A DNA stretch of 36,148 nucleotides, from positions 1 through 36,148 of the forward strand of contig JAJZOZ010000008.1 of NCBI GenBank assembly GCA_021811405.1, given 5' to 3'. The notes beneath the pieces are model-generated. The model saw nothing but the letters and a program-made list of their open reading frames with translations, was not told the origin of the DNA and did no database searches. Below are positions 1 to 36,148 of the stretch, in pieces. A program made the translations under genes and the position numbers. Positions within the stretch are counted from its first letter, which is position 1; each line of letters starts with the position of its first letter. The stretch is from a bacterium. Its GTDB lineage: Bacteria; Elusimicrobiota; Elusimicrobia; Elusimicrobiales; UBA9959.

Positions 1-1705
1 AGAACCCGGGCACCGTGGTCCAGCCCAGTATGCCGCCGTCCGCCGCGCCGGCGCTGGCGCTCGCGCTGTAAAGCAGCTGGCCGAGGCCCGAAAGGGCGTC
101 GGCCGCGTCCACGTCGAAGACTGCCCCCGGGTCCGAGGCCAGCCAGCCGGCCGGCGAAGAGGCGTTGTTGGTTATAGTCGGCGGGGTTGTGTCGCGCAGG
201 ACGTAGAAGGCGTCGGGATAGACGGTGCTGTTCCCCGCCGCGTCGTACACCCGCACCGAGACGTAGCTGGTCACCGCCTCCTGTATCGCGTCGAAGACCG
301 GGGCCGGGAGCACCCAGTCCTCGGCGTAGCTGTCGGAATTGATGCCGGTCACCGCGTCGGTCCAGTCGGCCACCGTAGTGCCGCTGAAGCCGGGACCCGT
401 GGAGACCTTGACCTGGAAGCGGTCCAGGCCCGAGCCCAGGTCGGAGAAGTGCACCATGTACGCGCCGCTGGCGGCGCCGCGCCAGTTGTCGTCCCCCCCC
501 TGCAGGTCCGTGACGGACGGAGGGGTGTTGTCGGCGCCGGCCTGCGTGGCCGCGGAACCCAGGTCCAGCCAGGCGCTGGGCCGGCCGATGGTATCCCTGG
601 CGGCTACCCTGAAGTAGTAGAGCCTCCCGGATTCCAGCCCCGTCACGTTATAGGCCGGGCCGGTGAACCAGGCCTTCGGGCCGTAGTCGTCGCCGTTGAA
701 GTCGGAGGAACTGCTGACCTGCACGTAGTATTGCGTGAAGTTGGGATTGCCGTTGGCCGACCACTGCGTCTGCACCGAGGTGGCGTCGGGAACGCCGAGG
801 CCGGGAGGGTTGGGCGCCGGCGGCGCGGCGTAGGTCATCGTGGAGGCGAACGTCGCAACTCCCGAATAGGAGCCGCCCCAGCCGTAGGCGGCCGCACGGT
901 AATAATAGGTGGTGTTGGGACGCAGCCCGGAGGCTTCGAACCAGCTTCCTGTAGTGACCGCGGAATAGTTCACGGTGGTGAAACCGTCCGTGGATTCCGT
1001 TATCGCGTAGCGCGTACCGTACGGGTTGCCGTTATCGTCCCAGATCACCGACAGGGTGGTGGACGAGACCAGCGCGTAGGCCTCGGAGCCGGGAGGCCCG
1101 GGCAGGGTGATGGTGGACAGCGCCACGAAAGCGCTGTCCTGCCCGCCTATGCCGACGGCCCGTACGTGCAGGAAATATGTGGAGTTCGGGACGAGCCCGG
1201 AGTAGAGCGCGGAAACCGCCGTGCCGCTGGACAGGGAGTAAAGCGCGAAGGAATCGTCCCGGGCCAGCTCTGCCCAGTACTCCGTGCCCGCGGCGTTGTT
1301 CCCCTGGCCCCAGCCAGCCGTCACGCTGCTGATGCCGAGGTCGGTGACCGAGAAGGACACCGGCTCGGCGGGCGGCGTGGCGGTGGAGACGGCTGCGCTG
1401 TAAGCGCCCGGATCCGGGTCCGTGGAGACCTTGACCTTGAAGTAGTACCGCATATTCGAGGAAAGCCCGTAATAAGCCGTGGTCTGCTGCCCCAGCGTGA
1501 GCGCGGCGCTCGCTAAAGTGACCGAAAAGGCCGGATCTTCGGAGAAGGCCGCCCAGGGAGTCTCGGTGCCGGGGGTGTCCAGGGTCCAGGCCAGGGATAC
1601 GGAACCGGTAGAAGCCGAGGTGAAGCCCACCCCCGCCGGCACGGCTCCCGTTGCGGCACCAGAAAAGAAGGCAAAGCAAGTCCCTGCCAAAACGGCCTTT
1701 TTCAT
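1..1705 (-). CDS. Secreted fibronectin type III repeat protein (C-terminus beyond left edge)
   Basis: The frame is open from an ATG at 1705 to the left edge, giving 568 codons with no stop, so the 3' end is missing. The N-terminus (MKKAVLAGTCFAFFSGAATG) is a Sec signal peptide; the Cys does not sit in a good lipobox. Four or more FN3-like modules of about 90 residues follow, recognisable by repeated endings of the type 'L.PNTTYYYRAAAYG' and 'LESGRLYYFRVAAR', then Ig-like segments containing 'VSVRVYDAAGNST' and 'LRDTTPPTITNNASSP'. Such modules act as spacers or ligand-binding units in extracellular proteins. No catalytic motif is visible, and the missing C-terminus may carry an anchor or sorting domain. 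The start is chosen for the signal peptide and the adjacent promoter-like AT-rich block. The precise function is unknown. Confidence 0.85.
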   Translation of the reverse strand, partial: MKKAVLAGTCFAFFSGAATGAVPAGVGFTSASTGSVSLAWTLDTPGTETPWAAFSEDPAFSVTLASAALTLGQQTTAYYGLSSNMRYYFKVKVSTDPDPGAYSAAVSTATPPAEPVSFSVTDLGISSVTAGWGQGNNAAGTEYWAELARDDSFALYSLSSGTAVSALYSGLVPNSTYFLHVRAVGIGGQDSAFVALSTITLPGPPGSEAYALVSSTTLSVIWDDNGNPYGTRYAITESTDGFTTVNYSAVTTGSWFEASGLRPNTTYYYRAAAYGWGGSYSGVATFASTMTYAAPPAPNPPGLGVPDATSVQTQWSANGNPNFTQYYVQVSSSSDFNGDDYGPKAWFTGPAYNVTGLESGRLYYFRVAARDTIGRPSAWLDLGSAATQAGADNTPPSVTDLQGGDDNWRGAASGAYMVHFSDLGSGLDRFQVKVSTGPGFSGTTVADWTDAVTGINSDSYAEDWVLPAPVFDAIQEAVTSYVSVRVYDAAGNSTVYPDAFYVLRDTTPPTITNNASSPAGWLASDPGAVFDVDAADALSGLGQLLYSASASAGAADGGILGWTTVPGF

Positions 1706-1712
1706 TCCACCC

Positions 1713-1730
1713 TATATTATAGATAATATA
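1713..1730 (-). promoter_or_regulatory. Palindromic AT-rich promoter core upstream of the FN3 gene
   Basis: TATATTATAGATAATATA is an 8+2+8 perfect inverted repeat in an otherwise GC-rich gap (1706-1811). On the minus strand it contains TATAAT (1721-1716), only 10 nt before the ATG at 1705, so the predicted 5' leader is only a few nucleotides. The symmetry could also serve an operator. The rest of the gap holds only a weak hairpin (1794-1809) downstream of the LUD gene. Confidence 0.55.
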
Positions 1731-1811
1731 GCCGGAAGGGGTAAGGTGACTGGAGATACGTTTGACGGAAGTTACAGATATCCCCGGCCCCGCCCGCCAG
1801 GACAGGCGGTC

Positions 1812-2450
1812 TCAGAACCCCAGCTCTTCGTTCACCAGCAGCACGGTTATGTCCGCCGGCCAGGGCTTCTTCCAGAGTATGGTGGCGGCGTTGCAGATGC
1901 GGGAAGGAGAGGCGCAGTCCGCGCACCGCCCGGTCTTTACGCAGGGATTGTCCTTGGAGAGCCTGACGTTATTGGCTATGGCGGCGGTATCGCGTGAGCG
2001 CCGGAGCCCCTCCTCCTGGTCCTTCGAAAGCTTGTTGACCCCTGCGATGAGCACCAGACGCCTGGGCCCCCAGGTGACCGCGGCGCCGCGGTTCCCGTTG
2101 GCGTCCACGAAGACGAGCTTGCCGTCCATCGTAACGGCCTGCGGCGAAGCGAGGTAGATGTCCGAGCCTAGCGCCTCAAGCCAGACGGCGCGCCGCTGCT
2201 CGGCATCCATCCCGGGCTTGTGGGTGACTATGGTATTCCCGGCCTTTTCGAGCGCCGCGGGCAGGCCCAGGGCCTGGACGGTCATCGAGCCTCCCAGCCC
2301 CACCTTCCTGCCGCTGCCGGCCGGCTTCAGGGCCGCGTCCGCGGCTTCCCGGCCGGAAGCGTATACCTCGGCCGAAAAACCGTTGGCGCGCAGCGCCCTG
2401 GCGGCGTTCTCCAGCCTCGTGCGGTTCAGAGCCTCTATCTGCTGCTCCAT
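1812..2450 (-). CDS. LUD-domain (LutC/YkgG-type, DUF162) protein
   Basis: This 212-residue protein matches the LUD superfamily ('lactate utilization protein' C-like). It has the glycine-rich 'KVGLGGSMTVQALG' segment, 'DIYLASPQAVTMDGKLVFVDANGNRGAAV' (split across residues about 110-140) and 'RLVLIAGVNKL'. A C-terminal cluster CVKTGRCADCASPSRIC (C-x5-C-x2-C-x6-C) could bind a metal or Fe-S centre; similar clusters occur in stand-alone members of this family. The start at 2450 is preferred over an in-frame upstream ATG because AGGGAGAA lies at proper spacing before it. The Fe-S partners LutA and LutB are not in the window, so a role in lactate oxidation is not supported. No signal peptide; cytoplasmic. 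Substrate unknown. Confidence 0.8.
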   Translation of the reverse strand: MEQQIEALNRTRLENAARALRANGFSAEVYASGREAADAALKPAGSGRKVGLGGSMTVQALGLPAALEKAGNTIVTHKPGMDAEQRRAVWLEALGSDIYLASPQAVTMDGKLVFVDANGNRGAAVTWGPRRLVLIAGVNKLSKDQEEGLRRSRDTAAIANNVRLSKDNPCVKTGRCADCASPSRICNAATILWKKPWPADITVLLVNEELGF

Positions 2451-2472
2451 AAGTTCTCCCTGTCCCCTCATG

Positions 2473-2505
2473 AAAACGCCCCGGGCCTTGGGGGCCCCGG
2501 GGCGT
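2473..2505 (-). terminator. Intrinsic terminator after the coiled-coil gene
   Basis: A strong GC hairpin (arms about 2476-2487 and 2493-2505) is followed on the minus strand by TTTT (2476-2473). It sits between the stop at 2525 and the LUD start at 2450, so the LUD gene is either transcribed by readthrough or has its own promoter, which I could not identify. Confidence 0.75.
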
Positions 2506-2524
2506 CCGTGCCGGGCCTCCGGCG

Positions 2525-3175
2525 TCAGGGCTGCGTCCTGCGCACCAGCTCCTGCGCGTCCCAGCGCAGGTCGCGGGTCTTCCACTGTATATCGCGGCAG
2601 GCGCGGCTGAGATCGGAAGCGTTCCACTGCGCGTCGTAGCCTATCAGCTTGGGGTCGATGCGGCGCACGGTGGCCTCCAGGCTCTGGGCGGCGTTCAGCA
2701 CGTCGAACTGGAAGCGGTTGTCCAGGTCGCGGGCGTCCCACTCTATGTCGCGGGCCAGCTGGCTGAGCTTGTCGTCCTTGACGGCCTTGTTCTGCAGGTC
2801 CTTGATCTCGAACGCGAGACGCTGCAGGTCGCTGACGCGGCGGTCCATGTCGGACTTCATCCGGCGCAGGTCGCCGGCGAAGAAGGCGTTCGAGGAGCCC
2901 TGCTCTATGCGGCGCGCGTCCGACTCCAGGCGGCTGATGTCGCTGCGCAGCCAGGTGGTATCGTTCTCTATGCGGGAGAGGTCGTTCTTGAACTGCTGGA
3001 ACCTGTAGACCAGCTCCTGAGGGACTTCGTCCTTCTGGACGGCCGGGGCCGGTACGGGCTGGGGCTCGGCCGCGGACGCCAGGTCCGGCAGCTTCAGCTG
3101 GTCGAGCCGGAAATCAACGGCATAGGCGGAGACCGCCGGGAAAAGAACCGAAACCGCTATTATCAGTCGCTTCAT
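2525..3175 (-). CDS. Periplasmic coiled-coil protein of unknown function
   Basis: This 216-residue protein starts with signal peptide MKRLIIAVSVLFPAVSAYA. A short proline-rich linker (about 35-50) is followed by a long charged helical region rich in D, R, E and K with heptad-like spacing (about 55-210), predicted as coiled coil. A W-[DK]-[AT]-R-D-L type motif recurs towards the C-terminus ('EWDARDL', 'QWNASDL', 'QWKTRDL', 'RWDAQEL'), suggesting an internal helical repeat. I recognise no family. It has its own promoter-like TATAAT and a good ribosome site, and ends at a terminator, so it is probably monocistronic. The protein is likely periplasmic and structural or scaffolding, but that is inference. 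Confidence 0.8.
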   Translation of the reverse strand: MKRLIIAVSVLFPAVSAYAVDFRLDQLKLPDLASAAEPQPVPAPAVQKDEVPQELVYRFQQFKNDLSRIENDTTWLRSDISRLESDARRIEQGSSNAFFAGDLRRMKSDMDRRVSDLQRLAFEIKDLQNKAVKDDKLSQLARDIEWDARDLDNRFQFDVLNAAQSLEATVRRIDPKLIGYDAQWNASDLSRACRDIQWKTRDLRWDAQELVRRTQP

Positions 3176-3214
3176 CCTCTATCCTCCCGAATTTAAGACG
3201 TTTGAAGTATTATA
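3176..3214 (-). promoter_or_regulatory. Promoter -10 and Shine-Dalgarno of the coiled-coil gene
   Basis: TATAAT lies on the minus strand at 3214-3209, and a purine-rich Shine-Dalgarno (GGGAGGATAGAGG, 3188-3176) precedes the ATG at 3175. This is a normally leadered gene with an untranslated region of about 25-30 nt, in contrast to the apparently leaderless starts elsewhere in the window. Confidence 0.6.
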
Positions 3215-3245
3215 CGCTTCGCAGGCTGACGGCGTAAGCGTCTTT

Positions 3246-3268
3246 GGACCCAGCCAGTGGCCGGGTCC
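3246..3268 (-). terminator. Hairpin downstream of the pullulanase gene
   Basis: GGACCC-A-GCC-AGT-GGC-C-GGGTCC forms a hairpin 6 nt past the pullulanase stop codon. The minus strand has no real T-tract after it (AAAGACGC), so it may act as an mRNA 3' stabiliser or a weak/Rho-assisted terminator. Confidence 0.5.
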
Positions 3269-3274
3269 TTTGGC

Positions 3275-5761
3275 CTATTTCTGCCGCAGCACGGCCAGCG
3301 AAAGCGGCTCCACCATGACGTTCCCCGAGACCGGGGCGCCGGGGTCCTTCGCCAGCCCCTCCGGGCCAAAAGCCCTCAGCCACTTGCCGCCGGGCAGCGC
3401 GAAACTGCGGGGCTTCTTCTCCGGGTTGACCAGCACCACTATGCGCCCCCAGGGGTCCCCCACCTTCCCGCCGTAAAGCTGGTAAGCGATGGCCGGGGAC
3501 TCTATCTTCAGGCCGAGCTGTTCGTAGAACTTCAGGTTCTCGCGCACCTCGGTCTCCGTCTTCATGCGGAAGGCCGGATGCGCCTTGCGCATGGCGATCA
3601 GGTCGCGATAATAGGAGAAGACAGCGAAGTTCTTCTTCTTGCGGTCCCAGTCCAGCTTGTTGACGGCGTCCGGCAGGTTGTAGGAATTATCCTCCCCTCC
3701 CTTCGTGCGCAGGAACTCTTCGCCGGCGTGCAGGAACGGGATGCCCTGGGAGGTCAGCACCAGCGCGTTGGCGAGCTTGTCCATCGCCACCTTGACGGCG
3801 TAAGGCTCGTCGGGCACGGACAGGTCTATCCGGTCCCACAGCGTGTGGTTGTCGTGGCAGGAGACGTAGTTCATGGTCTCCAGCGGCCCGTCGGTAAAGT
3901 CGTCCACGGCCCCGCGGATGCCGCGCATCACGGCTTCCCTGTTGCGCGCGGCCTCTACGTAGCCCAGGTCCTTCAGCGAGAAGACGCTGCCCTTTACGGC
4001 GTCGCGGAAGCCGTCGTTGAACACCGCGTAGCCTTTGGAGCGCTGGCTGCCCTTGCCCACGCCGTTGACCGGCGAGTCCCCGGCCTTCCACGGCTCGCCG
4101 TAGACGATGATGTCCGGCTTCTCCTTCTTCAGCGCGGCCATTACAGCGTCGGCGGTGCCGGTGTCCATCAGGCCCATCAGGTCGAAGCGGAACCCGTCCA
4201 CCTTGTAGTCGCGCACCCAGTGCAGCAGGCTGTCCACTATGAACTTCCTGGCCATCGGCGCCTCGGTGCGGATCTCGTTGCCGCAGCCGGAGCCGTTGTA
4301 ATAAGTGCCGTCGGGCTTCACGCGGTAGTAGTAGTCCATCGCCGCCGCGTTGAAGTTATAGACGCTGGCGCGGGTCTCGGCGGTATGGTTGTAGACCACG
4401 TCCATTATCACCTTGAGCCCTTTCCGGTGGAAGGCGTCGACCATGGCCTTGACCTCCCGCACCCGCGAGCCGTCCGACGGGTCGGTGGCGTAGGAGCCCT
4501 CCGGGGAGTTGTAGTTCACCGGCATGTAGCCCCAGTTGTAGGAGGACGTGCTGTCGCCGTTCTCGAAGTCCTCTATCGGCAGGATATGGACGGCGTTGAC
4601 GCCCAGCTCCTTGATGTGGTCCAGACCGGTGGTTATGTCCGGGAAATCAGTGTTCCGCGTGCCGGACTCGGCGGCGCCCAGGTATTTCCCCTTGTTCTTC
4701 ACGCCGGAACGCGGGTCCATCGTGAGGTCGCGCAGATGCACCTCGTAGACCACCGCCTCGGAGCGGTCGAACGACGGGCCGGCCGCCACCGGCGTCGAGT
4801 CGGTGAACACCAGGGCGCGGCCGGCGTCGCCGGTCACGCAGGCGGCGTACGGGTCCAGGCCCTCGTAGACCTTGCCGTTCTGAACGGTCCTGACCCGGTA
4901 GGACTTCCCCTCGAGCGGGAAACCGAAATCCTTTTCCCATACCCCGTTGCCGACGGGCTCCATGGCGTAGACGGCAGGGGCCGTTGCGTCCGGGCCGTAG
5001 ACCAGCGCCTCGGCCTTAGCCGCGTACGGGGCGAAGAGGCGCAGCACGGGGCTCTTCGGGTCCCCGGAGAGGCCCATCGGCAGGGCGGAGTAGAATTCCG
5101 GGCCGTAGACCAGGTCCCCCAGCCGCAGAGCGGCCGAGCCCAGGCCGGGCGCCGTCAGCGAGTATTTTCCGGAGTTGATATCCGCGTAGTCCGCGGCCAG
5201 CCCCGGGAAGGTGAGCAGCGCCGCGCGGGAATAGCCGCCGCCGGCCGGCTCGACCGAGGCCGGCCTGAACGTCTCGCTGCCGCGCGTCAGGCGGAAGTCC
5301 TGGGAGGAAAGGAAGCCCTTGTCCAGCGGCCTTGTAAAGGCCGCCCGCACGACGCCGGCGGAGTCCAGCCAGGCGCCGGTCACGGCCGTGGAGATGGCCG
5401 GCGGCGCGGAATAAACCTTCTGGTCGCCCTCCAGCAGGTATATCTCGCCCTGCCTGGCCGCGTCGAGGATCCGGTCCGGGGCGTCCTTGTCGGCCCAGTT
5501 CCCCTTGCGCGGCAGGAAGCCGGTCCTTTTGCCGGAAAGCCCGCTGGCGTCGAGGTCCAGCTCGAAGAAGGCGCCGTAAGGGCCTTCTCCGGCAGGCTGC
5601 AGCTCGAAGCCGGGCTTCTTCTCCGACTCGTTCCAGACCCAGAGGTTCCAGCCCTGGTACGACCTGTCCAGGCGGCTGTAATGTATCACCAGCTTGTCGG
5701 CGGCTGAAAGCGGTTTTGGCATAATAACGGCTCCGATCAATATCAGTTGCAGAAGCTTCAT
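3275..5761 (-). CDS. pulA: Secreted type I pullulanase (GH13_14)
   Basis: This 828-residue alpha-1,6-glucan debranching enzyme hydrolyses pullulan or branched limit dextrins outside the cytoplasm. Signal peptide MKLLQLILIGAVIMPKPLSA is followed by a CBM41-like module ('VIHYSRLDRSYQGWNLWVW'), a CBM48-like region (about 230-330) and the GH13 barrel. The pullulanase signature YNWGYMPVNYNSPEGSY is present. The catalytic triad is visible: nucleophile D527 (GFRFDLMG), acid/base E556 (IIVYGEPW) and D637 (SCHDNHTLWDR). The start at 5761 is chosen for the signal peptide and an AGGGGACC ribosome site; the frame stays open further upstream but would give an unlikely N-terminus lying in the divergent gene. 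It is divergent from a second putative glycosidase. A short C-terminal beta domain ends the protein. Confidence 0.93.
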   Translation of the reverse strand: MKLLQLILIGAVIMPKPLSAADKLVIHYSRLDRSYQGWNLWVWNESEKKPGFELQPAGEGPYGAFFELDLDASGLSGKRTGFLPRKGNWADKDAPDRILDAARQGEIYLLEGDQKVYSAPPAISTAVTGAWLDSAGVVRAAFTRPLDKGFLSSQDFRLTRGSETFRPASVEPAGGGYSRAALLTFPGLAADYADINSGKYSLTAPGLGSAALRLGDLVYGPEFYSALPMGLSGDPKSPVLRLFAPYAAKAEALVYGPDATAPAVYAMEPVGNGVWEKDFGFPLEGKSYRVRTVQNGKVYEGLDPYAACVTGDAGRALVFTDSTPVAAGPSFDRSEAVVYEVHLRDLTMDPRSGVKNKGKYLGAAESGTRNTDFPDITTGLDHIKELGVNAVHILPIEDFENGDSTSSYNWGYMPVNYNSPEGSYATDPSDGSRVREVKAMVDAFHRKGLKVIMDVVYNHTAETRASVYNFNAAAMDYYYRVKPDGTYYNGSGCGNEIRTEAPMARKFIVDSLLHWVRDYKVDGFRFDLMGLMDTGTADAVMAALKKEKPDIIVYGEPWKAGDSPVNGVGKGSQRSKGYAVFNDGFRDAVKGSVFSLKDLGYVEAARNREAVMRGIRGAVDDFTDGPLETMNYVSCHDNHTLWDRIDLSVPDEPYAVKVAMDKLANALVLTSQGIPFLHAGEEFLRTKGGEDNSYNLPDAVNKLDWDRKKKNFAVFSYYRDLIAMRKAHPAFRMKTETEVRENLKFYEQLGLKIESPAIAYQLYGGKVGDPWGRIVVLVNPEKKPRSFALPGGKWLRAFGPEGLAKDPGAPVSGNVMVEPLSLAVLRQK

Positions 5762-5801
5762 TGTCAGGTCCCCTTTAGCGTTCCGTTTAATTGTAAAATA
5801 T
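5762..5801. promoter_or_regulatory. Compact divergent promoter between pulA and the DUF4015 gene
   Basis: Forty bases separate the two start codons. On the minus strand TACAAT (5795-5790) and AGGGGACC serve pulA. On the plus strand TGTAAAAT includes TAAAAT (5794-5799). The two -10 candidates overlap by two bases. The plus-strand -10 lies 2 nt before ATG 5802 but 8 nt before ATG 5808, favouring a leaderless start at 5808. Confidence 0.5.
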
Positions 5802-6932
5802 ATGCCTATGCTCCTTACAGCGCTTTTTTTGCTTCTCGCCGCTCCCTCCCGCGCGGCTGATCCCGCCATAGTCTCCTCTGCCCCGGCCAGGGTGGAGATC
5901 TCCACCGCCGAGATACGCTCGCTGGTCCTCTCCTCCCCGCCCATACGCGGCATACACCTGACCTCCTGGGGGGCCGGGTCCGAGAGGAACCGCAGGGAGC
6001 TTATAAAGAAGATCTCCGGCTCGGTCATAAACACCGTGGTCGTCGCGATCAAGGAGACCGACGGGAAGGTGTACATACCGGGCATCCAGAAAGCGGAGAA
6101 GTTCCGCACCTACACCGGCGCCATCACCAGGCCCGAGGAGATGCTGAAGGATTTCAAAAAGGCCGGCCTCTACACCGTGGCCCGCATCGTCGTCTTCAAG
6201 GACCAGATACTCCCCAGGGAGCGCCCGGACCTCGCCGTGCGCGAGCCTGGCGGCGGTCTCTGGCGCAGCAGCAACAAGGCCACCTGGATGGACCCCTATA
6301 ACCGCGAGGTCTGGGCCTATATCCTCGACATCGCCGAGCGCTGCGCGCAGCTGGGCTTCGACGAGATCCAGTTCGACTACCTGCGCTACCCGTCGGAAGG
6401 CAACACTTCCCTCTGCCGCTATTCCAAAACGCACAACCGGCATACCGCGATAGCCAACCTGCGCGATTTCCTGGACTACGCCCGCAGGCGCCTGACGCCG
6501 TACAAGGTGAAGATGTCCGCCGACGTGTTCGGCCTGACCACCTCGGCCACGGACGACATGGGCATAGGCCAGGACCTGAAAACCCTCGCCTCGGGCGCCG
6601 ATTACATCTACCCGATGATGTACCCCTCGCATTACGGCCCCGGCTGCTACGGCCTGAAGAACCCGAACGCCAGCCCCTACAGGGTGATCAACCACGGGCT
6701 GAAGGACGCCATGGCCCGGCTCGGCACGGATTTCGCCAAGGTACGCCCGTACCTGCAGGATTTCTCCCTCTTCGGCGTGCACTACGGCCCGTCGGAGGTG
6801 CGCGCGCAGCTGATCGCCGCGCGCCTCAACATGCTGGAGAGCTGGGTGCTCTGGAACCCGGCCAACAAGTACACCTGGTCCGCCCTCACCCCGCATTCCT
6901 ACCGGGCTTTCGTGGACCCGTCCTACAAATAA
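5802..6932 (+). CDS. Secreted putative glycoside hydrolase, DUF4015 (PF13200-like)
   Basis: This protein of about 376 residues has a short hydrophobic leader (MLLTALFLLLAAPSRAAD) and a predicted TIM-barrel domain of the DUF4015 'putative glycosyl hydrolase' family. Family-like segments are 'PIRGIHLTSWGAG', 'VVVAIKETDGKVYIPG', 'ARIVVFKDQILP', 'TWMDPYNREVWAYILDIA', 'GFDEIQFDYLRYP', 'KMSADVFGLTTSATDDMGIG', 'ADYIYPMMYPSHYG' and 'VRPYLQDFS'. The acidic residues in FDEIQFDYLRYP are the likely active-site neighbourhood by analogy with related barrels. No substrate is established for most members. The start could be 5802 or 5808; the promoter spacing favours 5808. It shares a divergent promoter region with pullulanase, suggesting a role in carbohydrate metabolism, but that link is inference. 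Confidence 0.85.
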   Translation: MPMLLTALFLLLAAPSRAADPAIVSSAPARVEISTAEIRSLVLSSPPIRGIHLTSWGAGSERNRRELIKKISGSVINTVVVAIKETDGKVYIPGIQKAEKFRTYTGAITRPEEMLKDFKKAGLYTVARIVVFKDQILPRERPDLAVREPGGGLWRSSNKATWMDPYNREVWAYILDIAERCAQLGFDEIQFDYLRYPSEGNTSLCRYSKTHNRHTAIANLRDFLDYARRRLTPYKVKMSADVFGLTTSATDDMGIGQDLKTLASGADYIYPMMYPSHYGPGCYGLKNPNASPYRVINHGLKDAMARLGTDFAKVRPYLQDFSLFGVHYGPSEVRAQLIAARLNMLESWVLWNPANKYTWSALTPHSYRAFVDPSYK

Positions 6933-6935
6933 GAA

Positions 6936-6957
6936 CCCCCGGCCGCGGGGCCGGGGG
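6936..6957. terminator. Symmetric hairpin between convergent genes
   Basis: CCCCCGGCC-GCGG-GGCCGGGGG is a perfect 9-bp GC stem 4 nt after the DUF4015 stop and 20 nt from the end of the minus-strand tocopherol-cyclase-like gene. There is no T-tract on either side. It is likely a 3'-end hairpin serving both convergent units. Confidence 0.55.
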
Positions 6958-6976
6958 CGCCGTAAGCCGCGCCGGC

Positions 6977-8122
6977 TCAGCGCAGCGGGACCTTCGCCCC
7001 GAAGAGGCGGTGGAACTCCTGCGGGGAGCCCGAGCCGAACTCTATGCCGCCCTCGTCGGACTCCAGGTCCGCGATGAGCTTCCGGCCGGAGTACAGCTTC
7101 ACCCTGATGGTGCCCAGCAGCGCCTCGTAATCGTAGAACTCCCGGCCCTGCGGCGCCATGAACTTCAGCAGCAGGAACTTCTCCGCCGGCGCGTACGCGG
7201 AGATCTCTATGCGCTCGCCGCGCCCGTTGGCCGCCCGGACTTCCCACTTCCCGTAGTTCACGTCGAGCTTGATGTAGTCCCCGCTGCCCAGGCGGAAGGC
7301 GTACTCGCGCCCGCCGTAGCGGAACCCTATCCCCATGGCGTTTGGGAGGCTCATCCCGCCTATGACCTTCGGCTCGCCGCCGCCGGCGGCCAGCGCCGCG
7401 CCGGGGGCGCCCCTGAAATTATTGGAGACCAGCCAGGTCCACCACTTCGGGAAGCTCCGTCCCCAGTTGCGGTCCTGGTAGGCGGGAACGCGGTCCAGCC
7501 GGTAGGTCCTGCCGTTCCAGGACACCTCGCCCGTCATATAGGCGGAAGCCTGCGCCGGGTACCAGTAGATGTTGGAAAGACCCTGCGGGTACATGGTCCA
7601 GCCCATCGCGTTGAAGCCCCAGTCCTTCTCGACCTTCAGGTCCCACGACGCCTGCCCGCCTCCCGGCAGAGGCATGACGCCCTTCAGGGCCTTATCGGTG
7701 GCCGAATTGCGGCCCACCCGCACGAACGTCGAGGAAGCGGACGCCGAGAAAGCGCTGACCGGGAAAGCCTGCTCCGCGGTTTCCCCCTCCCCGAAGTTAC
7801 CGGCGCTGACATAGGAGCGGGAAGCCGCGGAAGCCTGGGCTGTGTCGCCGGGATTCACGACGCCGTAGCAGAAGTAGAAGGCCTGGCCGGTCCCGGGCAG
7901 CACGGCCTTGTAGTACCACCATTCGTACCAGTCGCCGGGGCGGCCGTCCCAGATCAGCGCGTTGTAGCCGGCCTGGGAAAGGCCGGGGCGGCCGGGAACG
8001 GACAGGGCCAGCGGGCGCGGCACCCGCGGTACCGCGGCGGCGCCCGGAAGGGAGTCCAGCGCGGGCCCGGCGAGGAGCGGCGAGTTCAGGAGCAGGCAGC
8101 AGGCGGCGGCGAGGGCGCGCAC
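6977..8122 (-). CDS. Tocopherol cyclase-like / CrtC-type lipocalin-fold protein
   Basis: This 381-residue protein contains the signature 'WDGRPGDWYEWWYYKAV' and 'GQAFYFCYGVVNPGD', then 'GWTMYPQGLSNIYWYP', 'AYQDRNWGRSFPKWWTWL' and 'GGMSLPNAMGIGFRYGG'. These are typical of the tocopherol cyclase-like/hydroxyneurosporene synthase superfamily of double lipocalin-like barrels, which act on isoprenoid or other hydrophobic substrates. A hydrophobic leader (RALAAACCLLLNSPLLAGPA) indicates export. The start is a GTG at 8122, 2 nt after the upstream stop, with GAGGGG as ribosome site; no suitable ATG exists. It is the last gene of a three-gene unit with a phosphopentomutase homologue and a membrane methyltransferase. 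Actual tocopherol synthesis is not supported because no other tocopherol genes are visible. Confidence 0.8.
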   Translation of the reverse strand: MRALAAACCLLLNSPLLAGPALDSLPGAAAVPRVPRPLALSVPGRPGLSQAGYNALIWDGRPGDWYEWWYYKAVLPGTGQAFYFCYGVVNPGDTAQASAASRSYVSAGNFGEGETAEQAFPVSAFSASASSTFVRVGRNSATDKALKGVMPLPGGGQASWDLKVEKDWGFNAMGWTMYPQGLSNIYWYPAQASAYMTGEVSWNGRTYRLDRVPAYQDRNWGRSFPKWWTWLVSNNFRGAPGAALAAGGGEPKVIGGMSLPNAMGIGFRYGGREYAFRLGSGDYIKLDVNYGKWEVRAANGRGERIEISAYAPAEKFLLLKFMAPQGREFYDYEALLGTIRVKLYSGRKLIADLESDEGGIEFGSGSPQEFHRLFGAKVPLR

Positions 8123-8124
8123 GA

Positions 8125-9351
8125 TCAGCCCCTCACTATGGCCGCGTACTCTTTCCGCAGCCCGAAGTACTGCGCGAAGAGGCTGCCGATGTCGGTGAGC
8201 CCAGGCATGAGCCCCGTCTTCAGGCCGCCGAGCTTCCGGTCGCCGCCTTTGCGGCAAGCGATGAACGGCAGCGGCTCGTTGTTGTGGTAGCCGTAGTCCT
8301 CGCGGTGGAGCATGCCGTGGTCGGCGGTGATGGCCAGCAGGTCGCCCTTGGCCATGTGCTTCTCTATCAGAGGCAGGCAGCGGTCTATCTCCTCGAGCGA
8401 CTTGAGAGCCCCCTCCACGTCGCGAGTGTGGCCGTAGACGCTGTCGGTGTCGACGAGGTTGGTGAAGATGAAGGTGCCCTTAGGGCGGTAGACGGCGTGC
8501 GCGGCCTCGAGCGCGTTGACGGTGCCCTGTATCGAGAATGGGTTGGTGTCCTTCCTCTTCGGGTGCACGAAACGCAGTTTCAGCGAGGGGTCCAGGTAGA
8601 CCTCGCTGTTCAGCTTGATCTTCGCGCGGTAGGAGGTGTTGACCAGGTCGGCCGTCTTGCCGACCGCCACGGTCCAGACGGCGGCCGCGTTCATGACGTC
8701 CACCAGCGTGCGCTGGCCTATCGGCAGCACCGCGTCGTGGCGGTTGGAGGTGCGGATGATCTCGCCCTGCTCGTTCCTGACGTAGGCGCGGGCGATGGCG
8801 CGGGTAATGGGGATCTTCATCTCCATCGCGAGCGCGAAGGCGGTCTCGGCTATTTTGTGCTGCTCCGCCACCGGTATCACCGACTCGTTCATCGCCAGCT
8901 GGATCAGCGGGTCGCATTTGCTCGCGTAGGCTATCGGCCTGCCGGTGCGCTCGTGCTCCTCGGCGTTAAGCTCGATGGCCTCCATGCCGCCCGCCATCTT
9001 GTTGTAGAAGGTCTTGCGCCCTATGCGCCGCTCCAGCTCTTCGAGGTAGTCGCGGCGGAACCCGTCGGGGAACAGGTCGTAGGTGCGGTGGTCGACCACG
9101 CCCATCATCTCCCTGTGCCCCACCAGGCTGTCGGCGGTGGCGGAGACCTGGCTGACGCGCGCGGCATAGGACTTGCCGCCGGTCTTGCCGAGGCGCTTGC
9201 GGAACTCGGGCAGGACTATCTCCCCCAGACCCAGGCGGCTCAGGTTGGGCAGCTTCACCTTGCCGGGATATTTTGAAAGCAGGTACTCCAGCGTCGAAAG
9301 CCCGACGGCGTCTATCACTATCAGCAGGCCGGTTCTCTGTGCGTGTTTCAT
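8125..9351 (-). CDS. Phosphopentomutase-family metalloenzyme (DeoB-like)
   Basis: This 408-residue alkaline-phosphatase-superfamily enzyme is closest to phosphopentomutase, which interconverts ribose-1- and ribose-5-phosphate using two Mn2+. DeoB-type motifs run in order: metal-binding D14 (LLIVIDAVG), the phosphoacceptor loop ADSLVGHREMMG, the cap-domain segment 'SNRHDAVLP' and 'AVGKTADL', 'TNLVDTDSVYGHTRDVEGA' (metal D and H), 'ITADHG' (metal D-H), and a late His in 'YGYHNNEPLPFIA'. The length equals typical DeoB. The usual phosphoacceptor Thr (KDT.TGHWE) is Ser75 here, and the Lys-Asp pair and W are replaced, so the substrate may differ. The gene has SD GGAGG and lies 18 nt after the methyltransferase stop. 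The family is secure; function as true DeoB is less so. Confidence 0.85.
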   Translation of the reverse strand: MKHAQRTGLLIVIDAVGLSTLEYLLSKYPGKVKLPNLSRLGLGEIVLPEFRKRLGKTGGKSYAARVSQVSATADSLVGHREMMGVVDHRTYDLFPDGFRRDYLEELERRIGRKTFYNKMAGGMEAIELNAEEHERTGRPIAYASKCDPLIQLAMNESVIPVAEQHKIAETAFALAMEMKIPITRAIARAYVRNEQGEIIRTSNRHDAVLPIGQRTLVDVMNAAAVWTVAVGKTADLVNTSYRAKIKLNSEVYLDPSLKLRFVHPKRKDTNPFSIQGTVNALEAAHAVYRPKGTFIFTNLVDTDSVYGHTRDVEGALKSLEEIDRCLPLIEKHMAKGDLLAITADHGMLHREDYGYHNNEPLPFIACRKGGDRKLGGLKTGLMPGLTDIGSLFAQYFGLRKEYAAIVRG

Positions 9352-9366
9352 GGTCCCTCCGTGGAA

Positions 9367-9375
9367 ATTCTACCA
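9367..9375 (-). promoter_or_regulatory. Candidate internal extended -10 promoter
   Basis: On the minus strand TGGTAGAAT (9375-9367) overlaps the stop codon of the methyltransferase gene and lies 15 nt before the ATG at 9351. The same nonamer precedes the gene at 30590 (30575-30583), so it may be a real secondary promoter within the operon rather than chance. Confidence 0.35.
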
Positions 9376-10062
9376 AATGCCCGGCAGCAGCCTGTACCGC
9401 ACCCTGGCCGCGTAAGCCTCGTAGCCGGGCAGGGAGCGGCGCAGCAGGCGGTCCTCCATGGCCGTCCGGAAGACCACGGCGCAGGCCAGCAGCAGCGCGG
9501 GGACCGCGGCGGCCGCCGAGCCCAGCGCGGGCGGGGTGGCCAGGAAGAAAGCGGCCGTCGCCAGGTAGAACGGATGCCTGAGCGCCGAATAGGGGCCGGC
9601 CTCCGCAGTGGACTGCCCGGGCCTGACCGCGGAGGCGCCTATGGCGGACGGGTTGCTCAGCAGCGCCCACAGCGCCAGGGCGTAGGACAGGACTACGGCC
9701 AGGAACGCGGAGACCCGCGCCGCGCTACCCCAGCCGGAGGCCGAGCGCGAATCAGCGCCGCAGACGGCCAGCATGACGAAGGTCAGGGAAGTGACCGCGA
9801 ACCCGAAAACCCTGTCCCACCAGTGGGCAGGGGCCGGGCGCTCGAGCTCCCGCAGGCGCAGCAGGTCCGGAGAGCGGCTGCCCAGCAGCGAGACCACGGC
9901 GGCGGACCAGCCGGCGTAAAGGGCCGCGTACAGCCAGCCGGCCGCCCAGGAGATCCCCCGGGCAGGGACGAAAAGCAGGGCGCAGAGGGCCAGCACGCGC
10001 AGCGCGGCCTTCACTGCGGCCGCCGGGCGCGGGTCCCCGGCGGGAACGGATTCCTCGTGCAT
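9370..10062 (-). CDS. Integral membrane methyltransferase, isoprenylcysteine carboxyl methyltransferase (ICMT/PEMT)-like
   Basis: This 230-residue protein has about five hydrophobic segments. The C-terminal half carries the ICMT/PEMT hallmark: 'GPYSALRHPFYLATAAFF', then 'AMEDRLLRRSLPGYEAY' and 'RVRYRLLPGIW'. The RHP and E-x-x-L...Y motifs bind S-adenosylmethionine in this fold. Eukaryotic relatives methylate prenyl-cysteine; bacterial members have largely unknown small or lipid substrates. It is the first gene of the unit with the DeoB-like and tocopherol-cyclase-like genes. TATAAT (10076-10071) lies 8 nt before the ATG with no Shine-Dalgarno, so the mRNA is predicted leaderless. It is divergent from the peptidase fusion at 10087. 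Confidence 0.8.
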   Translation of the reverse strand: MHEESVPAGDPRPAAAVKAALRVLALCALLFVPARGISWAAGWLYAALYAGWSAAVVSLLGSRSPDLLRLRELERPAPAHWWDRVFGFAVTSLTFVMLAVCGADSRSASGWGSAARVSAFLAVVLSYALALWALLSNPSAIGASAVRPGQSTAEAGPYSALRHPFYLATAAFFLATPPALGSAAAAVPALLLACAVVFRTAMEDRLLRRSLPGYEAYAARVRYRLLPGIW

Positions 10063-10086
10063 ACCCGAAAATTATAGTATATACCC
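10063..10086. promoter_or_regulatory. Bidirectional promoter with overlapping -10 elements
   Basis: Only 24 bp separate the two start codons. TATAAT on the minus strand (10076-10071) and TATAGT on the plus strand (10073-10078) overlap by four base pairs inside ATTATAGTAT. Each is exactly 8 nt from its own ATG (10062 and 10087), and neither gene has a Shine-Dalgarno, so transcription in both directions should begin at or next to the start codon. No clear -35 hexamer is visible. Confidence 0.65.
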
Positions 10087-13000
10087 ATGAACGTACTCCC
10101 ACTCTTTTTAGCCTTTCTGCCGGCCGCGGCCGGCGCCGCCCAGGTCCGCCATACGCTCGACGTAAAGATTACCCCTTCCGCTTCCCTCATCCGCGTCAGC
10201 GACAAGGTCACGCTCGCCACGCCCTCCCGCGAGCTGGTCTTCAGCCTGCACACCGGGATGTCCCCGTCCGCCAGGGAAGGGCGGCTGGAAGAGCTCCCCG
10301 CGGAGGCCGCCTCCCGTTACGGCATAAATTCGGCGGGCTCAGCCCCGCTCTCCGTCTATAAGCTCACCTTACCCGGGCCGGCCTCCTCCTTCACGCTGGA
10401 CTACCAGGGCAGGATCTTCCAGCCGCCGGGCGAGCAGGCCCAGGAATACGCGCGCAGCTTTTCCGAGACCCCCGGCATTATCTCGGCCGACGGCTGCTAT
10501 CTCTCCGGGGCCTCGGGCTGGTACCCCTCTTTCGGGGACGGGCTGGTCACCTACGACCTGCGCGCGTCCGTCCCCGCCCCGTACGACACCGTCTCCGGCG
10601 GCGACAGGACCGAGCACGCCGTGAAGGGCGGCGTCGCCGCCGCCCGCTGGGTGGCCTCCTCGCCGCAGGACGAGATAAACCTGACCTGCGGCAAGTATAC
10701 CGAGTATGCCCGCGAGGAGCGGGGCCTCAAGTACTACGCCTTCCTGCTGCAGCCGGACCGGGCCCTGGCGGACAGGTACCTGGAGGCTACCGGCCGCTAT
10801 ATCTCCATGTACTCGGACCTGCTCGGTCCTTATCCCTACCGCAAGTTCGCCCTCGTGGAGAATTTCTGGGACACGGGCTACGGCATGCCGTCCTTCACGC
10901 TGCTGGGAAGCAAGGTGATCCGGCTGCCGTTCATAATCAACACCTCCTACCCGCACGAGATCCTGCACAACTGGTGGGGCAACGGCGTTTTCGTGGACTA
11001 CGCGTCCGGCAACTGGTGCGAGGGCCTGACAGCCTACCTGGCCGACTACCTGATAGCCGAGAACAGGGGAAAAGCCAGCGAGTACCGGATGGCCACGCTG
11101 CAAAAATACGCGGACTACGTCTCCGGCGGCGCCGACTTCCCGCTGACGGATTTCCGCTCCAGGCATTCCTCCGCGTCGGAGGCAATCGGCTACGGCAAGG
11201 CCCTGATGATGTACCACATGCTCAGGAACATGCTCGGCGACGCCAACTTCCGCAAGGGGCTCCGGAAGTTCTATTCCGACAACCTGTTCAGCACCGCCTC
11301 GTTCGACCACCTGCGCGCCGCCTTCGAATCCGTGACCGGCCCCGGCCGCCTCAAGCCGTTCTTCGACCAGTGGACGAAGCGGGCCGGGGCGCCGGCCCTG
11401 CAACTGCGCGGCGCCAGGCTGACCCGGACCCCGGAAGGCTACGACCTGGACTTCACCGTGGCGCAGACCCAGGACGGCCCGCCGTACTCGATGCAGGTCC
11501 CGGCCGCCATATATCTCGCCGGGCAGCCCGCGCCGCGCATGAAGACGCTGTCGCTCTCCGGCCCAGAGGACACCTTCCATTATTCGGTGCCGGTGATGCC
11601 GGTGCGGCTGGAGATAGACCCGGAATTCGACGTGTTCAGGCGGCTCAGCCCGCTGGAGACGCCCCCCACGCTCTCCCGCGTGCTCGGCGCCGGGAAGCCC
11701 TCCATCATAGTCCCGGCCGGCGCCGGCGGGGCGCGGTGGCGGGAGCTGGCGGCGGCCTGGGACAAGGATAAGAGCAACCTGCCGGAGGTCGCGGAGGACT
11801 CGTCCCTGCCGGCCCCCCCGGAGGCGGCCTCGTACTGGCTTTTCGGCGGAGAGAACCGTTTCGCCCCGGAGCTGCAGAAGTCCCTGGAGCGTTACGGCGC
11901 GGTCTTCTCCTCCGGCTCCGTCACGCTGGACGACCGCGTCTTCCCGCTGGCCGGCAGCACCTTCGTCTTCGCGGCCTTCAGCCCGGCCTCCCCGGAGCGC
12001 TCCGCGGCGCTGATACTCTCGGACAGCGCGGACAAGCTGGGGCTGCTGGCGGCCAAGCTGCCCCATTACGGGAAGTACTCCTGGCTGGTCTTCGACAGCG
12101 GCATGAACTCCGTGGCCGCCGGGATCTGGCCCGTGCGGAGCTCCCCGCTATCGGCCGACTTTTCCGCAGCCGCGCCCGCCGGCGGCCCCTACCCGGCGCG
12201 CGAGCCGCTGGCGGAGCTGCCGTCCGTCTTCTCCGAGGGGAGGCTCAGGGAGGACGCCTATTTCCTGGCGTCGCTGCCCGGGGGACGGGCTCCCGGCTCC
12301 AAAGGGCACGACAAGGCGGCGGCCCGTATCGCCGAGGCCTTCGGGAAGGCCGGCCTGAAGCCTTTCCCGGCGGACGGCTTCGCGCCGCCGGCCCGGCCCG
12401 GGGAGCGCAACGTTTCCGGGGCGGTGCGAGGCACGTCGCGCCCGGCCGAGTACGTCTTCATTACCGCGCACTACGACCATCTCCCCCCTGCCGGCGGGGC
12501 GGTCTACCCCGGCGCTGACGACAACGCCTCCGGCGCGGCCCTGCTGCTGGAACTGGCCCGCTATTACGCGGCCCGCCCGCGGGAGCGCACGATAGTGTTC
12601 GCCGCTTTCGACGGCGAGGAGACCGGCCTGGCCGGCTCGAAGGCGTACCTCGCCGCGCTGCCGGCCGATATAAAGGAAAGGACGGACGCCGCGCTGAACT
12701 TCGACACGGTGGGCAGGCTGGGCGCCGGCAAGATACTGGCGATAGGGACCGGTTCTTCGGACAAGTGGGTGCACATACTCCGCGGCGCGGGCTTCGTGAC
12801 CGGGGCGGACAACGCCCCGGCCGGGGACCTGGACTCCAGCGACCAGGCCAGCTTCATCTCCGCCGGCATACCGGCCATACAGCTGTTCAGCGGCCCCAAC
12901 CCGGACTACCATAAGCCGACCGACACCCCGGACAAGCTGGACGTCCGGGGCATGGCGCGGATAGCGGAGTTCTCGCGGGAGATAATAGACTACCTGGCCG

Positions 13001-13326
13001 GGGACTCGGAATTCCTTACGCGCCCCTCGGGCAGGCCGGCGGCCGCCGGCCCGGCCGGCCAGCGGAAGGTGTCTACGGGGCTGGTCCCGGACTTCTCGTT
13101 CTCCGGCAAAGGGGTGAGAGCCCAGGAGATAGCGCCCGGCTCCCCGCTCGAAAAGGCGGGGCTGAGGGCCGGGGACGTGATAGTGAAGCTGGGAGGCAAG
13201 GCCGCGAACGACCTGAGGGCCTATTCGGCCCTGCTCAAGGAGCTTTCGCCCGGGCAGAAAGTGTCCGTCACTTATATTTCCGGGGACGCCGAGCGCACTG
13301 CCGAGATAGAGCTGGCCGCGCGCTGA
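10087..13326 (+). CDS. Exported M1 aminopeptidase - M28 peptidase - PDZ fusion protein
   Basis: This 1079-residue protein has signal peptide MNVLPLFLAFLPAAAGAA. Domain 1 (about 25-500) is an M1-type gluzincin: GYGMPSF in place of the GAMEN loop, zinc site HEILH at 290-294 and third ligand E312 in NWCEGLTAYLADY. A linker region (about 510-700) has no recognised motif. Domain 2 (about 715-960) is an M28 peptidase with metal ligands visible in ITAHYDH (H795), PGADDNASG, DGEETGLAGS, LNFDTVGRLG and PDYHKPTDTPDKLD. A C-terminal PDZ domain (about 1000-1079; 'IAPGSPLEKAGLRAGDVIVKLGG') may recruit substrates. Both peptidase sites appear intact, so the protein probably trims peptides in the periplasm or on the surface. 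It is divergent from the methyltransferase operon and ends 3 bp from a convergent gene. Confidence 0.9.
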   Translation: MNVLPLFLAFLPAAAGAAQVRHTLDVKITPSASLIRVSDKVTLATPSRELVFSLHTGMSPSAREGRLEELPAEAASRYGINSAGSAPLSVYKLTLPGPASSFTLDYQGRIFQPPGEQAQEYARSFSETPGIISADGCYLSGASGWYPSFGDGLVTYDLRASVPAPYDTVSGGDRTEHAVKGGVAAARWVASSPQDEINLTCGKYTEYAREERGLKYYAFLLQPDRALADRYLEATGRYISMYSDLLGPYPYRKFALVENFWDTGYGMPSFTLLGSKVIRLPFIINTSYPHEILHNWWGNGVFVDYASGNWCEGLTAYLADYLIAENRGKASEYRMATLQKYADYVSGGADFPLTDFRSRHSSASEAIGYGKALMMYHMLRNMLGDANFRKGLRKFYSDNLFSTASFDHLRAAFESVTGPGRLKPFFDQWTKRAGAPALQLRGARLTRTPEGYDLDFTVAQTQDGPPYSMQVPAAIYLAGQPAPRMKTLSLSGPEDTFHYSVPVMPVRLEIDPEFDVFRRLSPLETPPTLSRVLGAGKPSIIVPAGAGGARWRELAAAWDKDKSNLPEVAEDSSLPAPPEAASYWLFGGENRFAPELQKSLERYGAVFSSGSVTLDDRVFPLAGSTFVFAAFSPASPERSAALILSDSADKLGLLAAKLPHYGKYSWLVFDSGMNSVAAGIWPVRSSPLSADFSAAAPAGGPYPAREPLAELPSVFSEGRLREDAYFLASLPGGRAPGSKGHDKAAARIAEAFGKAGLKPFPADGFAPPARPGERNVSGAVRGTSRPAEYVFITAHYDHLPPAGGAVYPGADDNASGAALLLELARYYAARPRERTIVFAAFDGEETGLAGSKAYLAALPADIKERTDAALNFDTVGRLGAGKILAIGTGSSDKWVHILRGAGFVTGADNAPAGDLDSSDQASFISAGIPAIQLFSGPNPDYHKPTDTPDKLDVRGMARIAEFSREIIDYLAGDSEFLTRPSGRPAAAGPAGQRKVSTGLVPDFSFSGKGVRAQEIAPGSPLEKAGLRAGDVIVKLGGKAANDLRAYSALLKELSPGQKVSVTYISGDAERTAEIELAAR

Positions 13327-13329
13327 GGA

Positions 13330-13536
13330 TTACGGCTCGTCGATCTTGCAGGTGTTGATGCCGAGCAGGGAGTAAAGGCCGCACCAGCTGAATATCCCGG
13401 TGAGCAGGGCCACCGCGGCCGCTACGCCCATTATCAGGCCGGCCGTGCCGCCGGTCAGATAGGCGGCGACCCCCAGCGCCATCCCCACGATAATCCTTAT
13501 CACCCTGTCGGGCTTGCCGACGTTCTTGGTAAGCAT
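13330..13536 (-). CDS. DUF2892 (YgaP-like transmembrane) small membrane protein
   Basis: This 68-residue inner-membrane protein begins 'MLTKNVGKPDRVIRIIVG', the canonical N-terminus of DUF2892. Two hydrophobic helices follow (about 14-32 and 36-54), then 'WCGLYSLLGINTCK', where the family usually keeps C-x-x-Y.LLGI.TC. The two conserved cysteines may act in sulfur or redox chemistry, as the related domain of rhodanese YgaP does. The ribosome site GAGGAGG overlaps the stop codon of the upstream thioredoxin-fold gene (9-nt gap), so the two are co-translated and probably redox partners. Confidence 0.88.
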   Translation of the reverse strand: MLTKNVGKPDRVIRIIVGMALGVAAYLTGGTAGLIMGVAAAVALLTGIFSWCGLYSLLGINTCKIDEP

Positions 13537-13545
13537 ATTTCCTCC

Positions 13546-14187
13546 TCAGGCCGCCGCTTCCAGCACGGCCTTCAGCATGGCCGGCTCCGGCTGGGCCCCC
13601 ACCAGGCTGATCCTGTCGTTGACCACTATCTGCGGCACCCCGGACACCCCGTACTTGTCGGCGAGCTGCGGGAACTCGGAGGCCTCTATCATCTCCGCCG
13701 TGACGCTGGCGGAAGCCAGCGCGAACTTGTGCGCCATCACCACGGCCGACGGGCAGTATGGGCAGGTGGGCGTCACGAAGACCTTTATGTTAACCGGCTT
13801 GGCCACCGCGCCGAGAGCGGCCACGGTTTCCGGCTGCAGGTCCTGCGAGCCGGCCGCGGAATTCTTAAGCGCCTCCAGCAGCGACACGAACTCGTAGCCG
13901 GCCGGTATGCCGTAGAAGCGCACCCGGGCCCCGGCGGGACCCTCGACCACCGCCGCGGGGGTAAGCGTAACCCCGTAGGAAGCGGCCTTCTCGGCGTCGG
14001 TAACGCGGTTAAAGGCCTCGAAAACGACCTTGTCGGAAAGGCCGGAGACTTCCCTGTAGAACTCCTCCGCCGGGCCGCAGGTCTGGCACATCAGGTTCTC
14101 CTTGAAGAACACGATCTTGACCGCGCCCGGGAGGTCCGCCAGGCGCTTGCGCACCTCGTCGGCGGTCTGCTGGTCCATGAATCCCAT
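13546..14187 (-). CDS. Two-domain thioredoxin-fold oxidoreductase (PDO-like)
   Basis: This 213-residue protein comprises two tandem thioredoxin folds, like protein disulfide oxidoreductases. The N-terminal fold has CQTC in 'KENLMCQTCGPAEEF' (about 31-45). The C-terminal fold has the glutaredoxin-like CPYC in 'FVTPTCPYCPSAV' and the cis-proline loop 'GVSGVPQIVVND'. The PDO/AhpF-N architecture suggests reduction of disulfides or of a peroxiredoxin. It has no signal peptide, so it is cytoplasmic. The start at 14187 is chosen over an in-frame ATG at 14235 because AAGGAGAGAG precedes it. It is co-transcribed with the DUF2892 gene. Both CxxC pairs are intact. Confidence 0.87.
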   Translation of the reverse strand: MGFMDQQTADEVRKRLADLPGAVKIVFFKENLMCQTCGPAEEFYREVSGLSDKVVFEAFNRVTDAEKAASYGVTLTPAAVVEGPAGARVRFYGIPAGYEFVSLLEALKNSAAGSQDLQPETVAALGAVAKPVNIKVFVTPTCPYCPSAVVMAHKFALASASVTAEMIEASEFPQLADKYGVSGVPQIVVNDRISLVGAQPEPAMLKAVLEAAA

Positions 14188-14258
14188 AAGCTCTCTCCTT
14201 TTCCCCTTCCGAATTAGATGCCGCGGACCGGTCAAAGTTTCAGGGCCCGCCGAAAAGC

Positions 14259-14284
14259 AAAAAAGGCATCCGCCAGGATGCCTT
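14259..14284 (-). terminator. Intrinsic terminator of the MFS-rluA operon
   Basis: AAGGCATCC-TGGC-GGATGCCTT on the minus strand (14284-14263) forms a 9-bp stem followed by a six-T tract (14264-14259). It lies 30 nt past the pseudouridine synthase stop. It also separates this unit from the thioredoxin-fold gene, whose own promoter must lie within about 14188-14258. Confidence 0.9.
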
Positions 14285-14314
14285 ACCGGGAAGCCGCGCC
14301 GCGTCCTCCGGCTA

Positions 14315-14965
14315 TTATAGCACCTTGAGCACGCCCAGGAAATCCGCGGGCGGGTCTGCCTCGAAGGAGAGCGTCTTCCCGGCCGTATCCTTGAACTTCA
14401 GCTTCCAGGAATGCAGCATCAGCCTCGGGTACGCCGCCTGCTTCGCGGCGTCGCCGTACATAGGGTCCCCGACGACAGGATGGCCGATGGAATAGAGGTG
14501 CGCCCTTATCTGGTGCCTGCGCCCGGTGACTATGGAGACCTCCAGCACGGTGGCTTTCTTGTGCTTCTCCAGGACGGCGTAGCGGGTGAGCGAAGGCTTG
14601 CCGTCGAACGCGACCGACATGCGCCCGGAGCCGCGCTGTTTGAGCGGCTTGTCTATCTCCCCTTTCCGCTCCCGCACCTGCCCCTCCACGGCGACCAGGT
14701 AGGTCTTCTCCACCGCCCGGGTCTCGAACAGGCCGGAATAGTACTTGTGCGCCTCCGGGGTGCGGGCGAAGATGATCAGGCCGCTGGCGTCCTTGTCGAG
14801 CCTGTGGGTCACGTACACCCGGCCGAAGCGCTGGTGCAGCAGGCCTACCAGGTGCTTGGCCCGGGCCAGGTCCCCGCGCGCCGGCATCGTCAGCACTCCC
14901 GACGGCTTGTTGACCACCAGCAGTTCCGGGGTCTCCTTCAGCACTTCGATATCTTCGGGTTTCAT
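14315..14965 (-). CDS. RluA-family pseudouridine synthase
   Basis: This 216-residue enzyme isomerises uridine to pseudouridine in rRNA or tRNA. It has the RluA catalytic motif THRLDKDASGLIIFAR with Asp57, the preceding 'LVVNKPSGVLTMPARGD', and the C-terminal 'TGRRHQIRAHLYSIGHPVVGDPMYG'. It lacks an N-terminal S4 RNA-binding domain, as do the shorter RluA-type enzymes such as RluA and TruC. The ATG overlaps the TGA of the upstream MFS gene (ATGA), implying translational coupling. The target uridine cannot be told from sequence. The unit ends in a strong terminator. Confidence 0.92.
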   Translation of the reverse strand: MKPEDIEVLKETPELLVVNKPSGVLTMPARGDLARAKHLVGLLHQRFGRVYVTHRLDKDASGLIIFARTPEAHKYYSGLFETRAVEKTYLVAVEGQVRERKGEIDKPLKQRGSGRMSVAFDGKPSLTRYAVLEKHKKATVLEVSIVTGRRHQIRAHLYSIGHPVVGDPMYGDAAKQAAYPRLMLHSWKLKFKDTAGKTLSFEADPPADFLGVLKVL

Positions 14966-16167
14966 CGGTTGAAGTCCTTTTTGTAAGCTTCCCCGGCGGC
15001 GATGGAGACCACGCCGCCGAGCACCAGGTAGAGCATGGCCAGGAATACCGCCAGTGGCAGGCCGGCGGCGTCCGAGACCAGGCCGAGCAGGAACGGCGAG
15101 ACCGCGTCGCCCAGCGCGTGGATGATGAAGATGTCCACCGCGAAGGCCATGGAGCGCATGCCGGAGGGCACCGTCTCCACGATGGCGGCGTGGTACGGGC
15201 CGGAATACGCAAAGATGAAGAACTCGGCGAGGAACATCAGCGCCAGGCAGGAGCGCAGGTCGCCGGAGAGGATGGCGGCCGCGCCGAAAGGCACGCTCAG
15301 GAAGAAGCTGGCGTAGCCCACCACGAAGTAGGCGCGGCGCGTGCGGGGGCGCAGCCAGTCCGCCGCCCAGCCCCCCGCGAAATTCCCGGCCAGCCCGGCG
15401 GCCACCGTCACCGCGCCGAACAGGAAGCCGGCCCTGGCCACGGAGACCCCGAAGGTGCGCACGAAATAGGACGGCATCCAGGCGGCCAGGCCCCCGACGG
15501 TGAACGTGCCTATGGACTGCGCCAGGCAGACCAGCATGAAGGTGCGGTTGGCGAACAGGGCCTTGTAGCCGGACAGCGGCACATGGACCGCGCGCGAGGT
15601 CTTTTCCGGAGTCTCTTTGAGCGCCAGCGACGCCAGTCCCAGCAGCAGCCCCGGGACGGCCACTATGTAGAAGGCCTCCCGCCAGCCGAAGCGCTGGCCC
15701 AGGTAGCCGCCCAGCAGGTAGCCCACCGCGCTGCCGGCCGGGATGGCCAGGGCGTAGAGCGCCATGACCCTGGCGCGCCTGGCCTCCGGGAACCATTCGG
15801 CCAGGAAGGACGGCGAGACCGTGCCGTAGCCGGCCTCCCCTACGCCCACGGCGGAGCGGGTGACCGCCAGCTGGGCGTAGGTCCTGACCAGCCCGCTGAA
15901 GAGCGTGGAAACGCTCCACAGCACGGCGCTCAGGCCTATGATGGCCGGGCGCCGCAGCCTGTCCCCGAGGTACCCGACGAAGGGGGCCACGCACATGTAG
16001 ACTATCATGAAGGACGAAGCCAGGAAGCCCAGCTGGGCGTCGCTGAGGCGCAGGTCCGTCTTTATCAGCGGGAAGACGGCGTACAGGACCTGCCTGTCTA
16101 TGTAGTTGAACAGGCTGAGGGCGAAGATGAGCGCCAGCACCCTGCGGGCGTATTTAGCGTCGTTCAT
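14962..16167 (-). CDS. Spinster-like major facilitator superfamily transporter
   Basis: This 401-residue protein has 12 predicted membrane helices. The MFS loop 2-3 motif is 'GYLGDRLRRPAIIG', and 'RSAVGVGEAGYGTVSPSFLAEWFP' followed by 'RARVMALY' is characteristic of the Spinster-like subfamily. 'LFNYIDRQVLYAVFPLIKTD' lies in helix 1, where the family conserves an acidic and an arginine residue. Eukaryotic relatives move sphingosine-phosphate or lysolipids; bacterial substrates are mostly unknown. It is the first gene of an operon with the RluA-type synthase, a pairing that looks incidental. Possible promoter TATCAT lies at 16185-16180 with only a short leader and no Shine-Dalgarno. Confidence 0.88.
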   Translation of the reverse strand: MNDAKYARRVLALIFALSLFNYIDRQVLYAVFPLIKTDLRLSDAQLGFLASSFMIVYMCVAPFVGYLGDRLRRPAIIGLSAVLWSVSTLFSGLVRTYAQLAVTRSAVGVGEAGYGTVSPSFLAEWFPEARRARVMALYALAIPAGSAVGYLLGGYLGQRFGWREAFYIVAVPGLLLGLASLALKETPEKTSRAVHVPLSGYKALFANRTFMLVCLAQSIGTFTVGGLAAWMPSYFVRTFGVSVARAGFLFGAVTVAAGLAGNFAGGWAADWLRPRTRRAYFVVGYASFFLSVPFGAAAILSGDLRSCLALMFLAEFFIFAYSGPYHAAIVETVPSGMRSMAFAVDIFIIHALGDAVSPFLLGLVSDAAGLPLAVFLAMLYLVLGGVVSIAAGEAYKKDFNR

Positions 16168-16240
16168 GACCGGGTATAAATGATAGCAAAATGGTAATAT
16201 GTAAGCGGCAGCCCATACCTTTTTCCGGAGGACCCTACAG
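16168..16240. promoter_or_regulatory. Divergent promoter region, MFS gene / M18 aminopeptidase
   Basis: In the plus direction, extended -10 TGGTAATAT lies at 16192-16200, with a leader of about 34 nt and a strong CGGAGGA at 16226-16232 before ATG 16241. In the minus direction, TATCAT at 16185-16180 is 12 nt before ATG 16167. The two starts therefore have contrasting designs: one leadered, one nearly leaderless. Confidence 0.5.
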
Positions 16241-17683
16241 ATGAAAAAGACCGCCAGGAAACCCGCCCCGAAGGCTTCGCGCCTGACCTACGCCCCGAAG
16301 AACGGCTACGAGAAGATCTCCCCCGCCGAGCTGAAGCGCTGCGAGGAAGTCAACCGGTCCTACATGGATTTCATAACCAAGGCCAAGACCGAGCGCGAAG
16401 CCCACGACGAGGCCGTACTGCTGCTCGAGGCCGCCGGCTTCAGGAACATGAAGCAGCTGGAGAAGGAAGGGACCCGCCTGGTCCCCGGCGACAGGGTCTA
16501 CCGCTCCAGCGAGGGCAAGACGCTGATGGCCGTCGTGGTGGGAAAAAAGCCTCTCGAGGCCGGCATGCACATCGTGGGCGGCCACACCGACTCGCCCCGC
16601 ATAGACCTGAAGCAGAACCCGCTCTACGAGAAGGACGGCCTGGCCCTGCTGGACACCCATTATTACGGCGGCATCAAGAAGTACCAGTGGCTGACGATAC
16701 CGCTGGCGCTGCACGGCGTGGTGGCGAAGCCCGACGGCAAGATGGTGAAGGTCTGCATAGGCGAGGACCCCTCCGAGCCGGTGCTCTGCATCACGGACCT
16801 GCTGCCCCACCTGGGCGCCGAGCAGGCCCGCAAGCCGCTGGGAGAGGCCGTCCCCGGCGAGAGCCTCGACGTCGTCGCGGGCTCCATACCCGCCGCCGAC
16901 AAGGACAAGAAGGAGAAGATCAAGCACAACCTCCTCTCGCTGCTGAACAGGAAGTACGGCATCACCGAGGAGGACTTTCTCTCGGCCGAGCTGGAGATAG
17001 TCCCCGCCGCCAAGCCGCGCGAGGCTGGCCTCGACCGCTCGATGGTGCTGGCCTACGGCCACGACGACCGCGTCTGCGCCTACGCGGGCCTGAAGGCCCT
17101 GCTGGACCTGAAGGGAACGCCGGAATACACCGCCTGCGTGCTGCTCTGCGACAAGGAGGAGATCGGCTCCGTCGGCGCCACCGGAATGGCCTCGTTCCTG
17201 TTCGAGAACTCCTCGGCCGAGCTGCTGAACCTGACCTCCGACTCCTACAGCGAGCTCTCGCTCAAGCGGGCCCTGCACAACTCCTGGATGCTGTCGGCCG
17301 ACGTCAACGGCCTGTTCGACCCGATGTTCCCCTCGGTCAACGAGAGGCGCAACACCGCGTTCGTCAACCACGGGGTCTGCGTGACCAAGTTCACCGGCTC
17401 CCGCGGCAAGTCAGGCTCCTCCGACGCCAGCGCTGAATTCATGGCCCATATCCGCCGCATCTTCGACCGCGGCGGCGTGATCTGGCAGACCGGCGAGCTC
17501 GGCAAGGTCGACCAGGGCGGCGGCGGCACCATAGCTCAGTTCATGGCCCGCTACGGCATGCAGGTGGTGGACTGCGGCGTCGGGCTCTTCTCGATGCACG
17601 CGCCGATGGAGCTGGCGGGCAAGCTGGACATCTACATGGCCTACAAGGGCTACCTCGCCTTCATGAAGGACGCCCGGAAGTAA
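16241..17683 (+). CDS. M18-family aminopeptidase
   Basis: This 480-residue cytoplasmic dinuclear-zinc aminopeptidase removes N-terminal residues from peptides. M18 motifs are 'GGHTDSPRIDLKQNP' (metal ligand H115), 'LDTHYYGGIKKYQW', 'LCDKEEIGSVGATG' (catalytic E306-E307 region), 'SADVNGLFDPMFPSVNE' and 'VDQGGGGTIAQFMAR', ending 'VGLFSMHAPMELAGKLDIYM'. The length fits the bacterial ApeA-type members. A lysine-rich N-terminus (MKKTARKPAPKASR) is not a signal peptide. It has a good Shine-Dalgarno. A structured repeat begins 10 nt after its stop, and an asparaginase homologue follows, so the two could form one amino-acid-scavenging unit. Confidence 0.95.
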   Translation: MKKTARKPAPKASRLTYAPKNGYEKISPAELKRCEEVNRSYMDFITKAKTEREAHDEAVLLLEAAGFRNMKQLEKEGTRLVPGDRVYRSSEGKTLMAVVVGKKPLEAGMHIVGGHTDSPRIDLKQNPLYEKDGLALLDTHYYGGIKKYQWLTIPLALHGVVAKPDGKMVKVCIGEDPSEPVLCITDLLPHLGAEQARKPLGEAVPGESLDVVAGSIPAADKDKKEKIKHNLLSLLNRKYGITEEDFLSAELEIVPAAKPREAGLDRSMVLAYGHDDRVCAYAGLKALLDLKGTPEYTACVLLCDKEEIGSVGATGMASFLFENSSAELLNLTSDSYSELSLKRALHNSWMLSADVNGLFDPMFPSVNERRNTAFVNHGVCVTKFTGSRGKSGSSDASAEFMAHIRRIFDRGGVIWQTGELGKVDQGGGGTIAQFMARYGMQVVDCGVGLFSMHAPMELAGKLDIYMAYKGYLAFMKDARK

Positions 17684-17692
17684 GATAAGAAT

Positions 17693-17823
17693 GGATGCCA
17701 GCCGGACCGGAACGCAAAACACGCGGTCGTCCACACCGTGGCCGCCGCTCGTCACTCCCTCGCCGCGCTACGCAAGCGGCTTCGGTCCGCGACGGTTTTG
17801 CTAACCCGGTCCGGCCGTCATCC
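17693..17823 (+). repeat. Structured palindromic element, copy A
   Basis: This 131-bp gene-free element is bounded by imperfect inverted arms (17693-17720 and 17795-17823) that pair through a 5-bp, a 10-bp (GCCGGACCGG) and a 7-bp (GCAAAAC) block. The interior (17725-17793) aligns without gaps over most of its length with the interior of copy B (30982-31050), including the identical string GCGCTACGCAAGC and near-identical CTC.TCACTC. The interior contains a small hairpin with apex CACACCGTG, and GCCGC-GCTACGCAA-GCGGC. It lies 9 nt after the M18 stop and 24 nt before the asparaginase start. It resembles no element family I can name; a mobile palindromic repeat, RNA element or 3'-end structure are all possible. 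Confidence 0.7.
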
Positions 17824-17847
17824 GCGGCCAGTTGACCTTTCCATCTT

Positions 17848-18336
17848 ATGACGATAAAACTTCTAGTGACAGGCGGGACTTTCGACAAGGAGTACAACGA
17901 GCTCGACGGGCAGCTCTTCTTCCGCAAGACCCACCTGCACGAGATGCTGGCGCTCGGCCGCTCGCGAGTGAAGGTGGCTGTCAAAGAGCTGATGATGATA
18001 GACAGCCTGAACATGACCGGCGCGCACCGGCGCCGCATACTCGCGGCCTGCCTGGCCGCCAGGGAGAACCACATAGTCGTCACGCACGGCACCGACACGA
18101 TGCCGAAGACCGCGGCGGTGCTCGGGCCGGCCGTTAAGAACAAGACGGTGGTGCTGACCGGGGCTATGGTACCCTACAAGTTCGGCTCTTCCGACGGCCT
18201 GTTCAACCTGGGCTCGGCCCTCTCGTTCGCCCAGACCCTGCCGTACGGGGTCTACATAGCGATGAACGGGCGTTATTTCAACTGGTACAACGTCAGGAAG
18301 AACCGGGCCAAGGGCGAGTTCGAAGAGGCGCGCTAG
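17848..18336 (+). CDS. Single-domain asparaginase-family protein
   Basis: This 162-residue protein corresponds to the N-terminal catalytic domain of type I/II L-asparaginases, about half their length. Motifs are 'LLVTGGTFDKEYNELDG' (catalytic Thr and Tyr region), 'VVTHGTDTMPKTA' (Thr-Asp pair), 'VVLTGAMVPYKFGSSDGLFNLG' (over the two halves) and 'NVRKNRAKGEF', whose Lys aligns with the catalytic lysine. The C-terminal domain that builds the dimer active site is absent, but similar short 'asparaginase domain-containing' proteins exist, so this is probably not a degraded gene. No clear Shine-Dalgarno precedes the ATG. It ends 14 nt before a bidirectional terminator. Amidase activity is plausible but unproven for the short form. 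Confidence 0.88.
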   Translation: MTIKLLVTGGTFDKEYNELDGQLFFRKTHLHEMLALGRSRVKVAVKELMMIDSLNMTGAHRRRILAACLAARENHIVVTHGTDTMPKTAAVLGPAVKNKTVVLTGAMVPYKFGSSDGLFNLGSALSFAQTLPYGVYIAMNGRYFNWYNVRKNRAKGEFEEAR

Positions 18337-18349
18337 GCTGAGGAGGCGC

Positions 18350-18380
18350 AAAAAAAGCCGGGGCTCTCCCCGGCTTTTTT
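18350..18380. terminator. Bidirectional intrinsic terminator
   Basis: GCCGGGG-CTCT-CCCCGGC (18357-18374) is flanked by seven A's on the left and six T's on the right. It therefore works as an intrinsic terminator for the asparaginase gene on the plus strand and for the ApbE-like gene on the minus strand. Confidence 0.93.
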
Positions 18381-18395
18381 CACTCCGTCAGGAGG

Positions 18396-19427
18396 TCAGA
18401 AAAGCTTCCGGGTCTTCTCCCAGGCGGCGCCGCTGTCGGGGTTGGTCAGCACGGTCTCCTTGCCGGAGCCGTCTATCCAGACGGCCGCCGTGCCCTTCAT
18501 CCGGGAAAGCAGCGCGAAGGCCTTCTCCCTGCCCACCACGGCCAGCATGGCCGAGGACATGTAGTTCTCGCTCTCCAGCCGCGGAAAATACACCACCAGG
18601 CTGGAGAAGTCCGGCAGCGGGTAGCCGGTCTTCAGGTCGAGGATATGGGAGTAGAGTTTCCCCTCGATCTGCACGAAATGCTCGCGCCCGGAGGAGGACA
18701 GCATCACGCCCTGGCCGAACCTGAACGTCCCGAAGGTCTTGTCCTCGTTGAAGGGGTCCGTGACCGGGTACTTCCAGTCCCGCTTGCCGTAGGCCAGCAT
18801 GTTGCTGCCAAGCCAGAGCTCCACCGGGTAGGGCGGGTTCATCTCCCGCAGCATCCTTGCCGCCCGCACGAAGCAATAGCCGCGGAGTATGCCGCCGAGG
18901 TTGATCTGCACCGGCCGAGCGAAGCGCACCATCCTGCGGGCAGCGTCCACCTGAACGTAACCCGAGCCCATGTTGGCCAGCGCCTTCGCTATCTCCTCCT
19001 TCGACGGCATCTTCCTGGTGGAGGCGGCCTCCTGCCAGATGGGCCAGAGCGGGGCGAAGGTGATGTCGAAGGCCCCGTCGGTCAGCCTGTAATAGTCCAG
19101 CGACAGGCGCAGCAGGAAAAGGAACTCGTCGTTCACCTTCACCCACTCGCCGTAGGCCTTCTTGTTGACCACCGAGGTCATGCTGTAGGGATCGGTATAG
19201 CTGAAGTCGCCGGAGATGCGGTTCCACTCCTTGAAGACTGCGTCCGCTATCAGCTTGCCTGAAGCCTCGTCCGCCCCGTACACTTTGACCTGCGCGGGGA
19301 CGCCCATGATAAAGGATTTCTGCAGGAAGAACTCGTCCTGGCGCTTGGCGCAGGCGGCGGCCGCCAGCGCCAGCGCGGCGGGCAGGAGCAGGCGTAAAAC
19401 TCTCGTCAGCGCGGTAGTCGCCGTCAT
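18396..19427 (-). CDS. Divergent ApbE-family (FAD:protein FMN transferase-like) lipoprotein
   Basis: This 343-residue protein has an N-terminal hydrophobic segment ending AAAAC, consistent with a lipoprotein. ApbE-type landmarks are present but altered: 'SVVNK' after the F-S-Y-T-DP-S segment, 'TDGAFDITFAPLWPIWQ', 'INLGGILRGYCFVRAARML' (usually V-D-x-G-G-x-x-K-G-Y), and 'YSHILDLKTGYPLPD' (usually HI.DP.TG.P). The usual NAGGD segment reads 'ELWLGSNMLAYG', and the late D-A-L-A-T-A Mg2+ motif reads 'NYMSSAM'. Canonical ApbE attaches FMN to Thr of Na+-NQR/Rnf subunits. Here several FAD- or Mg-binding positions differ, so activity may be lost or changed. No flavinylation target is visible nearby. 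Confidence 0.82.
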   Translation of the reverse strand: MTATTALTRVLRLLLPAALALAAAACAKRQDEFFLQKSFIMGVPAQVKVYGADEASGKLIADAVFKEWNRISGDFSYTDPYSMTSVVNKKAYGEWVKVNDEFLFLLRLSLDYYRLTDGAFDITFAPLWPIWQEAASTRKMPSKEEIAKALANMGSGYVQVDAARRMVRFARPVQINLGGILRGYCFVRAARMLREMNPPYPVELWLGSNMLAYGKRDWKYPVTDPFNEDKTFGTFRFGQGVMLSSSGREHFVQIEGKLYSHILDLKTGYPLPDFSSLVVYFPRLESENYMSSAMLAVVGREKAFALLSRMKGTAAVWIDGSGKETVLTNPDSGAAWEKTRKLF

Positions 19428-19552
19428 ATCCCTGAAGATACCTTATTTCCCGGGGCATTTCAACCCGGCGTTCCGGCGCGGTTCCGCGGCGCGCGATTAT
19501 TTGGTATTCTAAGGATCGCAGTACCATAATAACTAGGGAAAAGGGGTATTCC
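19428..19552. promoter_or_regulatory. Divergent promoter region, ApbE-like / CsgG-VWA operon
   Basis: In the plus direction, extended -10 TGGTATTCT (19502-19510) precedes AAAAGGGG and the GTG start at 19553. In the minus direction, TATCTT (19440-19435) ends 7 nt before ATG 19427. The GC-rich centre (about 19470-19497) contains short self-complementary stretches but no operator I can define. Confidence 0.45.
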
Positions 19553-21169
19553 GTGAAACATGCCATTTTTATCATAACGCTGGCACTGGCGCCGGCCCTT
19601 GCGCTGGCGGCCGCGCCCGCCGCCGGGAGCGCGGCGCCCGCGATGAAGGCCGCGCCCTCGGAAGAGCTGGCCGGCCTGGCCAAGTCCCTCTTCAAGGGCC
19701 TGAAGAAGAACAAGGGGCTCAAGCTGGCCGTGCTTGAATTCCCCTACGCCGGCGGCGGCGGCGCCGCCTCCTCCGCCGGGCCGGCGGTGGTGCAGGAGCG
19801 CCTCACCACCGAGCTGGCGCAGTACGAGGACCTCACGCTGATAGAACGGGCGCTGCTGAACAAGGTCCTGGCCGAGCTCAAGCTGCAGGTTTCCGGCGCG
19901 ATGGACGACGATTCCGTCAAGAAGCTGGGCAGGACGCTGGGCGCCGACGCCGTGGTGCTCGGCACGCTTAACGATCTCAAGGACGGCCGCGCCGAAGTGA
20001 ACGCCCGCGCGGTGGACACGGAGAGCGGGAAGATCCTGGCGGCCGCCTCCGCCGCCATCGGCCGCACCTGGACCGACGCCCCCGTCGGGCCGGTCACTCC
20101 GCCCAAGGACTTCGCCGCCAGGCCGCTGGTGCAGGTGGCGGTACTGCTGGACACCTCCAACTCCATGGACGGCCTGATAAACCAGGCCCGCACGCAGCTC
20201 TGGAAGATAGTCAACGAGCTGGTGACCGCGGAGAAGAGCGGCTCGAGGCCCTCCATAGAAGTCGCGCTTTATGAATACGGCAACTCCGCGCTCTCCAGGG
20301 AAAGCGGCTGGGTCAGGCAGGTGACGCCGTTCACCCCGGACCTGGACAAGGTCTCCTCCGAGCTGTTCGCGCTGAAGACCAACGGCGGCGAGGAATACTG
20401 CGGGCAGGTTATCAAGGACGCGGTGGAAGGCCTGAAGTGGAGCCCGAAGACCGACGTCTACAAGGCCATCTTCATAGCCGGCAACGAGCCGTTCACGCAG
20501 GGACCCGTCAGCTTCTCCGAAGCCGCGGCCGAGGCCAAGGCCAAGGGGATCTTCGTCAACACCATCTACTGCGGCTCCCGCCAGCAGGGCCTGGCCCAGC
20601 AGTGGAAGGCCGCCGCGGACCTGGCCGACGGCGACTACGCCAATATCGACCAGTCCGCGGCCAATTACGAGATCGCCGCCCCGCAGGACGACAAGATAGC
20701 CCAGCTGAGCACCCGCCTCGGCGACACCTACGTGGCCTACGGAGCCTCCGGAGCGGAGCGCCTGGAGCGCAAGAAAGCCGCGGCGGCCGAGGTCAGCGGC
20801 GCCGGGAAGTCCGTGATGGCCGAGCGCGCCGCCTTCCAGGCCGCGGCGCCGTCTGCGGCCAGGGCCGACGCCTCCTGGGACGTGGTCTCCGCCATCGAGA
20901 GCGGCTCCCTGAAAAAAGAGGAGGTGGAGGCCGACAAGCTCCCGGCAGAGCTGCGCAAGCTCGACGACAAGGCCCGCGCGGAATACCTCGAGGAGAAACT
21001 GGCCGAGCGCAGAAAGATCAAGGACGAGATCAACCGCCTCCAGGCCGAACGCAAGGCCTACATTTCCGCGGAGCAGAAAAAGGCCTCGGCCGCTAACACC
21101 CTGGATAAGGCGATGATAGATTCCATCAGGAAGCAGGCCACCGGGAGGGGCTACACCTTCCCGCAGTGA
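19553..21169 (+). CDS. CsgG-like plus von Willebrand factor A domain periplasmic protein
   Basis: This 538-residue protein starts at GTG with signal peptide MKHAIFIITLALAPALALA. Residues about 55-170 resemble the CsgG/TolB-N fold seen in curli-secretion and related outer-membrane lipoproteins ('LAVLEFPYAGG', 'ERLTTELAQYEDLTLIERALL', 'LGADAVVLGTLNDLKDG', 'VNARAVDTESGKIL'). Residues about 190-395 form a VWA domain with an intact MIDAS: DTSNS at 200-204, a downstream Thr in 'KTNGGEEYCG' and 'AIFIAGNEPF'. The C-terminal 100 residues are a charged coiled coil ('EEKLAERRKIKDEINRLQ'). It probably scaffolds or senses an envelope complex. It overlaps the GH3 gene by 4 nt (GTGA), so it is co-translated with it. 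Confidence 0.87.
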   Translation: MKHAIFIITLALAPALALAAAPAAGSAAPAMKAAPSEELAGLAKSLFKGLKKNKGLKLAVLEFPYAGGGGAASSAGPAVVQERLTTELAQYEDLTLIERALLNKVLAELKLQVSGAMDDDSVKKLGRTLGADAVVLGTLNDLKDGRAEVNARAVDTESGKILAAASAAIGRTWTDAPVGPVTPPKDFAARPLVQVAVLLDTSNSMDGLINQARTQLWKIVNELVTAEKSGSRPSIEVALYEYGNSALSRESGWVRQVTPFTPDLDKVSSELFALKTNGGEEYCGQVIKDAVEGLKWSPKTDVYKAIFIAGNEPFTQGPVSFSEAAAEAKAKGIFVNTIYCGSRQQGLAQQWKAAADLADGDYANIDQSAANYEIAAPQDDKIAQLSTRLGDTYVAYGASGAERLERKKAAAAEVSGAGKSVMAERAAFQAAAPSAARADASWDVVSAIESGSLKKEEVEADKLPAELRKLDDKARAEYLEEKLAERRKIKDEINRLQAERKAYISAEQKKASAANTLDKAMIDSIRKQATGRGYTFPQ

Positions 21170-22785
21170 AGCGCTTCCCCGCCAATTTCCGCGCATGGGC
21201 GCTCCCCGCCCTGGCGGCTGTTTCCTGCCCCGCCCGGGCCGCGGCGCCGCCGCCGGCCCCCTCCCTCGAGGCGGAGGCGGCGCAGCTGATGGTCATCGCC
21301 TCCGACGCCTCCGACATCACGGAGGCCCGGGAGGCGGCCGCGGCCGGCATAGGCGGCATACAGCTGCAGTGGGGCTCCTACTCGCTGGAGGAGACGCGCG
21401 GCGTCGCCGCGGCGCTGCAGCAGGCGGCCAAATCCTCCCCCGCCGCCACGCCTCTCTTCATCGCCGCCGACTACGAGGGCGGCAGCGTCTACGTACCCAC
21501 CACCCTGGGGCTGCTGGAGCTGCCGACCAACATGATGCTGGGCGCCGCCGACGACGAGAACAACACGGCCATTCTCTTCTACCTGGCCGGCAAGGAGCTG
21601 CGCAGGGCCGGCATCAACATGGCCTTCGGCCCGGTGCTGGACATCAACACCAACCCGAGGAACCCCATAATAGGGATCCGGTCGCTGGGCTCCGATCCCG
21701 CGCTGGCCTCGCGCCTCGGCTCGGCCATCATCAACGGCTTCAAGGCTTCCGGCGTGCTCGCCGTGGCCAAGCATTTCCCCGGGCACGGCGCGGCGTCCAA
21801 GGACTCGCACAAGACGCTCCCCGAGATCTCCCTCTCCACCGCCGAACTGCGCTCCACCCACCTGGTCCCCTTCGAGGCCGCGATAGCCCTGGGGGTCCCG
21901 GCCATCATGACGGCGCATATCCGGTACCCGGCGCTGGATTCGCGGCCGGCCACCCTCTCCCCCGCCGTACTGGGCGGCCTGCTCAGGAAGGAGCTCGGCT
22001 TCCGCGGCCTGGTGGTCACCGACAGTCTCGACATGCGCGCCGTCACCTCGCTGATGCCCGAAAGCAGGGCCGCGGCCGAGGCCCTTAAAGCCGGGGCCGA
22101 CCTGCTGCTGATCGGCAAGGGGAGTTACCGCGCCGCGGCCGCCGAGATAGCCCGGCAGGTCAGGGCCGGGCTCATCCCGCGCGCCCGGCTCGACGACGCG
22201 TACCGCCGCGTGCTGGAGAGCAAGAAGGCGGCGGGCCTTTTCTCGCCCGCCGCGGACCTCTCGCCTTTCGACAAGGCCTACCTGGACATAGCCGGCGCCC
22301 TCTCCCGCGAGGCCGTGACGCTGGTGCGTCCCGGCGGCCTGGTGCCGCTGCCGCGGGACAAGAAGGTCGCGGTAATCATCTTCTCGCCCCCCCGGTTCGC
22401 GGCCAACGCCATCAGCCTCTACCGGGAGCTCCTGGCGGCGGGCTACCAGGCGAGCCAGTACTTCTTCGGCATAGGCCTGAAACCCGGCGAACTGGCCCAA
22501 CTCACCGCCGCGGCCGCGAAGGCCGACGTGCTGGTGCTGGGCAGCTTCCAGTGGACCGGGGAGCAGAACACAGGCCAGCGCGACGCGCTTAACATTCTGC
22601 TCAATTCCGGGAAGCCCTCGGTCCTGCTGAGCCTGATGAACCCTTACGATATACCGGCCTACCCCGGCGCCGGAGCGGTGCTGGCGCTGTACGGCATGAC
22701 CGCCCCTTCGATGGCCGCCGCCGGAGAGGTCCTGACCGGGAAGCTGGCCCCGCAGGGCAGGATGCCGGTGACGCTGCCCGAGTAG
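21166..22785 (+). CDS. Glycoside hydrolase family 3 enzyme (NagZ-like)
   Basis: This 539-residue exported protein is probably an exo-beta-N-acetylglucosaminidase or beta-glucosidase. The GH3 barrel shows 'FIAADYEGGSVYV', 'FGPVLDINTNPRNPIIG', 'KHFPGHGAASKDSHKTLPE' and nucleophile D286 in 'GLVVTDSLDMRAV'. The KHFPGHG..x..DSH loop with its Asp-His pair is typical of NagZ-type enzymes, which cleave GlcNAc-anhydroMurNAc. A C-terminal GH3_C-like sandwich (about 370-539) follows, as in larger members, and ends 'GRMPVTLPE'. The leader ends 'LAAVSCPARAA', either SPI-cleaved or a weak lipobox. The GTG start overlaps the previous stop. Peptidoglycan recycling is plausible, but export points to an external or periplasmic substrate. 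Confidence 0.9.
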   Translation: MKRFPANFRAWALPALAAVSCPARAAAPPPAPSLEAEAAQLMVIASDASDITEAREAAAAGIGGIQLQWGSYSLEETRGVAAALQQAAKSSPAATPLFIAADYEGGSVYVPTTLGLLELPTNMMLGAADDENNTAILFYLAGKELRRAGINMAFGPVLDINTNPRNPIIGIRSLGSDPALASRLGSAIINGFKASGVLAVAKHFPGHGAASKDSHKTLPEISLSTAELRSTHLVPFEAAIALGVPAIMTAHIRYPALDSRPATLSPAVLGGLLRKELGFRGLVVTDSLDMRAVTSLMPESRAAAEALKAGADLLLIGKGSYRAAAAEIARQVRAGLIPRARLDDAYRRVLESKKAAGLFSPAADLSPFDKAYLDIAGALSREAVTLVRPGGLVPLPRDKKVAVIIFSPPRFAANAISLYRELLAAGYQASQYFFGIGLKPGELAQLTAAAAKADVLVLGSFQWTGEQNTGQRDALNILLNSGKPSVLLSLMNPYDIPAYPGAGAVLALYGMTAPSMAAAGEVLTGKLAPQGRMPVTLPE

Positions 22786-22787
22786 CC

Positions 22788-23303
22788 ATGAAACCCCTGC
22801 GGACCGCGCTGATAATCCTCATCACTACGGCCGCGATGCTCGCGGTGCGGCAGTGGGTCGCCGTGCCGATCTACATAGCCAGCGATTCCATGTACCCCAC
22901 GCTCTCCAAGGGCCAGCGCCTCGTGGTGGACAGGCTGACGTACCGCTTCCGGGAGCCGCGCCGCGGGGAGGTGGTCTCCTTCAAGTCCACGGTCGGGGAG
23001 GAGCACGAATCCGTGAAACGGGTGATCGCCGTGGGAGGCGACACCGTGGAGCTCCGCGAGAAGGCCGTCTACCTGAACGGCGAGCACCTCTACGAGAGCT
23101 ACGCCCACTACGAGCGCCCGGACGAGCTGCTGGCCGGGGACGATCTCGGCCCGGTCAAGGTCCCGGCGGGGACGCTGTTCCTGCTCGGGGACAACCGGGA
23201 CCGTTCGAGCGACTCGGCCACCTGGAAGGACCCCGCCACCGGCAAGCCGCCGCTCTTCCTGCCCCTGTCGGACGTTACCGGCAAGGTCAGGGGCGCTTAC
23301 TGA
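22788..23303 (+). CDS. lepB: Signal peptidase I
   Basis: This 171-residue membrane-bound serine protease removes signal peptides from Sec/Tat-exported proteins. One N-terminal helix (about 7-26) is followed by the catalytic-serine box 'IASDSMYPTL' (Ser34), the lysine box 'ESVKRVIAVGGDTVEL' (Lys77) and the 'LFLLGDNRDRSSDSATW' signature. The compact size matches Gram-positive-type and many small bacterial SPases rather than the E. coli form. The ATG is 2 nt after the GH3 stop, so it is the third gene of the CsgG/VWA-GH3 unit. Given how many exported proteins lie in the window, a general SPase role is likely, though a paralogue dedicated to neighbours cannot be excluded. Confidence 0.93.
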   Translation: MKPLRTALIILITTAAMLAVRQWVAVPIYIASDSMYPTLSKGQRLVVDRLTYRFREPRRGEVVSFKSTVGEEHESVKRVIAVGGDTVELREKAVYLNGEHLYESYAHYERPDELLAGDDLGPVKVPAGTLFLLGDNRDRSSDSATWKDPATGKPPLFLPLSDVTGKVRGAY

Positions 23304-23311
23304 TTTATTTT

Positions 23312-23350
23312 TATAATGATTTCAATCGCCTGAACACTTTTTAAGGAGAG
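23312..23350 (+). promoter_or_regulatory. Promoter and ribosome site of the nucleoside transporter gene
   Basis: TATAAT at 23312-23317, in an AT-rich block after the lepB stop, and AAGGAGAG at 23343-23350 precede ATG 23354. The predicted leader is about 30 nt. The transporter therefore has its own leadered transcript. Confidence 0.65.
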
Positions 23351-23353
23351 AGC

Positions 23354-24598
23354 ATGTCACCGCGCATAATCAGCTTCCTGGGCATCTTCGTACTGCTGGG
23401 CATAGCCTGGCTCTTCAGCAAGAACCGCAAAGCCATAAACTACAAGACCGTCCTGACCGGCACGCTGCTGCAGATCGGCTTCGCCGTACTGATACTGAAA
23501 GTGCCGCCCGGGAGGATGGCCTTCCAGTTCCTCAACGACGTCATCATCAAGCTGCTCTCCTTCTCCGACGACGGCGCGAGGTTCCTGTTCGGCAGCCTGA
23601 TCAACAACCAGTCCCTCGGCTTCCTGTTCGCCTTCCAGGTGCTGCCGACGATAGTTTTCTTCTCGTCCCTGATGGCCGTGATGTACTACCTGGGCGTCAT
23701 GCAGAAGATAGTCCTCTTCTTCGCCAAGATAATGGCGAAATTCATGGGCACCTCCGGCGCGGAATCCCTTTCGGCCAGCGCCAACATCTTCGTCGGGCAG
23801 ACCGAGGCCCCGCTGGTGGTCCGGCCCTACGTGGCCAGCATGACCCAGTCGGAGCTGATGGCCGTGATGACCGGAGGCATGGCCACGATAGCCGGCGGCG
23901 TGATGGCCGCCTACGTCGGCATCCTTATGGGTTACCTGCCCAACATAGCCGGCCACCTGCTCGCAGCCTCCATCATGTCGGCGCCGGCCGCGCTGGTGAT
24001 GGCGAAGATGCTGGTGCCGGAGACCGAGGAGCCGGAGACCAGGGGCATAGTGAAGCTGCAGCTGGAGATCACCGACGCCAACGTGATCGACGCGGCCGCC
24101 AACGGCGCCACGGTAGGCATGCAGCTGGCGATAAACGTGGCCGCCTGTCTGGTGGCCTTCATGGCGCTCCTTTCGCTGGCCAATTTCATCACCGGCCACG
24201 TAGGGGCGCTCTTCCACTACCCGCAGCTCACCCTCGAGATGATCTTCGGCTGGATCTTCACCCCGCTGGCTTGGATCATGGGCGTTCCCTCCCACGACGT
24301 CGCGCAGGTAGCCAACTGGATGGGCCAGAAGACCGTGCTCAACGAGTTCGTGGCCTATTTCAACATGGCGAACTTCATAAAGGCCAACCCCGGCGCGCTG
24401 AGCGAGCGTTCCATAGTCATAGCCTCCTACGCGCTGTGCGGCTTCTCCAACTTCCTGTCGATAGCCATACAGATCGGCGGCATAGGCGGAATCGCCCCGG
24501 AGCGCCGGCACGACCTCGCCAAGCTGGGCCTCTACGCCGTGCTGGCCGGCTCCCTCGCCTGCTTCATGACGGCCGCCATCGCCGGCATGCTCCTCTGA
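23354..24598 (+). CDS. nupC: Concentrative nucleoside transporter (CNT/NupC family)
   Basis: This 414-residue inner-membrane protein has about ten hydrophobic segments. CNT hallmarks are 'FLFGSL', 'FAFQVLPTIVFFSSLMAVMYYLG', 'MGTSGAESLSASANIFVGQTEAPLVVRPYV' and 'MTGGMATIAGGVMAAYVG' (each given here in part), plus 'CGFSNFLSIAIQIGGIGGIAP' near the end. The G-Q-T-E-A-P motif lines the nucleoside/cation site. Members import nucleosides with Na+ or H+. It is monocistronic, with its own promoter and a strong terminator. It could feed ribosides to the DeoB-like enzyme encoded elsewhere in the window, but the two are not linked in one operon. Confidence 0.93.
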   Translation: MSPRIISFLGIFVLLGIAWLFSKNRKAINYKTVLTGTLLQIGFAVLILKVPPGRMAFQFLNDVIIKLLSFSDDGARFLFGSLINNQSLGFLFAFQVLPTIVFFSSLMAVMYYLGVMQKIVLFFAKIMAKFMGTSGAESLSASANIFVGQTEAPLVVRPYVASMTQSELMAVMTGGMATIAGGVMAAYVGILMGYLPNIAGHLLAASIMSAPAALVMAKMLVPETEEPETRGIVKLQLEITDANVIDAAANGATVGMQLAINVAACLVAFMALLSLANFITGHVGALFHYPQLTLEMIFGWIFTPLAWIMGVPSHDVAQVANWMGQKTVLNEFVAYFNMANFIKANPGALSERSIVIASYALCGFSNFLSIAIQIGGIGGIAPERRHDLAKLGLYAVLAGSLACFMTAAIAGMLL

Positions 24599-24616
24599 GC
24601 CGCGCCTGCGGCGGGG

Positions 24617-24641
24617 AAAGGGCGGCCGGGCCGCCCTTTTT
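24617..24641 (+). terminator. Intrinsic terminator of the nucleoside transporter gene
   Basis: AAAGGGCGGC-CGG-GCCGCCCTTT (24617-24639) followed by TTTTCTTTT forms a strong 10-bp stem and U-tract, 18 nt past the stop codon. Confidence 0.93.
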
Positions 24642-24669
24642 CTTTTCCCCCCGGAGCGGCCAAATATTC

Positions 24670-24675
24670 TAGAAT
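24670..24675 (+). promoter_or_regulatory. -10 element giving a leaderless start for the glycosyltransferase
   Basis: TAGAAT ends 6 nt before ATG 24682, and no purine-rich ribosome site is present. Transcription should begin at or within a nucleotide or two of the start codon. A GTG directly before the ATG (24679) is an alternative start but would lie at or upstream of the expected transcript end. Confidence 0.55.
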
Positions 24676-24681
24676 TGCGTG

Positions 24682-25893
24682 ATGGGCCTGAAGCTCCTGA
24701 TAAATTCCCTGTTCCGCGGGGGCGCCGAGAAACAGTTCGCCGCCCTGGCCAGGCAGCTGCCGCACGATTCGCTGGTGCTCCTGGAGGACGAGGTCTCGCA
24801 GCCGGTGCCGCAGCGCCCCGTGATCCTTTCCGACCACAGGTCGACCACCTCCTCCCTGCTGAAAACGGCGGCCATACCGTCTTACGCCCGTAAGCTGGCC
24901 TCCATGACAGGTCCGGGAGACACGGTGCTCTCCTTCATGGAGCGGGCCAATATCGTCAACGTGATGGCGGCGGCCGTCTCCGGCCACCGGGCCGTCATCT
25001 GCGAGAGGACGAGCCCTTCCGGCGAGTTCTCCGGCCTGCGGGGCGCCCTGATGAAGCCGCTTATCCGGCGGCACTACCCGAAGGCCGCGCTAGTCGTCGC
25101 CAACTCCCGCGGCGTCGGCCGCGACCTCTCGGAGAATTTCGGGGTGCCGGAGGAGAAGATCAGGGTGATCAACAACGGCTGCGACACGGCCGCCATAGCG
25201 GCCCAGGCGGCCGCCCCGCTCCAGGAGGGCTGGGACGCCGTGTTCGCCCGCCCGGTGATCGTCACCGGCGGACGGCTCACGGCGGCCAAGGGCCACTGGC
25301 ACCTGCTCAGGATTTTCCGCGAGGTCCGCAAGTCCGTTCCGGGCGCGGCGCTGGTCTTCCTGGGGGAAGGGGAGCTGGAAAAGTACCTCGTCGGGCTGGC
25401 CGCGGGACTGCGGCTCGGCTGCTTCGCCGGCCACGGAGTCCCGCCGGCGGGAGCGGACGTCTATTTCGCCGGCTTCCGTCCCAACCCGCACAGTTTCATA
25501 GCGCGGGCCAGGCTTTTCGCTTTCACTTCGCTGTGGGAAGGTTTCCCGAACGCCCTTCTCGAGGCCATGGCGGCCGGTGCGCCGGTAATCTCCGCCGACT
25601 GCGACTCCGGCCCGCGCGAGATCCTGGCCCCCGCCTCTCCTCAGGACTCCAGGACCGCCGCCCCGGAGAACGCCGAGTTCGGCGTATTGATGCCCCGCCT
25701 CTCCGGCCGACGGCTGGCGCCGGCGGCCCCCCTGGAGCCGGAAGAACTGGTCTGGTCCGGGAAATTGTCGGAGATGCTGCAGGCGCCGGCGGCCCTGCGC
25801 GTCTACTCAGAGGACGGCCTGAGGCGCGCGGCCGATTTCGAGCTGGCCCGGGTGGCGGAGCAGTGGCGGAAACTGCTGGCCGCTACCACATGA
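24682..25893 (+). CDS. GT4-family glycosyltransferase
   Basis: This 403-residue GT-B glycosyltransferase starts 'MGLKLLINSLFRGGAEKQFA', with the glycine-rich N-terminal loop of family 4 enzymes. The nucleotide-sugar domain is clear: 'VIVTGGRLTAAKGHWHLLR', 'ALVFLGEGELEKYL', 'VYFAGFRPNPHSFIARARLF', and 'FTSLWEGFPNALLEAMAAGA' with the E-x7-E motif, then 'VISADCDSGPREIL'. It resembles enzymes that add GalNAc or other hexoses to lipid-linked glycans or surface polysaccharides; the acceptor is unknown. No membrane helix or signal peptide. It stands alone between the transporter and a convergent gene that overlaps its last 11 nt. Confidence 0.92.
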   Translation: MGLKLLINSLFRGGAEKQFAALARQLPHDSLVLLEDEVSQPVPQRPVILSDHRSTTSSLLKTAAIPSYARKLASMTGPGDTVLSFMERANIVNVMAAAVSGHRAVICERTSPSGEFSGLRGALMKPLIRRHYPKAALVVANSRGVGRDLSENFGVPEEKIRVINNGCDTAAIAAQAAAPLQEGWDAVFARPVIVTGGRLTAAKGHWHLLRIFREVRKSVPGAALVFLGEGELEKYLVGLAAGLRLGCFAGHGVPPAGADVYFAGFRPNPHSFIARARLFAFTSLWEGFPNALLEAMAAGAPVISADCDSGPREILAPASPQDSRTAAPENAEFGVLMPRLSGRRLAPAAPLEPEELVWSGKLSEMLQAPAALRVYSEDGLRRAADFELARVAEQWRKLLAATT

Positions 25894-26923
25894 AATAGAC
25901 GTTCTCCTTCTTCCCTTCCTGCCCGCCGGCCTTCTTCCCCGCCTTCTTTTCCGCCGCGGGCGCCGGCTTGCGCGGTTTCGGCAGGCCGTAATAGGCGGCG
26001 CGGTCGAAAGGCGCCGGCCTGTCCGCGCCGAACCGGAAAGCCACCGTCACGCGGTGGGAATCGCCGAGGTCTCCGTACGGGACGAAAGCGTAGTCTATGC
26101 GCAGGTCGCGGTTGGCCAGCCCCGCTCCGGCGGTAAGCCCGGGTCCGGCGTAACGGCTGCGGCCGCTCCTGTACCCGGCCCGGACAAAGAAATATTCCTT
26201 AGGCCCCGTCTTCAGCCGCGCTTCGGCGCCCGCGGCCACGGCGTCGTCGGAGCCGCCGGCCCGTATCCACTCCGCAGCGGCTGTATAATCGCCCAGGAAG
26301 GTATAAGAGACGCCGCCGCGCAGCGTCAGCGGCAGGTCGAACTTGTCCCTGCCCAGCTTTATGGAGGAGCCGAAATTGGCGGCGGCCAGGCCTACGCGCC
26401 AGTCCCCGGCCTTCTTGAGCACCCCGGCGTCTGCCGCCCAGGCGGAGGCCTTCTCCCCGGCCGCCTGCTGGGAAAGGTTCTTGAGCGCGGCGCCGAGATA
26501 CCAGCCTCTGCCCAGCCAGGCCGAGCCTCCGGCGGAAACCGCGCCTTCCAGCGGCGAGAAGGAGCCGTCCGCGGCGCCGGCGGCGTCGTAGCGGTCCATC
26601 TTCCCCCCGAGCAGCAGGTTGGCTCCGGCGAAGACCGTGAAGCGCGGGTCCAGCGGGTGGACGTAGGCCAGGGTCTCGTTGCGCATGTCCTGCACCCACT
26701 CGTTGTGGCCGAGCAGCGCCTCCTTTTTGGCGGCCAGGGCGGTGCCGGCGGGGTTGTAGAAGACGCAGAGGGCGTCATCGCCTGCGGCGGAGTAGGCGCC
26801 TGACAGGGCGGCGGCGCGCGCCCCAGCGTCCATTTTGAGGAAAGGCATGGCGTCACCCGCCCCGCCCGCGGAGACCGCGGCGGGGGCCAGCAGGAGCATG
26901 GCCGCCAGAGTTTCAATCCTCAT
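25883..26923 (-). CDS. PorV/PorQ-like outer-membrane beta-barrel protein
   Basis: This 346-residue protein has signal peptide MRIETLAAMLLLAPAAVSAG and then the PorV/PorQ (UPF0164-type) opening: 'MPFLKMDAGARAAALSGAYSAAGDDALCVFYNPAG'-like sequence (residues about 25-60). Alternating hydrophobic/polar strands with aromatic caps follow, consistent with an outer-membrane barrel of the FadL/PorV kind. It ends in a Lys/Ala/Pro-rich tail (about 310-346), which is unusual and possibly exposed. In Bacteroidota PorV carries type IX secretion cargo to the attachment complex. Its start lies 1 nt after the stop of the zinc peptidase gene, whose C-terminus is sorting-domain-like. Its stop overlaps the convergent glycosyltransferase by 11 nt. 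Confidence 0.85.
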   Translation of the reverse strand: MRIETLAAMLLLAPAAVSAGGAGDAMPFLKMDAGARAAALSGAYSAAGDDALCVFYNPAGTALAAKKEALLGHNEWVQDMRNETLAYVHPLDPRFTVFAGANLLLGGKMDRYDAAGAADGSFSPLEGAVSAGGSAWLGRGWYLGAALKNLSQQAAGEKASAWAADAGVLKKAGDWRVGLAAANFGSSIKLGRDKFDLPLTLRGGVSYTFLGDYTAAAEWIRAGGSDDAVAAGAEARLKTGPKEYFFVRAGYRSGRSRYAGPGLTAGAGLANRDLRIDYAFVPYGDLGDSHRVTVAFRFGADRPAPFDRAAYYGLPKPRKPAPAAEKKAGKKAGGQEGKKENVYFMW

Positions 26924-26924
26924 A

Positions 26925-29498
26925 TCACCAGACTATGAACACCTTTCCCGTTGCTTTGCCGTAGTTGGAAGTCCGCACCAGGTAGATATAGAGACCGCTG
27001 GCCGCCTTGGCGCCGGAGGAGTCCCTGCCGTCCCAGGAGGCCACGTTCAGCCCGTCGATGCCGCCGCCGCGCGAAAGGGTGCGCACCAGCTCGCCGGCCT
27101 CGTTGTAGATGTAGACGGAGACCCCGGCGGCGTCGGCGGGGATGCCTTCTATGGTAAGCTGCGGCGCCGAATGGAAATAGCAGGGGTTGGGATAGGCCTT
27201 CAGCGCGCTGATATCCGGGTACGTGCCGCCGGCGGCCCGCACCGAGTAGACGGAGAAATGGGAGACCTCGGCGGTCAGCAGGTTAGCCGCGGTGTCGCGC
27301 GTCACGCCAGGGAGCGGCGTCCACTTGCCGGCGGAGGTGTCCAGGTAGTAGATCCAGGCGGTGGATTCCTTTATCAGGTCGGTGTCTATCCTGCCGTCGC
27401 TGTCCGCGTCCGGGTAGGTCATCCGCAGCGTGACGGGCGAAGAGAACGCGGTTATCGGGGTGCCGGCGGTGTCGCGGGCGGTGTACTGCCGCGCCAGGTC
27501 TTTGGAATAGATCTTCCGGGAGTCCGGCGAGGCGGAGTCCGCCGCGGCCAGCTCGGAGGCAGGCACCGTGTCCACCGTGACGAAGAAAGTGCCGGAATGG
27601 GCGCCCGCCGGCAGCACGGCCCCCATCCCGTCGTCGTTGACGGCCGAGCCGCCGGAGGCCCCGGTTATGGCGCCGTTCACCTGGAACGTCCCGCCGGAAG
27701 TGATGGCCGTGCCCTCGTTGCCGGCGGCGTCGAAGCCCGAGAACTGGAACGTCGCGGTGCCGGTGGAATAATAGGACTCGATGTAGCCGGCGGCCGTCCA
27801 CGTCGAACCCTCCAGGAAGGACAGGATAAGGGGCACCGCCCTGCCGGTGGAGGTCCGGAAGGAGAGCTGCGGGGTGCCCGAGACCGCGTTGGCCTCGGTC
27901 AGGGTCAGTTTGGCGGAGAACGCCCCCAAAGGGGCGGGCGAGGCCGTAAGGAGGGTTACCTTGGCGGTCGGGCTGGTCTTGTCCACCTTGAAGCCGTCGG
28001 AAGAGCTGGTCCCTGAAACCGTGCCCACGTTGGGGACGGCGCGGACGGAGAAGTAATAGTTCACGCCCTCGGAAAGGGCGAGGCCCGTCTTCGTAACGTA
28101 CTGGCTGGTCCCGGCCGAGGTCCAGCCGACGGTATCGGCGGCGCCGGGGGAGGTGCCTAAGGCGTACTCGTACCTGTTGATGCCGCTGGAATGGTACGAA
28201 GCCCCCCAGTTGGCCGAAGCTGCGCCGGAGACCCTGGTATAGTCCACGTCCACGCCGGTGCCGTCGTAGACGTAAGGTATGTCCTGCGCCTGCCCGCCGT
28301 CAACGTAAAGCGAGTCCGAGGCCGGGCTCGGGTCGTAGGAGCCGAAGATGTCCAGCGCCCTGGCCTGCACGGTGTGCGCGCCGGTGCCCAGCGAGGCCGC
28401 GGTGAAGGTGAAAGGCTCGCTGTTCCCGTCGAAAGTGCCGTCGGAGGCGGCGGCGGACTGCCAGCCCGCGGAGTCGACGTTGTACTCCACGGAGGCGATC
28501 TTGTTTATGGAGATATTGTGCGCGGTGCGGGCGGCCCCGAAGAAATCGTAGGTGTTGCTGTTCGTGTAAGCGGCGGTGGAATCCGCCAGGCCCGAGTAGA
28601 CCGGCGAGGTGTTGCTCGTAGGGTCAGGGGAGTAGGCCGTGAGGGCGGTGTTGGGCGGCAGGTCCAGTATATCTATCTTGCCGTTCGAGTTCGCGTCGGT
28701 CCAGCCCAGCATCTTCGAAGTGGCGCTGCAGACGGCGTAGGCGTAATAAGGTGGCGTGTCCCCCCTCATGATGCAGGCCTCGGACCCGCCGCCGTTCTCG
28801 CAGTTGGTGTTGTAGCCGTTCAGGTAGCCCGCGTGGTCGGCCGTGGAGCAGGAGGCGGAGGCGTACTCGTCGAGGGCGTAGAAGATGTGCCCGGTCTCAT
28901 GGGCCGCCACCGGCGCCAGCTCGCTTATCCCGTAGTTGTCGTTGTCGTAGGTCATTATCATGAACGGGCCGCCGATATAGGCGTAGGCGAAGGCGTTGTC
29001 GGAGAACTCGCCGTCGGGGTCGTTCTCGCTGTCCACCAGGAAGATGGTGAAGGCCCAGTCCGAGCCGGCGGCGGCGCGCTTGTCGTTGTCGTAATGGGTG
29101 ACCCGGTCGAAGTAGTCGGCCTCCGAGTAGCCCAGCTTCCCCATCACTTCCGTGACCCAGAGGCCTTCGTCGGTGCTGGGACGGGAGATAGGCTCGTAGC
29201 CGGTAGTGACCGTGGTATTGTCGTAGACGAAGCTGAGGTGGGCCGCGGAGTTGCGCGCCGCCCACCAGGCCATCGCGTTCTGCACGCCGTTCATCACGGC
29301 GTTCCTCTTGGACAGGGTCCAGCCGTTGGTCTCGGTGCAGGTATCCGTCCCGCCGGCGGCGCATTGCACGAATACCACGTTGACCGCCACCTTCCCCATC
29401 ATGTATTCGGACGTGTCGTAGAAGCCGGCGCCGTACGGCGCGGCGGAGGCCGCGGCGGCGAAAGCGAGGAGCGGCAGCAGGGCGGCGGTTCTTTTCAT
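26925..29498 (-). CDS. Secreted zinc metallopeptidase (HExxH..DEY) with FN3/Ig modules and a T9SS/FlgD-like C-terminal domain
   Basis: This 857-residue protein has signal peptide MKRTAALLPLLAFAAAASAA. The catalytic region (about 25-290) contains HETGHIFYALDEY at 200-212, a HExxHxxxxxDEY pattern like that of M64-type peptidases, and several Cys that may form disulfides. FN3-like and Ig-like modules follow (about 320-740), including the strings 'VEYNVDSAGWQSAAASDGTF' and 'GVNYYFSVRAVPNVGT'. The last 90 residues ('LKAYPNPC', 'VYIYNEAGELVRTLSRGG', 'SWDGRDSSGAKAASGLYIYLV', ending 'GKVFIVW') match the FlgD-Ig/type A T9SS sorting-domain pattern. It is the middle gene of an operon, between an FN3 protein and a PorV-like protein. 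The substrate is unknown. Confidence 0.85.
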   Translation of the reverse strand: MKRTAALLPLLAFAAAASAAPYGAGFYDTSEYMMGKVAVNVVFVQCAAGGTDTCTETNGWTLSKRNAVMNGVQNAMAWWAARNSAAHLSFVYDNTTVTTGYEPISRPSTDEGLWVTEVMGKLGYSEADYFDRVTHYDNDKRAAAGSDWAFTIFLVDSENDPDGEFSDNAFAYAYIGGPFMIMTYDNDNYGISELAPVAAHETGHIFYALDEYASASCSTADHAGYLNGYNTNCENGGGSEACIMRGDTPPYYAYAVCSATSKMLGWTDANSNGKIDILDLPPNTALTAYSPDPTSNTSPVYSGLADSTAAYTNSNTYDFFGAARTAHNISINKIASVEYNVDSAGWQSAAASDGTFDGNSEPFTFTAASLGTGAHTVQARALDIFGSYDPSPASDSLYVDGGQAQDIPYVYDGTGVDVDYTRVSGAASANWGASYHSSGINRYEYALGTSPGAADTVGWTSAGTSQYVTKTGLALSEGVNYYFSVRAVPNVGTVSGTSSSDGFKVDKTSPTAKVTLLTASPAPLGAFSAKLTLTEANAVSGTPQLSFRTSTGRAVPLILSFLEGSTWTAAGYIESYYSTGTATFQFSGFDAAGNEGTAITSGGTFQVNGAITGASGGSAVNDDGMGAVLPAGAHSGTFFVTVDTVPASELAAADSASPDSRKIYSKDLARQYTARDTAGTPITAFSSPVTLRMTYPDADSDGRIDTDLIKESTAWIYYLDTSAGKWTPLPGVTRDTAANLLTAEVSHFSVYSVRAAGGTYPDISALKAYPNPCYFHSAPQLTIEGIPADAAGVSVYIYNEAGELVRTLSRGGGIDGLNVASWDGRDSSGAKAASGLYIYLVRTSNYGKATGKVFIVW

Positions 29499-29501
29499 CC
29501 G

Positions 29502-30494
29502 TTATTTCCGTTCGCGGCGGCGGGCGTCGTTCTTTACGGGGCCGGACCGCTCTATCACCACTTCGGAGGTCTCGGACCAGCCCCCGGCGGACGAGCCGTC
29601 GGAACCCATCACCCGCATGTAGTAGGTGCGGCCCTTCTCTATCGGCAGGCCGGAGGTCTTGTAGGCGCAGGTGTCCGTGAACACGTCCAGCAGCGGCGAG
29701 GCGAAATCCGGTTTCTCGGAGAGCTGCATCCGGTAGAACCTGGCCCCGGAAGCGTTGGGCCAGCTGAGGGGCCTTCCCTTGATCCGGATCTTGCGTTCTA
29801 TGGCCGGGGCCGCGAAGGCGGGGCCCTTGGCGCGCGCCGGGTTGGAGACCGCGAAGGAATAGGCCTCGGAGAAGGGTCCCTCGGAGACGGCCCCGGTGTT
29901 GAGCGTCATGACGCCGGCCACGCGCCAGTAATAGACGCCGTCCGGCAGGAAAAAGGGCTGCACGTCGTAGCGGTTGCGCGCCACGATGGTCTCCAGCTCC
30001 ACGGAAGAGAACTCCGGGTCCCGGCTGATCTGCAGGCGGTAGGACGCGGCCTTCATGACGTCGTTCCAGACCAGCTTAATCCCGGCGCCCTTGCGGCCGG
30101 CCTTCTGCACCCTGGCGCTGACCACCAGCGGGGCCTCCGGCGGGTCCTCCACGAAGCGCTTGTTCCAGGTATTGACCGCGAAGACCGCGTTCTCGCCGTA
30201 AGCGGCGAAGGACGCCCAGTCGTCCACCCTCTCGCGGTATACCTCCGCGCCGAACCTGGACTTGAGGCGCTCGTCCAGCGTCTGGGGGATGAAGCCTATG
30301 AACACGCTCGGCGGGTAGGAATGCAGCAGCTTGGCGCCGTTCTTGTCCAGGAAGTCCTGGAAGCCCTTGTTGAAGGCGGTCTCCGAAGGCACCACCAGCA
30401 GGGCGTTGGCCGGCTGGTCCTCCGCCCGGCACCGGCCCGGGACGGCTGAGACCGAGGCCAGGGAAACGGCCAGTATAAAAGCTCTTTTAAGCAT
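29502..30494 (-). CDS. Exported FN3 protein with a propeptide-like N-terminal domain
   Basis: This 330-residue protein starts MLKRAFILAVSLASVSAV, a Sec signal. Residues about 28-110 ('NALLVVPSETAFNKGFQDFL', 'GAKLLHSYPPSVFIGFIP', 'ERLKSRFGAEVY') have the alternating pattern of the ferredoxin-like inhibitor I9/subtilase propeptide fold; this assignment is tentative. Two FN3 modules follow (about 120-210 and 225-315), marked by 'ASYRLQISRDPEFSSVE', 'PDGVYYWRVAGV', 'ARFYRMQLSEKPDFASPL' and 'GRTYYMRVMGSDG'. The tail is basic (ARRRERK). The start at 30494 is chosen for GGAGAGAG upstream; two further upstream ATGs lack this. It is the first gene of the operon with the zinc peptidase, 3 nt upstream of that gene's start. 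Confidence 0.82.
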   Translation of the reverse strand: MLKRAFILAVSLASVSAVPGRCRAEDQPANALLVVPSETAFNKGFQDFLDKNGAKLLHSYPPSVFIGFIPQTLDERLKSRFGAEVYRERVDDWASFAAYGENAVFAVNTWNKRFVEDPPEAPLVVSARVQKAGRKGAGIKLVWNDVMKAASYRLQISRDPEFSSVELETIVARNRYDVQPFFLPDGVYYWRVAGVMTLNTGAVSEGPFSEAYSFAVSNPARAKGPAFAAPAIERKIRIKGRPLSWPNASGARFYRMQLSEKPDFASPLLDVFTDTCAYKTSGLPIEKGRTYYMRVMGSDGSSAGGWSETSEVVIERSGPVKNDARRRERK

Positions 30495-30589
30495 CTCTCT
30501 CTCCATTGGCAAAACGCTACGGATAAAAGTTATATATTATATAGCCCGGTTATGACGAAAATATTACGCCGTTTTGGTAGAATCTAACT
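30495..30589. promoter_or_regulatory. Divergent promoter region, FN3-peptidase-PorV operon / small membrane protein
   Basis: In the minus direction, TATATAAT (30543-30536) heads a leader of about 35 nt with GGAGAGAG before ATG 30494. In the plus direction, extended -10 TGGTAGAAT (30575-30583) ends 6 nt before ATG 30590 with no ribosome site, predicting a leaderless transcript. Confidence 0.6.
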
Positions 30590-30910
30590 ATGGACGACAG
30601 GCGCGTTTCCGTTGCCGAGGAGGTCATAGAGCCGGAGCTGCTCAGCCCCGGGGCCGGGCCGCGCCCGGAGCGTCCCGCCGGGCCTCCGCCTTCCCCTCCC
30701 GGACTGCTCTGGCGCCTGAAGGGCGCTCTCGCCGGGGTACTCGGGCTGGCCGGGGCGGCCCTGCTGCTGACCGGGGCGCTGCTCACCTCCACCGTCATAG
30801 GCGCGCTGCTCGGCATCCCGCTGATGCTGGCCGGCGCCTTCGCCTTCTACCTGCTGTTAAAGCTGCTGGGTTCCGGGTCCCGGCACACCTTCACCTTCCG
30901 CCGCTTCTGA
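30590..30910 (+). CDS. Small membrane protein of unknown function
   Basis: This 106-residue protein has an acidic/proline-rich N-terminal cytoplasmic-type segment (about 1-42), then two closely spaced hydrophobic helices (about 45-66 and 69-92) separated by a short turn ('LLTSTVIGALLGIPLMLAG'). It ends in a basic, aromatic tail (HTFTFRRF). I recognise no family. A precisely placed -10 element and codon usage like its neighbours support it as a real gene. It stands alone; a structured repeat (copy B) begins 40 nt after its stop. Confidence 0.7.
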   Translation: MDDRRVSVAEEVIEPELLSPGAGPRPERPAGPPPSPPGLLWRLKGALAGVLGLAGAALLLTGALLTSTVIGALLGIPLMLAGAFAFYLLLKLLGSGSRHTFTFRRF

Positions 30911-30950
30911 CTCCCTTTTCCGCACTCCTTATCTCCAACACTATCCTCAG

Positions 30951-31078
30951 GGCCGGCGGGCACATAGGTCCGTCGGCACGGGGTCGCGAACACCGTTCGC
31001 GCCCCTCCTCACTCGGCCTCGGCGCTACGCAAGCCTCGGCCTCCGCGAAGGCACTCCGGACCTATGTGCCCGCCGGCC
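30951..31078 (+). repeat. Structured palindromic element, copy B
   Basis: This 128-bp element is bounded by perfect 22-bp inverted arms (30951-30972 and 31057-31078) that differ entirely from the arms of copy A. The interior 30982-31050 aligns with 17725-17793 of copy A; it contains a strong hairpin GGGG-T-CGCGAAC-ACC-GTTCGCG-C-CCC, then CCTCACTC, then the shared GCGCTACGCAAGC. It lies between the 3' ends of the small membrane protein and the alpha-2-macroglobulin gene (stop 3 nt away). No T-tract follows. It may end transcription from both sides, but the conserved interior is not explained by a terminator role. Confidence 0.7.
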
Positions 31079-31081
31079 CCG

Positions 31082-34000
31082 CTACTTCACGTTCAGCGTA
31101 AAGCCCGCCGAATGCGCCGCGAACTCCGGCGCGTACATCGACTGTATCACCGCCGCCCCGGCCTTGAAAGTGCCGGGCGCCGTAGGCCGCAGCCGGTACT
31201 TCAGCACGTATTCCCCGTGCGGCAGCCATTCCACGAAGAAGTTCGTGAGGGAGTCGCGCGGCTCCTCGTAGCGCGCCAGCTGCTCCCACTTCCAGCCGCT
31301 GGTCAGCTGCTCGGCCTCGAAACCGGCGGCCTTCGGGTCCATGATGCGCACGTATTCGAACTGCGAGCGCGTCCTGACTGTGAGGTGCACCTCCACCTCG
31401 TCCCCGACATTGACCGCGTCCCCGTCGGAGAGAGGCTTCAGGGCGTAGTCCGCCCCCTCCTTCGCGCGCAGGAAATACCGGCGCGAGACGTTCATCATCC
31501 CGTCGGGGGACTCCTTCGCCTGCCTGTCGGTCGTATAGATGCCGGTGAAAGAGGCGAAGGCCAGGCCTGGCCCCTTCTTCCGCACGGTCGGGGAGAGGTC
31601 CCCGGCTGTCACTTCGTCGCCGTACTTGGACCAGCGCAGCGGCTTCGAGACCCAGTCGAACGGCTTCAGCTCCACCTTCTCCGTGGCGGAGCCCATGGTC
31701 ACCGAGAAAGAGTCCCCTTTGTCCAGGGCGCCCCTGGCCTTCATAACGTCCAGCAGCGAATAGATGGCCGCGGCGGAGGCCTTCGTGGACTTCCATTCGT
31801 TGTTCTTGCGGTTGAACAGCAGCCACCGCACCATGCCCGGTATCCGGGCGTCCTTCGGCCGCACCGCCAGCAGCGTGCGCAGGATGAAAGCGTGCTTCTC
31901 CACGGTGTCGTTGTACCAGAGCCAGGAGATCTTCTCGGGGGCCCAGTAGACTCCGGAGATATCGTCGGAGCGCGCGCCCTGCATCGCCCCGTCCAGGTAA
32001 GCCCCGGCCTTCTGCTTCTGCCCCAGCCTCAGGTAGACGTACGCCGCGTAGGCCTTGCCCAGCGGGGTCATGGCGGCCGAATGCCTGTCGGCGTAATCGA
32101 CCCAGGCCTTGGCGTAGTTCCTGGCCGTCGCGGCCTCGGGCCAGTCGGCCGGGAACGAGGTGACCACGTAGGCCGCGTATAGCGCCGTCGAGGTCTCCTC
32201 CGGGGCGGGCTTCATGTGCCCCGGGATCTCGGAGAGGGTCCAGGAGAGCGCCCTCTTGGCCATGTCCGCGGGGATGTCCACGCCGTAGCGGGCGGCCTCG
32301 GCCAGGCCCTCCAGCAGGTAAAGCGTCATGTAGAGGCTGGACCTGCCGCCGGGGAACCACGGGAAGGAGCCGTCGGAGAGCTGGTAGGACTTCAGCTTCT
32401 CGAAGGCCTCCCCCTTCTCGGCGGAGACCTTCGCCGGGTCCAGCATGTCCACGACCGGCCAGTAGGACCGGCGGCCGCGGGACTCCGTTTCCCAGGGGGT
32501 CTCCATCAGCGTCATCAGGCGCGCCGGATCGTCCCTGTCCCATTCCGGGGTGAGCGTGGTGCGCCTGGGCAGTTTCGCGGCGGCCTCCCGCAGGGCCGGG
32601 TACTTGCCGTAGAAGCTGTTCGTTATGGCCAGCGGCACGTAGCGGTTCAGCAGCTGCTCGGTGCATTCGTAGGGATAGTGCACCAGGAACGGCAGGCTGT
32701 TGAGCACCGTCAGGATCAGCTGCGGCTGCACCTCCAGGTGCACGGACTCGGTGCGCCGGGTCGGGTCCGGCTCGGTCAGTTCCGGAAGCGAGAAGGTCTT
32801 TGAGGAATTGCCGTCAAGGGCGGCCGCCTGCGAGGCGATAAGGCGCTCGCGGGAAGGCAGCACCGGCAGGTCGTTCTCCTGCGCGTCGGCAAGGCGCCCG
32901 GCGCGGGCCGCGGCCCGGACCTTGTAGACGCCGGTGCCGCGCGGCGCGGCGATGTCCCAGTAAACGGGCGCCGTGCCTCCCGCCCTGACCCGGAAGGACC
33001 TCGCCGGCGTCTTCACTCCGAAGTCCCCGGCCGCTTCTTCGCCGTCGCGGGCTATCCGGAGCGAGACCTCTCCGGAAAGCTCGCCTTCGGTATCGTTCGT
33101 GACCAGCGCGGTAAGCCTGGAGCGGTCTCCCTCGCGGAAGAAGCGCGGGATGTCCAGTCTGACCATCAGGTCCTTTCGCGTGACGGCCTCGGCGGAGAAA
33201 GCCCCGCGCTTAACGTCGCCGGTGATCAGGTATGAGCCGATCTTCCAGGAGGTCAGGCGTTCCGGGATGGAGAAGGAGAAGGTCCCCTTGCCTTTCGCGA
33301 CTTTAAGCTGCGGCTCGTAAAAAGCCGTCTCGGAGAAGTCGGAGCGGACCTTCACGTCCGGTCCCGGGAGGTCGGCCTGCTCGGCGGGCGCGGCCGGCCG
33401 GCCGGGAGCCGGGGCCTTGTCCTTCATCGCCATGGAGTTCCGGGCCGCGGGCGCCATTTCCTGGGCGGCTTCGCCCAGGGCGTCCGCTGATCCCCCCTCG
33501 AAGGCCAGGCTCTTGGCGTAGGCCATACCGCCCCTGCCGCCGTAGACCTGCGAGGAGGCTATACGCAGCGAGGCCAGCTTCCGCTCCAGGGAGGCCGCCC
33601 GGAAGGCGTCGAGCATCCGCCTCACTATCCCCTTGCGCACCGGCAGGTCGGTCACCTGCGGCGTGAACAGGGAGCCCAGCGCCTCGCCCGAAGAATAGCG
33701 CCGCGGGTAGAGCTGGTCCGGCCAGGCCCCGCCGTCGGCGGCGTAATACTCCAGCGAGCGGTCGAACACCTTGACCCTGGCCTCTCCGGAAACGGCCCTG
33801 CCGGCCGCGTCCCGGGCCCGCAGCGTCCAGGAGACCTTCTGCCCTGGCAGCATCGCCTTGTCGTAATCCAGCGAGAGCGAGACGCTCTTGTTCCTGAAAG
33901 GCACCTGGGCGTCGGCCATGCCCGAATAGACGCGGAAATCCCCGGCGCCCAGCCAGCGTACGCCGAAGCCGCCCCGGTGGGGGGCGCCGACCTTCACGCT

Positions 34001-36148
34001 GAAGACCGAAAGCCCGCCCTCCTTCACCGTGGCGCGGGAAAGCACGAAATTGCCGGCCAGTACTTCCGCGAACTTGGCTCCGCGCACCCCGGAGCCGCCT
34101 ATCAGCGCCCTCGCGGTCTCGCCGGGCTGATAGGAATCCCGCTCGAACAGCGTGACCGGGGGCAGGCGCAGCTTCCCGTTCCCGCCGGCTTCCCGCGAGG
34201 CGCAGACCAGGACCACGGAAGATTCGGAACGGCCCCCCCACGGGTCCTTGACGGAGAGCTTAAGCCGGTAGGCTCCCGGCTGCAGGCGGCCCAGCTCGAC
34301 GGCCGACGTCCCCTTCTGGGCGGCGCTCACCCTGCCCCTGGAGACCTGCGGCCCGTCGGGCACGGCGCTGAAGGCCTGTTCGAGCGAGGGATTGGCGCCC
34401 AGGTAGCTCCAGCGGCCGGCATCCGGCTGGCCCGGCTCGCCCTCCAGTCTGTAGAGCTGGTATTCGGCGTCGGCCGCCTGCTGAGAATCGTTCAGGTCGA
34501 GAACGCGCACGTCCACCGCCGCGGGCTTTTCAGGGGTGAAGAAGCCGGCCTGCGGGGCCACGTCGAAAAGATAGGCCTTGGAGCCGGCCCTGTAGTTCCG
34601 CGAGGCGGAAATGGTCCTGCCTCCCGCGTCCATGGTCTCGGCCTCGACCCGGTAGGAGGAAGGGTAGTCCTCGTAGGAGTCGCTTTCCGGCGCCGGGGTG
34701 AAGCCGAAGGAGAATTTCCCGTCGTCGCCGGTCACCGTCTGCCCGGACGCCACTTCCGACTCCGCCCCTCCGCCGTAAACCCAGCGCCAGTACCAGCAGT
34801 AGTAAGGGATATAGCGGGAGCGCTTGACTCGGTATTTCACCACCGCTCCCGGTACGGGAGACCCGAAATAGTAGCGTGCCTCTCCGGTCACGGAGGCTTT
34901 CTGCCCGTAGCGGTAAGGCCTGTCCGGCGCCGCCAGCGTCACTTCGAACTCGGGTCTCTTGTATTCCTCCACCCGGAAATTGGCGGAACCGGAGTAGCTC
35001 CTCCCGAAGTCGGAGACGGTGGCCGTCAGCGTGTAGCCGCCCAGCAGGCGCCCCTCGGGCACTTTGAAGGAGGCCGCCGCGCTGCCCAGGCCCGTCAGCG
35101 GGAGGTCGGCGGAATAAAGCTCCTGCCAGTTCGCGTCCCGCGCGACTACGCTGATCTTCGACTTCCCGTCGTAGGTCTTGTAGCCTCCGGGCAGGCGCAG
35201 GAGCGCGGTGGCCTTGAACTTCACCTCCTGGCCCGGCCGGTATACCGGGCGGTCGGTCTCGGCGAAAACGGAGACCGGCGGCGGCACGTTCAGATAGGCG
35301 CCGGCCTGCGAGCCCCAGTAGGCGTAGGCCCCGCCGTAGCTCAGCAGCGGGTCTACGGAAAGGTACTCGTAGCGGGCCGCGTCGATCCTGAAGGTGTCGG
35401 AGAAGGCGGCGCTGCCGTCCTCCCCCGCCGAGAGCTCGCGCTTCTGCCAGCCGGCCGCGCCGGAACGGGAGAAGGCGGCGTCTATCCTGGCGCCGGCGAG
35501 CGGCTTGCCGTCTAGGGCGTTCACGGCGTAGAAGCGCATAGCGTCCGCCTGGACGTTTCGGCCCGGCGCGGCGGGGTCGAAAAGGAAGTTCTCCGGGTCG
35601 CCGCCTAAACCGGTGGTGCCCAGCAGGAACACGTCGGTTATGTTGAGGATCGCGGCCTTTATGATGGAAGAGCCGTCGTCGAAGTCCCCGTCGCCGGAAG
35701 CGACTACGGCATAGAGCCCCTTCTCGAAAGGAGGCGTATCGACCCGCTGGTCGGCGTAGCGGTACTTGCCCGGGTAGGTCACGGCCTGGCGCCATTCCAG
35801 CGCCGGCTTGCGGGACAGCAGCGCCCGCACCGCGTCCGGCGGCAGGTAACGCAGCTTTTGCAGCGCGTCGCCGTCCCTTCCCGAAAGTTCGCGGAGCTCC
35901 GCCGGGTCGGTCCGGTAGGCGCGGAAATAGACCTGCGGGATATTGCGCGCGCTGACGGAGACGGCCCCGTCGCCGGGCGGCGGGCGGGAAACGGCGGAAA
36001 GCTCGAGGCGCGGCAGTTCTATCTCCGCCCTCATGCTGGCGCAGGAGGCCGCCGGCTTGGACCCGGGAGAGAGCGACTCCGCGCGCTTGCAGAGGCTCAC
36101 GACCTCCTCGAAATCGGAGTTGCCTGATTCCAGGACGGCGGCGCGGTA
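31082..36148 (-). CDS. Bacterial alpha-2-macroglobulin family protein (N-terminus beyond right edge)
   Basis: The frame is open to the right edge, giving 1688 residues in the window. A GTG at 36100 is in frame but is probably internal because the frame continues upstream with helical sequence. Macroglobulin modules follow in order: an MG1/MG2-type segment with 'VFAETDRPVYRPGQEVKFKA' (about 35200-35270), more MG domains, and a Gly/Ala/Pro-rich bait-like stretch (about 33350-33560). Next comes 'PPRF/IPRFFREGDRS'-type A2M core sequence, then the thioester domain with CTEQ at 32665-32654 in 'HYPYECTEQLLNRYVPLA', and a C-terminal receptor-like domain ('EYVLKYRLRPTAPGTFKAG'). Such proteins trap proteases that attack the envelope, bonding them covalently through the thioester. 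The usual partner PbpC is not visible here. The start, and any lipobox, are outside the window. Confidence 0.93.
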   Translation of the reverse strand, partial: YRAAVLESGNSDFEEVVSLCKRAESLSPGSKPAASCASMRAEIELPRLELSAVSRPPPGDGAVSVSARNIPQVYFRAYRTDPAELRELSGRDGDALQKLRYLPPDAVRALLSRKPALEWRQAVTYPGKYRYADQRVDTPPFEKGLYAVVASGDGDFDDGSSIIKAAILNITDVFLLGTTGLGGDPENFLFDPAAPGRNVQADAMRFYAVNALDGKPLAGARIDAAFSRSGAAGWQKRELSAGEDGSAAFSDTFRIDAARYEYLSVDPLLSYGGAYAYWGSQAGAYLNVPPPVSVFAETDRPVYRPGQEVKFKATALLRLPGGYKTYDGKSKISVVARDANWQELYSADLPLTGLGSAAASFKVPEGRLLGGYTLTATVSDFGRSYSGSANFRVEEYKRPEFEVTLAAPDRPYRYGQKASVTGEARYYFGSPVPGAVVKYRVKRSRYIPYYCWYWRWVYGGGAESEVASGQTVTGDDGKFSFGFTPAPESDSYEDYPSSYRVEAETMDAGGRTISASRNYRAGSKAYLFDVAPQAGFFTPEKPAAVDVRVLDLNDSQQAADAEYQLYRLEGEPGQPDAGRWSYLGANPSLEQAFSAVPDGPQVSRGRVSAAQKGTSAVELGRLQPGAYRLKLSVKDPWGGRSESSVVLVCASREAGGNGKLRLPPVTLFERDSYQPGETARALIGGSGVRGAKFAEVLAGNFVLSRATVKEGGLSVFSVKVGAPHRGGFGVRWLGAGDFRVYSGMADAQVPFRNKSVSLSLDYDKAMLPGQKVSWTLRARDAAGRAVSGEARVKVFDRSLEYYAADGGAWPDQLYPRRYSSGEALGSLFTPQVTDLPVRKGIVRRMLDAFRAASLERKLASLRIASSQVYGGRGGMAYAKSLAFEGGSADALGEAAQEMAPAARNSMAMKDKAPAPGRPAAPAEQADLPGPDVKVRSDFSETAFYEPQLKVAKGKGTFSFSIPERLTSWKIGSYLITGDVKRGAFSAEAVTRKDLMVRLDIPRFFREGDRSRLTALVTNDTEGELSGEVSLRIARDGEEAAGDFGVKTPARSFRVRAGGTAPVYWDIAAPRGTGVYKVRAAARAGRLADAQENDLPVLPSRERLIASQAAALDGNSSKTFSLPELTEPDPTRRTESVHLEVQPQLILTVLNSLPFLVHYPYECTEQLLNRYVPLAITNSFYGKYPALREAAAKLPRRTTLTPEWDRDDPARLMTLMETPWETESRGRRSYWPVVDMLDPAKVSAEKGEAFEKLKSYQLSDGSFPWFPGGRSSLYMTLYLLEGLAEAARYGVDIPADMAKRALSWTLSEIPGHMKPAPEETSTALYAAYVVTSFPADWPEAATARNYAKAWVDYADRHSAAMTPLGKAYAAYVYLRLGQKQKAGAYLDGAMQGARSDDISGVYWAPEKISWLWYNDTVEKHAFILRTLLAVRPKDARIPGMVRWLLFNRKNNEWKSTKASAAAIYSLLDVMKARGALDKGDSFSVTMGSATEKVELKPFDWVSKPLRWSKYGDEVTAGDLSPTVRKKGPGLAFASFTGIYTTDRQAKESPDGMMNVSRRYFLRAKEGADYALKPLSDGDAVNVGDEVEVHLTVRTRSQFEYVRIMDPKAAGFEAEQLTSGWKWEQLARYEEPRDSLTNFFVEWLPHGEYVLKYRLRPTAPGTFKAGAAVIQSMYAPEFAAHSAGFTLNVK

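Follow-up and report, generated by a model that had tools for sequence, protein, structure and literature searches.

A dispersed family of structured extragenic repeats in Elusimicrobiota

Two structured copies and the genes they adjoin

The window, that is, the whole 36,148-nucleotide stretch of DNA analysed here, carries two copies (A and B) of a structured element, both adjoined by ordinary chromosomal genes (Table 1). The match to copy A begins 6 nt past the stop codon of an M18 aminopeptidase gene and is followed by an asparaginase-like gene whose match to the asparaginase profiles is confined to their first half. Convergent stop codons enclose copy B, at distances of 37 nt (the one that ends at 30910) and 2 nt (the one at 31082).

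Table 1. Copies A and B, their parts and the adjoining genes, in positions of the window
Feature	Position	Strand	Basis
M18 aminopeptidase gene, ending just ahead of copy A	16241..17683	+	NCBIfam NF002600, 663.5 bits
Copy A, whole element	17690..17824	- (best-folding strand)	R1 match, 109.5 bits; in R1 training set
Copy A outer arm (3' arm on folding strand)	17693..17710		89% complementary to 17806-17823
Copy A inner stem P2, GCAAAAC	17714..17720		fold; pairs with GTTTTGC at 17795-17801
Copy A hairpin P4, tip CACACCGTG (CACGGTGTG on folding strand)	17723..17748	-	fold
Copy A hairpin P3, GCGCTACGCAAGC at tip (17765-17777)	17750..17793	-	fold and sequence search
Copy A inner stem P2, other side, GTTTTGC	17795..17801		fold
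Copy A outer arm (5' arm on folding strand)	17806..17823		89% complementary to 17693-17710
Asparaginase-like gene after copy A, 162 aa	17848..18336	+	TIGR00519, 65.8 bits, below cut-off
Copy B, whole element	30948..31079	-	R1 match, 122.7 bits; in R1 training set
Copy B outer arm	30950..30972		100% complementary to 31057-31079
Copy B hairpin P4, tip AACACCGTT	30980..31005	-	fold
Copy B hairpin P3, carrying GCGCTACGCAAGC (31022-31034)	31007..31051	-	fold and sequence search
Copy B outer arm, other side	31057..31079		100% complementary to 30950-30972
Alpha-2-macroglobulin family gene, stop codon 2 nt from copy B	31082..36100	-	Pfam MG2, A2M, A2M_BRD, bMG10

A sequence-only reading of the window had placed both copies at these positions, and their similarity proved real: the complementary arms (18 nt in A, 23 nt in B), the almost gap-free alignment of the cores and the 13-mer GCGCTACGCAAGC common to both were all verified. 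Allowing up to two mismatches, this 13-mer has 6 matches in the window against 2.5 expected, and the exact matches are those in A and B. Folding energies are lower on the minus strand, which we call the folding strand for the window copies, than on the plus strand (-80.5 versus -68.4 kcal/mol for A; -104.8 versus -90.1 kcal/mol for B), and comparison with shuffled sequences gave z-scores of -4.2 (A) and -10.0 (B) on the minus strand and of -3.3 and -8.7 on the plus strand.

Each copy consists of a long outer stem leading into a junction that carries two hairpins with conserved tips, forming a three-way junction of about 130 nt. Across the family the outer stem has a median of 23-24 matching positions, and the short inner stem reads AAAACC/GGTTTT in one group of copies and GGGCC/GGCCC in another. 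The tips are CTTGC-NNN-GCG in P3 and ACGGTGT in P4; the P3 triloop varies within the host genome of the window, while its two closing pairs are invariant there (67/67 each). The original description, in which the interior is conserved and the ends are unrelated, contrary to a MITE, applies to A against B but does not extend to the family: arms fall into related subfamilies, and the outermost bases share a faint motif, read by eye as a weak consensus GGGGTGRC...GRCAGGMCCC that is clearest in other genera. By eye, no constant tag marks the element ends. Three loci (L002, L007 and L001) bear a small nested hairpin, approximately GTGGAGCGAAGCGACAC, inside P3 or P4, like a repeat within a repeat. 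In some copies (L205, L211, L264, L055 and L062) the 3' end is succeeded by a recurring tail, approximately GACTTCRCATCTCGCGG, and the 8-mer TCTCGCGG is present in 14 flanks.

A dispersed family with covarying stems

Searching the host genome with a covariance model (R1) built from 31 copies, A and B among them, returned at least 70 matches at E <= 0.01, including A and B; this is a lower bound, as 150 of 3185 candidates were scored. Five of the 70 matches belong to the R1 training set, and the best match (E 4e-26) lies outside it. The host genome is a bin with 6.5% contamination that may mix strains, and it holds contigs that look like near-duplicates (L207/L247 and L212/L248, with flanks 86-94% alike), so a few of the 70 matches may stem from a second strain. 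One hairpin's tip motif occurs nine times in this genome, and eight of the nine occurrences are R1 matches, the exception being L009.

The elements extend well beyond this genome. The tip motif was found in 29 of 41 genomes, the host included: 24 of 25 from its genus and 5 of 16 from another family of the order. Matches fetched from that other family look like coding sequence; by eye the order-level matches L010-L014 and L038 fold unlike the elements and were set aside, and of the five genomes that hold them, G031, G034, G036 and G037 gave no R1 match in a phylum sample in which R1 matched 14 of 198 genomes. A second model, R2, built mostly from other genera, matched at least 38 of 196 genomes of the class: 17/17 of the genus, 13/21 others in the same family as the genus and 8 genomes in four further families (f5, f7, f24 and f27). 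These last hold at least 1-4 R2 copies per genome, a thin and less certain signal; per-genome R2 numbers are lower bounds, with at most 17 candidates scored in each genome, and the matches in G195 and G211 are partly there by construction, because their copies went into R2. By eye, the G195 locus (L331) reads as a true copy; the G211 loci (L332 and L338), and by extension the other f7 matches, are uncertain. A pattern scan of named genomes yielded at least 114 loci among the matches listed, of which 97 have titles naming Elusimicrobia, -ales or -ota, 6 say just 'bacterium' and 11 name other groups. When R1 was applied to 99 of the pattern-scan loci (L079-L177), the 11 loci of other groups gave a single match: L090, labelled Candidatus Magasanikbacteria, carries an element, has a flank resembling that of L159 and is probably a misbinned contig. 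We also rejected an association with phages, as the one viral contig that matched the motif pattern was without a covariance-model match.

The stems of the family covary strongly. Among 70 distinct copies from the host genome, 88.4% of alignment cells pair, two-sided changes affect 42 of 49 base pairs (33.4 on average after shuffling), and covariation scores 0.501, as compared to 0.149 in shuffled alignments and at most 0.109 in controls with slid pairing partners; none of 500 shuffles reached any of these measures. For a set of 45 distinct copies, drawn mainly from other genera, the score reaches 0.521, with controls at 0.113 or below. Both alignments were fitted to the structure of the model, which favours that structure. 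In an alignment of 31 copies made free of structure, 13 of 20 predicted pairs have changes on both sides. The idea that A and B resemble each other by chance in GC-rich sequence, to which the initial sighting of just two copies lent itself, has virtually no probability left: it is already refuted by matches down to E 4e-26, the best of them outside the training set, and by every covariation control.

To read which strand folds, we aligned the outer arms, giving G-T and A-C mismatches the same score, and tallied those mismatches that have matches on either side. The ratio of G-T to A-C on the folding strand is 28:3 in 70 copies, 46:10 in 109 and 9:2 in 45 (p 0.065), with p-values that are optimistic because the copies share ancestry; without the flanking rule, the first two sets give 66:9 and 141:17, with 179 and 122 other mismatches. 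By gene context the ratios are 37:6 ('--'), 16:4 ('++'), 15:3 ('+-') and 4:0 ('-+'), so that the bias persists for elements antisense (37:6) as well as sense (16:4) to their neighbours. A cruciform, in which both strands fold, would produce no such bias; hence a single strand folds, as RNA or as single-stranded DNA. These data strongly support the earlier suggestion of an RNA or DNA structure under selection, with its many intergenic copies, covarying arms and one-strand wobble bias, and are compatible, from sequence alone, with either RNA or single-stranded DNA. The two outcomes named beforehand as counting against that suggestion, a lack of further copies and arms that fail to covary, did not materialise: the host genome gave 70 matches, A and B included, and 42 of 49 pairs covary.

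Placement at gene ends and history at orthologous sites

The remark that both window copies lie immediately 3' of a gene turned out to describe a tendency of the whole family. Genes were called here, in relatives too, by a simple hexamer script trained on the host genome, and the placement counts exclude any called gene situated mainly within an element. None of 184 copies (70 from the host genome and 114 others) is wholly inside a called gene, while overlaps with gene ends occur (the largest is 116 nt). Copies are found at the 3' ends of genes and in many cases are flush with the stop codon. The 3' end of the element faces a stop codon in 53 of the 70 host copies and a start codon in 13 (4 unassigned), and it lies within 12 nt of the faced stop codon, overlaps counted, in 32/53 cases as compared to 2/30 for the 5' end (Fisher p 7e-7, with the 12-nt limit picked after the data had been seen). 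The named-genome set has a weaker trend (16/68 versus 3/59, p 0.005). Of the two copies in the host genome whose 5' end is the flush one, copy B is one. Across three sets, and counting doublet members singly, codirectional sites comprise 84 antisense and 50 sense elements, and sites between gene pairs comprise 42 convergent and 8 divergent ones; the folding strand is mostly antisense to the gene that it abuts.

Elements less than 130 nt apart are arranged head to head in 24/24 listed cases, one locus being listed twice and some of the loci being mutually orthologous, and further head-to-head pairs occur in other genera. By eye, the upstream partner of a doublet is often a relative that the covariance model missed. 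At L176:5430-5768 a small ORF, HNH-like with a score below the Pfam cut-off, separates two copies arranged head to head. In the host genome, two head-to-head copies 607 nt apart enclose an ORF (L264:1332-1823) that matches no family above cut-off and that the gene caller trained on this genome missed. One contig (L375:6028-9370, genome G285) has four similar tandem ORFs alternating with four copies, three of these genes being followed by a copy; the three ORFs tested all have an ORF6N domain.

Arrangements of this kind recall integron cassettes, and the elements could be attC-like recombination sites, with a folded bottom strand behind the stop codon that a tyrosine recombinase exchanges. The folding strand that is mostly antisense to the abutted gene and often flush with its stop codon would suit such a site, as would the alternating ORFs and copies at L375 and the small ORFs between head-to-head copies at L176 and L264. 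We nevertheless judge this very improbable: the conserved parts are hairpin tips rather than the end boxes that define attC, Rfam finds nothing over the elements searched, both window copies have chromosomal neighbours of an ordinary kind, and the tandem repeats at L375 are 75-78% identical, so that plain duplication suffices and we rejected a cassette array there.

We then considered sites that are orthologous between genomes. The M18 aminopeptidase gene of copy A was found in 26 of 32 genomes of the genus, and 3 of the 26, the host included, have the element at that site, so it is dispensable there. Judged by eye, the others comprise 8 genomes with a hairpin resembling a terminator, 8 with nothing but a gap of 6-24 nt, 3 with overlapping genes, 3 with a coding-looking gap of 572-694 nt and 1 with a gap of 40 nt. 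The two other carriers, G007 and G010, are sisters from which the host is split in a two-protein tree with a support of 99, indicating that loss, transfer or repeated insertion has occurred. The terminator-like hairpins at this spot, together with the position of the elements after stop codons, are what one might expect if they were ordinary intrinsic transcription terminators that are merely large. This is a very improbable account, however, since T-runs are not enriched (TTTT lies within 20 nt of 23 of 224 copies on the folding strand and of 19 on the other, against 25 and 24 in controls) and the strand with the wobble bias runs antisense to the majority of the genes that the elements abut.

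Flanks are homologous on both sides in 36 pairs of copies, of which we kept 30, several sharing a member, after dropping 3 from the same genome and 3 with a short flank match. Within these 30 pairs, 808 base pairs are the same, 290 have changed on both sides and 55 on one side while still pairing, 144 were broken by a change on one side and 80 by changes on both, and 11 pair in neither copy. Two-sided changes number 322 as compared to 159 expected if the sides were independent, and one-sided changes 120 as compared to 513. This excess is by itself no proof of change in place, because the arms of most pairs are no more alike than those of random copies (median 0.50 versus 0.50, p 0.1), and it would likewise appear if replacement or a new insertion had left two unrelated copies, each of them well paired, at the site. 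Core stems give the same picture (0.67 versus 0.69, p 0.31); unpaired positions alone differ (0.67 versus 0.62, p 0.005), and likeness of element and likeness of flank correlate weakly (rho 0.30, p 0.11).

One orthologous pair, L102:420-555 and L135:5039-5174, is clearly inherited. Its flanks are 79% and 82% identical, and among 49 shared base pairs 45 are the same, 3 have changed on both sides and 1 has gone from T-G to T-A; one G-C pair is gone from both arms, and the helices that both copies have contain no broken pair. Inheritance is also clear for L102:282-415/L135:4902-5035 (97%) and for L309/L313 (87%); by eye, L313 has lost most of P3. Upkeep in place is thereby strengthened at one site and, with the caveat from the 30 pairs, weakened elsewhere. 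Two routes seem to be at work, inheritance with compensation on the one hand and replacement or reinsertion on the other. The unusual insertion or duplication mechanism once proposed for the copy-specific arms is not needed, as compensated substitutions of the kind seen in this orthologous pair can make such arms.

What the elements may do and how they compare with known systems

Copies A and B are members of a large dispersed family of structured extragenic repeats of Elusimicrobiota, about 130 nt long. As to what the family does, we give about even chances to a lifestyle comparable to that of REP and BIME elements in which the repeats are used as RNA acting at gene 3' ends and were spread by a past enzyme. 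On this account one strand would fold so that a long outer stem, free in its letters and kept in its pairing, presents two hairpins with conserved tips, which a protein might contact; the fold would be used as RNA, its place directly after stop codons would suggest action on transcript 3' ends (on decay, on translation of the last codons or on stopping transcription from the other side), and an enzyme would have spread the copies in the past. A function at gene 3' ends is what we favour. Against this account stand copy B, which is flush by its 5' end, the 23/26 genomes that have no element at locus A, and the pairs at orthologous sites, most of which are no more alike in their arms than random copies. 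A role in the abutted gene's own mRNA is not a simple prediction, because the favoured strand is mostly antisense to that gene. A bolder version, which we think unlikely, would make the element a portable structured RNA serving as gene-end punctuation in Elusimicrobiota, with a free-sequence stem and two constant tips for a dedicated protein, transcribed against the gene end, exchangeable with ordinary terminators and present at dozens of genes per genome.

A doubtful but serious contender is a selfish, REPIN-like element: a single-stranded DNA hairpin, moved singly or head to head by a transposase, for which gene 3' ends are simply the sites of least harm. The one-strand bias and the head-to-head units would fit it, as would a subfamily of GWC2_64_44 whose near-identical members occupy separate loci and, by eye, end sharply on the 3' side, and the many orthologous sites that hold unrelated copies or none. 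Against it, we looked for a RAYT/Y1 mobiliser and rejected it: none of 30 Y1 loci (from 86 Y1 matches, with flanks of about 1.5 kb) holds an element, and 4 of 31 genomes of the genus have no Y1_Tnp match and still hold at least 14-17 elements each. An autonomous element between head-to-head copies was likewise rejected, no mobiliser gene being recognised between the few widely spaced copies examined: the 1.8-kb interval at L356 contains ordinary-looking genes, presumably of a microcompartment, and those at L176 and L264 contain small ORFs. By eye no clean target-site duplication is evident in the flank lists, which offered no near-identical empty site for comparison, and the one orthologous site with compensated changes favours maintenance of copies once they are inserted.

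The family would offer a way to test whether repeats scattered through a genome can be RNA structures that the host maintains. A dispersed repeat with such strong stem covariation and a clear functional strand is unusual, and sequence-based searches would split or miss such a family. The phylum has been little studied, and the family, a sizeable feature of it without an Rfam entry, should be carried by genome annotation and RNA catalogues.

Several known systems share parts of this description. Rfam-type structured non-coding RNAs have covarying stems, conserved loops and a one-strand wobble bias in common with the element, which differs in having dozens of copies per genome at varied genes and no Rfam match: Rfam gave 0 matches in the window at the curated threshold, the one at which copy B was searched, and at a permissive threshold none over copy A or over the elements at six further loci. 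At L054:4372-4450, GWC2_64_44 has a c-di-GMP-I riboswitch (60 bits) with no relation to the element. In integron attC sites, too, one strand folds and the site follows a gene's stop codon; attC is defined by conserved end boxes that IntI recognises, and the element, whose conserved parts are internal hairpin tips, would differ in this. REP (PU) and BIME/REPIN elements of E. coli and Pseudomonas are, like the element, extragenic, palindromic and present in many copies, and they are arranged in inverted pairs, as are 23/23 distinct close neighbours here. REPs are single hairpins of about 20-40 nt with a GTAG-type tag, typically linked to RAYT; the element, in contrast, is a three-way junction of some 130 nt with sequence-free covarying stems, is absent beside the 30 Y1 loci examined and has no constant end tag by eye. 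Part of the E. coli REPs, like part of the elements, lie within 15 nt of a stop codon, where they are reported to stall ribosomes (PMC12306157). The MITEs ERIC/RU-1, NEMIS/Correia, RUP and CIR resemble the element in size (about 100-200 bp), intergenic place and transcripts predicted to fold, and ERIC has an orientation-dependent effect on mRNA (PMC2229807); several of these MITEs are described with terminal inverted repeats and TA-type target sites (PMC2229807), whereas the element has long arms that covary without a fixed sequence and only a faint end motif. In the titles and abstract openings of a mostly open-access literature we recognised no description of this repeat family. The best reading is that it is new, REP/BIME-like in arrangement and distinct in size, in architecture and in its covarying, sequence-free stems.
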